A stretch of DNA of 64,000 nucleotides. Source: Gammaproteobacteria bacterium. GTDB taxonomy: Bacteria; Pseudomonadota; Gammaproteobacteria; Poriferisulfidales; Poriferisulfidaceae. Location: assembly GCA_026706895.1 (NCBI GenBank), contig JAPOXW010000029.1, positions 1 through 64,000 of the forward strand. The letters are read 5' to 3'. Shown piece by piece: positions 1-64,000 of the stretch. The translations under genes and the position numbers were made by a program. Under the pieces are notes generated by a model. That model searched no databases. It was not told the DNA's origin and saw nothing but the letters and a program-made list of their open reading frames with translations. Within the stretch, counting starts at the first letter, position 1. The number at the start of each line of letters is the position of its first letter.

Positions 1-101
1 ATCAGACAGGACTCCAGACTGAAACTCTGGAGCATTATCTCTGACCGCCGTTCCACACAAAACCGTGATGCGCCACTTCGTTTTCCAGTTGCTCCAAGGA
101 C

Positions 102-134
102 AAAAAAGCCCGCCGGCAGGATCTGCCGGCGGGC
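102..134 (-). terminator. Rho-independent terminator of the hsp20 gene
   Basis: A perfect 12-bp stem (108-119 with 123-134, 3-nt loop) is very GC-rich and, read on the minus strand, is followed by six T residues (102-107). It lies 20 bases past the hsp20 stop codon, so it should end that transcript. Confidence 0.85.
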
Positions 135-153
135 CGGTTTGGAACCCGTCGGA

Positions 154-591
154 TCAGTTGGTCTGAACTGTGATGCGCCGGGGCTCAGGGGCGGTGTGTT
201 TGCCGATTCGGATATGCAGCACTCCGTCCTTGCCGTGAGCCTCGATGGCGTCCGGGTCGACGTCGGCCGGCAGTTGGAAACTGCGCCGGAACGCGCCGTA
301 CACGCGCTCGGTCCGGCGATAGCGCTTGTCGCCATTTTCGCCGGTGTCGGTTTCGGCCAGACGTTCGCCCTTGATATGAAGAACGTCACCGTCCAGGCTG
401 ATTTCCACGTCTTCCGGCTTGACGCCGGGCAGGTCGGCGGTCACTAGGTAGTGTTCGCCGCGGTCCTCGAAATCGACCGCAGGAACCCAACCCGACTGGG
501 TCCAGCCTTCAAGATCGTGCGCCAAACCGTCGAAAACATGGTTCAGACGGCCCAACGTGTCAAACGGGTCGAAATAAATGCTCGGATGCAT
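154..591 (-). CDS. Hsp20/alpha-crystallin family small heat shock protein
   Basis: This 145-residue ATP-independent holdase should bind unfolding proteins in the cytoplasm. The alpha-crystallin domain spans about residues 36-132, with the family signature 'DLPGVKPEDVEI' and the strand 'GKDGVLHIRI' visible. The C-terminal tail carries an I-x-V element (I140-T-V142) that in this family docks into neighbouring dimers during oligomerisation. Length is normal. The ATG is preceded by a strong AGGAGG Shine-Dalgarno. The gene is monocistronic, with its own terminator and a small inverted repeat upstream. I see no CIRCE element, so heat control by sigma-32 or an RNA thermometer remains an open inference. 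Confidence 0.93.
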   Translation of the reverse strand: MHPSIYFDPFDTLGRLNHVFDGLAHDLEGWTQSGWVPAVDFEDRGEHYLVTADLPGVKPEDVEISLDGDVLHIKGERLAETDTGENGDKRYRRTERVYGAFRRSFQLPADVDPDAIEAHGKDGVLHIRIGKHTAPEPRRITVQTN

Positions 592-621
592 GATTTGCCT
601 CCTGTGTAAACATTCCCATGT

Positions 622-638
622 GCCTCATTTAATGAGGC
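622..638. promoter_or_regulatory. Short inverted repeat upstream of hsp20
   Basis: A perfect 7-bp stem (622-628 with 632-638, 3-nt loop) lies 31 bases upstream of the hsp20 start and 15 bases past the asparaginase stop. No T-run follows it on the minus strand, so it is a poor terminator. It could be an operator or part of a 5' leader fold. Its role is not established. Confidence 0.3.
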
Positions 639-653
639 GGGATACAGAGAATT

Positions 654-1151
654 TCAAGAGGCAGGGGTCGTCGGCTCGAACCGTCCTTGCTCCCGGTTTT
701 TCTTGACCTGGTCGTGCGGGTACAGCCGCCCGCCCATGGCGACGTAGGTGCCGGGGTTGGCAGTTAGTGCAGCTCCAATGGCGAAACCGAGGTTGAAGGG
801 GGCATCGGTCTGGCGGAACCGGGCGGGGCTCATGGCGCCGGTCAGCACGATGGTCTTGTCCGTAATGTCGGCCAGTACCGCGGCGGATTCCGCCATGGTG
901 TCGGTGCCGTGGATCACCACGAGTCGCGAAGCTCTGCAACTTGCCGCGGCCGTGCGCAGGGTCTGGCGGTCGTCGTCGGTCATGTCCAGGCTGTCCTTGC
1001 GCATCACCTCGATCAGTTCCCAGCCGTCCTGCATGCCGGCTTCGGCCAGAAGGTCCGGCGCACAGGGCGCCCCGATGGAGTAGTCGCTCAGCGCGTCGTA
1101 GTAGACCTTGTCGAAGGTCCCTCCGCAGGTCAGGATAGCCAAGGGAATCAT
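654..1151 (-). CDS. Single-domain asparaginase-like protein
   Basis: This 165-residue protein matches the N-terminal domain of L-asparaginases. Both conserved threonine motifs are present: 'CGGTFDK' (T12) and 'HGTDTM' (81-86), followed by the core strand 'IVLTGAM'. In full-size enzymes (about 330 residues) these residues hydrolyse asparagine to aspartate and ammonia, and a second domain completes the tetramer interface. That second domain is absent here. Stand-alone asparaginase-domain proteins of this size do exist in Gammaproteobacteria, so this is probably a family trait and not a truncation. I chose the internal ATG at 1151 because homology begins there; the reading frame extends upstream to 1301 with no recognisable sequence. 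Substrate is not certain. Confidence 0.8.
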   Translation of the reverse strand: MIPLAILTCGGTFDKVYYDALSDYSIGAPCAPDLLAEAGMQDGWELIEVMRKDSLDMTDDDRQTLRTAAASCRASRLVVIHGTDTMAESAAVLADITDKTIVLTGAMSPARFRQTDAPFNLGFAIGAALTANPGTYVAMGGRLYPHDQVKKNREQGRFEPTTPAS

Positions 1152-1221
1152 GTCGTACAGTGCCGGAAACGGCGCTACTCTATCATGGCCGTCGGAAGAA
1201 ATGCTCGGAGACCCCCTTCCT

Positions 1222-2508
1222 TCATTTGTTCGATTCCGACCATAGGCTGCTGACAGGCAGGGCAAATCGATTCTCCCCAAAGGCGAGTTTTTGTTCTCCA
1301 AGGTAGAAGATGATCGAGGTGACGAGCCGGTTCTTGCCGGGACCCTCGGTCGAAAACCAGACCATATGCCCGAAGTCTTCCCAACTCACCGAAGAGGCCG
1401 CTTTGATCTCGAAGGTGATCAGGCGATGTCCACTCTCGGCGAGGACGTCGATTTCGCGACCTCGCTGGTCGCGCCAGTGATAAAAATTGAAACCATGCTC
1501 CTGGTAAGGTTCGGACCGGAGGAGTTCGGCGAATACGAAACTCTCCAGCAGTCCGCCCAGCGCTGTCGGGTTGGCATCGGCATCGAAGACATCCGGGGTC
1601 AGATTGCGCAGGGCCGCCGCCATGCCGGTATCCACGAAATGGTTTTTGGCGTTTCTGATTTCTCGGTAGTGCTCGCCTGATGCCCAGGCTCCAAGTTTCA
1701 CGACAATGGAAAGCCGAAGCAGCACATCCAGATACTGTTCGGCCGTCTGACGTTGCACGCCAATCAATTTGCAGAGTTGTGTGACATTGAGCATTTCACC
1801 CGTGCGGACGGCCAGTTGCACGATCAGTTTTCGTAATGCGTCCGTTTTCCGGACGCGAAGCAGATCCGCGACATCGCGGTCGACGATGGTATCGACATGG
1901 TTCCGGTAAACCGCATGCCTTGTCTTGAGGGGGATATTTCTGGTCTCTGGGAAGCCGCCCCTGAGTATGAGGTCGATGTAATCGGCGCGTGAGGTGGATT
2001 CCGGTTCCGGCAGGTCCGGCAGGTTTGGGTTTTTCGAGCAGGCCCAGTCGAGAATGCGGGAGGGCGGACGCGATTTGACTTCAGCGACCGTCAGGGGCCA
2101 AAGCTTCAGGATCCGCATGCGGCCCGCAAGCGAGTCCGCCACTTTCATGGTGGCGAACACATTGGAAGACCCGGCCAGGATGAATTGGCCTGTCTGCCGG
2201 TGTGCATCGACAACCATCTTGATTGCAAGCGCCATGTCTCCCGATCGTTGTGCCTCATCAATGACCAAAGGCCAATCCGCCAACCCGGCAGTCAGTGCGC
2301 CGATCTGACCGACCGGATCCTTTGCCATGGCATCGAGAACGGTCGGATCATCCAGCGTGATGAATCTGCCGGTCTGCAGGATGTCCCTGACCAGCGTGGT
2401 TTTCCCGACCCGCCTCGGGCCGATGACGTTCACTACGGGAAAATAAGTCATAGCCGACCGAAGCTCGGTGCTCATGTGGCGGGGCAGGAGATGGTTTTTG
2501 TCAGTCAC
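1222..2508 (-). CDS. AAA ATPase with C-terminal DUF4143 domain (COG1373)
   Basis: A 428-residue protein with Walker A 'GPRRVGKTT' (30-38), Walker B 'LVIDEAQR' (81-88) and a C-terminal region whose 'REIDVL ... FEIKAA' spacing resembles the PD-(D/E)XK-like fold seen in DUF4143 proteins. The family is widespread and its biological role is poorly defined; no substrate can be assigned. The apparent start is GTG at 2508; an ATG 11 codons later (2475) is an alternative. A near-consensus promoter lies directly upstream, so the gene is probably transcribed alone. A second member of the family occurs at 28.8 kb. Confidence 0.85.
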   Translation of the reverse strand: MTDKNHLLPRHMSTELRSAMTYFPVVNVIGPRRVGKTTLVRDILQTGRFITLDDPTVLDAMAKDPVGQIGALTAGLADWPLVIDEAQRSGDMALAIKMVVDAHRQTGQFILAGSSNVFATMKVADSLAGRMRILKLWPLTVAEVKSRPPSRILDWACSKNPNLPDLPEPESTSRADYIDLILRGGFPETRNIPLKTRHAVYRNHVDTIVDRDVADLLRVRKTDALRKLIVQLAVRTGEMLNVTQLCKLIGVQRQTAEQYLDVLLRLSIVVKLGAWASGEHYREIRNAKNHFVDTGMAAALRNLTPDVFDADANPTALGGLLESFVFAELLRSEPYQEHGFNFYHWRDQRGREIDVLAESGHRLITFEIKAASSVSWEDFGHMVWFSTEGPGKNRLVTSIIFYLGEQKLAFGENRFALPVSSLWSESNK

Positions 2509-2558
2509 CTGGGACCAGGTTTGGGCGCATGGACGCCCGGCTGGTTGGAGTGGGGAAA

Positions 2559-2588
2559 ATTATACTGAAAAACTGGTTAAAGTGTTAA
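2559..2588 (-). promoter_or_regulatory. Sigma-70-type promoter for the DUF4143 ATPase gene
   Basis: On the minus strand TTAACA (2583-2588) is separated by 18 bases from a perfect TATAAT (2559-2564). Transcription would begin near 2551, giving a leader of about 44 bases. The surrounding 2510-2640 interval is clearly AT-richer than its neighbours. Confidence 0.6.
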
Positions 2589-2716
2589 TAGAAATATGGG
2601 GAAATGTATAATTCATGCTTGGTAAAAGTTATAGTTCGTGAAGTGTCCGGTGCGTCTCCCGGATTTTCCCGGCGGTCTGCTGCCGGGATTCGGGGCAGGA
2701 GAAAACCGCCCCGGTT

Positions 2717-3562
2717 CTATTCGATGTTTTGTATCTGTTCGCGCATCTGTTCCACCAGCACCTTGATGGCCAGTGCTGCATTGGTGGTTTCGACATCCGG
2801 TGCCTTGGAGGCCAGCGTGTTCGCTTCGCGCGTGAATTCCTGCATCAGGAAGTCCAACTTTCGTCCTTGCGCCCCGTCCGCTTTCAGGGCTGCCCGGGTT
2901 TCTTCAAGATGGCTGTCAAGCCGGGCCAGTTCCTCGTCCACATCGGCGCGCATCACTTGAACCGTGATTTCCTCTTCCACTCGTTGGGCATCGACCGTAG
3001 CCTGCAATTCCTTCAGGCGTGTCTGCCAGCGTTCGCGCAGGGCCTGCTGTATGGCAGGACGCTTGGACTTCAGTGTCGCGACTTGCTGTTCGATTTCCTG
3101 CAACTGCTCGTGAAGAACACCCGTCAGGCGTTCGCCTTCGCTTTCCCGTTGTCGGACGAACGCGGCCAGCGCCTCGTCAAACGCCTGCTGGATTGCGGGC
3201 GCCAATGCGGTGTCGGGTACAGAAGCGGCACTCCAGACCGCGGGCAGGTTCAGTACGTGGGCCGGGTCGGAGTGGGGGAACAGGCGTCGGCAGGTGCTGA
3301 CCAAGCGGCGCAATTGCGCTTGATCGAGGTGTCCATCGGTGGGTTCACCCGCCGCCCGTCGGAAACTTGCCGTGACATCAACCTTGCCGCGAGAGCAAAC
3401 CTCGCGCAGTTGCTCGCGCCAGAGAGGTTCCAGCCCGGCGCACTCCCGGGCAAGATGGAAGCCCGGTTGCAGGTAGCGGTGATTGACGGATCGGATTTCG
3501 ACCACCATCTGCCCGCGCCCGACTTTCGTCTCGGCGCGGGCAAACGCGGTCATGCTGCGCAT
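2717..3562 (-). CDS. yicC: YicC family endoribonuclease
   Basis: A 281-residue homologue of E. coli YicC, a metal-dependent endoribonuclease implicated in small RNA turnover. The N-terminal YicC-like domain begins with the hallmark 'MRSMTAFARAE' and 'EIRSVNHRYL'. The C-terminal DUF1732 part ends with the conserved 'ITVQVMRADVDEELARLDSHL' region and the tail 'VLVEQMREQIQNIE'. Length is typical. It lies 35 bases beyond the glnA stop on the same strand, so read-through from glnA is possible. In many bacteria yicC sits beside gmk, which is not found here. Confidence 0.92.
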   Translation of the reverse strand: MRSMTAFARAETKVGRGQMVVEIRSVNHRYLQPGFHLARECAGLEPLWREQLREVCSRGKVDVTASFRRAAGEPTDGHLDQAQLRRLVSTCRRLFPHSDPAHVLNLPAVWSAASVPDTALAPAIQQAFDEALAAFVRQRESEGERLTGVLHEQLQEIEQQVATLKSKRPAIQQALRERWQTRLKELQATVDAQRVEEEITVQVMRADVDEELARLDSHLEETRAALKADGAQGRKLDFLMQEFTREANTLASKAPDVETTNAALAIKVLVEQMREQIQNIE

Positions 3563-3597
3563 CGTGCCGAAAACCGGCTGCGTCAGCGCAAAACAGC

Positions 3598-5010
3598 TTA
3601 CAGGCTGTAGTACATATCGAACTCGACCGGATGCGTGGCCGCCCGAAGACGGGTCACTTCCTCGCGCTTGAGTTCGATGTAGCCATCAATGGCGTCGTCA
3701 TTGAAGACGTCGCCAACCTTGAGGAAGTCGCGGTTGGCGTCCAGCTCATCCAGCGCCTGGTCCAGCGAATGGCACACGTGCGGGATGGCGGCTTCCTCTT
3801 CCGGTGGCAGATCGTACAGATCCTTGTCCATCGGCTCGCCCGGATCGATCTTGTTCCGGATCCCGTCAAGACCGGCCATCAGCATGGAGGCATAGGTCAG
3901 GTACGGATTCCCGCAGGAATCGCCGAAGCGGACTTCAAGGCGACGCTGCTGCGGATGCGAGACGAACGGGATGCGGACTGCAGCCGAGCGGTTGCGTGCG
4001 GAGTAGGCCAGCAGCACCGGCGCTTCAAAGCCCGGCACCAGCCGCTTGTAGCTGTTGGTGGTGGAGTTGGCGAACGCATTCAGCACCCGTGCATGCTTCA
4101 GGATGCCCCCGGTGTAGTACAGGGCCAGATCCGACAGCCCCCCGACGCCGTCGCCGGCGAACAGGTTCTTGCCGTCCTTGCTCAGCGACTGGTGCACGTG
4201 CATGCCGTTGCCGTTGTCGCCGACCAGGGGTTTCGGCATGAAGGTCGCGGTCTTGCCGAAGTTGTGCGCGACGTTCATGACCACATACTTGAGGATCTGG
4301 TTCATGTCTGCGCGACGCACCAGGGAGTCGAAGCGGGTACCGATCTCGCACTGCCCGGCAGTGGCGACCTCGTGGTGGTGAACCTCGACCGGAACGCCCA
4401 TGTCTTCCAGCGTTTCGCACATGACGGAACGAATGTCCTGCAGGCTGTCGACCGGCGGCACCGGGAAGTACCCGCCCTTGGGTCCCGGGCGGTGGCCGAT
4501 GTTCGAATCCTCGAAATCTTTGCGGTCCGAATTCCAGCAGCCTTCGTCCGAGTCCACTTCGTACATGCAACGGTGCATTTCATCCGCCCAGCGGGCGCTG
4601 TCGAAGATGAAGAATTCAGGTTCCGGGCCGAAATACGCAGTATCGGCCAGGCCCGTGGACTTGAGGTATTCCTCGGCTTTCTTGGCAATGCCGCGGGTGT
4701 CGCGCGCATAGGGGCGCATGGTGGTCGGCTCGATCACGTCGCAACGCAACAGCAGGGTTGCTTCGGTGTAGAACGGATCCATGACCGCGGTGCTCGGATC
4801 CGGCATGAGGATCATGTCGGATTCGTTGATGCCTTTCCAGCCCGCGATCGAGGATCCGTCGAACATCTTTCCATGCTCGAAGGTGTCTTCGTCGACGACG
4901 CTGGCCGGCACGGAGACATGCTGTTCCTTGCCGCGGGTGTCGGTGAAGCGGAAGTCGACAAAACGGACATCCGACTCTTCAATGGTCTTGAGAATTTCTT
5001 CAGGGCTCAT
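3598..5010 (-). CDS. glnA: Type I glutamine synthetase
   Basis: This 470-residue cytoplasmic enzyme makes glutamine from glutamate, ammonia and ATP as a dodecamer. The beta-grasp N-terminus ('[17 protein letters not shown]'), the '[10 protein letters not shown]' latch region, the ATP/metal site '[10 protein letters not shown]' and the glutamate flap region are visible. The motif '[10 protein letters not shown]' contains the tyrosine adenylylated by GlnE in proteobacteria, so covalent control by the GlnE/PII system is expected. Length matches the E. coli enzyme. No ntrB or ntrC gene lies beside it here. Together with gltB at 33.5 kb it completes the GS-GOGAT route. Confidence 0.98.
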
Positions 5011-5128
5011 AACTCAGGCTCCAGAGTAGCAAATTCAAGCACGGGGAGACGCAGTGAAACGCCCCCCTGCGCCTGTCCGGTTCGATCAGGCACACTGGTG
5101 CGTCTGGCGCAATCCCCTGTAGGCGGGC

Positions 5129-5134
5129 ATTATA
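5129..5134 (-). promoter_or_regulatory. Candidate -10 element for glnA
   Basis: A perfect TATAAT lies on the minus strand about 120 bases upstream of the glnA start, in the 157-base gap after the di-heme cytochrome gene. No good -35 hexamer is present. I did not find a convincing sigma-54 (-24/-12) site or paired NtrC sites, although part of the gap contains a short GCAC/GTGC dyad near 5090. Confidence 0.3.
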
Positions 5135-5167
5135 CATACAGACCAGCCTTTTCTTCCCGGACTGGCC

Positions 5168-6850
5168 TTATTCGTAATCCTCGTAAAGGGAAATCAGGAA
5201 ACTCACCAGCGGCTGGATGTCGTTCGGCGTGATCCGGACCTCCCGCAGCTCAGGATCCGCATTCCGGATCGTCCCGTTCCGGCTGTTCGCGGAGGCTGCG
5301 ATGTAGAACGCGGCCGAGGCATGCAGGTCGCTGATCTGGCCGTTGTGCATATAGGGGGCCGAATGGCCCAGATCCCTCAACGTCGGGGTCTTGAATACCG
5401 CGATTGACCGTTCGAGGGCTTGATCCGCGGTCTTGCAACCCGTTCCGTTCTGGCAGAACGAACGGTGCAGGGGCTCCTGAGCGTTCGGATAGTCTTCGTT
5501 CATGAAGATGCTCCAGGCGCCCAGATCCGTCGCCATTGGCTCGGATTCCGATGCGGGCCTGCGGAACATGCCCTGCCGATCCGGGTTCGCGGCGGTTGCG
5601 GGCAGGTAGGTGTCCGCCTGCTCGTTGCGCTGCCCGACTGTCGGGATCAGCAGTTTCCAGAACGAACCTTGTCCGTGGATGGCTTCATATTCCACCTGGG
5701 TCACGCCGATGTTGTGAAAACCGAAATCCGTGAAATGCGGGGCCGCGTGGCAGGATCCGCAGTTTCCAGCACCGCGTTCGGCGGCAGGTTTCCGGTTGAA
5801 GAAAATCCGCAGCCCCTGCAGTTCGATTTCACCGAACCGGTAGGGCTGGTCATGGAACCGGAATCCGCCATCCTCCGTCGCAGGGTTGCGTTCCACGAAT
5901 AGCAGTTCGCCGCTTCCGTCGAGCGAATTGATCTGCGCCAGCAGCCGGTCACTGTAATCCTCGTCCGATTCGCCTGCGTCCGGGCGGGCGGGCAGGCCGT
6001 TGACCGACAGAAACCGGTCGTAGGGCGAAAGGATGTCCGCCTCTTTAGAGAATTTCAGGTCTGCGAGATAGTGTTCGATCAGGTTGGCCACGCCGACCAG
6101 AATCTCGTCGCAAGAACTTTCCGGCACGTATATGCGCAGTCCTGCTGCAATCCGATGTTCTTTGGGCAATGCTTCCCCGGATCCCGAAACGCCGGAGAAC
6201 ACTTCAGAATAACTGAAGCTGCCGAATTCCTTCGCCAATGCGCCCGTCCCGTCGTCTTTCCGGATGACTTCGCAGGCATGGCGTGCGGCCAGATCTCCCT
6301 CGCCGGGCAGCCAGCCCAGGTTGCGCCCCGTGAGCGTGGCGATGATCACCTCCCGAGCCGAGGCAAACTCCCCGTCGACGTGCAGGAGGAAGGGGTCTCT
6401 GGGCGCCAGGGAACCCACCAGCACTGGCGAATTCCGAACGGTCACGGATTGCCCGTCATCCCGTTCAGGCAGGGGGCTCCGGGAGGCAAAGTCGTTGTAG
6501 GCGCGCATGCCGAGTTCCTGTTGTCCGACATGCTCGTCCACGAGATGGCAGGTTCGGCAGTTGTAGGACGACCCCTCGAACGGGCCCGGCGCGAACGGGA
6601 TCTGGTAGGGCGGGAGCCCAAAGAACCGGTATGTTTTTTCCAGTTTCGGGTCGCCTTTGTCAAGCGGCTCGTTGATGTCGCCGCCGCGGGCCACGAAATC
6701 ATGAAAACGCTGGGCGAACCGGGTTTCAAGGAACAATCGCTCTCCATGGAAAACTTCGGCCGGATCGGGTGCCGGCACTTCGCCAGCTTGCGCAAAACCG
6801 CCAAGGCCTGCAGCAGTCGTGGCAGCGAAAAGAATGACGCGAAGGTTCAT
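5168..6850 (-). CDS. Exported di-heme cytochrome c, MauG/CcpA peroxidase-like
   Basis: The 560-residue protein starts with a Sec signal peptide (about residues 1-22, cleavage after 'FAQA'). Two c-type haem motifs are visible, C98-R-T-C101-H and C364-G-S-C367-H, the layout of bacterial di-heme cytochrome c peroxidases and MauG. The C-terminal 'SAPYMHNGQISDL' matches the distal-haem loop of this family. It is longer than classic CcpA (about 330-370 residues), mainly between the haem motifs. Family members either reduce hydrogen peroxide or oxidise a partner protein at a distance. It is the last gene of a run of three exported proteins (86-base gap), and that context favours a partner-specific role; this is inference. 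Confidence 0.8.
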   Translation of the reverse strand: MNLRVILFAATTAAGLGGFAQAGEVPAPDPAEVFHGERLFLETRFAQRFHDFVARGGDINEPLDKGDPKLEKTYRFFGLPPYQIPFAPGPFEGSSYNCRTCHLVDEHVGQQELGMRAYNDFASRSPLPERDDGQSVTVRNSPVLVGSLAPRDPFLLHVDGEFASAREVIIATLTGRNLGWLPGEGDLAARHACEVIRKDDGTGALAKEFGSFSYSEVFSGVSGSGEALPKEHRIAAGLRIYVPESSCDEILVGVANLIEHYLADLKFSKEADILSPYDRFLSVNGLPARPDAGESDEDYSDRLLAQINSLDGSGELLFVERNPATEDGGFRFHDQPYRFGEIELQGLRIFFNRKPAAERGAGNCGSCHAAPHFTDFGFHNIGVTQVEYEAIHGQGSFWKLLIPTVGQRNEQADTYLPATAANPDRQGMFRRPASESEPMATDLGAWSIFMNEDYPNAQEPLHRSFCQNGTGCKTADQALERSIAVFKTPTLRDLGHSAPYMHNGQISDLHASAAFYIAASANSRNGTIRNADPELREVRITPNDIQPLVSFLISLYEDYE

Positions 6851-6936
6851 GAAAGACGCAATCGGGTGCGGCGACAGGTCGCCGGCTTGTCCGGGAGCCC
6901 TGATTTTCGCTTTCGGGGCCCCCGGGAACAGAAATC

Positions 6937-8388
6937 CTACTCGACCGGCGTTACCGGCTTCTCTACGGCGGGATACTTCAAGGTGAGTTCGCCGCCCAGG
7001 TCTACGGCGTGCGGGTTCTCTTCACCCTTCCCCGTCAAGTAGGGATCCGTGTAGATGCCGTATTCGCCCGGTTCCAGCGTGTAGGTGACTTCTTCCTGGC
7101 CGTGCCCGGCATTCGCCAGGTACTTGGTCGGGCTGTCCCAGCCTTGTCCGTCCAGGTTCGCGTAGAACTTGATGTCGACCAGCACTCCGTCGCACAGCGG
7201 CGTGACCTCCTCGTAATTCGTCGGCCAGCCTGCTGCACCCGTGGTCTTCGGGTAGTTGCTCCAGTCACCGCCTTTCAGGGGGCACGCTCCGCCGCCGCCG
7301 AAGGCCGCGCGGTTGGGGTGGTGGACGCCATAGACGGGCAGGCCCTTTGCCGCAGCCGTAGTCCCGTTCTCCAGGTGGAACCGGGGTTCGTACGTGATCT
7401 CGGTCTTGACCTCCTGGCCACTCTCCTTGACGTGCTTGTAGTATTCGCCGTCCGGGCGGACATACCGGAAGTCCGGGTTGTCCGGGTTGTCGAAGACCGC
7501 CGTGATGAACAGGTAGGGCTCGTTGAAGAAGGGCCGTTCGATCAGGTAGAACTCCGCATTCGTCTTGCTGACGTCCACGGCCTGCCAGTCGACCGAGTTT
7601 TCATCCTCGCCGCCGACATTGATCCAGGCCCGGGCATCCGGGAACAGGTTGATGCGCAGGACCTTCGTGTACAGCTCGTTGACATCGAGACCGGCACGTT
7701 TGCCGAGCGGACCGATCTGGTTCGCGCCGGGTTGGCTGAACGAGTAGTCCACCGCCTTCCTGGCATAGGGATACTGGTTCGCAGACATCGTGCAGTAGAA
7801 ATGCGGCAGGTCGATGGCCACGTGATCGTCGTACTTGCCCTCGTACTTGGGATGGTGCAGGGGCAGGTCGATGAAGTTCAGGTGCCCGTCTTCGGTTAGC
7901 CTCTGGTGAGGATGCTTGTACCCTCCCCAGCTTTCCTCCGGGATGTAGCTGGCATAGTCGTTTTCGATCGTGGCCAGATTGGCTTCGTCGAACAGGTCAG
8001 CTCCATCCGGCAGTCCCTGAGTGTCCTTTTTGCGGTACTCCCGAATCGTCCCGTTGTCCTGCACCCGCCACAAGCCATGCTTGCCTTCCCCGATCATCGT
8101 CATGGTCTGTTCCACCACGTTCACGAAGCGGTAGGTGTAGTTCGTGTTCATGTGTCCGGAGAAAACCGGCAGATGGGGAATGCTGGAATGCGTCGTCTTG
8201 GGGCGGCCTTCGCCGACCAGCAACTTTTGTCCGTCATCCTCCCCGATAGCCTGATCGCTCGTGTAGTAGTAAGGATCGCCCATCGTCAGGTCCTTGATGT
8301 GGCCGGCCTCGTCTGCACCCAGCGGGGCGGACGCGATCAGCAGCCACGCGCCTGCGAGGCCGAGCAGGGTTGAGTTTGTTGGTTTCAT
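6937..8388 (-). CDS. Exported protein of unknown function (483 aa)
   Basis: I do not recognise this protein. A clear signal peptide covers residues 1-25 ('LLIASAPLGADE'), and the rest is a soluble, Tyr/Trp/His/Pro-rich chain without membrane segments. Features include a Gly-rich Cys segment 'FGGGGACPLKGGD', two other cysteines ('HFYCTM', 'TPLCDGV') and a C-terminal beta-rich stretch ending 'LGGELTLKYPA'. The ATG at 8388 was chosen because the signal peptide begins there and an AGAGGT ribosome site precedes it; the frame is open further upstream to 8544 but that part overlaps the cupin gene. It sits between the cupin gene (43 bases) and the di-heme cytochrome gene (86 bases), so co-expression is likely. 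Confidence 0.75.
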   Translation of the reverse strand: MKPTNSTLLGLAGAWLLIASAPLGADEAGHIKDLTMGDPYYYTSDQAIGEDDGQKLLVGEGRPKTTHSSIPHLPVFSGHMNTNYTYRFVNVVEQTMTMIGEGKHGLWRVQDNGTIREYRKKDTQGLPDGADLFDEANLATIENDYASYIPEESWGGYKHPHQRLTEDGHLNFIDLPLHHPKYEGKYDDHVAIDLPHFYCTMSANQYPYARKAVDYSFSQPGANQIGPLGKRAGLDVNELYTKVLRINLFPDARAWINVGGEDENSVDWQAVDVSKTNAEFYLIERPFFNEPYLFITAVFDNPDNPDFRYVRPDGEYYKHVKESGQEVKTEITYEPRFHLENGTTAAAKGLPVYGVHHPNRAAFGGGGACPLKGGDWSNYPKTTGAAGWPTNYEEVTPLCDGVLVDIKFYANLDGQGWDSPTKYLANAGHGQEEVTYTLEPGEYGIYTDPYLTGKGEENPHAVDLGGELTLKYPAVEKPVTPVE

Positions 8389-8431
8389 GGTTTTACCTCT
8401 TGCTACTTTGACCCGTTCAGAGGGGCAAAAT

Positions 8432-8869
8432 TCACAGTTCTCCTTTGGCTCTTTGGCCGCAGAAGAAGGCGAGGCCCGACGAGTCCGACGTGAACGTGAT
8501 CTTCGCGCCCTTATCAAAATAGATGATGTCGCCTGCGGTCGCATGGAATGTCTCGCCGCCCTCTTCGGCCAGGGTCATTTCACCGGACACGATGAACTTG
8601 GCTTCGTTGTACGTGTAGGTGTACTCCAGCGGGTTGCTTTTTGCCAGGCTGAACAGGCCACAGGTCAGCGGCGCGTTTTCATCCGAAGTAGTGATGTCGG
8701 ACAAAGCGGCTTCAATGCCTTCGATTCCCATGGAAGCCAGTTCCATGTCCGCGGCACCTTTGTGGGTGGTCATTTTCGCCCCGCCATGGTCATCGGCGAT
8801 CGCAGTGCCTGCGCAGGCCAGCATGGCCGAGACGAGCAAGGCGAGAGGGGTTCTGTTTTTAGGTTGCAT
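8432..8869 (-). CDS. Exported cupin-domain protein
   Basis: This 145-residue protein has a signal peptide (residues 1-25, ending 'AGTAIADD') and a single cupin barrel in its C-terminal half: 'KFIVSGEMTLAEEGGE' and 'ATAGDIIYFDKGAKITF' correspond to the two cupin motifs. The pattern is closest to EutQ-like and sugar/ectoine-type small cupins, and the histidine metal ligands usual in motif 1 are largely missing, so metal binding is doubtful. The ATG at 8869 has a strong AGGAGG site. It is the first gene of the three-gene exported set and follows a TATAAT element. Function unknown. Confidence 0.75.
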   Translation of the reverse strand: MQPKNRTPLALLVSAMLACAGTAIADDHGGAKMTTHKGAADMELASMGIEGIEAALSDITTSDENAPLTCGLFSLAKSNPLEYTYTYNEAKFIVSGEMTLAEEGGETFHATAGDIIYFDKGAKITFTSDSSGLAFFCGQRAKGEL

Positions 8870-8894
8870 GATGTTCCTCCTAGGGTTTGTTTGG

Positions 8895-8923
8895 ATTATA
8901 GCCCCCAAAGTCCAACCGATGCA
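8895..8923 (-). promoter_or_regulatory. Candidate promoter for the cupin/unknown/di-heme operon
   Basis: On the minus strand a perfect TATAAT (8895-8900) is preceded, 17 bases away, by TGCATC (8918-8923), a weak -35. Transcription would start about 18 bases before the cupin start codon. The region also has to hold the divergent efp promoter; a TAAAAT at about 8934 on the plus strand is a possible -10 for efp. Confidence 0.4.
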
Positions 8924-8973
8924 CGGCATGTCGTAAAATTTGCGCTTCTTTTTTTGCTACGGGACACTCCGAC

Positions 8974-9543
8974 ATGGCGGGTTACGGCCTCAACGACATC
9001 AAACCTGGCCTGAAAATCATGCTCGACGGGGCGCCACATGTCGTGGTGGACAGTGAATTCTGCAAGCCGGGCAAGGGCCAGGCGTTCACCCGGATGAAGG
9101 TGCGCAACCTCCTGACCGGCCGGACCAACGACAAGACGGTCAAGTCCGGAGACAGCGTAGAGGCGGCGGACGTGCGGGAAATCAGCCTCCAGTACCTGTA
9201 CGCGGACGGGGATTCGGCGGTGTTCATGTCCCCGGAATCCTACGAACAGTACTCGATTCCCGCCTCCGTGCTGGACGATGCCGTCTCCTGGATCCGTGCG
9301 CAGGACATCTGCTCCGTGTTGCTGTACAACGAGCAGCCGGTCAGCCTGACCCCGCCGCAGTTCGTGGAGCTGAAGATTACCGAGACGGATCCCGGCGTTC
9401 GGGGCGATACCGCGTCCGGCGGGACCAAGCCGGCCACGCTGGAGACGGGTGCGGTCGTGCGCGTGCCCCTGTTTGTGGAAACCGGTGAGGTGATCCGGGT
9501 GGACACCCGCAGCGGCGAGTACGTATCCCGCGTTCGCGACTAG
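8974..9543 (+). CDS. efp: Translation elongation factor P
   Basis: This 189-residue protein has the three-domain EF-P architecture. It enters the ribosomal E site and speeds peptide bond formation at proline runs. The exposed loop 'CKPGKGQAF' carries K34, the residue that EpmA/EpmB beta-lysylate in E. coli-type EF-P, so the lysine branch (not the arginine/rhamnose branch) is indicated. No epmA or epmB gene lies in this window. The C-terminal OB domain ends with '[12 protein letters not shown]', typical of the family. It is convergent with psd, with one base between the stop codons. Confidence 0.97.
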
Positions 9544-9544
9544 G

Positions 9545-10471
9545 CTATTCGCTGTCGTCCGGCGGCGCCTCGGAAGCGTCGCCGTTTTCACTCTTCGGAA
9601 GGAGCAAGGGTTGGCCATAGGCCACGGCCTGTCCGGCTTCGACGCTTGGGTCCCATGCCCGGTCCGGATGGCCACTGAGCAGCACTACGGTTGATCCCAG
9701 GTGAAAGCAGCCGAGCTCATCACCCCGGCGAAGTTCGATGTCCGGGGGTTTTCCGTTGTGTCGCCAGCGTGAGATCGCCCGTCGCCGCGGCGCGACAATG
9801 CCGCACCAGCTCATCTCGATGCAGGCCACGTTGACGGCCCCGACCATGACAACGGCAAAGGGAGTGCCGTCCGGACCCTCGAACAGGCTCGCCACGCGCT
9901 CATTGCGTGCGTAAAGCCGCGGGATGCGTTCCACTGCATAGGAAGCGACGGTGAACTGACGCCCCGGAATGTGACACATCTCGATGAGGCGGCCGTCGGC
10001 CGGCATGTAGACCCGGTGGCAATCGTCCGGGGAGAGGTACAGGGTGGCGAACCGGCCCTGCGCGAATTCAGGGTGGGGGCCTCCGAGCAGCTCGTCCACG
10101 GTGAAGATCTGGCCTTTCGCCTGGATGATCCGGCCCTCCTCGATTTGGCCGAATTGGCTGATTCGGCTGTCGCAGGGCGACGCCAATGCATCCGGGTCTT
10201 CCGGCCAGGGCCGGACGTCTTTTTTCAGAGTGCGGATGAACAAGGCGTTCAGGGTCGGATACTCTTCCGGGTCCTCGATTTCCGCATCCTTCATTCGGAG
10301 TCCGAAAAAAGAGACGAATGAACGAATCAAGAAGTTTTTGACCGCCGGGGTTTCGATCCGGGAGAGCCAGTAAGCAAGGGCGGAGATCCAGCGGTGGGGA
10401 AAGCAGTAGAAGCCCCAGGCCTTGAGGTTGAGCAGGTGCGTGCGCCAGGGTGATTCGGGAGCTGGAGTCAT
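9545..10471 (-). CDS. psd: Phosphatidylserine decarboxylase proenzyme
   Basis: This 308-residue membrane-associated enzyme converts phosphatidylserine to phosphatidylethanolamine. The self-cleavage motif 'HLGST' near the C-terminus, where serine becomes the pyruvoyl group, is intact. The conserved 'SPCDSRI', 'SPDDCHRVYMPADG' and 'NVACIEMSW' segments are present. Length fits the bacterial membrane-type PSD-B group. Its start overlaps the end of the SCO1-like gene by four bases (ATGA), indicating translational coupling. The C-terminal acidic tail (about residues 295-308) is variable in the family. Confidence 0.95.
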   Translation of the reverse strand: MTPAPESPWRTHLLNLKAWGFYCFPHRWISALAYWLSRIETPAVKNFLIRSFVSFFGLRMKDAEIEDPEEYPTLNALFIRTLKKDVRPWPEDPDALASPCDSRISQFGQIEEGRIIQAKGQIFTVDELLGGPHPEFAQGRFATLYLSPDDCHRVYMPADGRLIEMCHIPGRQFTVASYAVERIPRLYARNERVASLFEGPDGTPFAVVMVGAVNVACIEMSWCGIVAPRRRAISRWRHNGKPPDIELRRGDELGCFHLGSTVVLLSGHPDRAWDPSVEAGQAVAYGQPLLLPKSENGDASEAPPDDSE

Positions 10472-11064
10472 GGGCCGAGGTCAATCAGTGTTCGAAGGTC
10501 CGCGGCGATGGCTTTCGGGGCCAGGGGCGGGGTGAACACGCCGACAAGCCGCACTTCGGGGTCGATCAGCCAGGCGCTACCGCTGTGGTCGACGAGATAG
10601 CCGGTGGCGAGTGGTCGTTTGGAATAAAAGGCACCGAGCTGTTTTGCAAAGTCCGCAATCGCTTCGGCCTCACCGGTGGCTCCCAGGGTGCCGGGGTGGA
10701 AATAGCCGACATACCGGCTTAGGGCTTCCGGGTTGTCGCGTTCGGAGTCGACCGAGACAAAAACGATGCGGGCCTGTTCCTCGCCCAAGGTTTGCAGAGC
10801 GGTTGTCAGTTGCTGCATGGAGGGCGAGCAAATGTCCGGGCAGTTGGAATAACCGAAGAACAGCAGGCTCCAGTGGCCGAGGAAATCTTCCGGTTCCAGC
10901 GCTTCACCGTCATGGCGCGTGAGAGAAAAGGCGGGCAATGGCCGGGCCTGTTCCCCGAACACGGTGGCCGCCTGAAATTCTGCCACCTCGCCTGCTTTCC
11001 ACCAGTAGATGCCTGCAATCCCGGCGAGAACGAGGATCGACAGGAGAACAAGGATGCGCTTCAA
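10468..11064 (-). CDS. SCO1/SenC-type copper chaperone
   Basis: A 198-residue thioredoxin-fold protein with a single N-terminal membrane anchor (about residues 4-22). The copper-binding motif C-P-D-I-C ('NCPDICSPSM', about residues 77-86) and the later histidine in 'YLVDHSGSAWLID' are both present, the full ligand set of SCO proteins. Such proteins deliver copper to the CuA site of cytochrome c oxidase or act as periplasmic thiol reductases. No cytochrome oxidase genes are nearby. It precedes and overlaps psd by four bases. Confidence 0.88.
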   Translation of the reverse strand: MKRILVLLSILVLAGIAGIYWWKAGEVAEFQAATVFGEQARPLPAFSLTRHDGEALEPEDFLGHWSLLFFGYSNCPDICSPSMQQLTTALQTLGEEQARIVFVSVDSERDNPEALSRYVGYFHPGTLGATGEAEAIADFAKQLGAFYSKRPLATGYLVDHSGSAWLIDPEVRLVGVFTPPLAPKAIAADLRTLIDLGP

Positions 11065-11110
11065 GGGATCTTCCCGAAAAATCAGCGCATCAGTTTATCA
11101 GGGGAATTTG

Positions 11111-12976
11111 TCAATCGAAATGCCGCGTCAGTCCTGCGCTGAAATTCCGGCGCGGGGCCGCGTATCCGAGAACCTCTTGGTAGGATTCGTCGAGGAAGTT
11201 TCGCGCCTCGAAAAGAAGGTCGAACTTCGGGGCCAGGTTGTATCGCACGGACAGGTTGGCCAGGTAATAATTCTCGAGAGTTTTCCTTTCTGCGGGGAAA
11301 CTCGAGAAATCGTCGTCCAGCAGTCCCCGCACCGTCGTGAAATCCAGCCGCGAGTGCCACGAATCCGAGTGGTGCGCCAATGCCAACCGGTACTGGTGGC
11401 GGGGTCGGCGGACTTCTTTCCTGTCGGTTGCACCTCCCGAATCCGGTTCGGTTGCATGCAGGTAGGCGTAGTGGGCGGAGACGGTCCAGTCCGGATGAGG
11501 CTCGAATTCCAATTCCAGTTCTCCTCCCCAGCGTTCGGAGCGCCCGGATTCGTTGATGGCGGTGGGCAGTTCAGGGCCATCGAACCCGTCCGGGTCGTAG
11601 TATCCTCGGATCTCATCGCTCAGGCGCTGGTCGAAGAGGCTGAGGGCGATTCGGCAGCAGGTTCCGCCCGGGGAGTATTCGATGCCGATCTCGGTATTCC
11701 GGGAGCGTTCCGGTTTCAGGTCGGGGTTGCCCTGGAAGGTGCCCGGGAAATAGCCGTAGCGTTCAGTCAGGGTGGGGTTGGCGATCCCGATACCACTGGC
11801 TAGGTAGACCCGGGCCGGTCGATCGGGGAACTGGTAGGCGAAGGAGACGCGCCAGGTGTCGGCGTCCTCGAAATCATGGTTCTCGTCGCGCCGGAGTGAC
11901 AGGTCGACCGTGGTCTGGGGGTCGGGTTGCCAGTTCAGCGTCATGAACGCGCTGGAGGAGATGAAATGCAAGGGCTTGATGCCCTTCCGGTCATAGCGTT
12001 CCCGGCTCCACTCCAGGCCAGCGCCAAGGGTGCAGGGGCGGCCTAGGAAGCAATCCTCGAAGTCGCGCCAAACCAATTCGTCGATCTGAATGCGGCGCCC
12101 CCTGGTTTCGGTCGGGAAGGCATCCTGAAACTGATTTGTCGTCTGCAGGTAGCTGAAGTTCGCCTGGTGCCTGAAGGAACCAGTTTTTGTGTGCAGGCTG
12201 GCGTTCAGATAGTTCCGACGGCTTTTCGAGGTGTGTGGGGCGTCCGAGGGTCCGGATCCGTCATATTCCGAATTCGCATGCGTCCGACGAACGGAAAAGC
12301 GGAAGTCGGTCTCCACCGAAGGGCGCCACTGCCCGCCCCATTGCAGGGTATTGTTCCGATAGCCGTCCCGCTCCGAACCGGTCAACGAGATGTTCTCGCC
12401 CCGCGTCTGGAAATGGTGCGCGCTGGCTTGCATGCTGAAGCCTTCGGACTCGGTGGCGACCTGGAGCGTGGTTTCATGACGCTGGTTCGAGCCGGATTTC
12501 TGGGTCAGGCTGGAACTGCCTCCTTTTCGGCTGATCAGATTGACGATGCCGGAGATGGCGTCGCTCCCCCACAGGGCACTTGGCGCGCCCCGCAGGATCT
12601 CGATTCGCTCGATCCCGGCGATGCTTAGGTGGGCGAAATCCACGCTGCCGCTGGTCGGGTCGCTCAACTCGATGCCATCCAGAAGGATGCGCGTATGGTT
12701 GGATTCGCCGCCGCGCATTCTCAGGGCCGTCAGCGTCCCGCTACCCCCTTGCTGGCTGACGGTCAGCCCAGGGATCTCGCGCAGGACATCCGAGATGGTG
12801 GCACCCGTCCCGCGCCAGTCGTCCAAGTCGATGACGGTGATGCTGCTGCCGACGGTGTGCAGGGGCTGGGGGATGCGCGAAGCGGTGATGATGATGGTTT
12901 CGATATCCTGCGCGGCAGGCAGGGGCGAACACCAAAGTGCGATGAGCGCAAGCGGCAACCAGTTCTTTTTGGACAT
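11111..12976 (-). CDS. btuB: TonB-dependent outer-membrane receptor, BtuB-like (cobalamin/corrinoid)
   Basis: This 621-residue protein has a signal peptide (residues 1-22), a TonB-box-like start 'ETIIITASRIPQ', the plug domain (about 40-150, 'GGESNHTRILLDGIEL', 'IEILRGAPSALWGSDAISGIV') and a beta-barrel ending in the canonical terminal aromatic pattern 'GLTRHFD'. The overall pattern fits BtuB. The strongest support for cobalamin as ligand is the cobalamin riboswitch immediately upstream. The ATG at 12976 has GGAG seven bases before it; a TTG five codons earlier is possible. No btuC/D/F genes follow. Transport of a related corrinoid cannot be excluded. Confidence 0.88.
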   Translation of the reverse strand: MSKKNWLPLALIALWCSPLPAAQDIETIIITASRIPQPLHTVGSSITVIDLDDWRGTGATISDVLREIPGLTVSQQGGSGTLTALRMRGGESNHTRILLDGIELSDPTSGSVDFAHLSIAGIERIEILRGAPSALWGSDAISGIVNLISRKGGSSSLTQKSGSNQRHETTLQVATESEGFSMQASAHHFQTRGENISLTGSERDGYRNNTLQWGGQWRPSVETDFRFSVRRTHANSEYDGSGPSDAPHTSKSRRNYLNASLHTKTGSFRHQANFSYLQTTNQFQDAFPTETRGRRIQIDELVWRDFEDCFLGRPCTLGAGLEWSRERYDRKGIKPLHFISSSAFMTLNWQPDPQTTVDLSLRRDENHDFEDADTWRVSFAYQFPDRPARVYLASGIGIANPTLTERYGYFPGTFQGNPDLKPERSRNTEIGIEYSPGGTCCRIALSLFDQRLSDEIRGYYDPDGFDGPELPTAINESGRSERWGGELELEFEPHPDWTVSAHYAYLHATEPDSGGATDRKEVRRPRHQYRLALAHHSDSWHSRLDFTTVRGLLDDDFSSFPAERKTLENYYLANLSVRYNLAPKFDLLFEARNFLDESYQEVLGYAAPRRNFSAGLTRHFD

Positions 12977-13075
12977 GTCGGCTCCAATCAAGGGTTGAAG
13001 CAGACATAGGGAAGCGGCACGGCCGGGCGACCGCGCGTCATCCCGGTAGCCCGCCGCAACCGTGACAATTCAGGA

Positions 13076-13225
13076 TGGGGCCGGTCTCCGGGCTCGCGAG
13101 GGTTTCCTGGACACTTCCTTCCCAGGCCGAGGCCCAGTGGCTTACGTGTCCCTCTCGCCTACCGTTGCGGGGGCAGCGCCGGCTTTGCGTTTGCGCACCG
13201 GCTTCCCTGTTTCATCTGTCGGGCA
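13076..13225 (-). ncRNA. Cobalamin (adenosylcobalamin) riboswitch
   Basis: On the minus strand the conserved B12 box GCTGCCCCCGCAACGGTA occupies 13160-13177. In order around it are the family's other landmarks: 'AGGGAAGCCGGTG' (about 13198-13210), 'AAGCCACTGG' (about 13136-13145), 'GGGAAGG' (about 13116-13122) and 'GAGCCCGGAGACCGGCC' (about 13077-13093). The order and spacing match the aptamer core. Downstream, a GC-rich hairpin region (about 13022-13055) with paired CGGGC/GCCCG ends lies before the receptor start and may be the expression platform. Ligand binding would repress the BtuB-like gene. Confidence 0.93.
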
Positions 13226-13278
13226 GACACCCCATCCCGCAGGGTGGGGCCAGTGTAGCACGGGGAAAAAGGGAAGCG

Positions 13279-13983
13279 TCAGGCCGCGTTGGCAGCGAGC
13301 GACAGTTCTTCCAGGATGGAGCGGACGGCAGCGGGGGGGTCGTCGGCCTGGACTACCGGACGTCCGACTACCAGATGATTGGCACCAGCTTTGGCGGCCT
13401 CTCCAGGCGTGACCGTTCGCTTCTGGTCGTCCGCGGTTGCAGCCGGTCGAATGCCGGGCGTGACGATCCAGAAATCCGGTCCGCACGCTTCGCGGATCTG
13501 TCGCGCCTCCCGGGCCGAGCAGACGATGCCCGAAAGGTTGGCGTGCAGCGCGAGCTGAGCCAGCCGGACAACCTGTTCCTCGGCAGAACGCTGTCCGATG
13601 GCGTCCAAGTCCTCGTCGTCCAGCGAGGTCAGCACCGTGATGGCCACGACATGCAGTTCGTCTTGCGCCGCTTCGCGGGCCGCTTCCAGCATGGCCGGTC
13701 CGCCCGAGGCGTGCACGGTGCACATCCAAACGCCCATGTCCCGTGCAGCGCGGCAGGCGGCCGCCACCGTGTTCGGGATGTCGTTGAACTTGAGGTCCAA
13801 GAAGATTTCGAAACCCTGCTGCTGCAGGTCGCGGATCAACTCCGGCCCCCCCTTGACGAACAGTTCGGATCCGACTTTCAGGCGGCAGTCGCCGGGCGAG
13901 AGGCGGCGTGCAAAATCCACGGCCTCCCGGCTGCTCAGGCCGTCCAGGGCGATGATCAGGCCGGGCGCCGGATCCTCAGGCAT
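13279..13983 (-). CDS. pyrF: Orotidine 5'-phosphate decarboxylase
   Basis: A 234-residue TIM-barrel enzyme that makes UMP from OMP, the last step of pyrimidine synthesis. The catalytic signature 'LDLKFNDIPNTV' (Asp-Lys-Asp network) is intact, with the phosphate-binding end 'VTPGIRP' and 'LVVGRPV' further on. Length is normal. It is the last gene of the lapA-lapB-pyrF block, eight bases after lapB. No clear intrinsic terminator follows; the riboswitch leader begins about 50 bases downstream. Confidence 0.97.
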   Translation of the reverse strand: MPEDPAPGLIIALDGLSSREAVDFARRLSPGDCRLKVGSELFVKGGPELIRDLQQQGFEIFLDLKFNDIPNTVAAACRAARDMGVWMCTVHASGGPAMLEAAREAAQDELHVVAITVLTSLDDEDLDAIGQRSAEEQVVRLAQLALHANLSGIVCSAREARQIREACGPDFWIVTPGIRPAATADDQKRTVTPGEAAKAGANHLVVGRPVVQADDPPAAVRSILEELSLAANAA

Positions 13984-13991
13984 TGAAATTC

Positions 13992-15188
13992 TTAGACCAG
14001 GTAGGGTCGATGAGGTGTTTTCTCGGCGTAGGGCTCAATTGGCCGCAGGGTGTCCCACTGTTGGCAGCTCGGGCACTGCCAGAACAGCTTGTGCACTTGG
14101 AACTGGCACTCCGAGCATTCGTGGGTCGGACGGTCGGCGAGGTAACGGTCCAGCGTAGTCAGGATCTGGCGCATGCTCTGCTGATCGGCCGCGACCCGGT
14201 TCTCGGTAATCGCTTCCACGTATTCGCGCAGCAGGACCAGCGAAGAGGGGTTGGACTGGAAAGTGCCGTCGAAGATCTCGTCCAATCCGCTGTCGCCGTT
14301 CTGTCGAAGGTCCTCGACCAGGGACAGCACCGGGAACAGGGCATGCGGCTGGGTTCGTGCCTGGTGCAAAAACTGGCGGAACCCGTCCAGGTCTCCCTGG
14401 GCTTGGTAGGCCTTGTGGATGAGCCGGATGATTCGCGGCGCGAACGCCGGGCGCTTTTCATAGGCGTCCCGGTAATGGCGGATGGCGGCATGGTAGTCAC
14501 GCCGCCGGATCGCGATGTCGCCGAGCATGATGTGTGCCCGCGCGCAGTCGCGGTAGTGGCCCAAGGCCTTGTGCGCATGCTGAACCGCCTGCTCTTCGCC
14601 GTTGCCGTTGGCAACCGTCTCCAGGGCGTTTTCCCCCAGTTCGCAGTAATACTGGGCAATGATTTCCTGCTGCGGCCCTCCGCCCTCGCGTTCGATGTTG
14701 CGGGCAACATGAATCGCCTTCTTCCATTCTTTCTCCTGCTCGTAGATTTCGCGCAGGTGGTGCAGGGCTTCCAACTGGTGGCTGCCGGTGTCGAGCACGC
14801 CGCCGAGCAGATGCTCGGCCCGGTCGAACAGGCCGGACTTCAGGTAGTCCCGAGCCAGCTCCAGCAGAGCGTCGGCCTTGGTCCGGTCGTCCAGGTCCGG
14901 TCGCGCAATCAGGTTCTGGTGCAGGCGGATGGCCCGCTCCACCTCGCCGCGCCGACGCAACAGGTTGCCGAGCACGATATAGGTTTCGACGGTGTCGGCA
15001 TCCAGGTCAACGACGTTGACGAACAGGTCGATGGCTTTGTCCGGCTGTTCGTTGAGCAGGTAGTTGATGCCCTTGAGGTAGTGGCCCGGGATCGGCTTGG
15101 CCTGATGGCGCTGCATGTCGCGCCGTGCCGCCCACCAGCCGGTTAGCGCCGCGACCGGCAGCAGGAGCCAAAGCAGGGCGCTCATCAT
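13992..15188 (-). CDS. lapB: Lipopolysaccharide assembly protein LapB (YciM)
   Basis: This 398-residue protein has one N-terminal membrane anchor (about residues 2-18), then a series of TPR helical repeats (about 30-350) and a C-terminal rubredoxin-like zinc/iron knuckle, 'CSEC' and 'CPSC', 18 residues apart. In E. coli LapB presents LpxC to the protease FtsH, thereby limiting LPS synthesis, and acts at the inner-membrane cytoplasmic face. Residue layout and length match. It is one base downstream of lapA and eight bases upstream of pyrF, the normal gammaproteobacterial order. Confidence 0.96.
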   Translation of the reverse strand: MMSALLWLLLPVAALTGWWAARRDMQRHQAKPIPGHYLKGINYLLNEQPDKAIDLFVNVVDLDADTVETYIVLGNLLRRRGEVERAIRLHQNLIARPDLDDRTKADALLELARDYLKSGLFDRAEHLLGGVLDTGSHQLEALHHLREIYEQEKEWKKAIHVARNIEREGGGPQQEIIAQYYCELGENALETVANGNGEEQAVQHAHKALGHYRDCARAHIMLGDIAIRRRDYHAAIRHYRDAYEKRPAFAPRIIRLIHKAYQAQGDLDGFRQFLHQARTQPHALFPVLSLVEDLRQNGDSGLDEIFDGTFQSNPSSLVLLREYVEAITENRVAADQQSMRQILTTLDRYLADRPTHECSECQFQVHKLFWQCPSCQQWDTLRPIEPYAEKTPHRPYLV

Positions 15189-15189
15189 G

Positions 15190-15480
15190 TCAGGCCTCGT
15201 GGATCGGCATGCGCCGCAGGTTGCGGACTTCCTGGTACACCAGGTCGTACTGGCGCTGCAGGCGGGTCAGTTTGAATCGGTAACGCAACACCATCCAGCC
15301 GCCGAGCCCCATGGTCAGGATCAGCCCCAGCCCCAGCGTGGCCAGCAGCGCGAATCCCAACTGCAGCGTGTATTCGGCGAAATACAGGTTGATGCCGACC
15401 GCCTGAGGGTTGGCCATCACCAGCATCAGGCCGAAGGCCATCACCAGCAGAAAGACGAGAAATGCACCCAGTTTGTTCAT
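15190..15480 (-). CDS. lapA: Lipopolysaccharide assembly protein LapA domain protein (DUF1049)
   Basis: A 96-residue inner-membrane protein with two hydrophobic segments (about residues 3-22 and 41-63), separated by the conserved 'ANPQAVGINLYFAEYTLQL', and a short basic cytoplasmic tail. This is the LapA/YciS pattern; LapA works with LapB in LPS homeostasis. The ATG at 15480 has a GAGGTG ribosome site, so I prefer it over an upstream start at 15519. It is separated from ihfB, its usual neighbour, by the hicBA pair. Confidence 0.9.
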   Translation of the reverse strand: MNKLGAFLVFLLVMAFGLMLVMANPQAVGINLYFAEYTLQLGFALLATLGLGLILTMGLGGWMVLRYRFKLTRLQRQYDLVYQEVRNLRRMPIHEA

Positions 15481-15589
15481 GTGCGGCACCTCGGAGAGCC
15501 GGACAAACGAATATAACACGGCTCAACCGGATTTTCACGGGGGTGTGAAAGGAATTGCATGGAAGAGTTTGCAGAAAAACAAAGGAAGT

Positions 15590-15820
15590 TTAGCTGCCCT
15601 TAAGTAACTCAAAGAACTGTTCTCGAGATATTCCTGCGGTACGCATATTATTTTTAATAATATCTACGCCAACATTTTTACTTTTTGGAAAGACAACAGG
15701 GCGGGCAACACCCGGTTTGCTCATTACGATATGAGATCCTTTTTGGCGTTCGACCGTAAAACCGACTGATTCAAAGATCCTAACTAGTTTGCGGTAATCA
15801 AGCGGCGTGAGCTTGCTCAT
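15590..15820 (-). CDS. hicA: HicA-type mRNA interferase toxin
   Basis: This 76-residue protein has the dsRBD-like HicA fold: 'YRKLVRIFESVGFTVERQKGSHIVMSK' includes the catalytic Gly-Ser-His motif, and 'GISREQFFELL' closes the domain. HicA toxins cleave mRNA and tmRNA until bound by HicB. The start overlaps the 3' end of hicB by 23 bases, so it should be translated with its antitoxin. Base composition is AT-rich relative to ihfB and lapA on either side, indicating insertion into the operon. Confidence 0.92.
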   Translation of the reverse strand: MSKLTPLDYRKLVRIFESVGFTVERQKGSHIVMSKPGVARPVVFPKSKNVGVDIIKNNMRTAGISREQFFELLKGS

Positions 15821-16106
15821 GTGCTACTAGAGAAAGTGGAACGTCGAGTATATGTCCATCTTCGATTGGTTCAGATTCTTCGCACAATTCGAATCCACAT
15901 TCTCTCAAAACTTCATCTAAAGTTCCGCGCGCATAGCAAGATGCCAAGAACATTTTTAGCGCCTCCAGTAAGTTATTGATGGCTTCTTCTTCGGTTGCTC
16001 CCTGACTGAAAACATCAAGCGAGGGGCAATGCGAAATATAACCAACTTCATCAGTTTTTATACGAACTGGGACGTGTACATGAAATTGAATTCTAGTGTC
16101 AGCCAT
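15798..16106 (-). CDS. hicB: HicB-type antitoxin
   Basis: A 102-residue HicB-like protein. The partial RNase H fold 'GYISHCPSLDVFSQGATEEEAINNLLEALKMF' is typical of antitoxins that cover HicA's active site. An obvious C-terminal DNA-binding domain is not seen; the tail ('EDGHILDVPLSLV') may instead form a short strand. The ATG has a strong AGGAGG site. The gene precedes the toxin, and an inverted repeat overlapping its likely promoter suggests autoregulation. Confidence 0.88.
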   Translation of the reverse strand: MADTRIQFHVHVPVRIKTDEVGYISHCPSLDVFSQGATEEEAINNLLEALKMFLASCYARGTLDEVLRECGFELCEESEPIEDGHILDVPLSLVAHEQAHAA

Positions 16107-16367
16107 ACACTATCCTCCTATATAAAACCCCAATATTCAGCAACATAATTGGGGAGACTATTATAGAACCTATTATGCGGTATTTTTTCCGTCTATAAAT
16201 CATTGAAAATAAATAGCCTTTAGAAATTTTACTCTTTCTCTATGTCACAATTTTCCCTATTTTTTCGCAATCCTTCGATTAACAGGCTCTTCTGGCCTAC
16301 TCACGATACAAGCGCTGGATATGACAACGGTTCGCCGCTCACGTTATGAACGATTCGCGCTATCTAA
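16107..16367. promoter_or_regulatory. AT-rich leader of hicBA with candidate operator
   Basis: This 261-base AT-rich gap between ihfB and hicB holds an inverted repeat CCCCAAT/ATTGGGG (16128-16134 and 16148-16154) and, next to it, a minus-strand TATAAT (16160-16165). The predicted transcription start falls inside the repeat, as expected of an operator bound by HicB or the HicBA complex. No ORF of note is present. The part nearest ihfB (about 16300-16367) may hold the original intergenic DNA. Confidence 0.45.
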
Positions 16368-16682
16368 TTACTGGAACAGGTCGCGCAGCCTTTCGCGCAG
16401 GCTCTTGCCAGGCTTGAAGTGAGGAACGTGGCGCGTGCCCAGCATGACGTGGTCGCCGGTGCGGGGGTTGCAGGCCATGCGCGGCTGGCGCTCGCGCAGG
16501 CTGAAACTGCCGAAACCGCGCAATTCCACCCGGTCGTTCTGTGCCAGGCCTTCGGCGATATGGTCGAAGACCAGCTTGACCGCCTCGTCCACGTCGCGCG
16601 GCGACAGGTGCTTCTGCTTGGTCGTAATGCGATCGATCAACTGGCTGCGGTTGATCTGGGAGGCGTTTTCTCGGGCGGGCAT
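16368..16682 (-). CDS. ihfB: Integration host factor subunit beta
   Basis: This 104-residue DNA-bending protein forms the IHF heterodimer with IhfA. The HU/IHF fold is complete: 'INRSQLIDRITTKQ', 'ELRGFGSFSLRERQPR' and the beta-arm tip 'CNPRTGD' with the DNA-intercalating proline. It lies 14 bases after rpsA on the same strand, as in other Gammaproteobacteria. The C-terminus 'GKSLRERLRDLFQ' is normal. Confidence 0.96.
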   Translation of the reverse strand: MPARENASQINRSQLIDRITTKQKHLSPRDVDEAVKLVFDHIAEGLAQNDRVELRGFGSFSLRERQPRMACNPRTGDHVMLGTRHVPHFKPGKSLRERLRDLFQ

Positions 16683-16696
16683 GATCGGGTCCGGGC

Positions 16697-18382
16697 TCAG
16701 GATTCGTCGCTCTTCCGGCCCACCAGTTTATCGCGAAGTATGCCACCCAGCGATTTGCTGATCTTGGGGGCGGCTTCCTTGTACTCCTTGACCACCTGTT
16801 TTTCCTCGGCCTGGTCCTTGGCTCGGACCGACAGGCTCAGGTGGCGGTTCTTGCGGTCGAACGACTGGATGATCGCCTCCAGGGTGTCGCCGACCTTGAC
16901 ATGATTGCGGGCATCCTCCACCGAGTCGTCCGCCAGTTCGGAGGCCTGGATCGAGCCGGTGATATGCTCCGCCACCTCCACGGTGATCGTGCGGGGCTCG
17001 ACTTCGATGACCGTGCAGGAGACGGTTTTGCCCTTGGGATGCTTCTTGAGCCAGCCTTGGACCGGGTCTTCCGCCAACTGCTTGATGCCGAGCGAGACGC
17101 GCTCGCGGTCGACGTCGACGGACAGCACCTTGGCTTCGATTTCGTTGCCCTTGCGGTACTCGTGGATAACTTGCTCGCCGGGATCGGTCCAGGACAGGTC
17201 GGACAGGTGGATCAGGCCGTCGATGCCGCCGTCAAGGCCGACGAAGATGCCGAAGTCGGTGATCGATTTGACGGTGCCGGTCACTTGGGCGCCCTTGGTG
17301 TACATGGCGGCGAATGCCTCCCAGGGGTTGGAAGTGCACTGCTTCATGCCGAGCGAGATGCGGCGGCGCTCCAGATCGATCTCCAGCACCATCACCTCAA
17401 CCGTCTCGCCGAGCGTCACCACCCGGGACGGGTTGGCGTTGCGCGAAGTCCAGTCCATCTCCGAGGCGTGCACCAGGCCCTCGATGCCGTCCTCGATCTC
17501 GACGAAGCAGCCGTAATCGGTGATGCTGGTCACCGAGCCCGGGACCTTGCTGCCGACCTCGTGGCGGTCCATGATGTTCTCCCACGGATCCTCTGTCAGC
17601 TGCTTGATGCCGAGAGAGACCCGGCCGCTTTCCTGGTCGTAACTCAGGATCTTGACGTCGATTTCCTGGCCGACTTCCACCACGTCGGACGGATGCTTGA
17701 TGCGCCGCCAGGCCATGTCGGTAATGTGCAGAAGGCCATCGACGCCGCCGAGGTCCAGGAAGGCGCCGTATTCGGTCAGGTTCTTGACCGTGCCGCGCAC
17801 CACGCCGCTCTCGGAGAGCTTCTTCAGCATGGCGTCGCGTTCAGCGCTGTGTTCGGTCTTGAGCACGGCCCGGCGGGACACGACCACGTTGTCGCGGCGC
17901 CGGTCGATCTTGATGATCTTGAATTCCAGTTCGCGGTTTTCCAGGTAGGAAGTGTCGCGCACGGGGCGGACGTCGACCAGCGAACCCGGCAGGAAAGCGC
18001 GGATCGAGTTGAGGTTGATGGTGAAGCCGCCCTTGATCTTGTTGACGATGGTGCCGGTGACGTTGGTGTTTTCCTCGTAGGCTTTCTCCAAGTCGCTCCA
18101 GATGCGGATGCGCTTGGCGCGTTCGCGCGACATGCGGGTCTCGCCGTTGCCGTCCTCGATGGCGTCCAGGGAGACCTCGACGGTGTCGCCGACTTCGACT
18201 TCCAACTTGCCGTCGGGGCCGACGAACTGGTCGGCCGGGATGAAGCATTCGGATTTCAGCCCGGCGCTGACGACGACGGAGTCCGGCCGGATGTCTACGA
18301 CGGTGCCGTCGATAATCGAGCCGGCCCGCGTCTGCAAGTGTGCAATATTCTCTTCAAGAAGTTCCGCGAAGGATTCGCTCAT
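16697..18382 (-). CDS. rpsA: 30S ribosomal protein S1
   Basis: A 561-residue protein with six S1 OB-fold repeats, the standard proteobacterial form that recruits mRNA to the 30S subunit. The start '[11 protein letters not shown]' and repeats such as '[22 protein letters not shown]' and '[22 protein letters not shown]' are readily recognised. Its ATG overlaps the cmk stop by four bases (ATGA), and it is followed closely by ihfB. Autogenous translational control of rpsA is known in E. coli; nothing in the sequence contradicts it. Confidence 0.98.
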
Positions 18383-19080
18383 GGATGGGTGCCCTTGTCT
18401 GATGGAGTTAATATTCCGGGCAGGCAGGCCCGGGCCTTTGCATGAACCTCCTCGATCGACTGTTCGCTGGTGTCGATCAGGCAGGCATCGGGAGCCTGAA
18501 CCAAGGGCGATTCACCCCGCCGCATGTCTTGAAGATCACGCTGGTTCAACTCATCGATTAGCGTATTAAGTCTAGCATTGATCCCCATTTCCTCCAACTG
18601 GCGCTGCCTTCGGCGCGCCCGGACTTCCAGCGAAGCGATCAGGTGGAACTTCAGGCAGGCGTCCGGGAAGACCACGGTTCCCATGTCGCGTCCGTCGGCC
18701 ACCAGCCCGGGCGTGCGGCGTGCTGCACGCTGATGATCCAGCAGGGCGCGGCGGACTTCCGGATGGACCGAGACGCGCGAGGCGGCCCGCCCGACTTCCG
18801 GGGCTCGGACATGGGTCGTGACGTCGGCTCCATCCAGCAGGATCCGGATCGATTCCGGTCGGGTCTCGAGCTCGACTTGCATGGCTTGGGCGATCCCGCC
18901 GCAGGCGGCTGCATCGTCGGGATCCATGTCCTCCTGCAGAACGGCCAGCCCGGCGGCGCGGTACAGGGCGCCGGAGTCGAGATAGTGCCAGCCCAGTTCG
19001 TTCGCGAGGTTCCGGGCCAGCGTGCCCTTGCCGGATCCGGCCGTGCCGTCGACGGCGATGACGGGAGCGGCTTCAGGCAT
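18379..19080 (-). CDS. cmk: Cytidylate kinase
   Basis: This 233-residue P-loop kinase phosphorylates CMP and dCMP. Walker A is 'GTAGSGKGT' (about residues 10-18); the substrate-binding '[10 protein letters not shown]' and the '[15 protein letters not shown]' segment follow. The ATG at 19080 fits the family start; an in-frame upstream extension to 19245 is coding sequence of aroA in another frame. The gene overlaps aroA by eight bases and rpsA by four, forming a tightly coupled set. Confidence 0.96.
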
Positions 19081-20377
19081 CGTGCAGGCGTATTCCGGCC
19101 TGGCGGGCGAGACCGGGGAATTCGGGGAACGAGGTCGCTGCCCACTGCGCGCCTTCGACGACAACCGGTTCCGAGGCTGCCAGCGCGGCAATCGCGAAGG
19201 CCATGGCAATGCGGTGATCCTGATGGCTTTGGATTGTGCCGCCACTCAGTGGCCCCCCCGTAATCCGGACGGCATCGTCGTCGATCTCCATCGGCACGCC
19301 CAGCGTTTTCAGGCCTTCCGCCATGGCGGCGACCCGGTCGCTTTCCTTGATCCTCAACTCGCTGACCCCGGATAGGGTAGTTACCCCTTCCGCACAGGCG
19401 GCAGCCACGCACAGCACCGGAAATTCATCAATGGCATTGGCGACCAGGTCAGGCCCGATGTCGATCCCGGTCAATGAGCTGCTGCGCACGGTGAGGCCGG
19501 CAACCGGCTCCCGGCCGACGGAATCGGCGGCATCAAGAGTCAGGTCGGCCCCCATTTTCTCGAGGATCTGCAGGATTCCGTCACGCCGCGGGTTGACGCC
19601 GATGCCGGGCAACTTCAACTCGGAGCCCGGTGCGATCAAGGCGCCTACGATGAAGAAGGCAGCGGCCGACAGGTCGCGCGGGACGGTGATCTCAGCACCG
19701 TGCAGGGCCTGTCCGCCTTCGATACAGATTTGCATGCCGTCCACTTCGCAGTCCGCACCGAACAGCGGCAGCATGCGTTCGGTGTGATCTCTCGACGGCA
19801 CCGCTTCCGTCAGGCAGGTGCGGCCCTGGGCCTGGAGCCCGGCGAGCAGGAGGGCGGATTTGACTTGTGCGCTTGCGACCGGAGTCCCGTAGGTGATTGC
19901 CTGCAGGGAGGCGCCGTCGATGCGGATCGGCGGGTGGCCGGAATCGGTCTCGATGCGTGCACCCATCTCCCCCAGGGGGACGGCGACCCGCTCCATGGGC
20001 CGCTGCGACAGCGAGGCATCCCCGATCAGCATGGTGGGGAAAGGGCGGGCTGCCAGCAGGCCGCACAACAGCCGCATGGCCGTGCCGGAATTCCCAAGAT
20101 CCAGCGGTGCCTCCGGAGCCGTCAATCCGTCGGGGCCGCGGCCTTCCACCACCCAGCTTCCGGGCGAGACTTCCCGGATGTCCACGCCCATCTGGGCGAG
20201 CGCGCGGGCGGTCGCCCGGCAGTCTTCGCTGTCCAGGACGCCTTCCAGCCGGCTGGTGCCCTCGGCAAGGGCGGCGATCAGGAAGGCCCGGTGGCTGATG
20301 GACTTGTCGCCGGGCAAGGCGAGGGTTCCGCGGACCTGACCTCCCGGTTCCAGTCGCCAGCCGTCACTCGTGTCCAT
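19073..20377 (-). CDS. aroA: 3-phosphoshikimate 1-carboxyvinyltransferase (EPSP synthase)
   Basis: A 434-residue enzyme that joins shikimate-3-phosphate and PEP in the shikimate pathway. The N-terminal motif 'LPGDKSISHRA', the 'DLGNSGTAMRLLCGLLA' loop and the C-terminal 'SDRVAAMAEGL' and 'DHRIAMAFAIAAL' motifs are present. In the glyphosate-relevant loop the Gly in 'GNSGTA' and the following Ala are as in class I/II forms; I draw no conclusion on sensitivity. ATG at 20377 overlaps the end of the tyrA gene by 14 bases. Confidence 0.96.
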   Translation of the reverse strand: MDTSDGWRLEPGGQVRGTLALPGDKSISHRAFLIAALAEGTSRLEGVLDSEDCRATARALAQMGVDIREVSPGSWVVEGRGPDGLTAPEAPLDLGNSGTAMRLLCGLLAARPFPTMLIGDASLSQRPMERVAVPLGEMGARIETDSGHPPIRIDGASLQAITYGTPVASAQVKSALLLAGLQAQGRTCLTEAVPSRDHTERMLPLFGADCEVDGMQICIEGGQALHGAEITVPRDLSAAAFFIVGALIAPGSELKLPGIGVNPRRDGILQILEKMGADLTLDAADSVGREPVAGLTVRSSSLTGIDIGPDLVANAIDEFPVLCVAAACAEGVTTLSGVSELRIKESDRVAAMAEGLKTLGVPMEIDDDAVRITGGPLSGGTIQSHQDHRIAMAFAIAALAASEPVVVEGAQWAATSFPEFPGLARQAGIRLHDA

Positions 20378-21233
20378 CGGGACGCAAGGTGTCGCGGGTC
20401 TTCTTCGCGGTCGTGAACGAGCCTCGCAGCACATCGGGCTGGTCGTTGTGCAGGGCGGCGATCAACTCGCCGATGCGGCCCTGGAATTTCTCCAGGACGG
20501 GCGCCAGATGCTCGCGGTTGGCTTGGCAGATGTCGAGCCAAAGTTCCGGGTTGCTGGAGGCAATGCGGGTGAAGTCGAGCAGGCCGCCTGCGGCATAGCG
20601 CTTCAATTCCTCGGCCGGGAACGTGTCGGTCAGGACCTCCATCAGGGCATAGGCGAGCACATGCGGGAGATGGCTGATGCCTGCGAACAGCGCGTCGTGC
20701 GTATCCGCATCCATGCGCTCGACCTGCGCGCCGAGCTGCTCCCACATCCAGCAGATCCGGTCGACTTTCCCGGAGTCGGTGCCGCTGACCGGGGTCAGCA
20801 CCACGCGACGGTCGCGGAACAGGCCGCTGCTGGCATGCTGCGCCCCGCTTTTCTCCGTACCGGAAATCGGGTGCCCGGGCACGAACCAGGGCGGAACCTG
20901 GCCGCACGCTTGCTCAATCTCTTGCAGCACGGGCTTCTTGATGCTGCCGACATCGGTGACCACCTGGTGTTCGGCAATATGCGGCTCCAGGCTCCGGCAG
21001 ACCTCGGCAATGGCGGAAGGCGGAGTGGCCAGCACGATCAATTCAACCTCTTTGGCCGCAGCCTCGGGGGTCGGGTGGACCGCATCGATCAGGTCGAGAC
21101 TGCGCGCCTGCTCCAGCGCTTCCGAGTCCGAATCGTAGCCGTGGATCGCATGTACGGCACCGGCTGCCCGCAGCCCAGCCGCCATGGATCCGCCGATGTG
21201 CCCGACTCCGATCAGGGCGAGAGACGTGCTCAT
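20364..21233 (-). CDS. tyrA: Prephenate dehydrogenase
   Basis: This 289-residue NAD(P)-dependent enzyme converts prephenate to 4-hydroxyphenylpyruvate on the tyrosine branch. The Rossmann motif 'GVGHIGGSMAAGL' and the conserved 'DVGSIKKPV', 'FVPGHPISGTEKSG' and 'HDALFAGISHLPHVLAYAL' segments are visible. No chorismate mutase domain is fused; that activity lies in pheA. The ATG at 21233 overlaps the hisC stop as ATGA; an ATG four codons earlier is also possible. Confidence 0.94.
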   Translation of the reverse strand: MSTSLALIGVGHIGGSMAAGLRAAGAVHAIHGYDSDSEALEQARSLDLIDAVHPTPEAAAKEVELIVLATPPSAIAEVCRSLEPHIAEHQVVTDVGSIKKPVLQEIEQACGQVPPWFVPGHPISGTEKSGAQHASSGLFRDRRVVLTPVSGTDSGKVDRICWMWEQLGAQVERMDADTHDALFAGISHLPHVLAYALMEVLTDTFPAEELKRYAAGGLLDFTRIASSNPELWLDICQANREHLAPVLEKFQGRIGELIAALHNDQPDVLRGSFTTAKKTRDTLRPDGHE

Positions 21234-22351
21234 GATGTCCGCCATGCCTGCAACGCGCCGATCAGGGTCCGGGTCTCCTCGGCGGTGCCGATGGTGCAGC
21301 GCAGCCAGTTCGGCAGTTCATATTCCGGCAGTGCGCGCACCAGGATCCCGCGCTCGCGCAGGAAATCCACCACGGCCCGGGCCTGCTCGCCGAAGTCCAG
21401 TGTCAGGAAATTGGCATGCGTGCCCAGCGCGCGCAGTTCAAGCTCGCGTGCCGTCTTCAGCAGCTGTCGCATACCTTGGGCATTGACGGCCCGGCTGTGC
21501 GTCACGTGTTCCTCGTCGCCGACGGCGGCTACTGCTGCCTGTTGCGCCAGCGTGTTGACGTTGAAAGGCTGCCGCACCCGGTTGAGCATCGCGATGACCT
21601 CGGGGTGGGCCAGCGCGTAGCCGATGCGCAGGCCGGCCAACCCGAAAATCTTGGAAAACGTCCGGGTCACGATCACCTGCGGGTATTCCAGGAAACGCCC
21701 GGCCGCCGGGATCGGGTCGCGGTATTCGGCATAGGCTTCGTCCAGCACGACCAGTACGTGAGGCGGCAGCGCCTCGATCAAAGCCCGAATCTCGTCGTCT
21801 TCCAGCACGGTGCCGGTCGGGTTGTTCGGGTTGGCGACGAACACCACGGCCGTGGTCTCGTCCACGCATTCGAGCAGCGTCTTCGGGTCGTGCCCCAGCG
21901 GCTGCTCGTGCTCGACCGGGTATGGGGCCGAAATTCGTGCCGTGGCGCCTGCCGCCTGCACCACCAGCGGGTAGACCACGAAGGCATGCCGCGCGAACAC
22001 GGCGCTGCGGCCCGCTTCCAGGTAGGCGCACGCGACCAGGTCCAGCAGGTCGGAAGAGCCGTTGCCGAAGATCAGGCAGTCGGGCGGGCAGTCGTGCCGG
22101 ACGCTCAGCGCTTCTCTCAGCGCGTGTCCGTCGTTGTCGGGGTAGCGGGACAGGTTGGCGGGCTCCCTAAGGGTGGCCATCGCCTCGGCGGATGGGCCAA
22201 GCGGATTTTCGTTGGAAGCCAGGCGGCAGACCTTCTCGTCCACGGTGCTGGGCCGGGCGCCGGGCACATAGGGGGCCAGGCCCTGCACGCAGGGGCGTGC
22301 GGCTGCGACGATGTGCCGCAATGCCGCGGCATCGGAGTTGGGAACGGTCAT
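21230..22351 (-). CDS. hisC: Histidinol-phosphate/aromatic aminotransferase
   Basis: A 373-residue fold-type I PLP enzyme. 'NENPLGPS', 'NPNNPTG' and 'DEAYAEY' are hallmark segments, and the Schiff-base lysine is in 'TFSKIFGLAGLRIGY'. Members placed between tyrA and pheA (often called hisC2) commonly act on aromatic keto acids as well as imidazole acetol phosphate, and the context favours that dual role. The ATG at 22351 lies four bases after the pheA stop. Confidence 0.93.
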   Translation of the reverse strand: MTVPNSDAAALRHIVAAARPCVQGLAPYVPGARPSTVDEKVCRLASNENPLGPSAEAMATLREPANLSRYPDNDGHALREALSVRHDCPPDCLIFGNGSSDLLDLVACAYLEAGRSAVFARHAFVVYPLVVQAAGATARISAPYPVEHEQPLGHDPKTLLECVDETTAVVFVANPNNPTGTVLEDDEIRALIEALPPHVLVVLDEAYAEYRDPIPAAGRFLEYPQVIVTRTFSKIFGLAGLRIGYALAHPEVIAMLNRVRQPFNVNTLAQQAAVAAVGDEEHVTHSRAVNAQGMRQLLKTARELELRALGTHANFLTLDFGEQARAVVDFLRERGILVRALPEYELPNWLRCTIGTAEETRTLIGALQAWRTS

Positions 22352-22355
22352 GAGA

Positions 22356-23429
22356 TCAACCCAATGCGCAGGGATAGGAGCCCAGGATCTTGCAGAATGC
22401 GGCAGCCGCAAGCAGGTGTTCCAGTGCCTGTGCCACTTCGGGGTCCTTCTGGTGGCCCCGGATGTCGAGGAAGAAGAGGTATTCCCAGTTGACGAGGTGC
22501 GTGGGGCGCGATTCGATGCGGGTCATGTCGATGCCGGCCTCGGCTAGCGGGCGCAGCAGCCCGAGCAGCGCGCCGGGCTGATTGCGCGCCGATACCAGCA
22601 CGCTGGTCTTGTCCTCGCCGGACGGCGCCTGGTCGTGCGGGCCGATCACCAGGAAGCGGGTCCGATTGTTCGGATTGTCCTCGATGTCTTGAGCCAGGAT
22701 GTTCAGGTTGTACTGCTCGGCCGCGGCGCGCGAGGCGATGGCTGCGGTGTCGGGGTGGCTAGCGGCATAGCGGGCGGCGGCAGCGTTGCTGGCGTCGCTG
22801 ATGCAGTCGAGGCCCGGCAGTTCCCGGTCCAGCCATTGCCGGCACTGAGCCAGGGCTTGCGGATGCGCGCGCACCTGCCGCAAGGCCGAGCGATCTTCGT
22901 CGCGGGCCAGCAGGTGGTGGTGGACCGCCAGTTCCACCTCGCCGGAGACCTTCAGTGGCGACTCGACGAACAGGTCCAGCGTGTGCGCGACGACGCCGTC
23001 GGTGGAATTCTCGACCGGCACCACCCCGTACTCGGATTGGCCACTTTCCACCACGCGAAACACCTCGGTGATGCTGTCGCGCGGGGTGATTTCCGCGGAA
23101 TTGCCGAAGTGGCGCAAGGCAGCTTGGTGGGTGAACGTGCCTTCCGGGCCAAGGTACGCGACCCGGGTCGGGTGTTCCAGCGCCAGGCAGGCCGACATGA
23201 TTTCGCGGAACAGGTGCACCATGCTGTTGTCGGGCAGGGGGCCAGGATTGGCTTCACGTATGCGGCGTAAAACCTGCGCTTCGCGCGCAGGGTCGTAGAA
23301 CGCGCCGCCTGCTTCCTTGGCGCGTGCCGTCTCCAGCGCCAGCGCCGCACGGCGGCTGATGCGCTCCATGATTTCGGCGTCCAGCGCATCAATCTGCTGC
23401 CGGGCCGATTCCAGTTCGTGATTCTTCAT
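22356..23429 (-). CDS. pheA: Bifunctional chorismate mutase/prephenate dehydratase
   Basis: This 357-residue protein commits chorismate to phenylalanine. The AroQ chorismate mutase domain is at about residues 1-85 ('LESARQQIDALDAEIMERI'), followed by prephenate dehydratase ('YLGPEGTFTHQAALRHFG', 'GVVPVENSTDGVV') and a C-terminal ACT domain ('RNQPGALLGLLRPL', 'IESRP') that binds phenylalanine for feedback inhibition. Its start overlaps the serC stop by four bases. Confidence 0.97.
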   Translation of the reverse strand: MKNHELESARQQIDALDAEIMERISRRAALALETARAKEAGGAFYDPAREAQVLRRIREANPGPLPDNSMVHLFREIMSACLALEHPTRVAYLGPEGTFTHQAALRHFGNSAEITPRDSITEVFRVVESGQSEYGVVPVENSTDGVVAHTLDLFVESPLKVSGEVELAVHHHLLARDEDRSALRQVRAHPQALAQCRQWLDRELPGLDCISDASNAAAARYAASHPDTAAIASRAAAEQYNLNILAQDIEDNPNNRTRFLVIGPHDQAPSGEDKTSVLVSARNQPGALLGLLRPLAEAGIDMTRIESRPTHLVNWEYLFFLDIRGHQKDPEVAQALEHLLAAAAFCKILGSYPCALG

Positions 23430-24488
23430 GCCTTACGCTCGAAATCCCGCATGAATTCGACCAGGGCTTCCGCCCCGGTTACAGGCATGGCATTGTACAG
23501 GCTCGCCCGCATGCCGCCGGTCACCTTGTGGCCGCGCAGCCCTATTAGGCCTGCGGTTCCGGCCTGTTGCAGGAAGGCGGTTTCCAGTCCCGAATCCGCC
23601 AGGGTGAAGCAGACGTTCATGCGCGAGCGGGCCCGGGGGGCGATGGCGTTCGCATAGAGCGAACTGGCATCGATGCAGTCGTACACGAGATTCGCGCGGG
23701 TCCGGGCGCGCCGCTCCATTTCCTCCAATCCGCCCTGTTCGCGGATCCAGCGCAGCATCAGTGCGCTGACGTACCAGGCATAGATGGGAGGCGTGTGATA
23801 AAGGCAGCCGGTGCGGGCCTGGGCCGCGTAGGACAGGCCCGGAGCCAGTCCGGTCTCTTCGCGAAGGCCGTCGCGCCGGGCCACCAGCACCGTCAGGCCG
23901 GCCGTGCCGAAGTTTTTCTGGCTGCCGGCATAGCACAGCGCATGCGGGCGGATGTCGAACGGCCCGCTCAGGAAATCCGAGGTGCGGTCGCAGACCAAGG
24001 GACAGGCCGCCTGCGGGGCCGGCATCGCCAGGCCGGTCAGCGTCTCATTGGAGACGTAGTGCAGGAAGGCCAGCCCATCCGTGTCCGCTGGCGCGAGGTC
24101 GGGATAGTCCGCAGGGTCCGGTGAATCCGGCAGCACGCGGATTTCGCGGAGTTTTCGTGCCTCCTCGATAGCCTGTTGGGACCAGAAGCCCGAATCGACC
24201 AGCCCGACTCGGTCGTCCAGGGTGCTCAGGTTCTGCACCCACAAGGTGTAGTGCACCCGCGCGCCGCCGTTCAGGAACAGCACCGCGTAGTCGTCGGGGA
24301 GTGTGAGCAGGGCGCGCAGGTCGGCTTCTGCCTGTTCCGCGATGGAGCCGAAATCCGTACTGCGATGGCTCAGCTCCAGGATGGAGCGGCCGTGCGGAGG
24401 GTAGGAGCGGACGGCTTCGGCGGCCTCGGCAATGACTTCCGGAGGAAGCTGGGCCGGTCCGGGCGCGTAGTTGTAGCGTGCCGGGACC

Positions 24489-24499
<11 letters not shown>
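23426..24499 (-). CDS. serC: Phosphoserine aminotransferase
   Basis: A 357-residue PLP enzyme converting 3-phosphohydroxypyruvate to phosphoserine, also used for pyridoxine synthesis. The N-terminal '[15 protein letters not shown]', the 'SHRSTDF' loop and the lysine in '[15 protein letters not shown]' identify it. The start overlaps the gyrA stop by 11 bases. Length is normal. Confidence 0.97.
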
Positions 24500-27071
<2,572 letters not shown>

Positions 27072-27212
27072 TCTGAGGGGGTTTTCCGTGGGTAAGAATA
27101 CGTGGGATTTTGGGTTGATTTTCTGGCTGACAATTTTACCAGAAACTACGGCTTTCTGCACCTGTTCCGGAGGGTCTGAGAGGGTCGCCGGAAAGGCGGA
27201 TTCGGGGGCATG

Positions 27213-27250
27213 AGAAAAGGCCCCAAGACCGCGAAAATCCGGCCTTTTCT
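27213..27250 (-). terminator. Hairpin terminator after tRNA-Met
   Basis: AGAAAAGGCC (27213-27222) pairs with GGCCTTTTCT (27241-27250). Because the stem itself ends in an A/T-rich run, either strand reads as an intrinsic terminator. On the minus strand it lies 14 bases past the tRNA and would separate it from gyrA. Confidence 0.6.
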
Positions 27251-27264
27251 GGGGGGCTGGGGGA

Positions 27265-27341
27265 TGGTGGCTATGGGTGGACTCGAACCACCGACCTTGG
27301 CATTATGAGTGCCACGCTCTAACCAGCTGAGCTACATAGCC
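27265..27341 (-). tRNA. tRNA-Met (anticodon CAT, elongator type)
   Basis: The minus strand folds into a full cloverleaf. The acceptor stem GGCTATG pairs with CATAGCC, the D-arm contains 'AGCTCAGCTGGTTAGAG', the 7-nt anticodon loop CTCATAA holds CAT, and the T-arm contains 'GGTTCGAGTCC'. The discriminator is A and the terminal CCA is encoded (27265-27267). The acceptor stem begins with a G-C pair, which differs from initiator tRNA. A tRNA-Ile with lysidine-modified CAT is less likely given similarity to elongator tRNA-Met. A TATAAT (27354-27359) lies just upstream. Confidence 0.95.
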
Positions 27342-27353
27342 AGGTGCGCGCGC

Positions 27354-27359
27354 ATTATA
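27354..27359 (-). promoter_or_regulatory. -10 element of the tRNA-Met gene
   Basis: A perfect minus-strand TATAAT lies 13 bases before the tRNA 5' end, followed by a GC-rich GCGCGCGC discriminator, as usual for stable RNA promoters under stringent control. No clear -35 hexamer is seen. Confidence 0.5.
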
Positions 27360-27488
27360 TGTGATTATGGTCCGCAACGGGGTGTGTGCAGTCTCTCGAT
27401 ACATGAACTCGAAAGAGAAACTGGTCTCTCCGAAGATGATGAATGAGAATAAAGTATGGGCCAGTCGGACACCCAGTTATCCCCGCTT

Positions 27489-28544
27489 CTATCCCCGCTT
27501 CAACTTTTCGTGCACATTCTTCGCTAGTTTGGTGAGGATATTCTTGTGCATATTCCATTCCTTTTCGTCCAGCTCACAAAACCATTGCTTCGAGCTTTGC
27601 TCTGTCTTCGCCGCATTAGGTGGAGATTCACATTCGAATCCGATATCTTTTTTATATTTCTGAAATTCTTCTGGAGAAGTATCGACTGCCCTAGGAAAGA
27701 ATTTAATGCGTATCTTTCCAGACGGGTCTATTACTACCGAATGGGAGCCAGGTAAATTAACATCGGCGTCATGCTGTACATCGTCGTCACGCTTAGTATA
27801 AAAGGTGATGCCATTCTTTGTTACGTGTTGATAGTTGGAAAATTCTCCAAGAGTATCAACTGCGTCCTTCCAGAAGTCTTCCAGCCCTATTTCTTTGACA
27901 TGCTCCTCTAGGCGGCTTCGCGCATCTCTTTGGCTCAGCTTGGAGCTTGCACCGCGAGCCTCAATGCCTCTGTCGGTTTGTCTGGCTAGCAGCATTCTTG
28001 TCTCGTCGTCTTGATACCCGTGAAATGTTATAAGAGAGATATCTACGCCCCTCTCTGCCAAGAATTCAACCATGCGGTGCGCTGCGGCTGAAATATCAAA
28101 GGCGATTAGCACCATTTTTACTGGTCGCAGGGAGGTCAACTGCCTTCCATGTTGGTCGCGATACCATGACTCAAAATCGTCTATCTTGCCAATGCCATGT
28201 TGGCCCGAATGGTCAGATATCAACTTGGCTAGTTCGGGGTCTGCTAGGGATTCCAGATAGGAACCATAGTCAATGACCTGCGCCAAAGCATCCCGCGTGA
28301 GTTTTTCTCGTTTCAATTCAAACACAACGAGTCTGCCATCTTCGTTCACGCCAAGCAGATCAAGGGGGCCGCTGTCGGTGGGGGTTTGACGACCGACTAA
28401 CGTCAAACAAGGCATCAGCATGCTCGGATTTTCGGCCAGAAGCTTCTCTAGCAAGTCTTCCGTCTCCATTCCTTTGATTGATTGCACCGGCTTCACGGCT
28501 TTCGATGCTTTGTCAACTGCCCATATCTTAATGTTGTCGTTCAT
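27489..28544 (-). CDS. PD-(D/E)XK nuclease-fold protein, NucS/DUF91-like N-terminal domain
   Basis: In this 351-residue protein the N-terminal part shows a nuclease-like signature: 'GPLDLLGVNEDGRLVVFELKREKLTRDALAQVIDY' gives D-x(n)-E-L-K followed by a conserved helix with Q and D/Y, as in NucS/DUF91 and related restriction-type folds. The middle contains 'VLIAFDISAAAHRMVEFLAERGVDISLITF', also found in such proteins. The C-terminal 130 residues are charged and not recognised. Base composition is AT-rich compared with gyrA and the following genes, so recent acquisition is likely. It stands alone next to tRNA-Met. A role in DNA repair or phage defence is possible but unproven. Confidence 0.65.
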   Translation of the reverse strand: MNDNIKIWAVDKASKAVKPVQSIKGMETEDLLEKLLAENPSMLMPCLTLVGRQTPTDSGPLDLLGVNEDGRLVVFELKREKLTRDALAQVIDYGSYLESLADPELAKLISDHSGQHGIGKIDDFESWYRDQHGRQLTSLRPVKMVLIAFDISAAAHRMVEFLAERGVDISLITFHGYQDDETRMLLARQTDRGIEARGASSKLSQRDARSRLEEHVKEIGLEDFWKDAVDTLGEFSNYQHVTKNGITFYTKRDDDVQHDADVNLPGSHSVVIDPSGKIRIKFFPRAVDTSPEEFQKYKKDIGFECESPPNAAKTEQSSKQWFCELDEKEWNMHKNILTKLAKNVHEKLKRG

Positions 28545-28796
28545 GCCTCTCTTTCTAGATTCCTTATCCTTTAGTCAGATTTAGCCGATTCTATCAGACA
28601 TATCTCCTCCCTCAGCATCCCAGTATCCCCTTCAGGCTCATCTCTCATGAGAAGAGACTGACACTGTAAATTTCCGTTATGTCTACATAATTTCCCAATT
28701 TTTGTTTTTCCGCATACGGGAGGCCGTCTGGTGTGGATTCCCACGTAAAATTTGACAGGCGAGCGAGGTTCTGCGGAAATCGGGCATCCACTCGAC
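28545..28796. other. AT-rich non-coding gap
   Basis: I see no convincing gene in these 252 bases. A 10-bp perfect palindrome TCTCATGAGA lies at 28643-28652. A minus-strand TAGAAT near 28594 could be the -10 of the nuclease-like gene. Confidence 0.4.
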
Positions 28797-29960
28797 TCAA
28801 CTCCCCGAAAGGAGCGCGGCCAGGCCGTTCAGGCTGATGGCCTCGATTCCTTCGCCCATGGAATACGAATCCTCTCCCGCATATACGACGAAAGTACGCT
28901 CGGGTCTTAGGTCCTCTCTCGCATGGTGGAACCCCTTGCGCAGTTTCGGCGCAAGGCCGTACTTGATCTCGACGGCCCACAGTTTCCCGTCCGGCATTTC
29001 CAGCACCAGGTCGATTTCGGCGCCGGCGGCTGTCCGGTAGAAGGACGCCGTTGCCCGCGGGGGAGCGGCCGCTAGCAGGTTCTCCAGTGCAAACCCTTCC
29101 CAGCTGTTGCCCGCAACCGGATGCCCGAGCACTGTGTCTCGATGGTCGAGGCCGAGCAGGGTGTGGACCAGGCCGCTGTCGCGCACATAGACCTTCGGGG
29201 ACTTCACCAGGCGCTTGGCGACATTGGCATGGAGTGGTGGCAGGCGGCGGACCAGCAGGAGGTCGACAAACAGGTCCAGGTAGCGGGCGATGGTTTTCCC
29301 GTCGACGTCCAGGCTGCCGGCGAGTTGCGCCGCATTGAGCATGCCGCCCTGCGCATGGGACAGCATGGTCCAGAATCGACGCAGGGTTTCCGCCGGGATG
29401 CGTGGGCCCAGTTGCGGGATGTCGCGTTCCAGGTAGGTGCGGATGAAGTTGTCCCGCCAGATCACGCTGGCCTCGTCGTCCCGTGCGAGGAAGCTGTCTG
29501 GAAACCCGCCCCGGACCCAGAGCCGTTCGCGGGCGTCGCCCCCGACTTCCAGCGCGCCGAAAGGTTCCAGTTCGACATAGGCGATGCGCCCGGCCAGGGA
29601 TTCGCCCGACTGCCTGAGCAGGTTGCCGGACGCCGATCCCAGGAGCAGGAATCGGCCGGCCCGAAGGCCGCGTCGCCGGCCTTCGTCGATGAGACCGCGA
29701 AGGACCTGGAACAGCTCCGGCATTCGCTGGATTTCGTCCAGGATGACTAGCCGGTCTTCATGGCGGCTGAGAAAATGCTCGGGGTCCGCCAGTTTCTTCC
29801 GGTCCGGCGCCCGCTCCAGGTCGAGGTAGACGCTGGGGCGTTCTCCGGCAACCTGTCGAGCCAGGGTGGTCTTGCCCGCCTGGCGCGGGCCGAGCAGGGC
29901 GACTGCCGGGAACTGTTTCAGCCTGGCATGGATGGCCGGCAATTTTTGGCGCGGAATCAC
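28797..29960 (-). CDS. AAA ATPase with C-terminal DUF4143 domain (COG1373)
   Basis: This 387-residue protein has Walker A 'GPRQAGKTT' (24-32), Walker B 'LVILDEIQRMPEL', the sensor-like 'FLLLGSASGNLL' and a C-terminal DUF4143 region with 'AEIDLVLEMPDG' and 'WAVEIKYG', the D-x(n)-E-x-K spacing of a PD-(D/E)XK-like fold. Its GC content matches the core genome, unlike the neighbouring nuclease-like gene. It differs clearly in sequence from the family member at 1.2-2.5 kb, so they are not a recent duplicate. Function unknown. Confidence 0.85.
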   Translation of the reverse strand: MIPRQKLPAIHARLKQFPAVALLGPRQAGKTTLARQVAGERPSVYLDLERAPDRKKLADPEHFLSRHEDRLVILDEIQRMPELFQVLRGLIDEGRRRGLRAGRFLLLGSASGNLLRQSGESLAGRIAYVELEPFGALEVGGDARERLWVRGGFPDSFLARDDEASVIWRDNFIRTYLERDIPQLGPRIPAETLRRFWTMLSHAQGGMLNAAQLAGSLDVDGKTIARYLDLFVDLLLVRRLPPLHANVAKRLVKSPKVYVRDSGLVHTLLGLDHRDTVLGHPVAGNSWEGFALENLLAAAPPRATASFYRTAAGAEIDLVLEMPDGKLWAVEIKYGLAPKLRKGFHHAREDLRPERTFVVYAGEDSYSMGEGIEAISLNGLAALLSGS

Positions 29961-29967
29961 CCTAGTA

Positions 29968-29995
29968 ATTATGGCATATTATTCCATAAATACAA
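29968..29995 (-). promoter_or_regulatory. Promoter with overlapping inverted repeat, DUF4143 gene
   Basis: On the minus strand TTGTAT (29990-29995), a 16-base spacer and CATAAT (29968-29973) form a plausible promoter just before the start codon at 29960. The very short distance implies a leaderless or nearly leaderless mRNA. TATGG (29970-29974) and CCATA (29984-29988) form an inverted repeat across the spacer, a possible operator. Confidence 0.4.
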
Positions 29996-30011
29996 GGATA
30001 AGATCCTTTTT

Positions 30012-30677
30012 TCAGGAATTCGGCCAGAAAGCCAGTGCCACGACCCGGGGATGCGTCACGACATACACCCGCATGTCGATTCCGCTTTTGAGGAGGGCGC
30101 GGCCTTGCGCCAGGTTGACCTCGACGTCCTGAAACCCCAGGGACTGCCCGGTTTTTGAATTGAAAGCCTTGTAGACGGCCTCCTTGGCGCAGAACAGGAC
30201 ACGGCTTTGAAGAAGGTCGGCGTCGTACCTGCGTTGCTCGCCGGGAGTGGAGATCTCCTCCATGACCTTGGGCGGCAAGGGTTCTGCCGGTTCAACATCA
30301 ATGCCGACGAAAGACGAACCATCGGAGTGCATCACGGCAGCCACGGCCACATCCCTGTCATGGGCGAGAGAGCCGGCCACGCCGTCCGGCCACTTGGGTG
30401 CGCCGTTCGGGAGCCGGGGCAACTCGGCATCGGGCAGGCCCAGTTGCTCCAGGAGTTGCCGCGCCAATATCCGCACCGCGCCGCTCTGCCTGTGAACCTT
30501 CAGGGTGGCTTTCTCGCGGCCTGCGCGCTCGGCAGGCGAAAGCGCATGCTCGTCTCCCGGCGTGATGACGCGATGCCCCAGCAACAAGCCGGGTGCCCGC
30601 AACGTTTCCAGGGCCTGCGCCAGCAGGGGGTCGACCGCTGGCTCGAAGTCGGGAGGCCCTACTTTTCTTTCAGCCAC
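30012..30677 (-). CDS. 4'-phosphopantetheinyl transferase (EntD/Sfp superfamily)
   Basis: This 221-residue enzyme transfers the phosphopantetheine arm of CoA onto carrier proteins. The two diagnostic motifs are present: 'FVGIDVEPAEP' (magnesium-binding Asp and Glu) and 'LFCAKEAVYKAF' (Glu and catalytic Lys). 'LSPAERAGREKATLKVHRQSGAV' is not typical and may be lineage-specific. I chose the GTG at 30677 because it has AAAGGAG upstream and overlaps the UDG-like stop by eight bases; an ATG-started frame runs to 30821 inside that gene. No NRPS or PKS genes are in the window, so its carrier substrate is unknown. Confidence 0.85.
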   Translation of the reverse strand: MAERKVGPPDFEPAVDPLLAQALETLRAPGLLLGHRVITPGDEHALSPAERAGREKATLKVHRQSGAVRILARQLLEQLGLPDAELPRLPNGAPKWPDGVAGSLAHDRDVAVAAVMHSDGSSFVGIDVEPAEPLPPKVMEEISTPGEQRRYDADLLQSRVLFCAKEAVYKAFNSKTGQSLGFQDVEVNLAQGRALLKSGIDMRVYVVTHPRVVALAFWPNS

Positions 30678-31341
30678 CCGCGAATCGCTCCTTTCCCGAC
30701 ATTTGTTCCTCCACTCCGTAGAGCCGGGACACGCCTTCGGCAAATGCCGCCTGTCCTCCATGACTGGGATGCCGCACCGGGTGATGCTCCAGGCCGAATT
30801 CCTCAAGCGTGTCATGGGCATCCTTTCCGATGGCCACGATACGGCGGGGCTGGAGGGCGTCCAGCAGGGCGAAGAACAAGTCCTGACAGGTTCGGCGCTC
30901 GGCTCGGGTATGGCGGCGGTTGGACAAGGGCCTGCCGGGCTCGAACGGGTGCAGGGGGAAGACGTTCCAAAGGAAGACGGGTTGATCCACTCGGGCCAGC
31001 ATCTTCCAGATCACGGCCGCAGTCCGTTCGGCAACGGGCAAGCCCTTGGTGGCGCGGCGCAGGGCGAGGCCGCCGTAGGCTTGGGAAAGGGCCGGGAGAT
31101 GTTCTTCGTCGGTCAGCGGCAATCCGGTGCGGCGGCCGCCGCGGTAACCGAGGTCCCGGGCGACCCAGAGGGAATCGATACGCATGCGAATCGCCGCATC
31201 GAGCAGGGCACGCAAGTTGGCGCGGCGCCGGCGGTCCGCGTCGGCCCGGTCGCACAGGCTGCATCGCTCGCCATACGGATTGAATACTCCGTCGAGACGG
31301 ATGCGGCTCAGGGCCTTGACGAAAGAATGGGGAGTCATCAC
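30670..31341 (-). CDS. Uracil-DNA glycosylase superfamily protein
   Basis: A 223-residue protein with UDG-fold motifs: 'WVARDLGYRGGRRTGLPLTDE' (base-binding loop), 'VFLWNVFPLHP' and the C-terminal 'VRHPSHGG' where family members hold the minor-groove reading loop. An N-terminal C-x2-C pair ('RCSLCDRAD') could be half of a metal site, but the four-cysteine [4Fe-4S] set of family 4/5 enzymes is not obvious. It would excise uracil or a related base from DNA. It is translationally coupled to the phosphopantetheinyl transferase, with which no functional link is known. Confidence 0.75.
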   Translation of the reverse strand: MMTPHSFVKALSRIRLDGVFNPYGERCSLCDRADADRRRRANLRALLDAAIRMRIDSLWVARDLGYRGGRRTGLPLTDEEHLPALSQAYGGLALRRATKGLPVAERTAAVIWKMLARVDQPVFLWNVFPLHPFEPGRPLSNRRHTRAERRTCQDLFFALLDALQPRRIVAIGKDAHDTLEEFGLEHHPVRHPSHGGQAAFAEGVSRLYGVEEQMSGKERFAGG

Positions 31342-31461
31342 TCCATTAAAGCACCAGGTCGTTTTCGCTGAGTTCAGGTCGTGGCCGCCCGAAATCCCGC
31401 ATCCGTCTACAATCCGTTCACCACGTCAGTCCGGGTTCGCCGTCGGCGCCGGCAGATCGGC

Positions 31462-32520
31462 ATGGATGCAGAGACGCGACAATCGCTTTCCGACCCTATT
31501 CCCTTCGCATTCGAGGGGCGTGCCGAGGACTATTTCGCGATCTGGACCGTGAACCTGCTGTTCACGATTCTCACGCTCGGAGGGTATTCGGCCTGGGCAA
31601 AAGTCCGCCGATTGCAATTTTTCTACGGCAGCACCCGTCTGGCGGGCGACGGGTTCAGTTACCTGGCGCGTCCCGTTGCCCTGTTGCGTGCCCGGCTTCT
31701 GGTGGTCGCCGTCCTGTCGCTTTACATCGCGGCCCTCTGGTTCTCGCCTCCGGTCGGCTTCCTGCTGACCCTCGGGTTCATTCCGGTCTATCCTTGGGTC
31801 ATTCACCGCTCGCTGCGCTTCAATAGCCGCATGACGGCATGGCGCACCGTGCGATTTGATTGGCACGGGACCTATCCGCAGGCATTCAAGGCGTTCGTCC
31901 TGTGGCCGGTTGCCAGCATCCTGACGCTGGGCATCGCGTTTCCCTTTGCTGCCCGCGCCATGCGCGAGTACGTCGCCAACAGTCAGGCGTTCGGGCATGC
32001 AAGGTTTTCGGCGCGCACGGGTGTTGCGGAGTACTACCTTGCTGCGGGAGTGACGCTTCTGGTCTTCCTGTTCGGTGGCAGCGTCATTGCGGCCGTGCTC
32101 AGCGTCGTTTTGGCATTGCCGGGATTCGGGTTGGCGTCTGATGCTTTCGTTATTGGGGGAGCCGAGTTGATCGCCTTGCTGGCAGCGCCGTTGGCGGCCT
32201 ATGCCGGGGGCGAGTTGTTCATGGTCCTGACGCGAAACATCATCGTCAACCGGCTCGTCCTGCAGCCGGGGCATCACTTCAGTTGCAGCCTGTCCGGCGC
32301 CACGATCATCTGGATCAGTGTGACCAACATGCTGGCCATCCTGTTTTCGCTGGGACTGCTGTGGCCGTGGGCGCAGGTGCGCCGCTGGCGCTATCTGGCC
32401 GAAGCCATGGTCTTGAGGCCGGTCGGGTCACTTGATCACTTCATCGACTCGCAACATGCCGCGGGGGTCGCCGTTGCCTCCGAATACGCGGATATTGAAG
32501 GCTACGAGGTCGGGTTGTGA
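31462..32520 (+). CDS. DUF898 (YjgN-like) inner-membrane protein
   Basis: This 352-residue protein has six or more hydrophobic helices and two repeats of the DUF898 pattern 'F.G...DYF.IW..NLL...LTLGGYSAWAKVRR...FYGSTRL.G..F.Y'. The second copy is around 'LGLLWPWAQVRRWRYLAEAM'. Function is unknown; DUF898 genes are often followed by an M48 metalloprotease gene. Here the following gene starts inside the stop codon (GTGA) but lacks a protease domain. The ATG at 31462 starts the family sequence; the frame is open from 31381. Confidence 0.85.
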   Translation: MDAETRQSLSDPIPFAFEGRAEDYFAIWTVNLLFTILTLGGYSAWAKVRRLQFFYGSTRLAGDGFSYLARPVALLRARLLVVAVLSLYIAALWFSPPVGFLLTLGFIPVYPWVIHRSLRFNSRMTAWRTVRFDWHGTYPQAFKAFVLWPVASILTLGIAFPFAARAMREYVANSQAFGHARFSARTGVAEYYLAAGVTLLVFLFGGSVIAAVLSVVLALPGFGLASDAFVIGGAELIALLAAPLAAYAGGELFMVLTRNIIVNRLVLQPGHHFSCSLSGATIIWISVTNMLAILFSLGLLWPWAQVRRWRYLAEAMVLRPVGSLDHFIDSQHAAGVAVASEYADIEGYEVGL

Positions 32521-32984
32521 GCGTACGCGGGAAGTTGTATCAAGGGGGCACCACCCTGGCCCGCGAAGCGGCGCTCACCCGAACTGAAGGCGGGGAGTTC
32601 ACCGCGGTCGTCGTCTCCGAAGGCAAGACCGTTTTCCTTGGCCACATGGAGGGCGTGACGGCCCGCGTCGCGGGTTCCGACCGGCTGATCTACTTTTCCA
32701 ACGATTTCGCGTTCAGTACGAATGATCACGAAGGACTTGACGCGCTGTTGCCGGAAGGGCAGGCGCGGCGAAACCGTTTCCTCGTGTTTTTCGAGCAGAC
32801 CCGTATCGGCTATATGGTGGCTTTAGCCGTCCTGTTGATCGGGCTGGTGGTAGCCCACCAGGTCTTTCCGGCCTGGTTTTCCGAGATGCTGGAGGGCCTG
32901 ATTCATTTCGAGTTCATCCCGTTCGAATTCGACCGGGACAAGGGGGCTTGGGCACTCTATCTCCAGGGGCAGGACCCGTGCTAA
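32517..32984 (+). CDS. Protease-associated N-terminal domain protein lacking the M48 peptidase
   Basis: A 155-residue protein. Its N-terminal 80 residues ('GKLYQGGTTLAREAALTRTEGGEFTAVV', 'RLIYFSNDFAFSTND') resemble the small beta-rich domain that precedes the transmembrane helix in M48 proteases paired with DUF898 proteins. One transmembrane helix follows (about residues 103-122), and then the chain stops after about 30 more residues. The expected HExxH zinc-protease domain is absent, and the 108 bases to the next gene are too short to hold it, so it has been lost or never existed here. GTG start overlaps the DUF898 stop. A regulatory role without proteolysis is possible. Confidence 0.6.
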   Translation: MSVRGKLYQGGTTLAREAALTRTEGGEFTAVVVSEGKTVFLGHMEGVTARVAGSDRLIYFSNDFAFSTNDHEGLDALLPEGQARRNRFLVFFEQTRIGYMVALAVLLIGLVVAHQVFPAWFSEMLEGLIHFEFIPFEFDRDKGAWALYLQGQDPC

Positions 32985-33092
32985 ACTCCCGTCCAATTCA
33001 CACGCCCTCCGAAAACGGACTTGACGAGGGCTTTCCGAATCAACTCAAGGTCGGAATAAATAAGGCTGACTGACCGGTAAGGGATCATCACG

Positions 33093-33359
33093 ATGATGGA
33101 TGCGAACATATTCCAGATCGTCGCGGTGCTGGCGCTCCTCGGTTTCATGTGGACGCTTCATCGCGAGGTCAGCAAGTTGCACAAAGATGTCGGCAATTTC
33201 CGCAAGGATGTCGGCAAAGACATTGCCGATGTCCGAAAGGACATGGCGGATTTGCGTCAGGAATTCGGCCGGGACACTGCCGACCTGCGCGAGCGCATGG
33301 CCAGAATGGAAGGCCTGCTGGAAGGCTTCGTCGGCCGCCCGCAGGAATCACAGCCCTAA
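33093..33359 (+). CDS. Small membrane-anchored coiled-coil protein
   Basis: An 88-residue protein with one N-terminal membrane helix (about residues 6-20) followed by a highly charged helix with heptad-like repeats ('VGNFRKDVGKDIADVRKDMADLRQEFGRD'), then a short tail. No family assignment is possible; many bacteria encode similar anchored coiled-coil proteins. It begins with two ATG codons after a purine-rich stretch. It lies between the DUF898 pair and gltB. Confidence 0.55.
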   Translation: MMDANIFQIVAVLALLGFMWTLHREVSKLHKDVGNFRKDVGKDIADVRKDMADLRQEFGRDTADLRERMARMEGLLEGFVGRPQESQP

Positions 33360-33483
33360 GGAACGATGCCGCGCATTGGCGCGGTCGAGCATACCGGCGG
33401 ACGAAATTCCCCCGCCGAAGCCCGACAGCGCCTGTAATATACTTGAAAGGCTAAACACGACATATGCCCACGGAAACGCTGCT

Positions 33484-37944
<4,461 letters not shown>

Positions 37945-37974
37945 GTTCAGGTCCGGCCCCGTTATCATTCCGCC

Positions 37975-39741
37975 ATGGCCGGGCGCATCCCTTCCGAATT
38001 CATCCAGCAACTGCTGGCTCGGGCCGATCTGGCCGACCTGATCGGCCGCTACGTCCCGCTCAAGAAGGCCGGGGCGGAGTTCAAGGCCTGCTGTCCGTTC
38101 CACAACGAAAAAACACCCTCGTTCACGGTCAGCCCGCGCAAGGGTTTCTACCATTGCTTCGGCTGCGGTGCGCACGGCACCGCGATCTCGTTCCTGATGG
38201 AGTACGGCCGGTATTCGTTTCCCGACGCAGTCGAGGAGCTGGCCAAGCAGACGGGGCTGGAAGTTCCGCGTGTCGGTGGGAGTGCCGCGCCGCGTCAGGA
38301 ACTCGACCCGTTGTACGAATGCATGGAAACGGCATGCCAGTTCTATCAGAAAGAGCTGACACGCTCCAAGCCGGCGCAGGCGTATGCGCATGAGCGAGAC
38401 CTTTCGGACAAGATTCGCGAGGAATACCGGATCGGCTATGCGCCGCCAGGCTTTGAGAACCTCGGAGCGAAGCTGTCGGCACGGTTTTCCAAGGAGTTGC
38501 TGCTGAAGGTGGGCCTGTTGTCGGAAAAGGAAAACCGGGTCTACGACAAGTTTCGCAATCGCCTGATGTTCCCGATCCGGGACTCGCGCGGGCGGGTGCT
38601 CGGATTCGGCGGGCGGGTCATCGATCCCGAAGACAAGCCCAAATACATGAACTCGCCGGAAACCCCGCTGTTCCACAAGGGCCGTGTTCTGTACGGCGTG
38701 CACGAACTTCAGCAGCGCCGCGGCAAGATCAACTACCTGATCCTGACGGAAGGGTACATGGACGTGGTCAGCCTGGCGCAGGCCGGAGTCAGGAACGCCC
38801 TCGCGACTTTAGGCACCGCCACGACCGAGGACCACATCCGGCAGATGGGGCGTTTCTGCCGGACGTTCGCGTTCTGCTTCGACGGAGACAGGGCCGGTCG
38901 GGCGGCAGGATGGCGCGCCCTTGAGAACCTGCTGCCGGTTCTGCGCGAAGGCGACGAGGTTCGTTTTGCGCACCTGCCGGAAGGCGAGGATCCGGACAGT
39001 TACATCCGTGCCCATGGCACGTCCGGTTGGAAAGAATTCATCCGGGGGGCCGTGCCGCTGGAGGACTATTTCTTCACGCACTTGGAGCAAGACCTGAACC
39101 TGGGCCTGGCGTCCGGGAAATCGGCGTTGGTGGCAAAAGCGAGACCGTTGCTAGAGAAAGTGGGCGCCCCGGTTTTCCGCGACCTGATGATCCGGAAGCT
39201 GTGCGACACGACCGGACTGAGGGAAGATCAGTTGCGCCTGGAACCGGCGGGTTCAGGCCGGGCGGACGCCCGACGCTCCAGGCCGGCTCCGCCTGGGCGG
39301 CCTTCGGCGATACGCGTGATGATCCGCTTATTGCTGGAATATCCCGGGCTGGCCCGCCTGGCGCCTCCTCCTGAAGACCTGAAAGCCATCTCGGCTCCAG
39401 GGTTTGACCTGTTCGCCGGGATCGTGGACCTGGCGCAAAAGAACCCCGAAATCACGCCCCCCGGAATCATCGAGTCGTTTCATGGCCAGGACGCGGAAAA
39501 ACACTTGAGGAACCTGATGCGCTGGACGCCGGCAGAGTTGTCGGGAGTGAAGGACGAGAGGGATGTGCATGCCGTCTTCGAGCAGGGCATGCGCCGGTTC
39601 AGGCTTCAGCGGGTCAGGCAGCGGATCGGCTCTCTGGAGGCCAAGCAGGCCGAGAAAGGAAGCCTAAGCCGGGCGGAACGGGAGGAACTGGCGAATCTGC
39701 GCAAGGGGCGCGCCGAACTTGCGCGGGCTCCGGGCGGGTAG
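37975..39741 (+). CDS. dnaG: DNA primase
   Basis: This 588-residue enzyme lays RNA primers at replication forks. The N-terminal zinc finger has C40, H43, C61 and C64 ('CCPFH ... CFGCG'), the RNA polymerase core includes 'EYRIGYAPPGF' and 'FRNRLMFPIRD', and the Toprim acidic motif is 'LTEGYMDVV' followed by 'CFDGDRAGR'. The C-terminal DnaB-binding domain (about 440-588) is less conserved, as usual. In most Gammaproteobacteria dnaG lies between rpsU and rpoD; those are absent here, so the locus has been rearranged. Confidence 0.96.
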   Translation: MAGRIPSEFIQQLLARADLADLIGRYVPLKKAGAEFKACCPFHNEKTPSFTVSPRKGFYHCFGCGAHGTAISFLMEYGRYSFPDAVEELAKQTGLEVPRVGGSAAPRQELDPLYECMETACQFYQKELTRSKPAQAYAHERDLSDKIREEYRIGYAPPGFENLGAKLSARFSKELLLKVGLLSEKENRVYDKFRNRLMFPIRDSRGRVLGFGGRVIDPEDKPKYMNSPETPLFHKGRVLYGVHELQQRRGKINYLILTEGYMDVVSLAQAGVRNALATLGTATTEDHIRQMGRFCRTFAFCFDGDRAGRAAGWRALENLLPVLREGDEVRFAHLPEGEDPDSYIRAHGTSGWKEFIRGAVPLEDYFFTHLEQDLNLGLASGKSALVAKARPLLEKVGAPVFRDLMIRKLCDTTGLREDQLRLEPAGSGRADARRSRPAPPGRPSAIRVMIRLLLEYPGLARLAPPPEDLKAISAPGFDLFAGIVDLAQKNPEITPPGIIESFHGQDAEKHLRNLMRWTPAELSGVKDERDVHAVFEQGMRRFRLQRVRQRIGSLEAKQAEKGSLSRAEREELANLRKGRAELARAPGG

Positions 39742-39744
39742 GTC

Positions 39745-40710
39745 TCAGAACCGGTGCTTGAACCCGACCGTAACCGCCCAGTACTCGATGTTGTCCATCC
39801 GGACCTGGTCCCCGAAGGGCGTGATTCCGTCGACGTCCACGGGCGCGTGATCGCGAATCCGGTCGTAAGTGGTGTGATCCCGGAACTCGTCGAATTGCGC
39901 CCAGCGGGCCTTGACGCCGACGGAACTCCGGTCGGTCAGGGCGTAGTCGATGCCGGCCAGCAGCTGGAACCCGAACAGCGTGTCGGACAGTTCGATGTCC
40001 ATGGCGCTTAAGGTGCCTGCCGCGTTGGTCCGCCATTCGCGCCACGAGCCGTCATCCCAACCGTAGCCGCTTTGGGCCGCCGGGACGTCCGGGGCCACGT
40101 CCAGGTAACCTTCGTCGATGCTCTTGCGCAGGAGCCGCCGCTTGTACTGCATCTTGGTCCGCGCCCATCCGGCGCCGATGCCGGCGTAGGGCGTCCACCG
40201 GGATTCCGTGGCGAAGTCGTAGAACACGTTGGCGAAGTACTGCCGGATGCGGAAATCCGAGATCCATTCGTAGGGCGGTTCGGTCTCGCTCCACTCGCGG
40301 TCCTTGCTGGCCAGGCCCGGGTGGGTCGAGGCGGTGACGATGGGATAGCTGGCCGAGCCGGGCTCGACGTGCATGAACTCCAGCTCGATGCGCCACCGGT
40401 TTCGGGCGTAGCCCGCGTGCAGGCCGGCGGCCAGGCCGCTGCCGGCGTCGAACCGTGAGTTCCATTTTTCCTTGATGCTGTCGTCTGTGCAGGCGGGATC
40501 GTTGCCGATCGCTGCGGACGGACGGGTCTCGTCGCCGTACATCAGAACGTCGCAGCGGGTCGGCTTGCTGTGCCCAGAGATTCTGGAATCCAGCGTGCGG
40601 GAGTCGGCCAGGCCGATGTCTGCGCCGACATAGAAGTCGGCATGCGCGATGGCCAGAGGGGTCATGCCGAGCACGAAAGAGCACAGGCGGAGCAGGGCCG
40701 GGCAGGGCAT
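39745..40710 (-). CDS. Outer-membrane beta-barrel protein, tandem paralogue 1
   Basis: This 321-residue exported protein has a signal peptide ending 'PLAIAHA' and mature start 'DFYVGADIGLADSR', typical of opacity-type eight- to ten-stranded barrels. Further strands include 'AAGLHAGYARNRWRIELEFMHV', 'TPYAGIGAGWART' and 'FGFQLLAGIDYALTDRSSVGVKARW', and it ends 'YWAVTVGFKHRF' with the terminal Phe of outer-membrane barrels. Two cysteines in a long loop ('TRCDVL', 'DPACTDD') may form a disulfide. A TTG six codons upstream is an alternative start. It is 128 bases from a close paralogue on the same strand. Ligand or role unknown. Confidence 0.75.
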   Translation of the reverse strand: MPCPALLRLCSFVLGMTPLAIAHADFYVGADIGLADSRTLDSRISGHSKPTRCDVLMYGDETRPSAAIGNDPACTDDSIKEKWNSRFDAGSGLAAGLHAGYARNRWRIELEFMHVEPGSASYPIVTASTHPGLASKDREWSETEPPYEWISDFRIRQYFANVFYDFATESRWTPYAGIGAGWARTKMQYKRRLLRKSIDEGYLDVAPDVPAAQSGYGWDDGSWREWRTNAAGTLSAMDIELSDTLFGFQLLAGIDYALTDRSSVGVKARWAQFDEFRDHTTYDRIRDHAPVDVDGITPFGDQVRMDNIEYWAVTVGFKHRF

Positions 40711-40838
40711 TTCGGGAATCCTCAGCAAGAAACGGTCGCCATTATATGGAAAGTCCGATCGATGCCAGAATAAAGATCAGGGGCCGACTCCCGCGCCGCA
40801 TCCGCAGAAAGCCGCAATGGGGAAGGGGGCGTCCGGCT

Positions 40839-41810
40839 TCAGAACTGACGCTTGAAGCCGACCGTGACGGCCCAATATTCGATGCGCTTCATCCTGATCT
40901 GGTCCACCAGGGGGGTCACCCCGTCCGCGTAGACCGGCTCGTGACCTCGGATCCGGTCGTAGGGCACGTCATCCCTGAAGTCGTCGAATTTCGCCCAGCG
41001 CGCCTTGACGCCGACGGAGGTCCGACCGGTCAGGGCGTAGTCCACGCCAGCCAGCAACTGGAACCCGAACAGCGTATCGGACAATCTGACGTCTGCGGAA
41101 CTTGTCGTGCCCGCCGCGTTTCTCCGCCATTCGAGCCACGAAGCGTCGTTCCAGCCGTACCCGCGCTGTGCCGGGGGAATTTCCGGGGAGACTTCCAGAT
41201 AGCCTTCTTCCACGCTCTTGCGCAGGAGCCGATTCCGGTACTGCATCCGTATCCGCGCCCATCCGACGCCGATGCCCACGTGGGGCGTCCACCGGGATTC
41301 CGAGGCGAAGTCGTAGAACACGTTGGCAAAATGCTGGCGGATGCGGAAATCGGAGATCCACTCATAGGGCGGCGCGGTCCCGCTCCACTCGCGGTCCTTG
41401 CTGGCCAGGCCCGGGTGGGTCGAGGCGGTGATGATGGGGGAGCCGGCCGAGTCGGGCTTGACGTGCATGAGCTCTATCTCGACGCGGAGCGGGCCGCGGA
41501 TATACCCTGCGTGCACTCCGGCGGCCAGGCCGCTGCCGGCATCGAATCGGGAACTCCAGGCGTCCCCGCGGCTGACGTCGCTGCAGGCAGGATCGTTGCC
41601 AATGGCCCCGGACGGCCGTGTCGCGTCGCTGTACAGCCGGACATCGCAGCGCGTCGGATTGCTTTGCCCGGAAATCGTGGAATCCAGCGCGCGGGCATCG
41701 GCCAGGCCGATGTCTGCGCCGACATAGAAGTCGGCATGCGCGGCGGTCAGGAAGACCATGCCGAGCGCGAAAGAGCATAGGCGAAGCCAGGCCGGACGCG
41801 GAATTTTCAA
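40839..41810 (-). CDS. Outer-membrane beta-barrel protein, tandem paralogue 2
   Basis: A 323-residue exported protein closely related along its whole length to the adjacent paralogue: the segments 'ADFYVGADIGLADAR', 'STHPGLASKDREWS', 'YEWISDFRIRQ' and 'LSDTLFGFQLLAG' recur with few changes, and it ends 'YWAVTVGFKRQF'. The signal peptide ends 'FLTAAHA'. The start is uncertain: TTG at 41810 aligns with the paralogue, while the frame's first ATG-type start at 41951 would add a 47-residue extension. Both genes share a TATAATGGCG segment shortly upstream. Divergence is concentrated in the periplasm- or surface-facing segments such as residues 45-75. Confidence 0.72.
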   Translation of the reverse strand: MKIPRPAWLRLCSFALGMVFLTAAHADFYVGADIGLADARALDSTISGQSNPTRCDVRLYSDATRPSGAIGNDPACSDVSRGDAWSSRFDAGSGLAAGVHAGYIRGPLRVEIELMHVKPDSAGSPIITASTHPGLASKDREWSGTAPPYEWISDFRIRQHFANVFYDFASESRWTPHVGIGVGWARIRMQYRNRLLRKSVEEGYLEVSPEIPPAQRGYGWNDASWLEWRRNAAGTTSSADVRLSDTLFGFQLLAGVDYALTGRTSVGVKARWAKFDDFRDDVPYDRIRGHEPVYADGVTPLVDQIRMKRIEYWAVTVGFKRQF

Positions 41811-41968
41811 GGGTATTTTCGGTGGCAGACAACCGCCATTATAGGGCAAAATAGCCGCTCCGAGGATTAAAAAAACCTTATAAAACATTAGTCTACGGGG
41901 TGCGGCGAATGCGGTAGAATAAGTTTCGTAGAAACCCCGATAACGAATCATAACCAGGGGTTGACCGT

Positions 41969-43879
41969 ATGGAGGGAGTCCTCGAAATCAGAGACGGGTG
42001 CAATACTCCGGAGCAACTGCTCCGGAGTCTCGCGTTTGCCCGCTACCTGAAAATCTACAAGGAAGAGTTCGTCACGGACCTGACGAGCCGCGAAAAGAAT
42101 CGCGACGAAGCCCAGCACAAGGCGGAGATGATCCGCAACATCACGTTGCGGGACATCACGAAGATTCTGGACGCCAACCATTTTTCTCCTGACGAACTGG
42201 AACACGCGCGCTCGGTCGTCAAGTTTCTGGACGGCGGTTTTCATCACTTCCGGAACAAGAGTTACTCGCGCCTGGTGCGCCTGCAGAACGAAGTGGTCAG
42301 TTCCGGTACGGAAAGCCAGGGCACGATCAAGGACAAGGTGACGGAGAAGGCCGCCGAGTTGAACGACTTGGTCTTGGAGACGCGCCGCCGGCTGCTGTCG
42401 CAAGTCGGGCTGGGTTACGGGGTCCGCCGCACGCCGGGCATGGATGCTTCGCCGAACGTGACGGCTGGCGAGATCTCCGGCCACTACTGCAACATCCCCG
42501 CCGCCTACAGCATCCTGTGCCATGTGCCCCTGACCATGGCGGCGGACATCCGCACGGGAGTGGACTACCGCACGCCAGCCAACCGGCGCGCCTATCCGTT
42601 CTTCCAACTGGATCACAACCCGCTGCACCTTGAGCATTTCAACCCGGAAGAATGGGTGTCGGTCCCGTTGCGGGTCGGACGCTGGTTGATCATCGCGTAT
42701 ATCCACAAGTCGCGCGGCTGCATCGAAATGGAGCCAGGCCTGCTGAACCTGTTCCCGTTCGCCGATGTCGAACAGACTTTCCCGGCGACGCGCCCTGACG
42801 GGCTGTACTTCTTCGGGGATCCGAACGGGGTCTTCGGCGAGGATCTCGGCTACTACTGGGATGAGGACAATCAGTTGTTGATCGGCTTGGTTCCGCAGCA
42901 TGACGAATACAAGTACTTCGGTTATTGCAAGAAACCCATCCTGACCCTGCACAATGTGCTTTCGATCCGTTGCGGCGATGTTCCGCTGCACTGCGGTTGC
43001 ACCCGCTATCTCGTAGGTTTCGAGGGCGACGAGCCGTACATTTCGGAGATGCTGATCAAGGCGGACGACATGGGTCGGGTCGTGCTGGAGCGCGCCAACG
43101 GGGCGTCTTTCCGACGGCCGATCTTCTACGGCACCGAAATCGGCGCCTTCGCCTGCCTGGACGGCTTCAGCGAGCAGGCGAAGCTGGCCATGGAGGGTCG
43201 GGAGGTCGGCTACAACAACCACATGGGCTCGAACGCGCGGCAGGTCGTGCCGGTGGCCGAGGAATCCGAAGTGGCGCTGGGTAGCAATCTGGATGTGCTG
43301 TTGTACCTGAACAACTTCGACATCAAGGAAGAGGGCGAGTCGTGCATTGATACGAAGATTCCGATTCCCGAAGCCATCGAACATTTCCGCAAGGGCGAAC
43401 GGGTTGCCGCGGGCAGCACCCAGACGCATCGGGGCAAGAAGGAATCCAGCTACTGGGCCAACCCGTTCCCGGCCCTGATGAGCAACGACGGCGACGTGCT
43501 GCACCCCGACCTGTACGAGCAGTTCAGCGAGACCGAGGCCTCCTTCATGAAGGACGTCGAAGCGCTGGTGGAGCGCGAGGAAATGTATCTTGGCGTTGCC
43601 TATAGCCAGTTGATGGCCGGAGTGTACGAGGGCGTCGAAGACGACGACGTCACGCGTTGCGGTTTCGCCAACCGGGAGGAGATCGAGCAGGTCGCGCCGG
43701 AGCGCCTAGCGCTCGAACTGATCCAGATGGTCAAGCAGATTGCGGTGAAGAAGCGCGAACGGCTCGGCGGTGACGCCAAGGAAGTCGACGTGACGGTGGC
43801 GCTGGTCGGCGACAGCCGCACCGGCAAGTCGGAGACCGGAGAGAAACTGGAGGCCGTCCTCGGGCTGACGCTGGTCTGA
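41969..43879 (+). CDS. Uncharacterised 636-residue protein ending in a Walker A motif
   Basis: I do not recognise this protein. It is soluble with no signal peptide: a charged helical N-terminal part (about 1-130), then a large domain rich in Tyr, Gly and Cys ('LYFFGDPNGVFGEDLGYYWDED', 'YFGYCKKPILTLHNVLSIRCGDVPLHCGCTRYLVGF'), and a C-terminal helical part. The last 27 residues hold a perfect Walker A, G614-D-S-R-T-G-K-S-E622, resembling HPr kinase or PEP carboxykinase P-loops, and then the chain stops. No Walker B can follow, so the protein looks C-terminally truncated or acts with a separate subunit. Next to it lie short ORF fragments. A minus-strand ORF of 518 codons covers it but is a shadow. 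Confidence 0.6.
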   Translation: MEGVLEIRDGCNTPEQLLRSLAFARYLKIYKEEFVTDLTSREKNRDEAQHKAEMIRNITLRDITKILDANHFSPDELEHARSVVKFLDGGFHHFRNKSYSRLVRLQNEVVSSGTESQGTIKDKVTEKAAELNDLVLETRRRLLSQVGLGYGVRRTPGMDASPNVTAGEISGHYCNIPAAYSILCHVPLTMAADIRTGVDYRTPANRRAYPFFQLDHNPLHLEHFNPEEWVSVPLRVGRWLIIAYIHKSRGCIEMEPGLLNLFPFADVEQTFPATRPDGLYFFGDPNGVFGEDLGYYWDEDNQLLIGLVPQHDEYKYFGYCKKPILTLHNVLSIRCGDVPLHCGCTRYLVGFEGDEPYISEMLIKADDMGRVVLERANGASFRRPIFYGTEIGAFACLDGFSEQAKLAMEGREVGYNNHMGSNARQVVPVAEESEVALGSNLDVLLYLNNFDIKEEGESCIDTKIPIPEAIEHFRKGERVAAGSTQTHRGKKESSYWANPFPALMSNDGDVLHPDLYEQFSETEASFMKDVEALVEREEMYLGVAYSQLMAGVYEGVEDDDVTRCGFANREEIEQVAPERLALELIQMVKQIAVKKRERLGGDAKEVDVTVALVGDSRTGKSETGEKLEAVLGLTLV

Positions 43880-44138
43880 CGAAGTTTTGGAAGGAGTTAC
43901 TGGGCTACCGCCTAGTATAGTCGGGGCAGTTCTTTTTGCCCTAATTTTTAGATGAGATTGAGTGGAGGCAACGCGAGTGTTCAAGGTGGACCTTTCGGAG
44001 AAGAATCTCCCCATTCAGCTTGAAGAACAGCGTTTCAGCGATTTGAATCCGCGATGAACTTGACCAGGTCGTCTGGTCGCTCCGCAGAGGTTTCTTTTGT
44101 TGGTTCCGGCAAATTCGAGTCCGGTGGATTCGTTGCCA
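43880..44138. other. Gap with small ORF debris
   Basis: No complete gene is visible. A GTG-started ORF at 43977-44057 encodes 26 residues ('VFKVDLSEKNLPIQLEEQ') and has GTGGAGG six bases upstream. It looks like the N-terminus of a protein cut short by a stop codon and may be a remnant. A 93-codon minus-strand frame at 44015-44296 is unsupported. Confidence 0.4.
43977..44057 (+). pseudogene. Possible truncated gene start (26 codons)
   Basis: GTG start with a reasonable ribosome site, then 26 sense codons and TGA. The residue composition (alternating hydrophobic and acidic, ending 'RFSDLNPR') is protein-like, but the ORF is too short for assignment. It may have encoded part of the system of the preceding Walker A protein, or may be chance. 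Confidence 0.2.
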
Positions 44139-44405
44139 TTATCGCGTGTGCGTCCCACCCATCTCCAAGCCTGAGATCGCTTTATTGAAATATTTGCGAA
44201 TTTGGCGACGATCCTCGAGTCTTCCCGCATGCCCATGAAGAAACTTAAACGAATCCACGTCTTCAGGTGCGGAATGTACTTCGGAGAAAATATCAAAAAA
44301 GGCTAGTCTCCGTGACATGAAAGCATCTGCTTCCGATGAGGCGGTAAAGGAATAGATGTTGTCTACATTGAATTTTTTTGTTTTTGATTTGTTCATGGGA
44401 TCCAC
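44139..44405 (-). CDS. Hypothetical protein (88 aa)
   Basis: This ORF of 88 codons ('MDPMNKSKTKKFNVDNIYSFTA...') follows valS on the same strand, 52 bases past its stop. It is lysine- and aspartate-rich, with a second ATG at codon 4. I recognise no domain. AT content is higher than in valS. It may be a real small gene of the accessory type or a fragment; a clear Shine-Dalgarno is not seen. Confidence 0.35.
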   Translation of the reverse strand: MDPMNKSKTKKFNVDNIYSFTASSEADAFMSRRLAFFDIFSEVHSAPEDVDSFKFLHGHAGRLEDRRQIRKYFNKAISGLEMGGTHTR

Positions 44406-44457
44406 TTGGAGATTGCGGTTTCCTGCAGGAGTTCTTCATTATATCCCTCTTGACATC

Positions 44458-47238
44458 TCAGGATGCAGTTTGGTTTGGGGAACCTGTACGCGCAATCCGC
44501 TCGCGCTGTTCCGCGAGTTGTGCCTGCGCAGCTTCCAGTTCCGCCAGTCGCTCACGTTCCTTTTGCACAACCGCTTCCGGGGCTCGTGATACGAATTTCT
44601 CGTTGTCCAGCTTGCTGCGAACCGTACCAAGCGCGCTATCCAGTTTCTTCAACTCCCGGTCCAGCCTGGCCAACTCGGCCTCCCGGTCGATGAGGTCGGC
44701 GAGCGGAATCAGCAAGTGCATGTTCCCGATTAAAACCGTGGCGGCTTCCGGGGCGGTTTCACCTGGTTCCATCCAATGCACCGATTCCGGACGGGCAAGG
44801 TTCCGGATCCAGGCTTGGGTCGCTTCAAAACGTGCCTGGTCTTGCGTCGTCCAGTTCTCAAGGAGCACGGGGACCGGGCGGCCCGGCGCAATGTCCATCT
44901 CGGCCCGGGTCCGTCGGATGCCGCTGATGAACTCCTGAAGCCAGTGCATCGTCTCCAGAGTTTCGGAATCCTCCTTGATGTCTTCCGCTTCGGGCCAACT
45001 GCGAGTCATCAGGAACGCATCCGTATCGTTTTGGCGCTGCGGCAATTGCTGGTGCAACTCCTCGGTGATGAACGGCATGAACGGGTGCAGCAGGCGCAGA
45101 ATCCGGTCCAGCGTCGTGTAGAGGGTGTGCAGGGTGGATTGCACGGCATCCTCCGGTGCCTCTTCGTTCAGGGTCGCCTTGGTGAATTCCAGGTACCAGT
45201 CGCAGAAGTCGTGCCAGACAAAGTCGTACAGGGTTTTTGCGGCCAGGTCGAAACGATAGGCGTCAAGGTGTTCGGTCACCGCCCGGGTCACCGCCTGCGC
45301 ACGAGCCGCAATCCATCGATCAACCAGGCTGGCCTCGGCTGAGGGCGCCGACCCATCCAGTCGCTCGGCATGGATCAGCGCGAAACGCACCGCGTTCCAG
45401 AGCTTGTTGCAGAAGTTCCGGTAGCCCAGCACGCGCGGCAACTCAAAGCGCACGTCGCGCCCGAATGTCGCCTGGGTGGCGAAGCAGAAGCGCAGCGCGT
45501 CGGCCCCGCACGCCTGGAAGCCGTCCGGGAATTCCTGCCGGGTCACCCGCTCGATCGAGCCGGTCTGCTTCGGGCCCATCAGGTCCTCGACGCGCTTCTT
45601 GATCAACGCTTCCAGGTCGATGCCGTCGATGACGTCGATCGGGTCGATGGTGTTGCCCTTGGATTTCGACATCTTCTGCCCGTGCGCATCGCGCACCAGG
45701 CCGTGCACGTAGATGTCACGGAACGGCACGTCCTCCATGAAGTGCAGCCCCATCATGATCATTCGCGCAACCCAGAAGAAGATGATGTCGAAACCCGTAA
45801 CCAGCACGTCGGTTGGGTAGAAGCGTTCCAGCGCCGCATCCTTCCGGGGCCAGCCGAGCGTGGAGAACGGCCACAGCGCGGAGGAGAACCAGGTGTCCAG
45901 CACGTCCTCGTCCCGGCGCAGCGGCGCATCAGTTGGAATCCCGTACTTCTCCCGGACTTCCTGCTCGTTGCGCCCCACGTGAGGTGTGCCATCGGCGTCA
46001 TACCAGGCAGGGATGCGGTGTCCCCACCATAACTGGCGGCTGATGCACCAGTCCTCGATGTTTTCCATCCAGTCGTAGTAAGTCTTGCTCCAGTTCTCCG
46101 GCACGAAGCGGATGCGGCCATTGCGGACTGCCGCCAGCGCTTTTTCGGCCAGCGGGCCAGCACGGACGTACCACTGGTCGGTCAGATAGGGTTCGACCAC
46201 GGCACCGCTGCGGTCGCCGCGGGGAATGGTCAGGGCATGTTCCTCGGTGCGTTTCAGCAGGCCCTGCGCTTCCAGATCTTCCAAGACTTTTTCACGCGCT
46301 TGTTCCCGGCTCAGGCCCCGGTACGCTTCGGGCGCGCCCTCGCCGAGGTGCGCGGTGTCGGTGAAGATGTTGACCAGCGGCAGGTCGTGGCGCAGTCCCA
46401 CCTGGTAGTCGTTGAAGTCGTGCGCCGGTGTGATCTTCACGCAGCCGGAACCGAACTCCGGATCGACGTAACCATCCGCCAAGATCGGGATGTCGCGCCC
46501 GGCCAGCGGCAGCCGGACGAATTTTCCAATCCATTCCCGATAACGGGGGTCGTCGGGATGCACCGCGACCGCGGTGTCGCCCAGCATGGTTTCCGGGCGG
46601 GTGGTGGCGACCACCAGCGCTTCGTCGGAATCGACGATGGGGTAACGCAGGTGCCACAGGTGTCCCTGTTCCTCGGAAGCGACCACCTCGAGGTCCGACA
46701 AGGCGGTGCGCAGCACCGGGTCCCAGTTGACCAGGCGCTTGCCGCGGTAGACCAGATCCTGTTCGTGCAGTTGCACGAACACTTCGCGAACCGCCTCGGA
46801 CAAGCCCTCGTCCATGGTGAACCGTTCGCGGGACCAGTCGACCGACGCGCCCATGCGGCGAAGCTGCCGGGTAATGTGTCCGCCGGATTCGCGCTTCCAG
46901 GTCCAGACTTCCTCGACGAAGGCGTCCCGGCCCAGTTCCCGGCGCGTCCGGCCTTCGCGTTCCAGTTTGCGCTCGACCACCATCTGGGTGGCGATGCCGG
47001 CGTGGTCGGTTCCCGGCTGCCACAGGGCGGCACGGCCCTGCATGCGCCGCCAGCGGGTCAGGATGTCCATCAGGGTGTCCTGAAACGCGTGACCCATGTG
47101 CAGGGTCCCGGTCACGTTCGGAGGCGGGATCACGATGCAGAAGGGCTCGCCCTCGGCATCCGGCGCAAACGCGCCGCTTTCTTCCCAGCGTCGTCGCCAG
47201 AAAGCTTCGATCCGTTCGGGGTCGTAACTCTTGTCCAT
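44458..47238 (-). CDS. valS: Valyl-tRNA synthetase
   Basis: A 926-residue class I aminoacyl-tRNA synthetase. The HIGH-type motif is in '[15 protein letters not shown]' (about 38-52), the KMSKS motif in '[13 protein letters not shown]' and the editing domain between them ('[17 protein letters not shown]'). A C-terminal coiled coil (about 855-915, repeated Leu/Glu/Arg) clamps tRNA-Val. It is the third gene of pepA-holC-valS, as in E. coli. Length is normal for the bacterial form. Confidence 0.98.
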
Positions 47239-47279
47239 TTGTCGGGCCGCCCGGAGGGGGGCGGGAGGGCGCGGCCGCC

Positions 47280-47696
47280 CTATTTCACGATCTCGTGGAG
47301 CTCCGGCTCGAAGCCGAGTTCCCGGTACTGGCGGAAGCGCATGCGGCCATGGTTCTTGGTGACGTCGTCCGGTCCCACGACTTCGGCGACCCGGTTGAAC
47401 GATTCATATTCTTCCGGCATGTCGTCGGCCAGGTTGATCAGGACGTCCCGCTCCTGCGGTAGCCATGCGTCGTGGATGGTGACCCGGACGTGCGGGCTCG
47501 GGCTTTCTCCGAGGCTGTGCGCAAGAAAACTCTGGTCGCGGAAGGTCCACATCTGGGTATTCAGCGATTCAGCGGCCTGCATGTCCGGGACCCGCACGTG
47601 CACGCGATGACCCTGGGCCACGGCCTTCTCCGCGATCTGGCAGACGATCCGCTCGCGGTGGCCTCGCTTGATGACGTAGAAGTGGACGTTCTCCAT
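47280..47696 (-). CDS. holC: DNA polymerase III subunit chi
   Basis: This 138-residue clamp-loader accessory subunit links polymerase III to single-strand binding protein through psi and SSB. The HolC pattern is recognisable in 'VHFYVI', '[18 protein letters not shown]', '[16 protein letters not shown]' and '[24 protein letters not shown]'. It lies four bases after pepA and 41 bases before valS. Position in the conserved gene block supports the call as strongly as the sequence. Confidence 0.94.
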
Positions 47697-47700
47697 CGGT

Positions 47701-49194
47701 TCAGGACTTCTGGGCGTCCTTCATCAGGAAATGCGTCAGCAACGGCACCGGCCGTCCGGTCGCCCCCTTGCTCTTGCCGGTATTCCAGGCGGTCCCGGCG
47801 ATGTCGAGATGCGCCCACGGCGTGTCGCCGACGAAGCGCGACAGGAAGCAGGCGGCGGTGGTGGCGCCCGCGTAGCGCTCCCCGATGTTCGCGATGTCGG
47901 CGAAATTGCTGTCCAGTTCAGGCTGGTAGTCGTCCCACAGCGGAAGCGGCCAGACCCGGTCCCAACTTTCGCGTCCGGCGGCGACCAGCGCGCGCTGCAC
48001 CGAATTCTGGTACGTGAACAGCCCCGAGGCATGCTTGCCCAGCGCATGCAGGCAGGCGCCGGTCAGGGTGGCGATGTCGATGATCAGGCGGGGCTTGAAG
48101 CTGAGGGCGTAATCGAGAGCGTCGCACAGGATCAGGCGGCCTTCGGCGTCGGTGTTCAGGATCTCCACGGTCTGGCCGGAGGCAGTCGTGACCACGTCGC
48201 CGGGTCGGGTGGCCCGTCCGCCCGGCATGTTCTCGGTCGCCGGGATGATGCCGACCAGGTGCTGCGGCAGATTCAATGCCGCCGCCGCCTTGAGCGTGCC
48301 GAGCACGCTGCCGGCGCCGCACATGTCGAACTTCATTTCGTCCATCGCGGAGCTGGGTTTGATGGAAATCCCGCCCGTATCGAATGTCACGCCTTTTCCG
48401 ACCAGTGCGACCGGAGCCTTGGCGCGGACTCTGCCGCGGTATTCGATGACGATCAGCTGCGGTTCTTCCGGGCTGCCCTGCGCCACGGCGAGAAATGCGC
48501 CCATATTGCGTTTTTCGAGCTCACGGCGGCCGAACGACTTGACGGAAAAACGTGAATCTTCACGAATCAGCGAGCGGGCTTGGCGAGCCAGGTAACTCGG
48601 TGTGCAGAGGTTGGGCGGCAGGTCGCCGAGTTGCCGGGTCCAGATCATTCCGGACGCAATCGCCACGCCTTGATCCACCGCCTTGCGGACCCCGGCCCGG
48701 GTCGCCGTGGAGGCCGTGATCGTAACGGATTCCAGAGGCGTGGCCGGAGGCTTGGCGGAGGGCTTGGTCTCTTGGAAGACGTAGGCCGCGTTCTCCAGGA
48801 TCAGTGCGGTCTGGCGTGCGTTCCATTGGGCGTTCCTGCCGGCGACCCTGACTTCGCCGCTGGCGAGCGTCGCCGCGACCGTGGAGTCCTTGTGCAGGGT
48901 CCGGGCGATCTGGCGCACCGTCTTCAGGAAATCGTTTTCCCCGACCTTGCCGGATTCGCCGAAACCGGCCACCAGCAGGCGCGAAGCCTTCAGCCCGGCG
49001 GGGCGATACAATGCGTTGAGAGTTTCGGCCTTGCCGGCTGCATCCTGCTGGGAGAGAAGGTCGCTGACCGCCCCGCCCGTGATCCGGTCCACGGTTCGGG
49101 CACCGGGAGTCATCTGGCCGTTTTCGTAGACGCCCACCACCAGGCAGTCGCAAGCGATTTCCGCGGGTGAGGCGGTGACGACGGAATACTTCAT
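47701..49194 (-). CDS. pepA: Leucyl aminopeptidase (cytosol aminopeptidase)
   Basis: A 497-residue M17 metallopeptidase, a hexamer with two metal ions per subunit. 'VGKGVTFDTGGISIKPSSAMDEMKFDMCGAG' and the signature 'NTDAEGRL' carry the metal ligands and active-site residues. The N-terminal domain is more variable, as in the family. E. coli PepA also binds DNA in XerC/XerD-dependent plasmid resolution; xerD is 3.3 kb away, but adjacency of function is not implied. Divergent from lptF with only 22 bases between start codons. Confidence 0.96.
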   Translation of the reverse strand: MKYSVVTASPAEIACDCLVVGVYENGQMTPGARTVDRITGGAVSDLLSQQDAAGKAETLNALYRPAGLKASRLLVAGFGESGKVGENDFLKTVRQIARTLHKDSTVAATLASGEVRVAGRNAQWNARQTALILENAAYVFQETKPSAKPPATPLESVTITASTATRAGVRKAVDQGVAIASGMIWTRQLGDLPPNLCTPSYLARQARSLIREDSRFSVKSFGRRELEKRNMGAFLAVAQGSPEEPQLIVIEYRGRVRAKAPVALVGKGVTFDTGGISIKPSSAMDEMKFDMCGAGSVLGTLKAAAALNLPQHLVGIIPATENMPGGRATRPGDVVTTASGQTVEILNTDAEGRLILCDALDYALSFKPRLIIDIATLTGACLHALGKHASGLFTYQNSVQRALVAAGRESWDRVWPLPLWDDYQPELDSNFADIANIGERYAGATTAACFLSRFVGDTPWAHLDIAGTAWNTGKSKGATGRPVPLLTHFLMKDAQKS

Positions 49195-49216
49195 GAAGAG
49201 AACCTAGAGGCCACGT

Positions 49217-50881
49217 GTGAAGAAAGCAAATTCTATCAAACTGCGCCCTTCCGCCTCTTTGAAAAGCCGCCTGGGCCAAGGCCTGTCCGACCTGGACCGC
49301 TATCTGTCGTCGCTGGACCGCCGCATCGCCGAGCTCGACCTTCGGCTGAGCCGGAAGATTTCGCGCGGCACGGGCAGGCTGCTGTCGCTGATGCCGCACC
49401 TTGGACGGATCGGCGGGAAGGCGCGCGCTGCGCTGGCGTCGGGCTGGTCCGGCCTGGACCGCTATCTGTCGTCGCTGGACCGCCGCATCGCCGAGCTCGA
49501 CCTTCGGCTGAGCCGGAAGATTTCGCGCGGCACGGGCAGGCTGCTGTCGCTGATGCCGCACCTTGGACGGATCGGCGGGAAGGCGCGCGCTGCGCTGGCG
49601 TCGGGCTGGTCCGGCCTGGACCGCGATCTGACGTCGCTGGATCGCCGCATCGCCGACCTCGACCTTCGGCTGAGCCGGAAGATTTCGCGCGGCACGGGCA
49701 GGCTGCTGTCGCTGCTCCTGCGTCTGGGGCGGGCTGTCGGCAGGGCGCGCGGCGTGCGAGTGTCGGGCCCGTCCGGTTTCGGTTTCCGTACGGCTGGCCT
49801 GCCCGGCTCGCGCCTTTCGATCTTGGATCGCTACCTGGTGCAGGAGCTTTTGCGCGCTGCATTTGCCGTCACCGTGGTTCTGCTGCTGCTGATCGCCAGC
49901 AAACTCTTCATGCAGCAACTCGGCTACCTGACCGAAGGCAAGTTCTCCACGGGCATCGTCTACGAACTCCTGTTCAACAAGCTTCTCGCCTACTTTGTCC
50001 ACATGCTGCCGTTCCTGATGCTCCTGTCGTCGGTGCTGGCGCTTGGCCGCCTGCACCGGGACGCCGAGGTGACGGCACTGCATTCCTGCGGCTACTCCGA
50101 TACCCGGTTGCTGCTGCCCATGGCATTGGTCGGCATTCCCCTGGCCGTCATGCTGGGGGTGATGAGCCTGTACGTCACGCCCAGGCTATCGCTCGAAGCG
50201 GAACTGGCCCATCATCAGGCCCGCCTGGAGGCGGGGCTGGACCTGATGCAGGAAGGCCGGTTCATGCAGACCCGGAACGGACGCTGGGCGCTGTACGCGA
50301 GCCGGACGAAGGGACAGGTTGCGGAAGACGTGTTTTTTGCCAGCTACGATGCGGAATCGCAGCAGGTTCATATTGAAACCGCAGCCCGGGCCACCCGGGC
50401 CCGGGACCGGGAAAACGGCGTCTACGTACTGGATTTCGAGGATGGTCGTTGGCATAGCGGCTGGCCGGGCGACGCGGACTTCCAGACCATGAAGTTCGAC
50501 CGGCATCTGCTACGGGTCAGCATGGCGCCGCCGCCCAACGTCTGGACACAGACCAAATACATGACGCCGGAGCAGTTGGGGGAGGACGGTTCCGCGGCAG
50601 CCCACGCGGAATTGCAATGGCGGTGGTCCCTGCCGATCTCGCTGCTCCTGATGCTGGCGCTCGCCGTCCCGCTGTCGCGCAGTTCGGTCCGGGAAGGGAA
50701 GTACGCCCGTGCCGTCTACGCGATCGTCATCTACCTGGTCTATGCGCAGTTCCAGTTGCTGGCGACCAGCCAGGTACGGGGCGGGAATTGGCCTGCCTGG
50801 GCGGGCGTCTGGTGGGTGCATGTGCTGATGGCCGCGGGAATCTTCCTGTTGTACCGACAAGCCCGGCGGAGTCGGACATGA
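49217..50881 (+). CDS. lptF: LPS export permease LptF with repeat-bearing N-terminal extension
   Basis: The last 352 residues or so are LptF: membrane helices start at 'LDRYLVQELLRAAFAVTVVLLLLIASKLF' (about residue 204), with the periplasmic beta-jellyroll in between and helices at the end. LptF forms the transmembrane part of the LptB2FG exporter. The unusual part is residues 1-200, formed largely by a 54-residue unit repeated three times ('LDRYLSSLDRRIAELDLRL...'), basic and amphipathic, with coiled-coil-like spacing. Start codon uncertain: GTG at 49217 opens the frame, but GTG 49754 or TTG 49823 would give a protein of ordinary length. The 22-base gap to pepA leaves little room for a promoter unless it is inside pepA or the repeats. 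Confidence 0.85.
   Translation: MKKANSIKLRPSASLKSRLGQGLSDLDRYLSSLDRRIAELDLRLSRKISRGTGRLLSLMPHLGRIGGKARAALASGWSGLDRYLSSLDRRIAELDLRLSRKISRGTGRLLSLMPHLGRIGGKARAALASGWSGLDRDLTSLDRRIADLDLRLSRKISRGTGRLLSLLLRLGRAVGRARGVRVSGPSGFGFRTAGLPGSRLSILDRYLVQELLRAAFAVTVVLLLLIASKLFMQQLGYLTEGKFSTGIVYELLFNKLLAYFVHMLPFLMLLSSVLALGRLHRDAEVTALHSCGYSDTRLLLPMALVGIPLAVMLGVMSLYVTPRLSLEAELAHHQARLEAGLDLMQEGRFMQTRNGRWALYASRTKGQVAEDVFFASYDAESQQVHIETAARATRARDRENGVYVLDFEDGRWHSGWPGDADFQTMKFDRHLLRVSMAPPPNVWTQTKYMTPEQLGEDGSAAAHAELQWRWSLPISLLLMLALAVPLSRSSVREGKYARAVYAIVIYLVYAQFQLLATSQVRGGNWPAWAGVWWVHVLMAAGIFLLYRQARRSRT
49291..49776 (+). repeat. Tandem 162-bp repeat inside lptF (three copies)
   Basis: Copies begin at 49291, 49453 and 49615. 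Copy 1 (49291-49452) and copy 2 (49453-49614) read identical base for base. Copy 3 is close for its first 100 bases or so (few substitutions, e.g. TATCTGTCG becomes GATCTGACG) and then diverges. The unit is exactly 54 codons, so any duplication keeps the frame. Perfect identity of two copies implies recent duplication or active gene conversion. Confidence 0.95.
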
Positions 50882-51984
50882 GTATCCTGACTCGCCACCT
50901 GATTTGGCGCGTGCTGGTCGGGATTGGGCTGGTGGCGCTGGCCGTGGTGACGATCTTGACCTTGGTGGACCTGATTGACGAGGCGCGCCGAGTGCGTCCG
51001 GGAGGCTATTCGTTTGCGGATGCCTTATGGGTGATCGTGCTGACCATGCCGCAGCGCATCTACGAAGTGCTGCCGGTTTCGGTGTTCATCGGCAGCCTGC
51101 TGAGTCTGGGTCAACTGGTCGCGGACAACGAGATGACGGCATTGCGCGCATCGGGGGTGGGCGTGTGGTGGCTGTCCAGGAGGCTGCTCTCGGTGGGCCT
51201 GCTCTTGGCGCTGGCGACCATTTTCATCGGAGAGAAGATTGCTCCGGTGGGCGGGGAATTGGCCTGGGACATTCGACAGCAGCCACAGAAGGGGGCCTCG
51301 GTCGGAGAGACGCAGGGGTTATGGGTTCGCAAAGGCGACCATTACCTCCATGTGCTGCGGGGAGATCGGCGCGACCGCCTGTCTCAAGTGCTGGCGTATC
51401 GCCTGGACGCCGATGGCGCCCTGGAGCATAGCCTGCATGCGAAGAGCGCGCATCTGGCGGGCGGGCGCTGGATCCTGTCTAACGTCCGGGAAAGCGTGAT
51501 CCACCCGGACGGGAGCGTGACTCGTGAGGAGCACGCACTAAGAACCGACGTGGCTCTGCCGGATGTCGACGTGTTGGATACGATGCTGATGCCTGCTGAT
51601 GAAATGCCGATCACACGCCTGAACCGCTACCTAAACTACTTCGAGGGCGAAGAACTGGATTTGCGCCCCTACCGATTCGCTTGGTGGCAGCGCTTCGCCA
51701 CGCCTCTGGCCTGCGTGGTGGTCTTGCTGCTGACGGTTTCGTTCACTTTCACCCAGTCCCGCGGCGGGGGGCTCGGGCAGCGCATCTTCATCGGCGTGGT
51801 CAGCGGCATTGGCATCTACTTGTTCAACCGGGTGGGCGGGCACTTTGGAATGCTGATGGACTTGCCGCCTTGGCTGGCGGCATTTCTGCCGCTGGTTTTG
51901 CTTTTCCTGCTCGGTTGTGCGGTGCTGCTGGCGCAGCAGACAAATACGCGTCAGCATCCGGGCAATCTTCCCAGCCAGGCATAA
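50878..51984 (+). CDS. lptG: LPS export permease LptG
   Basis: This 368-residue partner of LptF has six transmembrane helices. N-terminal helices are in 'MSILTRHLIWRVLVGIGLVALAVVTILTLVDLIDE', the coupling region 'RIYEVLPVSVFIGSLLSLGQLVADNEMTALRASG' is strongly conserved, and the final helices include 'CVVVLLLTVSFTF' and 'PLVLLFLLGCAVLLA'. The ATG overlaps the lptF stop (ATGA), giving coupled translation. A longer frame from 50617 overlaps lptF and is not real. Confidence 0.96.
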   Translation: MSILTRHLIWRVLVGIGLVALAVVTILTLVDLIDEARRVRPGGYSFADALWVIVLTMPQRIYEVLPVSVFIGSLLSLGQLVADNEMTALRASGVGVWWLSRRLLSVGLLLALATIFIGEKIAPVGGELAWDIRQQPQKGASVGETQGLWVRKGDHYLHVLRGDRRDRLSQVLAYRLDADGALEHSLHAKSAHLAGGRWILSNVRESVIHPDGSVTREEHALRTDVALPDVDVLDTMLMPADEMPITRLNRYLNYFEGEELDLRPYRFAWWQRFATPLACVVVLLLTVSFTFTQSRGGGLGQRIFIGVVSGIGIYLFNRVGGHFGMLMDLPPWLAAFLPLVLLFLLGCAVLLAQQTNTRQHPGNLPSQA

Positions 51985-52006
51985 GATCCGGATTTCCCGC
52001 TCTGTC

Positions 52007-52423
52007 TCATTCTGTTGAAACCAGCCGGGTGGCGCTCCATTGGTCGTGCCAGCAGAGCCGCGTCGCGCCGAACAGGCTCCACAGGAAACCCACTCCAAGG
52101 CAGGCCCAGGACAAGACGGCGCCCAGGCCCCGAATCACGGCAGCCCCCCAGCCGATCCTCTGGCCATCCACGGTCTCGATGCGGACCCGCCAGGCACGCA
52201 TGCCGATTGTGGCGCTGCGGGCACGCCAGCACAGGACGAAATAAGCCAACCCGACGATTGAAAGGTAGGCTTGATACAGCATGCGTTCCGGCGAACCGGG
52301 CACGGACAGGTCCAGCATGGCGAACGGGATACTGGCAGCCCACCAGATGGCGGCCAGCGCCAGGAGGTCATAGAGGATGCAACCTAATCGCCGCCAGAGG
52401 CCGATGGTATTCGCGGACGGCAT
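52007..52423 (-). CDS. RDD family membrane protein
   Basis: A 138-residue protein with three hydrophobic helices (about 15-35, 45-65, 95-115). Residues typical of the RDD motif begin the protein ('[16 protein letters not shown]') and '[19 protein letters not shown]' is the usual inter-helix segment. RDD proteins have been linked to ion or Na+/H+ transport in a few cases; for most the role is unknown. It is convergent with lptG (22-base gap) and divergent from xerD. Confidence 0.88.
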
Positions 52424-52473
52424 TCAGCGAGTGTAACATACTGAAATGCCCGCTGTTGTATACTTTCCGCACC

Positions 52474-53367
52474 ATGTCCGACGTCGATGCAATCGATGCA
52501 TTCCTTGACAGCAGCTGGGCGGAGCAGGGACTCGCTCGCTCGACGATGCTGGCGTATCGATCTGATTTAACAGGGTTTTCAAAATGGCTCAACGCTCAGG
52601 GCGCGAGCCTGCGCGCGGCGGATGGCGGCGACATCCAGATGTATCTGGCCTCCCGGCTCCAAAAGGGCATGCAGGCCAGCAGCGTGGCGCGCATCCTGTC
52701 GGCGATTCGGCTGTTCTACCGCTATGCGAAGCGGCATGCCCTGCGCAGTGACGATCCCTGTACGCAGATCATTACCCCGAAGCCGTCCCGATACCTGCCC
52801 TCCGTATTGAGCGAACAGGAAATCGAAACCCTGCTGAACACGCCGGACACGGACACCCCTAAAGGACTGCGGGACCGCGCCATGCTGGAACTGCTGTATG
52901 CCTGCGGACTCAGGGTGAGTGAACTGGTCACCCTGAAACAGGGCCAGATCAACATGAAAACCGGAGTCTTGCGCCTGATGGGGAAAGGCATGAAGGAACG
53001 ACTGGTGCCGATCGGCGAATGCGCGACCGATTGGCTGGAGCGTTACCTCCGGGATTCCCGGCCGGCGTTATTGAAAGACCGCCCCCGGACCGAGGATCTG
53101 TTTGTCACCCGCCAGGGCCGGGCGATGACCCGCCAGGCTTTCTGGCAGATGCTGCGTCAAGTGGCCCGGAAGGCCGGCATCACCAAACCGCTGACGCCAC
53201 ATACGTTAAGACACACGTTCGCCACGCACCTGCTCAACCATGGGGCGGACTTGCGGGTGGTGCAGATGTTGCTCGGCCACAGCGATCTCGCTACGACTCA
53301 AATCTACACTCACGTCGCCCATGACAAACTCAAAGACATGCACCGGGTTCACCACCCCCGTGGCTAG
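52474..53367 (+). CDS. xerD: Site-specific tyrosine recombinase XerD
   Basis: A 297-residue integrase resolving chromosome dimers at dif together with XerC. The N-terminal SAM-like DNA-binding domain is at about 5-90, and the catalytic domain holds Arg ('[10 protein letters not shown]'), Lys ('[10 protein letters not shown]'), His-x-x-Arg ('[12 protein letters not shown]'), His ('[15 protein letters not shown]') and the nucleophile Tyr in the same segment. Length equals E. coli XerD (298). Its stop overlaps the dsbC start region by eight bases. The ATG at 52474 was chosen over an extended frame beginning at 52015. Confidence 0.95.
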
Positions 53368-54070
53368 ACGGGTCCTGCTGTTCGGCACCTTGCTGCTTGC
53401 GGCCGCGGTTTCCGCGGAAACGAACAGCGAGCAGCTCCGGGGACGCCTGCAACTGCTGATACCGGGCCACACGCCGGACCAGATCCGCCCCTCGCCGTCG
53501 CCGGGCTTGTACGAAGTGCTGTACGGCGCAGACATTTTTTACATCACGAGTGACGGAAAGCACCTGTTCACGGACGGCAATCTGATCGATGTGGACAGCC
53601 GGATCAATCTGACGGAGATTTCCCGGGCCGAGGTTCGGGCGAGACTGCTGGACGCTTACGGCAAGGACAAAATGCTGGTCTTCCCGGCGACCATGTCGCG
53701 CCGCCATTCGCTCGTCGTGGTGACGGATATCGACTGCCCGTACTGCCAGAGATTCCATGAGCATATCGAGGAACTCAACGATGCCGGAATCGAAGTCCGC
53801 TATCTGCTGTACCCGCGGGCCGGCGAGGGGAGCGAGAGTTATCGGAAGTCGGTCAGCGTCTGGTGCTCCAATGATCCCCTGGATGCGCTGACCCGTGCCA
53901 AGCGTCGAGAGTCGATCTCGCCGAAGACCTGTGCGAACCCGGTCCTGGAGCACATGGACCTGGTTGAGCGAATCAACATCCGGTCGACCCCCTCCATTTT
54001 CCTGTCGGACGGTTCGCTGATTCGCGGCTACCGCCCGCCGGCGGAGATTCTGGGCCTGCTCGGCGACTGA
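53360..54070 (+). CDS. dsbC: Thiol:disulfide interchange protein DsbC
   Basis: This 236-residue periplasmic disulfide isomerase has a signal peptide (residues 1-19, 'LLLAAAVSA'), an N-terminal dimerisation domain (about 22-85), and a thioredoxin domain with the active-site motif C126-P-Y-C129 and later cis-proline '[10 protein letters not shown]'. A second cysteine pair ('VWCSND' and 'KTCANP') corresponds to the structural disulfide. The GTG at 53360 gives the usual length; an ATG 13 codons earlier (53321) is possible. Follows xerD, as in Pseudomonas. Confidence 0.92.
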
Positions 54071-54079
54071 TTCCGGGTC

Positions 54080-57000
54080 CTACGGATCAGGCATGTCGTG
54101 CAGCTGGCGGCTGCGCGTGAACAGCAGGGAGCAGCGCACCGGGCGGTCGGGGTAGACGAGGCGGATGTAGCGGGCGTATTCGTTCATCTGCCCCTCATAA
54201 TGCTTGGCGATTCCAGCCAATTCTTCCGGGTCCTTTGTGGCATGGGACTTGAAGTCGATGATCCAGGCCATGTCTGGAGAGAGCAGTAGCCGGTCGATGA
54301 TGCCGAATCCCTCGCCCGTTTCGGTCCTGCAGAGCACGGGGACTTCCGCGTACACGCGGGTCTCGGGATCGGGCCGGAAAACCGGATCCAACTCCGGGTC
54401 GGCGACTACTCGACGGGCTTCGTCCGACCAATCTTGGAAATCGGGATCTTCAAGGTCGTGGTTATAGTTATTTGCCAGGCGCTCGAGCTCGGCCCGGTCC
54501 GGGTCGCCGGCTTCCAGCAGTTCGATCAGGGCATGGATGACGCGCCCGCGTTCCAGCGCGTGCTGCCGTTCCAGGATTCCGTCCGTGCCTCCGGTTTTTC
54601 CGGCTTCGTCCAATTCGTCGATCATGCTTGGCGATGCCGTGCCCGGAAGTGCGAATGGTTCGTCCAGCCCGGTGCAGTCCGTCACCGGCCCGGAAGGGGG
54701 AGGCGCGGTCTCGGCAGATAGAGTGGGCGGCTTCGGGCCCCGGGCCAGCAACTTGGCTTCCTTCCCGGGCGCCCCGGGGAACAATTCCCGAAGTTCTTCG
54801 TGGAGTTCCTCGTACTGGCAGAGGATCAGCATCTGCCGGGCACGGGTAAACGCGACATAAGCGCGGTTAAGTTCTTCTGCCCGTCTTTTCTGGCGTGCCA
54901 GCTCCAGGCATTCCAGCGAGCAGGAATCCATGTCTTCCGTGCGGGGTCGGAACAGGAAACGCCGAGGGCGGGTTTCGTCGGCGGGCCAATCAAGCAGAAT
55001 ATCGCCGTGCCGGCCCTGCTTCCTGGGCTTGTCCAGTTCGGCGTATATGATGACTGGTTTCTCCAGACCCTTGGCTGCGTGCACGGTCAGGATCTGGACG
55101 CGGTCGTCCTGATCGTCTGATTTCAGGCTGACGAGATCGGGAGCGTCGTAGCCCTCGACGCGGCCGCAGCGCATTTCCTCGATGAAGTGGACGAAGGCTG
55201 CCGTGCTGGGGTAACGCCCACTGTCAAACTCCAGGGTCAGCTCGATGAAGCGGGTCAGGTTGCTGACCGCGCGCTCGCCGCGTTCTTCGTTCGGCCAAGC
55301 ATCTCGGTAGCAGCGCAATGCATCCGTCTCGAAGTAAATCCGGTCCAGCAGGTCATGGGTGGGGATGTGACCGATCAGTTCCCGCCATTTTTTGAAGTCT
55401 CTGGCTGCACGCTGCAATGGATGATCCGGGTCTTTCTGTTGGGCTAGGATTTTCAGGCGTTCGGCCCAGTGTCCTGAGTCCGTGTCCGTGCGCGCCAGTT
55501 CCATCAATTCCTCATCCGTGATGTTGTACAGGGGGGAACGCAGCACCTGCACCAGGTGCAGGTCGTCTGCTGGGCGAATCAGGGACTGGAGCAGGGCCTG
55601 CATGTCCCGCACTTCCAGGTGGTTGAGCAGGGTCTGTCGGGATTGACGCGCGAAAGGGATCTTGAGCCGTGCCAATGCGTGCTCGATCTGCGGCACATGA
55701 GTGCGCCGGTTCACTAGAATCATGCAGTCGCGGTACCGGGCGGCGCGGTCTCCAGACTCCCGGTCCTCGATGGCAACCCGTTCGTCGATGATTTGCCGGA
55801 TCCGCTGGGCGATCTGGTCGGCCATCTGTTCCAGGTGGGTGGATCGGGTTTCGGGGCGGGGTTCGGTCAGGGGATTGCGCAGCGGCTCGCCGGGAAGACG
55901 CTCCGGCGGCTTGCCGCGTGACTCTTTCGGAATGAGCGGAAGCAATTCGACTCGTCCCCAGAGTTCCGCTAGATGAGTCTGGTGAGAGGGGAAATCTGGC
56001 AGAGGGAAGAGACCGTTCTCGCCGAAAGCATGATTGACGAAATCGATGATAACCTTGGACGAACGGCGGGAGGCGTCCATGGAGGCGGGTTCGTCTGCCT
56101 GTAAATAGGACTGGAGATAGATGCCGGCCTCCTTTTGGATTTCCGGGTTGGCGCGCCGCCATTGGTAGATGGACTGCTTGGTGTCGCCGACGATGAACGC
56201 GGAACTGGGCTCATCTTCAGTTTCGTGCAGGGCTTCGAGGAAGACCTGCAGGGTTTGCCAGGACAGGGCGTCGGTGTCCTGGAATTCGTCGACCAGCACA
56301 TGCCGGAAACGCTGTCCGAGCTTGTACTGGACCCATTCGATGCCGCCGTTCATCAGCTGGTTCGCGAACCACAGCAGGTCGTCGTAGTCCATGTAGCCGT
56401 ATGTCTGCTTCAGGCGCTGGTAGTTCTCGGCCAGCCGCCCGACGACTGTGTACCAATGACCGTTGAGTTTGCAGGCTTTCCGGCGCAGCAGCCCGTCCAG
56501 AGATTCGGAAGTTGACTGATGCCACGAATCAAGCTGCTGCTCGAGTTCCTTGGCATCGTTCTCGCCCAGGCGTTCCCGCACCGCATCTTGCGTCGGAATA
56601 AGCGAGTTCCGAATGCCTTCTCCCTCTGGATCGCCCAGGGCTTGGTGGATATGGCGGATCTGTTCGAGGCTCCCGGTCTCGTCTTCTTCAAGGGCACGGC
56701 ACAGTTTGACCGCGGCTCGGGCCTGGTTGGACTTCTCCGAGGCGCCGCTTTTTTCCAAAAGGCCCGCAAGACGACGAATCCCCGGCTCGATTTCGGAAAT
56801 CCGGACAGGGTCCGAAGCTTCGTTCAGGCGAAAAACCTCATCGTGCAGGTGCGTGCGCAATTGTTCCGGGGTGAATTCGCCTTCGAAAGCGCGCCATTCC
56901 AGAATATGTTCCCGAAATCCCGCCAGGACGCGGCGCAGGTTCCATAGGTTCGGAACTTCCGCCATGATCGCGTTCATGGATTCGGCCAATTCGCTGCCGG

Positions 57001-57487
57001 GGTTGCGATGGGTCTCCTCGAAAAGCAGGTATTCTGCATCCTGGTGTAAGCGGGCGGCCTGTTCCCTTTGCGGGATCGCGAATCCGGCGGGGACCCCAGC
57101 CTCCAAAGGGAAGCGCTGCAGCAGTTCTTGGAAGAAGGAATGGAAGGTCGCGATGCGGATGCCCTGATCCGCGAACTGCACGGTTTCGAACAGTGCCCGG
57201 GCGCGATCCAGATGCTGTTCCGGTTCGTCGACGCCGATCTTCCTCAGGTCCTCAATCAGGTCCGGATCGTCGAGGGCAAGCCAGTCGGCCAGCCTCTCGG
57301 TCAGGCGCTGCTGGATTTCTGCCGCTGCCTTGCGGGTGAAGGTGATGGCTAGGATGGAATCGGGTTCGGCGCCCGCCAGCAACAGGCGCAGGATGCGTGC
57401 CACCAACAGCCAAGTCTTCCCAGTTCCCGCCGACGCGAAGACAGCGACGCTTTTTTTCGGATCAGCGGGGGCCAGTGAGTCGGTCAT
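54080..57487 (-). CDS. addA: DNA helicase-nuclease AddA (UvrD/RecB family)
   Basis: A 1135-residue superfamily 1 helicase with Walker A 'ASAGTGKT' (18-25), motif Ia 'ITFTRKAAAEI', motif II 'VDEFQDTD', motif III 'IVGDTKQSIYQWR', motif V/VI 'TVHAAKGLEKPVIIYAEL' and 'AYVAFTRARQMLIL', and a C-terminal PD-(D/E)XK nuclease with 'GFGIIDRLLL' and 'WIIDFKSHATKD'. Length and layout match AddA, which processes double-strand breaks with AddB. No addB lies next to it: the upstream side begins an AT-rich accessory region. The ATG at 57487 suits the family; a longer frame extends to 57556. Confidence 0.93.
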   Translation of the reverse strand: MTDSLAPADPKKSVAVFASAGTGKTWLLVARILRLLLAGAEPDSILAITFTRKAAAEIQQRLTERLADWLALDDPDLIEDLRKIGVDEPEQHLDRARALFETVQFADQGIRIATFHSFFQELLQRFPLEAGVPAGFAIPQREQAARLHQDAEYLLFEETHRNPGSELAESMNAIMAEVPNLWNLRRVLAGFREHILEWRAFEGEFTPEQLRTHLHDEVFRLNEASDPVRISEIEPGIRRLAGLLEKSGASEKSNQARAAVKLCRALEEDETGSLEQIRHIHQALGDPEGEGIRNSLIPTQDAVRERLGENDAKELEQQLDSWHQSTSESLDGLLRRKACKLNGHWYTVVGRLAENYQRLKQTYGYMDYDDLLWFANQLMNGGIEWVQYKLGQRFRHVLVDEFQDTDALSWQTLQVFLEALHETEDEPSSAFIVGDTKQSIYQWRRANPEIQKEAGIYLQSYLQADEPASMDASRRSSKVIIDFVNHAFGENGLFPLPDFPSHQTHLAELWGRVELLPLIPKESRGKPPERLPGEPLRNPLTEPRPETRSTHLEQMADQIAQRIRQIIDERVAIEDRESGDRAARYRDCMILVNRRTHVPQIEHALARLKIPFARQSRQTLLNHLEVRDMQALLQSLIRPADDLHLVQVLRSPLYNITDEELMELARTDTDSGHWAERLKILAQQKDPDHPLQRAARDFKKWRELIGHIPTHDLLDRIYFETDALRCYRDAWPNEERGERAVSNLTRFIELTLEFDSGRYPSTAAFVHFIEEMRCGRVEGYDAPDLVSLKSDDQDDRVQILTVHAAKGLEKPVIIYAELDKPRKQGRHGDILLDWPADETRPRRFLFRPRTEDMDSCSLECLELARQKRRAEELNRAYVAFTRARQMLILCQYEELHEELRELFPGAPGKEAKLLARGPKPPTLSAETAPPPSGPVTDCTGLDEPFALPGTASPSMIDELDEAGKTGGTDGILERQHALERGRVIHALIELLEAGDPDRAELERLANNYNHDLEDPDFQDWSDEARRVVADPELDPVFRPDPETRVYAEVPVLCRTETGEGFGIIDRLLLSPDMAWIIDFKSHATKDPEELAGIAKHYEGQMNEYARYIRLVYPDRPVRCSLLFTRSRQLHDMPDP

Positions 57488-57579
57488 GTGGACCGGGCAA
57501 GGTGTTGGAGAGGCTGGGATGGTGCGATGGCCGGACTTGAATTTTTTAATAAACAACTATTAGGTGCAAGTATATAATT

Positions 57580-57594
57580 CCCATTATTAATGGG
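57580..57594. promoter_or_regulatory. Inverted repeat between addA and the accessory region
   Basis: CCCATT and AATGGG form a 6-bp stem with a 3-base loop in an AT-rich gap. On the minus strand a TATATA segment lies just downstream toward addA, so this may be part of the addA promoter. Role unproven. Confidence 0.25.
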
Positions 57595-57607
57595 TCAGCC
57601 AGTGTAA

Positions 57608-57925
57608 ATCATAAAAGTCTATACCAGTAATTTCCATTTTATCAATCCTGAAATTCACCAACTGGAACTGTTCCTTGCAGAACTCGCACGGCCATTGCGC
57701 CGCAGGAACCCGACCACGGGGAAATGGGAACTGGACAAGCGCGGCGGGGACGAAAACGCAGAGAGCCCCGACACCTTCGACGCGGCGTGCCTGGCGTATT
57801 GCAGGGATTCGGACTACGGGCTAAAGGCCCGCGGAGGGGTGATTTGGCGGCGTGTGGAACGCCCGACCTTGTCGCCGAAGCGTTCGGCAATGCTTTTCCG
57901 GGTGGCCTTGACCGGAATCGTCTGA
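57608..57925 (+). pseudogene. Fragment resembling the C-terminus of a phage terminase large subunit
   Basis: The frame is open from 57608 without a good start codon and encodes 'FINPEIHQLELFLAELARPLR' followed by 'RGGDENAESPDTFDAACLAY' (no stretch over 20 residues is quoted). The pattern 'SPD..DA.CLAY' resembles the last beta-strand and C-terminal helix of terminase large subunits, where Asp is part of the nuclease site. No other phage gene is beside it, so this would be a remnant. Overlaps the next minus-strand ORF. Identification by pattern only. Confidence 0.35.
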
Positions 57926-58110
57926 CGCTTCGGATTGATGAATTTCAACATGGACGGGTAGCGGGCGCTGATGGCAACGTGTTCAAGGGCCGAGTGGCGG
58001 TCGTCGCTCAGAAGCTGGAAGACCGGCATATTCGTTTTAATTTCGCCGTAGGCGATATAAAACGTATCGTCGCCGTCGTCGAACTCAACCAGGTAGATTT
58101 CTTTCACCAT
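57814..58110 (-). CDS. Hypothetical protein (98 aa)
   Basis: The ATG at 58110 opens 98 codons beginning 'MVKEIYLVEFDDGDDTFYIAY', a plausible small-protein start (alternating hydrophobic and acidic residues). The C-terminal half overlaps the terminase-like fragment on the other strand, so part of it may be chance. The frame is open upstream to 58272 but enters the flavoprotein gene. No family recognised. It is divergent from the flavoprotein (85 bases). Confidence 0.35.
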   Translation of the reverse strand: MVKEIYLVEFDDGDDTFYIAYGEIKTNMPVFQLLSDDRHSALEHVAISARYPSMLKFINPKRQTIPVKATRKSIAERFGDKVGRSTRRQITPPRAFSP

Positions 58111-58195
58111 AGTCCTGCACCTATATATAAGCGTATCATAGACGCAGTATTCCGAGTTTCCGTCCAGCCGGTAGGAACAATGCAGGGAATTATGC

Positions 58196-59545
58196 ATGTA
58201 TGACGTTTTAATAATTGGTGCAGGAACCGCAGGTATTGCAGCAGCCAAACAATTGGAAAAATTGAATGCCAAATATTTGCTGATAGAAGAGGGAGATGGG
58301 GGTACGACGTGTGCAAAGACGGGATGTATGCCATCTAAAGGGCTAATTGAAATCGCAAAGAAGGTTAATAATATTCAGTCTTTAACTAAAGATAATTTTA
58401 TCCAACAAAATCAATTCAAAATTGATACTGCTTCTGTGCTGAAAAAAGTACGTACACTTAGAGATCATTTTGTCAAGAGAGCAATTAAAGGGAGTGAAAA
58501 ATTTCCTCGAATCAAAGGAAGTGCAAAATTTATTGATACCAATACCATTGAAGTCAATGGGGAAAAAATATCGGCAAACAATATAATTATTGCAAATGGC
58601 TCAAGGCCGAGAATACCGGATGTATTTGAAGAGGTAAAATCCAAAATATTAACTACTGACAATTTTTTTGAACAAGAAAAGCTGCCAGATAGCATAGCTG
58701 TTGTCGGGCTGGGTATTATCGGGGTAGAGTTTGCTCAAGCTCTTGCAAGATTGGGAGTAAAAGTACAAGTATATGAAGAATATAAAACAATAGCAGGAAT
58801 ACAAGATGAAAAAGTTTTTCATCATGCACTTTCTCTTCAACAGCAGTACTACCCGATTCACTTTAATACCAAGATCGAAAAAGTAACTGAGCAAGCAGGG
58901 AAGTTCTTGATTGAGTGGAAAAATGGTCGATTAGAAGTTGACCAAGTATTGTTGTGTGCTGGAAGAGAATCCAATATTGATCAATTGAACTTGGGAAAAC
59001 TAGGGTTAGATACTACGGACACAGCAAACACGTTATATGACCCCTGCACGTTGCAGATAAATGATTTTCCAATTTATGTGGCCGGTGATGTTAGTTCCAA
59101 GAAAATGGTGGTGCATGAAGCCGCGGAAGAAGCAAGAGTTGCGGTATACAATGCGATGCATACTAAAAAGAAAAAACTTGCAAAGCCTGCTTTAAATATA
59201 GTTTTTACTGACCCGCCCATAGCAAGAGTAGGCCAGTCATTAAATGAACTCGACCAGGAAAAGTGTGTTATTGGTGAATTCGATTTTGCTCTGCAAGGGC
59301 GTGCAACTTTAAAAGGGGAAAATCATGGCGTTGTACGGGTTTATGTGAATTCAAGAAACGATCATATTCTCGGTGCAGAAATGATAGCCCCAGGTGCGGA
59401 AAATTTTGCACATTTGTTAATGATGGCCATTCAAAATGAGATTCCATTACACAAGCTATTACGACTACCTATCTATCATCCGGTTTTGGAAGAAGGATTA
59501 CGCCAAGCATTAGTTAATGCAAAAAGCAAGTCAGCAGTTACATAA
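58196..59545 (+). CDS. Dihydrolipoyl dehydrogenase-like FAD disulfide oxidoreductase
   Basis: This 449-residue class I flavoprotein has an FAD-binding motif 'GAGTAGIAAA' (8-17), redox cysteines C39 and C44 in 'TCAKTGCMPSKGL', an NAD-binding 'GLGIIGVEFA' (about 171-180) and the dimer-partner motif 'YHPVLEEGLRQAL' with catalytic His and Glu. These are complete, so disulfide reductase chemistry is expected. No E2 lipoyl-domain or merA-like N-terminal domain is present, so substrate is unknown; mycothione-, glutathione- or lipoamide-type disulfides are all possible. The gene is strikingly AT-rich compared with addA, strongly suggesting transfer. A ribosome site GGGA precedes the ATG. Confidence 0.85.
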   Translation: MYDVLIIGAGTAGIAAAKQLEKLNAKYLLIEEGDGGTTCAKTGCMPSKGLIEIAKKVNNIQSLTKDNFIQQNQFKIDTASVLKKVRTLRDHFVKRAIKGSEKFPRIKGSAKFIDTNTIEVNGEKISANNIIIANGSRPRIPDVFEEVKSKILTTDNFFEQEKLPDSIAVVGLGIIGVEFAQALARLGVKVQVYEEYKTIAGIQDEKVFHHALSLQQQYYPIHFNTKIEKVTEQAGKFLIEWKNGRLEVDQVLLCAGRESNIDQLNLGKLGLDTTDTANTLYDPCTLQINDFPIYVAGDVSSKKMVVHEAAEEARVAVYNAMHTKKKKLAKPALNIVFTDPPIARVGQSLNELDQEKCVIGEFDFALQGRATLKGENHGVVRVYVNSRNDHILGAEMIAPGAENFAHLLMMAIQNEIPLHKLLRLPIYHPVLEEGLRQALVNAKSKSAVT

Positions 59546-59716
59546 GCTTTCCCGTTGCGCGTGAGGCACCTGGGACACCCGCCGCAGGCCCGCCGGCAAT
59601 GGGCCAAATGGGAGGCCGCCTACAACCGTGTCCGACCTCACGAAAGCCTCGACCTGATGACTCCGCTAGAACACGTCAAGGTGCATCCGCCAAGCGAGGC
59701 TTGTTCCGATATGTAG
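59546..59716 (+). mobile_element. 3' remnant of an IS transposase (integrase core, IS3/IS481 type)
   Basis: Directly after the flavoprotein stop, GC-rich sequence encodes 'RRQWAKWEAAYNRVRPHESL' continuing 'DLMTPLEHVKV' and ending at TAG 59714-59716. The 'W...YN..RPHESL....P' pattern is the C-terminus of DDE integrase-core transposases. The rest of the transposase and both terminal repeats are missing. Base composition contrasts with both flanks. Confidence 0.7.
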
Positions 59717-59736
59717 CGAACCTGCACAGGGACTAT

Positions 59737-59784
59737 CTTTTAATATTTAAAAGCATAAACTACAACCTAGTACTTGATAGTACT
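59737..59784 (+). promoter_or_regulatory. Two inverted repeats upstream of the MetE-like gene
   Basis: CTTTTAA-TAT-TTAAAAG (59737-59753) is a perfect 7-bp dyad. AGTACT occurs at 59769-59774 and again at 59779-59784, each self-complementary, together a dyad with a 4-base centre. They lie 37-84 bases before the start of the cluster's first enzyme gene in AT-rich DNA and may be the operator/promoter of the operon. Confidence 0.35.
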
Positions 59785-59820
59785 TAAGAATTTAGAGGTC
59801 AACCCAAGAGAGGCATCATT

Positions 59821-60933
59821 ATGAAAATCAGAGATGAAGAGGTGCTTATACCTACCAGTATTGTAGGTAATTATCCTAACCCGCGTTGGTGGGATACGTT
59901 GTGGGCGACCAATTTTTCGGGAGACCAGGCGCCACCGGATGCGAAAGAGCGAGAAGCATTGGAGGACGCAATAGCCACTATGGCGCACGATCAAGAAATG
60001 GCAGGGCTGGACATTATTTCGGATGGCCGGGTACAAGGCGATAATTATGTTGATCAAATCGTGTACTACTACCTTAAGCGTCTTGGCTACAGCATGCATG
60101 GGGAATACCTGGCCACACCACTTTATAGTGACTTACACTCCGCGACCTGCCATCAAGAAATCAAACGCTACGGCCCAATCATGATTCAACAGGCCAGGGC
60201 ATTGAAACGGGCTACTGACAAACCGATTAAAGTGCAATACACGGGGGTTCAAGCTTTGGCTCAATGTACAAATGATTATTACTACAAGTCCAGTTATGAT
60301 CGAGCGATGGCAATTGCCACAGCACTGAACGAAGAACTCCTTGAATTAGACGAGATGGGTGTAGACTTCATTCAATTGGACGAGTTTACATGGCCTTACC
60401 TTTTTGAAGATTGGGCGATAGAGGCCTACAACCGATGTGTGGCAGGTGTCAAAAACTCCAAGATTGTCACACATGTCTGCTGGGGAAACTACAAAGGTAC
60501 TTACGGGTATTACATGGAAGAAGGAGCAGACGATTTTGATATCACCAAGCGAGCAGGTGAAAATCCAACGAATCGAGCTGAATCCATCATACCGAAATGT
60601 TATGAGGCGAACCTGGATGTCATTAACATAGAAAACTGTGGCAGATGTGAGGGCGAACTGGATGTTCTGGAAACACATCCGCTGCCGGATAACATGTACT
60701 TTTGGGCAGGGGTCATCGATATCAAGAGCACGATTGTTGAAACCGCTGACCAGGTAGCTGATCGTATCCGGGGCCTGCTCAAGTATGTTCCTGCCGACCG
60801 CCTTGGGGTTACAACCGATTGTGGTCTTATTCACTTTTGGCGCTACATCGCCTATGAAAAAATGCGTGCTCTTGTTGAAGGAACAAAAATCGTGCGTGAA
60901 GAATTGCAAAAGGAATTAAAGAGAGCTGCATGA
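59821..60933 (+). CDS. Core-MetE-like zinc methyltransferase (cobalamin-independent methionine synthase family, C-terminal domain only)
   Basis: A 370-residue TIM-barrel protein matching only the catalytic C-terminal half of MetE. All zinc-site residues are in register: H218 and C220 ('VTHVCWGNYKG'), E271 ('NIENCGRC') and C334 ('GVTTDCGL'). The substrate Asp-Glu pair is 'IQLDEFTW' (187-188). The N-terminal MetE domain that helps bind folate is missing, so a corrinoid protein or another methyl donor/acceptor is likely; this is known for 'core-MetE' proteins. Ribosome site GAGAGG is 9 bases upstream. First gene after the IS remnant; the following four genes are close together and same-strand. 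Substrate unknown. Confidence 0.8.
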   Translation: MKIRDEEVLIPTSIVGNYPNPRWWDTLWATNFSGDQAPPDAKEREALEDAIATMAHDQEMAGLDIISDGRVQGDNYVDQIVYYYLKRLGYSMHGEYLATPLYSDLHSATCHQEIKRYGPIMIQQARALKRATDKPIKVQYTGVQALAQCTNDYYYKSSYDRAMAIATALNEELLELDEMGVDFIQLDEFTWPYLFEDWAIEAYNRCVAGVKNSKIVTHVCWGNYKGTYGYYMEEGADDFDITKRAGENPTNRAESIIPKCYEANLDVINIENCGRCEGELDVLETHPLPDNMYFWAGVIDIKSTIVETADQVADRIRGLLKYVPADRLGVTTDCGLIHFWRYIAYEKMRALVEGTKIVREELQKELKRAA

Positions 60934-60973
60934 TGCACTGATCGAAAATAAAGTTAATGGAGATTCTGTATCC

Positions 60974-61183
60974 ATGCCGGTTCTAACCTTATGGTGCGCG
61001 GATTGTGAACGGGAGTTCAAAGGCATGGTTATGACTGGTGCGAAAGTTCCTGATGTGTGGGTTTGCGTGGTCTGTAAAAGTGATCGCGCAAGTCCAATAC
61101 ACGAAGATCATCATTCACATCCCTGGGCGAAAGATCCATGCGATCATGATTCTCATAGGACCTGCCCTTGCTGCGTAGTGTAA
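60974..61183 (+). CDS. Small Cys/His-rich zinc-ribbon protein (69 aa)
   Basis: Not a recognised family. C8-x2-C11 and C31-x2-C34 form a typical zinc ribbon; the C-terminal third adds six histidines (43, 46, 47, 49, 58, 61) and C56, C64, C66, C67 ('CPCC'). This suggests a metal-binding or redox partner, possibly for the adjacent zinc methyltransferase or CoA-transferase-like proteins. It lies 40 bases after the methyltransferase gene and four bases before the next. Confidence 0.6.
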   Translation: MPVLTLWCADCEREFKGMVMTGAKVPDVWVCVVCKSDRASPIHEDHHSHPWAKDPCDHDSHRTCPCCVV

Positions 61184-61187
61184 TCGT

Positions 61188-62132
61188 GTGTTGACTCGCC
61201 ACTCGACCGCAGAGAACAAATCTACCAGCATTGAAGCACTAGCTTCACAAGTTAAATCCGGAGATTGTGTAGCAGTCGGAGGTGGCTTGTCATCACGTGA
61301 GCCGATGGCTCTGATCCGTTCAATCATCCGCAATCGTGTTAACGGTTTGACAGTGGTCGGTTCTGCACACGGAATTGACATCGATTTGCTGTGTGGTGCA
61401 AATGCGGTTTCTGCGTCTCAAGAAAGTTATGTAGGGTTTGAACAAGATTTTGGCATGGCGCACAACTATCGACGAGGATGTGAAAGTGGCGAAATAGAAA
61501 TTCAGGACAATTGCTGCTATACGCTTGTTCAACAACTTCGTGCCTCGATACAAGGCTTACCATTTATGCCCATTCAATCAGTAAGAGGCACCGATTTTGA
61601 AAAAAATCATCCAAGTTATAAAACGATACAGAGTCCTTATTCGGGAGAGGACATATTAGTTGTTCCACCTCTTACACCGGATGTGGCAATTATTCATGCC
61701 CAATATGCCGACTTGCATGGCAATTTGAGGATTGAAGGTCCTCCAGTCGTTGACTTGCTGTTTGCGCAGGCATCAAGAACAGTATTGGCAACAGTTGAAA
61801 AGATCGTAACAAATGAAGAATTGAAGCGTCTCGGTGGTGCAAATATTCCGTACTTTTATGTGTCATACATTGCTGAAGCACCCATGGGCGCTCATCCGAC
61901 CGCTTGCTATCCATTTTATGCCTATGATCGTGAACATACCGAGTTATACATGTCTGCTGCGAAAGAAGGTTCAACAGCGTTCAAAAAAAAATATTTGAAA
62001 GATTTCGTATATGAATGTGAAAGTCATGAAGAATACCTGCATCGCATTGGCGGAGAAGATACACGTGTAAGACTATCTAGCTGGAAGGAATCAACTGATG
62101 CTTGGATGGAGTTATACAAGGAAAGTACATAA
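61188..62132 (+). CDS. CoA-transferase-fold protein, alpha subunit (IpdA-like)
   Basis: This 314-residue protein resembles the alpha subunits of the CoA-transferase superfamily, particularly the IpdA-type proteins: 'GDCVAVGGGLSSREPMALIRSIIRNRVNGLTVVG', 'DIDLLCGANAV', 'LPFMPIQSVRGTDF' and 'EAPMGAHPTACYP' follow the IpdA layout. In Mycobacterium IpdAB hydrolyses a cyclic beta-keto-CoA in steroid ring breakdown and does not transfer CoA. A similar retro-Claisen or other CoA chemistry here is inference. The start is GTG (61188) without a strong ribosome site; it follows the zinc-ribbon gene by four bases. Confidence 0.72.
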   Translation: MLTRHSTAENKSTSIEALASQVKSGDCVAVGGGLSSREPMALIRSIIRNRVNGLTVVGSAHGIDIDLLCGANAVSASQESYVGFEQDFGMAHNYRRGCESGEIEIQDNCCYTLVQQLRASIQGLPFMPIQSVRGTDFEKNHPSYKTIQSPYSGEDILVVPPLTPDVAIIHAQYADLHGNLRIEGPPVVDLLFAQASRTVLATVEKIVTNEELKRLGGANIPYFYVSYIAEAPMGAHPTACYPFYAYDREHTELYMSAAKEGSTAFKKKYLKDFVYECESHEEYLHRIGGEDTRVRLSSWKESTDAWMELYKEST

Positions 62133-62134
62133 AT

Positions 62135-62989
62135 ATGGGCAAGAATTGCACGCTGGGCGAGCTACTTATCGATCAACTGGCGCGAACTGTTGAAGATGAC
62201 ACATTAGTGTTCCATGGATTTGGATCACCATTAGTTCAGATTGCATTGCATGTTGCCAAAAGGGTATACACCCCTAATTTGGTGCTGGTAGCTGGTGCTA
62301 CCTATGGAGTCAATCCAGATCCTCCTTTCATAGCTCCCACGACTAACGACTGGGTACATGACCGAAACTCTGAATGCCACCTAAGCATTGGTGAGTTATT
62401 CGATTTGTCTGCAAGTGGGCGCTTGGGGAGAATGTTTTTATCAGGCCTGCAAATCGATCGTTGGGGCAATACCAATGTAACTCAGCTGGGCCGTAAAACC
62501 TTAAAGCTGAAACTGCCGGGGGGTGGCGGTGCTTGTAACCTGTCATGTAATGCAAAAAATATAACATTGTGGACCGCAGCACATCGTTCAGAGCCAGTAA
62601 AAGGAAAGCGCCGCTATCGGATCGTCTCGCAGTGTGACTATGTCACCGGTTTTGGCCACAAGAACGCCGATGGGATTACTCGCAGGCAACTTGGGTACCT
62701 GGGTAACGGCCCACAGTGTCTCGTTACGGATTTAGGCGTTTTTGATTTCGACCAGGACGGGCATTTGCGATTGAATGTTCTCTATCCGCACACCACTGTA
62801 GACGATGTTCTGGAAAATACTGAATTTGAACCAAGAATGAAGAAAGAGGTTAAGACAGTTTCGCTTCCTTCTTTAGAAGTGCTTTCGATCATCCGAAAAC
62901 TTGATCCACTTCGTATTCATGAAAAGGAATTATCACCCGGGGACCGCTCATTGACATTGGAAGAGCCTAAAAATGCAGCAATCTGTTGA
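62135..62989 (+). CDS. CoA-transferase-fold protein, beta subunit (IpdB-like)
   Basis: A 284-residue partner of the preceding gene. 'FLSGLQIDRWGNTNVTQLG' and 'LPGGGGACNLSCNAKN' match the beta-subunit glycine-rich region, while 'DLGVFDFDQDGHLRLNVLYPHTTVDDVLENT' is typical of the IpdB-type C-terminus. The glutamate-containing 'SENG'-type motif of classical CoA-transferases is not seen, consistent with the IpdAB-type chemistry. The ATG at 62135 lies two bases past the alpha stop. Confidence 0.72.
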   Translation: MGKNCTLGELLIDQLARTVEDDTLVFHGFGSPLVQIALHVAKRVYTPNLVLVAGATYGVNPDPPFIAPTTNDWVHDRNSECHLSIGELFDLSASGRLGRMFLSGLQIDRWGNTNVTQLGRKTLKLKLPGGGGACNLSCNAKNITLWTAAHRSEPVKGKRRYRIVSQCDYVTGFGHKNADGITRRQLGYLGNGPQCLVTDLGVFDFDQDGHLRLNVLYPHTTVDDVLENTEFEPRMKKEVKTVSLPSLEVLSIIRKLDPLRIHEKELSPGDRSLTLEEPKNAAIC

Positions 62990-63917
62990 ACAATCCCAAA
63001 CGAGCATGAAACAAGTAGATTTCTCGGCTAAGTATCGAGACAAAAACAATATTGTTCCCATTCCTTATCGCAAAACCAGTGTTCAGAAATACGCTGGAGA
63101 GATGTCCGAGAAAGCGGTGCAGTCATACTTGTTGGGGAAAGAAGCGTATCGGCGTACAGAATTTATTGTGCTCAAAGGGGGCAACCAGGAAAATGCAGTC
63201 GTTGCCATTCAAAAGTCTGACGATCAATCGCTATTTTCAGATATAACTCATGTTGAAATTCTAGGCCTTCCGGAAAACTGCATTTACGTTCAAGACAGCA
63301 GTGTTGATTGCGCGAATCGATCTGCCATGGCTGAAGCTGCTTTTCGCAATCAAGTAAAAAAAAGTGGAATATGCATTGTTGAAGGCAAGTATGACCATAT
63401 CAACTTCATATGTCGTCCTGACCCGCTTGTGCTTCAGGTACTGGAAGTCGAACCACCTTCTCCACCAAAATTATATGACATGGTAGTACAGGCATTAAGT
63501 TATGCTGATTTGCCTCCCATTCTTGTTGAGTTCAAAGCAATTGATGTAAGAGAGCTATGTCACAGTGTAGATCCTGAATGTTACTTGCTGCCTTGTAGAT
63601 CAGGTGGGATGGATCAACTACAAAAGCCTGTATATTTCTTGGACGAGCGTCCCAAGCAACGCAAAAACTGGGTTTTAATAGGATGTGAAAGAAGTCTTCA
63701 ATTTCATCGACACTATTATGGAGATGAGCCACCCCAGGTTGAGATGTGTCCACGCAAGCTTCGACAAGAATCTGGAGTGCCTACACTATTGAAGTGTTGT
63801 CTACTTGAATTCGAGATTGAAAGAGATGGGGACCTGATGGTTGTTCCTTGGGGTGCTGATCTCACTATGGTAGAACAAGCTTTGCGGGAAATTTCGAGTG
63901 AGGTTGAGTATGTCTAA
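62973..63917 (+). CDS. Uncharacterised 314-residue protein of the CoA-transferase-like cluster
   Basis: I do not recognise this protein. It is soluble, with cysteines clustered in the second half ('FICRPDP', 'VRELCHSVDPECYLLPCRSGG', 'LIGCERS', 'VEMCPRKL', 'LKCCLLEFE'), enough for an Fe-S or zinc site. Local themes such as 'EVEPPSPPKLYDMVVQALSYADLPPILVEFKAIDV' suggest an alpha/beta fold. It overlaps the beta subunit gene by 17 bases and the next gene by eight, so it must be co-translated with this operon. A metabolic or maturation role in the cluster is inferred. Confidence 0.6.
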   Translation: MQQSVEQSQTSMKQVDFSAKYRDKNNIVPIPYRKTSVQKYAGEMSEKAVQSYLLGKEAYRRTEFIVLKGGNQENAVVAIQKSDDQSLFSDITHVEILGLPENCIYVQDSSVDCANRSAMAEAAFRNQVKKSGICIVEGKYDHINFICRPDPLVLQVLEVEPPSPPKLYDMVVQALSYADLPPILVEFKAIDVRELCHSVDPECYLLPCRSGGMDQLQKPVYFLDERPKQRKNWVLIGCERSLQFHRHYYGDEPPQVEMCPRKLRQESGVPTLLKCCLLEFEIERDGDLMVVPWGADLTMVEQALREISSEVEYV

Positions 63918-64000
63918 GTCTGCTTGGGATGGGATTCAAGTCATAAGTGAATTCATGAAAGAGCGTGTAGAGCGGCAAAAAAACGTTGGTATGACGATGG
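63910..64000 (+). CDS. Start of a further cluster gene (cut by window edge)
   Basis: ATG at 63910 overlaps the previous stop by eight bases. The visible 30 codons read 'MSKSAWDGIQVISEFMKERV' and continue to the edge without a stop. A helical, charged N-terminus; no assignment is possible. Its existence shows that the operon continues beyond the window. Confidence 0.6.
   Translation, partial: MSKSAWDGIQVISEFMKERVERQKNVGMTM

What the first reader, a model, noticed from the sequence alone, without database searches (positions are those of the whole stretch)
49217..49823. LptF with a 200-residue N-terminal extension made of 54-residue repeats
LptF homologues normally begin with the first membrane helix. 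Here three copies of a 162-bp unit precede it in frame, two of them identical at the DNA level. The repeat opens with LDRYL, the same pentapeptide that opens the native LptF N-terminal helix (residues 204-208), so it may derive from it. A cytoplasmic coiled-coil extension could tether or regulate the LPS exporter. Identical copies also predict copy-number variation between strains.
Basis: partly seen in the sequence, partly recalled or inferred. Interest (0 to 1): 0.7.

Follow-up and report, generated by a model that had tools for sequence, protein, structure and literature searches.

The report
LptF with a repeated N-terminal extension
In a lineage of sponge-dwelling sulfur bacteria, one membrane part of the machine that exports lipopolysaccharide carries an extra front piece built of 54-residue repeats; close relatives have anything from none to three copies, so it looks like a translated but optional add-on rather than an essential regulator.

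Summary
lptF (GTG 49217-50881, 554 aa) has about 199 residues before a normal LptF core, including three in-frame 162-bp units; units 1 and 2 are identical. Record titles of two relatives name Candidatus Porisulfidus. Genus orthologues carry 3, 1, about 1.5, at least 2, or no units. A pepA tree puts the unit-free TsSOB inside the unit-bearing clade, so the extension was lost there and is dispensable. The first codons hide, on the other strand, an extended -10 element at a near-fixed distance from pepA (18 of 18 loci of two families of the order; 0 of 11 outside the order). In the outgroup it is intergenic, so lptF's start appears to lie over pepA's promoter. A sister family also has an lptF head over this element plus a spacer of variable length. 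Most likely a translated, length-variable, largely dispensable cytoplasmic extension; a regulatory tether is possible but unsupported. Derivation from the LptF helix is only suggestive.

The parts
49217..50881 (+). lptF, 554 aa, GTG start, extended N terminus plus normal LptF core
49217..49291 (+). head, codons 1-25 (MKKANSIKLR...GLSD); start and first codons shared with G002, N75, G003; GTG also in G004
49230..49240 (-). TTTGATAGAAT, extended -10-like element, probable pepA promoter, inside lptF codons 5-8
   Evidence: sequence conservation only
49292..49453 (+). unit 1, 54 codons
49454..49615 (+). unit 2, identical to unit 1
49616..49777 (+). unit 3, diverged terminal type, closest in its second half to the single unit of G002
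49778..49813 (+). tail between last unit and core
49814..50878 (+). LptF core (LSILDRYL...)
47701..49194 (-). pepA (aminopeptidase; name recalled, not searched in a family library), conserved divergent neighbour, 22 bp from the lptF start
50881..51984 (+). lptG, read in frame from 50881
   Evidence: PF03739, 237 bits

Best explanation
lptF is translated from GTG 49217, so LptF carries about 199 extra cytoplasmic, mainly helical residues: a 25-residue head, three 54-residue units and a short tail. Inferred steps: (1) in this order the lptF start lies upstream of the divergent pepA promoter, so the first codons of lptF also encode pepA's -10 element on the other strand; (2) the stretch between that head and the LptF core is a permissive spacer that grew by in-frame tandem duplication of a 162-bp unit and shrinks or disappears by recombination between units; (3) the exporter works with or without it. 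Selection keeps the reading frame and the first, heptad-like half of each unit (helix, solubility), while the rest drifts. The extension is thus real protein but largely dispensable. Shown: repeats, frame, copy-number differences, constraint on the first half, absence in relatives, conserved element. Inferred: translation start, promoter activity, neutrality of the length.
For: Same GTG start and AGAGG upstream in G000, G002, N75 (L037), G003 and G004, with LptF cores 98, 97 and 90% identical to G000 in G002, G001 and G004. Extension lengths 199, 91, 120, >=138, 10, 10 codons, all in frame without stops. First 27 codons of the unit: 5 amino-acid changes against 9.5 expected (fraction 0.0025, G000/G002) and 5 against 8.3 (0.0215, G000/N75); G002/N75 8 against 10.9 (0.073); second half 15 against 14.7 and 10 against 10.1, i.e. 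neutral. dN/dS 0.16, 0.21, 0.29 in the first half against 0.96, 0.75, 0.70 in the second for three cross-genome pairs; a fourth (G000 unit 1/G002) 0.24 against 0.34. The frame pattern (+0 and -1 low) matches the LptF core control. Between-clade dS of unit 1 (0.53) equals that of the core (0.55), so the unit was probably present in the common ancestor. pepA tree: G001 (no unit) groups with G002 (one unit) inside the clade, support 90-95. Element TGNTANNWT at -44 from the pepA start in 7 of 7 genus genomes and at -52 to -56 in 11 of 11 family-f2 genomes, 0 of 11 class loci outside the order and 0 of 1 f3 locus with a located pepA. TTTGNTANANT occurs 6 times in 73,762 bases (both strands) of six genus loci, and each of the six has it at this place. 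In f2 heads synonymous change is halved (pS 0.311 against 0.678 in the core), as expected of DNA-level use.
Against: No RNA or protein data. Over the whole extension the codon test is weak (fractions 0.016-0.13), positions are not third-base heavy, and within-genome copy 3 against copies 1/2 shows a non-synonymous excess. No sigma-70 site was found by the consensus scan; the -10 has no clear -35. Constraint on half of the unit argues that part of it matters. The f2 family keeps a head of fixed protein sequence, which could mean a function of the protein.
Confidence: 0.6

Rival explanations
1. Functional tether or regulator: the helical, basic extension binds LptB, anionic lipids or a partner at the inner membrane, and unit number tunes the exporter.
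For: First half of the unit is under purifying selection; predicted helices 13-74, 77-127, 132-177 for the extension alone (mean pLDDT 59); net charge +29 in G000, +9 to +14 in the others, +10 to +20 in f2; conserved head in 10 of 10 aligned f2 genomes.
Against: No units in G001, G004 or G005, with the core intact in G001 and G004; second half neutral; the charge is within nucleotide-shuffle range (10-33); f2 and genus heads show no profile similarity; f2 head conservation is partly at DNA level.
Confidence: 0.22
2. The repeats are not translated: lptF starts near the core and the repeats are leader sequence or belong to an antisense or other-frame product.
For: Antisense and alternative frames are open over the array; weak codon signal over the whole extension; GTGs at codons 180/182 and TTG at 203 exist in G000.
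Against: No start codon with an SD-like site shared by G000, G002 and N75 near the core; frame kept in every length variant; first-half constraint in frame; f2 heads run in frame into the core in 10 of 10 aligned genomes at 26-29% GC.
Confidence: 0.1
3. DNA/RNA-level role: the extension DNA is kept for control of the divergent pepA/lptF pair (overlapping 5' transcripts, spacing), its protein being incidental.
For: Conserved pepA -10-like element in the head; E. coli pepA/lptF is a listed 5'-overlap double-stranded RNA cluster, S-372 (PMC7373196, passages seen).
Against: Concerns the head only; the units lie beyond the element, vary in number and are missing in relatives that keep it.
Confidence: 0.08

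Closest known systems
LptF (TIGR04407 / PF03739), LPS export permease
   Same: Core 200-554 scores above the curated cut-off; pepA-lptF-lptG gene order; LptC, an LptA domain and LptD present in the genome
   Different: About 199 residues precede the core; 27 of 29 LptF open frames outside the order are 400 aa or shorter (range 343-436, stop to stop)
In-frame tandem repeats of variable copy number in bacterial genes (coding VNTRs; general knowledge)
   Same: Identical neighbouring units, length a multiple of three, copy number differs between close relatives
   Different: Placed before the first membrane helix of an exporter subunit; long unit, few copies
   Same: Upstream start, head covering the pepA element, spacer of variable length (60-100 residues before the core)
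   Different: No repeats seen; conserved KYTK...KW...Y head; no detectable profile similarity

Membership tests
LptF | Match to LptF equivalog model above cut-off | tested here: met
   TIGR04407 265.9 bits, cut-off 230, residues 202-546
LptF | lptG directly downstream, pepA divergent upstream | tested here: met
LptF | Protein begins with the first membrane helix | tested here: not met
   core at residue 200; usual in the family, not required by its models: a variant of LptF
Coding tandem repeat with variable copy number | In-frame units, near-identical, number differs between relatives | tested here: met
   strain-level variation only suggested (N75 against G003)
Coiled coil | Confidently predicted coiled-coil helices | tested here: inconclusive
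   single-sequence model pLDDT 59, full-length 39; no Pfam coiled-coil hit over cut-off
Divergent promoter inside a coding sequence | Conserved promoter-like element at near-fixed distance from the pepA start | tested here: met
   7 of 7 genus and 11 of 11 f2 loci
Divergent promoter inside a coding sequence | Measured transcription start | not testable with these tools
   needs RNA data

The most novel reading that the evidence does not exclude
The LPS exporter of this order is remodelled: LptF has gained an N-terminal cytoplasmic spacer of adjustable length with a head that doubles as the neighbour's promoter, and in the genus LptC and LptA are one protein; unit number tunes coupling of the exporter to the membrane or to a partner.
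Probability: 0.13. Interest if true: 0.65.

Novelty: new variant of a known kind. Interest (0 to 1): 0.38.

Why it matters
It shows that a core exporter subunit tolerates a large, rapidly changing N-terminal extension, and gives a clear natural case of a gene start that has come to lie over its neighbour's promoter, so that one stretch of DNA serves as promoter on one strand and as protein on the other. If the length has a function, the relatives with 0, 1, about 1.5 and 3 units are a ready comparison series.

Tried and rejected
Rejected: the unit found elsewhere (plasmids: none; 368 class genomes: own genome plus one 31% match at 1.9e-4 in G107, in a low-complexity region by the ORF list, judged chance; own contig C18, E 0.0155 with a stop, judged chance). 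PDB sequence search gave nothing below E 0.08. Family search of the extension: nothing over cut-off. Homology of the f2 head with the genus head: not detected. Excess positive charge: within shuffles. Recent transfer of the unit between clades: dS equals that of the core. Structure models were too weak to search with, so no fold search was made. LptC missing and replaced by the extension: no, LptC is present. Literature: searches for LptF with 'N-terminal extension', with 'tandem repeat', and with cytoplasmic/N-terminal/homologs/amphipathic listed no paper whose title or abstract start concerns this; open-licence library only, listings seen, passages of one review read (PMC10094684).

Full report
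Observation. The window's lptF runs from GTG 49217 to 50881 (554 aa). Both LptF models begin at residue 202-205, leaving about 199 residues in front. These contain three 162-bp units at 49292-49777; units 1 and 2 are identical, inside a 172-nt exact run. In 367,984 bases of this genome (window plus 20 further stretches) no other tandem array comes close: score 825 against at most 204.

Where it comes from. One scan of public genomes returned 4 relatives. Of 55 genomes searched, the genus has six (G000-G005). The name is not in the held taxonomy. PMC9123188 uses Ca. Porisulfidus as outgroup to SUP05 (one passage seen).

Variation. Before LSILDRYL there are 199 codons in G000 (3 units), 91 in G002 (1 unit), 120 in N75 (one unit and a truncated second), at least 138 in G003 (contig ends inside the array), and 10 in G001 and G004 (no unit). 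G005, the distant member, starts at ATG just before VLDRYL. GTG is shared by G000, G002, N75, G003 and G004, five of seven; in G001 it is GTA and lptF must start further in, probably at the GTG of codon 9. A pepA tree over 481 codons places G001 with G002 (support 90 and 95 in two methods) inside the clade that includes G000, so the extension was lost in G001. It was probably lost in G004 too, since unit 1 of G000 and N75 differ at synonymous sites as much as the cores do (0.53 and 0.55); the nearness of G004 to N75 rests on distances (0.057 in pepA), and the rooting on that side is weak (support 39-61).

Is it protein? The frame is open in every length variant. Re-placing the observed substitutions at random shows fewer amino-acid changes than expected in the first 27 codons of the unit (fractions 0.0025, 0.0215, 0.073 for three pairs) and none of this in the second half (0.68, 0.59); the whole extension gives 0.12, 0.13 and 0.016; the head alone 0.51; LptF core controls give 0.0. 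Results against: substitutions are not concentrated at third positions, other frames give similar whole-extension dN/dS, and copy 3 differs from copies 1/2 by 13-15 non-synonymous against 4 synonymous codons. No shared internal start with an SD-like site exists near the core. I hold translation likely (about 0.85), constraint modest.

The head and pepA. pepA starts 22 bp away on the other strand. At -44 from the pepA start lies TGATAGAAT (TGATAAAAT in G001, TGCTAAAAT in G004, TGTTAGAAT in G005): 7 of 7 genus genomes; family f2 has TGGTATATT at -52 to -56 in 11 of 11; the pattern is absent from the 110 bases upstream at 11 of 11 class loci outside the order, and at the one f3 locus (L020 gave no located pepA). 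TTTGNTANANT occurs 6 times in 73,762 bases (both strands) of six genus loci; in f2 loci 16 times in 88,896. The shorter pattern TGNTANNWT is expected about 0.01 times per 110 bases in the genus and 0.17 in f2, these sites included. In G005 the element is intergenic; in the extended genomes and f2 it falls inside lptF codons 5-9. The sigma-70 scan found no full site. That this is pepA's promoter is inferred. In E. coli pepA/lptF is a 5'-overlapping pair in a table of PMC7373196 (passages seen).

Sister family. In 10 of the 11 f2 genomes with a match, LptF starts with a head of 11 invariant columns (MK...KYTK...KW...Y...K.K) followed by a spacer, 60-100 residues in all before the core; the eleventh (G018, other genus) keeps IKYTK in a longer frame. 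Synonymous change in nine of these heads is half that of the core, so DNA-level use probably adds to their conservation. No similarity to the genus extension was detected.

Origin and structure. The unit's SDLDRYL resembles the native SILDRYL; shuffles give 0.012-0.019 for N75 DNA, nothing for G000 or G002 DNA, and 0.04-0.22 for protein. A short head/tail match (12 nt in N75, 14/2000; 10 nt in G002, 34/2000; not in G000, 462/2000) fits a duplication of the gene's 5' end. Six such DNA comparisons were made, without correction. AlphaFold2 gives helices with low confidence (pLDDT 39 full length, 59 extension alone).

Verdict. A real, probably translated, in-frame, length-variable N-terminal extension of an otherwise ordinary LptF, most likely dispensable, sitting behind a head that overlaps the neighbour's promoter.

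Noticed in passing
L094:997-2061 (-), i.e. G000:C1 about 117.1-118.1 kb: LptC and LptA are one 354-aa protein in the window's genome: Pfam LptC at 17-187 and LptA/LptD_N at 225-331, the only LptD_N match in the genome. LptC open frames are 389-465 aa in 6 of 6 genus genomes but 184-208 in the 11 other order genomes with a match, so the fusion looks genus-wide; the LptA part was checked only in G000.
   Followed up: partly
L037 (MPMZ01000015.1): Record titled Nitrospira sp. bin75 carries pepA and lptF of this genus, pepA identical to that of G003: probably a mislabelled or mis-binned contig.
   Followed up: partly
L030 (G003:C95 start): Contig ends inside the lptF repeat and no LptF core was found in G003: the repeat probably broke the assembly, so the copy number there is unknown.
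   Followed up: no
L071:197-312 (G000:C1): 33-bp tandem repeat, 3.5 copies, 93% matches, period a multiple of three.
   Followed up: no
window 33168-33251: Two weak overlapping 21-bp tandem repeats.
   Followed up: no

Follow-up and report, generated by a model that had tools for sequence, protein, structure and literature searches.

A laterally acquired island with a predicted coenzyme M and epoxide operon in sponge-associated sulfur oxidisers

Gene content and extent of the island

The window, the whole 64,000-nucleotide stretch analysed, lies on a 125-kb contig from a sulfur-oxidising gammaproteobacterium with a 1.7-Mb genome, a member of Ca. Porisulfidus, a genus of sponge symbionts. It contains the first part of an island (Table 1), in which the genes from 60,974 to the window edge overlap or nearly touch. 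The operon extends 9.5 kb past the window edge on the same contig, and the island genes run to contig position 73,534, followed by tRNA-Leu(gag). GC content is 38-46% within the island versus 58-64% outside. The genes named by the first-pass annotation are open at the positions it gave, including the methyltransferase-like gene just upstream of the others. Its description of the DNA as AT-rich and IS-scarred is borne out for composition, and the scar corresponds to a short remnant recognised from its translation. The pyridine nucleotide-disulfide oxidoreductase gene has 38% GC and, among the compared genomes, occurs only in those with the island. A promoter and terminator scan returned fewer sites than were found in shuffled sequences.

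Table 1. Features of the island. Window position = L006 position + 55999.
Feature	Position	Strand	Remarks
Island (~16 kb)	from ~57,640 to tRNA-Leu		begins upstream of the region delimited by the first-pass annotation
Pyridine nucleotide-disulfide oxidoreductase, 449 aa	58196..59545	+	CxxxxC redox motif at residues 39-44; island member
Remnant resembling IS/integrase C-terminus	59555..59716	+	between reductase and operon; read from the translated ORF alone
Putative EaCoMT (XecA/EtnE)	59821..60933	+	ends 40 bases before next gene
Zinc-ribbon mini-protein, 69 aa	60974..61183	+	Cys/His-rich; companion of XecA-type EaCoMT
CoA-transferase-fold subunit A (CoAT_A)	61188..62132	+	Cys109-Cys110 at IpdA Glu105 position
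CoA-transferase-fold subunit B (CoAT_B)	62135..62989	+	Ala at GctB catalytic Glu54 position
XcbA family (DUF7714)	62973..63917	+	predicted bacterial CoM biosynthesis; five invariant Cys
XcbB start (ComA-type phosphosulfolactate synthase)	63898..64000	+	cut by window edge
xcbC, xcbD, xcbE, acylating aldehyde dehydrogenase, GMC oxidoreductase, GST, MFS	contig, after xcbB		beyond the window

An epoxyalkane:coenzyme M transferase and its zinc-ribbon companion

The first operon gene encodes a MetE-core protein (PF01717, E 1e-23 in a profile search) that is a predicted epoxyalkane:coenzyme M transferase (EaCoMT). It is 65% identical over 97% to XecA, the 2-hydroxypropyl-CoM lyase of Xanthobacter Py2, and the next plasmid matches that are not EaCoMT reach about 31%. 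The protein retains an H218-x-C220 ... C334 motif whose three residues, which we take to be the zinc ligands from established knowledge of MetE/EaCoMT, are all invariant in the alignment. Methionine synthase, and with it the methyl transfer proposed in the first-pass annotation, was rejected since the NCBIfam models score far below their cut-offs (188 versus 406 and 165 versus 392 bits). In the tree this EaCoMT forms a deep, separate branch, so its substrate may differ. The mini-protein that follows has a weak Zn_ribbon_8 match (E 0.004) and shares 50% identity across 50 aa with Xaut_4866, which comes next after xecA in Py2. A zinc-ribbon gene lies near 46 of 53 XecA-type transferases.

Coenzyme M biosynthesis genes

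XcbA to XcbE are predicted from homology to be the enzymes with which bacteria make coenzyme M (CoM). XcbA falls into the DUF7714/XcbA family (E 7e-83; NF052538, 446 bits with the cut-off at 150), and XcbB (TIGR03849, 286.5 against 280; also PF02679) and XcbD (NF052536, 621.8 against 600) pass their cut-offs as well. XcbC (570.8 against 575) and XcbE (444.6 against 450) fall just below, within 1-2%; each has this as its best family and occupies the expected place in the operon. AlphaFold2 gave a confident XcbA model, and a PDB fold search with it returned no convincing match; TM scores, normalised to query length, stayed at or below about 0.2. The cysteine-rich protein and edge gene of the first-pass annotation thus become XcbA and a ComA-type phosphosulfolactate synthase, and its IpdAB-like enzyme becomes the CoA-transferase-fold pair of ethylene clusters.

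Conservation and lateral transfer

The block is conserved at 97-98% in three further genomes, which rules out chance or an assembly artefact. Between species the island is 97-98% identical and the flanking genes are 73-86% identical. The sister genome G004 has an empty site. The tRNA-Leu site, this empty site and the much stronger conservation of the island compared with its flanks support the conclusion that the island was acquired by recent lateral transfer; the first reading had called its setting consistent with transfer. An integrase is present beside the tRNA in G005 and missing in G000. A search near the left boundary for a direct repeat of the tRNA-Leu end turned up nothing beyond a chance-like match of 13 bases at L006 position 1526, just outside the helicase-proximal boundary. 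Every island gene is intact in G000 and, where assembled, in G001 and G005 (96-99% protein identity); the CoA-transferase-fold pair and the acylating aldehyde dehydrogenase show 97-99% protein identity across the genus.

Comparison with known coenzyme M and epoxide clusters

We compared 79 loci from methanotrophs, other Proteobacteria, Actinobacteria and Chloroflexota. EaCoMT, the CoA-transferase-fold pair, XcbA and XcbB occur together in 45 of them, in several phyla.

In Xanthobacter autotrophicus Py2 (xecA, xcbA-E) the zinc ribbon also directly follows the transferase, XcbA-E are 42-63% identical to ours, and a second cluster has the identical order CoAT_A-CoAT_B-XcbA-XcbB-XcbC-XcbD. Unlike Py2, the island lacks an alkene monooxygenase, 2-KPCC and SDR dehydrogenases, and instead carries the acylating aldehyde dehydrogenase, GMC oxidoreductase, GST and MFS genes, all in one island. 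Methylohalobius crimeensis and other methanotrophs likewise combine EtnE, the pair, CoM biosynthesis and a sulfoacetaldehyde-dehydrogenase-like gene in a genomic island without a dedicated alkene monooxygenase, and in M. crimeensis proteins of such a cluster rise on ethylene exposure (PMC11507031). Those hosts make the epoxide by pMMO, whereas none was found here, and their SDR, acyl-CoA synthetase and MEDS regulator were not seen in the Porisulfidus island. The etn clusters of Nocardioides JS614 and Mycolicibacterium resemble the island in the pair (43-48%) and the aldehyde dehydrogenase (61% to JS614), but their EtnE is just 44-49% identical, they have no zinc ribbon and their CoAT_B retains the Glu54 equivalent. 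The set therefore matches a described CoM-biosynthesis and ethylene-type epoxide cluster, an outcome that the first-pass annotation had itself named as refuting its proposal of an undescribed pathway.

A proposed ethylene-type epoxide route

We conclude, with a probability of roughly 0.85, that the operon was gained horizontally, makes CoM and uses it in the uptake and breakdown of a short-chain epoxide, of which epoxyethane is the most likely. Phosphoenolpyruvate, sulfite and a thiol donor would be the starting materials from which XcbB, C, D, E and A assemble CoM. EaCoMT would then join CoM to the epoxide to form a 2-hydroxyalkyl-CoM thioether. Its oxidation to the aldehyde may fall to an oxidoreductase, here probably the GMC enzyme instead of the usual SDR, and the CoA-acylating aldehyde dehydrogenase would turn the aldehyde into the CoM-acetyl-CoA thioester. 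The CoA-transferase-fold pair and the disulfide reductase would then produce free CoM and acetyl-CoA. The pair and the CoA-acylating aldehyde dehydrogenase accompany EaCoMT as in the ethylene (etn) type pathway. The genome has no 2-KPCC homologue (best match 25%, a dihydrolipoamide-dehydrogenase-like protein), which favours a route of the ethylene type and led us to reject the propylene (xec) route. The GMC oxidoreductase and disulfide reductase are the predicted stand-ins for the usual redox genes.

Several absences count against this reading and leave the epoxide with no obvious source. No SDIMO (PF02332) was found in G000-G005 in a search that matched the Py2 and NBB4 positive controls, and no AMO/pMMO (PF02461) was found in G000 in a search that matched no positive control. 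A search of the genome for an SDR hydroxyalkyl-CoM dehydrogenase gave general SDRs only, at no more than 36%, and no acyl-CoA ligase was seen within the island. With no SDIMO or AMO/pMMO found, the epoxide would have to come from the holobiont, the surroundings or a P450 of the bacterium itself; P450s are encoded at two places in the genome (C10:44873 and C13:85403).

Small epoxides such as ethylene oxide are toxic, and detoxification together with a gain of acetyl-CoA is the likely benefit. CoM is known from few bacteria, mostly alkene growers and, as recently recognised, methanotrophs. In one paper Porisulfidus appears only as an outgroup of SUP05, and our literature search found no paper linking sponge symbionts to epoxyalkane or CoM use. 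A CoM/epoxide island in sponge sulfur oxidisers in which the usual epoxide-making enzymes were not found is unexpected. A full CoM set in reduced-genome symbionts, on an island that recently moved between species, implies that within sponges there is genuine selection by epoxide or some other compound that reacts with CoM.

The CoA-transferase-fold pair and release of coenzyme M

The pair belongs to the CoA_trans family (PF01144), with GctAB, AibAB and IpdAB as nearest solved relatives, and shares their fold (TM by query length: IpdAB 0.82, AibAB 0.75, glutaconate CoA-transferase 0.83). Its key residues differ. The GctB Glu54 position holds Ala in this protein and in 27 other proteobacterial-type rows, whereas 28 actinobacterial-type rows retain the glutamate. 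A comparison of 6co6 with 6coj (E105A) gave the place of IpdA Glu105, and the second Cys of a conserved Cys-Cys in subunit A aligns with it; this motif was found in none of a dozen relatives outside CoM clusters. IpdAB-type steroid catabolism was rejected, as the catalytic Glu is absent and no steroid genes lie nearby; leucine catabolism neighbours are missing too. The C-C hydrolysis first proposed for the pair finds no support, as Cys replaces the essential Glu105 and the known CoM/epoxide pathway contains no C-C bond of the IpdAB type to cleave.

For the last step only, the pair could act on carboxymethyl-CoM as an ordinary CoA transferase and so activate it, which would leave the release of CoM solely to a flavoenzyme, 2-KPCC-like or other. 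The fold agrees, half of the family, the actinobacterial type, keeps the catalytic glutamate, and 'CoM reductase/carboxylase ... and CoA transferase' are listed for ethylene metabolism (PMC6440738), but the uniform Ala of the proteobacterial type, the Cys-Cys missing from a dozen relatives outside CoM clusters and the lack of 2-KPCC in this genome speak against it; we give it somewhat less than an even chance.

The loss of Glu54 and the conserved Cys-Cys suggest that a thiol step may release CoM. Tentatively, and with the odds against it, we propose that in CoM clusters the pair is the CoM-releasing enzyme and not a transferase, and that the symbiont runs a full epoxide-scavenging route on epoxide made elsewhere. 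The Cys110 thiolate could conceivably attack the thioether sulfur of CoM-S-CH2-CO-SCoA, with acetyl-CoA leaving as the enolate, a mechanism we hold to be rather unlikely. It would leave a CoM mixed disulfide for reduction by the adjoining pyridine nucleotide-disulfide oxidoreductase, an equally speculative step. Cys110, at a helix start, lies where IpdA has its active-site Glu105, and Cys109 would be the resolving partner. If true, a CoA-transferase fold would here carry out a thiol reaction like that of 2-KPCC. Given the lost Glu and the Cys-Cys, two purified proteins are enough for a direct test of how ethylene catabolism ends.

Alternative roles of the island

CoM may serve another end, whether as a thiol antioxidant, in exchanging sulfonates with the host or in disposing of other electrophiles, with an EaCoMT substrate other than a C2-C3 epoxide. 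This fits the divergent EaCoMT branch, the GST and MFS transporter, the SDIMO- or AMO-type oxygenase not found (the AMO search matching no positive control) and the sulfite, substrate of XcbB, that should be present in sulfur oxidisers. We nevertheless think it unlikely given how closely the genus has kept the ethylene-cluster pair and acylating aldehyde dehydrogenase.

A decaying remnant whose function was lost in a streamlined symbiont would agree with the integrase missing from G000, the island missing from G004 and the IS-like remnant. Intact, highly identical genes are uncommon for decay and make it improbable. A pathway that links methyl transfer with C-C hydrolysis of a CoA thioester, as the first-pass annotation had it, is very improbable: both the MetE-core and CoA-transferase/IpdAB folds are real, but among characterised proteins the 'methyltransferase' is closest to XecA and not to methionine synthase, whose models score far too low, CoM biosynthesis genes follow downstream and Cys replaces Glu105. 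Its view of the operon as one system stands, with gene order kept in several phyla.

Gene content of the operon

The five genes named in the first-pass annotation are all present where it had placed them (see table). They belong to a longer operon that is cut by the window edge, because the window covers positions 1-64,000 of a 125,474-base contig (genome, 1.69 Mb). Beyond this edge, locus L006 (window position = L006 position + 55999) carries xcbB, xcbC, xcbD, xcbE, a CoA-acylating aldehyde dehydrogenase, a GMC oxidoreductase, a GST and an MFS transporter, and the operon ends at contig position 73,534.

The supposed core-MetE methyltransferase is, by sequence, an epoxyalkane:coenzyme M (CoM) transferase (EaCoMT). 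It shares 65% identity over 97% of its length with XecA of Xanthobacter autotrophicus Py2; identity falls to 44-49% with EtnE from Mycolicibacterium NBB4 and from Nocardioides JS614, and to ~31% with general MetE-core proteins. In the alignment, the zinc ligands (H-x-C ... C) are retained. XecA is the 2-hydroxypropyl-CoM lyase, that is, epoxyalkane:CoM transferase. A zinc-ribbon homologue sits directly 3' of xecA in Py2, resembling the zinc ribbon after EaCoMT here. The Cys-rich protein is XcbA (NCBIfam 446 bits, cut-off 150), and the four genes downstream match phosphosulfolactate synthase, XcbC, XcbD and XcbE. Py2 is the organism in which the pathway of bacterial CoM synthesis is stated to have been worked out in full (PMC12068725).

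The predicted XcbA structure is confident (pLDDT 93.6), and a PDB fold search with it gave no convincing match. Five Cys are invariant in this family (DUF7714). The family profile also matches Methanosarcina acetivorans, an archaeon that makes CoM.

Features of the window and of the related locus L111 in genome G005
Feature	Location	Strand	Remark
BtuB-like TonB-dependent receptor gene	window 11111-12991	(-)	riboswitch lies ahead
Cobalamin riboswitch	window 13062-13249	(-)	104 bits
Disulfide reductase	window, from 58196
EaCoMT	window, from 59821
Zinc ribbon	window, from 60974
CoA-transferase-fold pair	window 61188-62989
XcbA/DUF7714	window 62973-63917
XcbB	window, from 63898
SIR2-like gene	L111:5882-7030	(-)	by eye
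Tyrosine-recombinase-like gene	L111:7273-8499	(-)	by eye

Distribution of the cluster

An EaCoMT profile run over 84,980 species genomes gave at least 79 loci. The shared neighbourhood that the first-pass annotation had proposed as a check is found: EaCoMT, both CoA-transferase-fold subunits, XcbA and XcbB are co-located in 45 of the 79 loci listed. These loci are spread over gamma-, alpha- and betaproteobacteria, actinobacteria and Chloroflexota, and the gene order is often identical. The same cluster occurs in Methylohalobius crimeensis; there, exposure to ethylene raises the levels of most of the cluster's proteins, and epoxyethane detoxification is the proposed role (PMC11507031). Given both observations, the cluster is of a described type, and its designation as an undescribed pathway was wrong; it is a variant CoM/epoxide cluster whose host is unexpected.

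Among the loci listed, the zinc ribbon lies near 46 of 53 XecA-type EaCoMT genes versus 1 of 24 of EtnE type, the exception being a Dadabacteria locus of intermediate type (L055). Four Burkholderiales loci (L018, L020, L027, L081) carry a divergently arranged unit of EaCoMT plus zinc ribbon, and on the CoM-operon side a second MetE-core paralogue (33% identical) with its own zinc ribbon.

The CoA-transferase-fold pair

Subunit A resembles GctA, AibA and IpdA in fold (TM 0.75-0.83 by query length). The position of IpdA Glu105, located from a comparison of 6co6 and the E105A mutant structure 6coj, is occupied by the second Cys of a Cys-Cys pair (residues 109-110) at the start of a helix (110-122) in the predicted model. 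All 54 rows that span this site have the second Cys, and 52 have the first. The Cys-Cys pair is absent from a dozen plasmid relatives outside CoM clusters, one of which has a single Cys at this position and a stop in its reading. In subunit B, the GctB Glu54 column (GctB sequence confirmed against 1POI_B) holds Ala in 28 proteobacterial-type rows, including that of the window, and Glu in 28 actinobacterial-type rows. A neighbouring acyl-CoA ligase accompanies 25 of 26 Glu loci versus 4 of 27 Ala loci among those listed, some Ala loci ending at contig ends.

With Ala and Cys at these two positions, an ordinary CoA-transferase cycle is unlikely here. We infer, by analogy with 2-KPCC, that a thiol of the pair may attack the thioether sulfur; this would fit the adjacent CxxxxC flavoprotein disulfide reductase and is a testable idea about the cluster's last step.

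A mobile island

Lateral transfer, also proposed in the first reading, is borne out. GC content is 38-46% within the island and 58-64% outside, and the right end adjoins tRNA-Leu(gag), followed by secG-tpiA-glmM. In the sister genome G004, ~0.7 kb separates the helicase gene from tRNA-Leu, with no island between. In G005, a 408-aa tyrosine-recombinase-like gene adjoins the same tRNA-Leu; it and the SIR2-like gene lie between the MFS gene and tRNA-Leu, a place that lacks both in the window's genome, G000. DNA identity between G000 and G005 is 97.3-98.1% for the genes of the island (2-7.5% of four-fold sites changed), whereas it is 73-86% for helicase, tpiA, glmM and secG (30-46% changed). This contrast, which AT-rich codon bias may exaggerate, indicates that the island moved between species after their split. 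The disulfide reductase is found in exactly the four island-bearing genomes and is part of the island.

Host and epoxide source

Among the matches listed, the nearest named relative is Candidatus Porisulfidus sp. TsSOB (EaCoMT, 98%), of a genus that we take to be a sulfur-oxidising sponge symbiont. Of six Porisulfidus genomes, the entire family sampled, four carry the operon. Porisulfidus appears as a SUP05 outgroup in one published study.

A contig filed as 'Nitrospira sp. bin75' (L090, MPMZ01000015.1) encodes proteins 90-98% identical to those of the Porisulfidus island and is probably a misbinned Porisulfidus contig. EaCoMT/CoM clusters also occur in Acidimicrobiia and other bins (L035, L039, L041, L044, L049, L054), whose sample codes presumably denote sponge metagenomes (code CO36387 follows the same pattern as that of L058). 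CoM may be used in several phyla of sponge symbionts.

No SDIMO was found in the six Porisulfidus genomes, with Py2 and NBB4 plasmids matched as positive controls, and no AMO/pMMO family member in G000, where the positive control was silent as well. The genome has two P450 places. Candidate epoxide sources are the holobiont, seawater or a P450. Neither 2-KPCC nor a close SDR homologue was found in the genome.

Elsewhere in the window, the cobalamin riboswitch and BtuB-like receptor form an ordinary arrangement.
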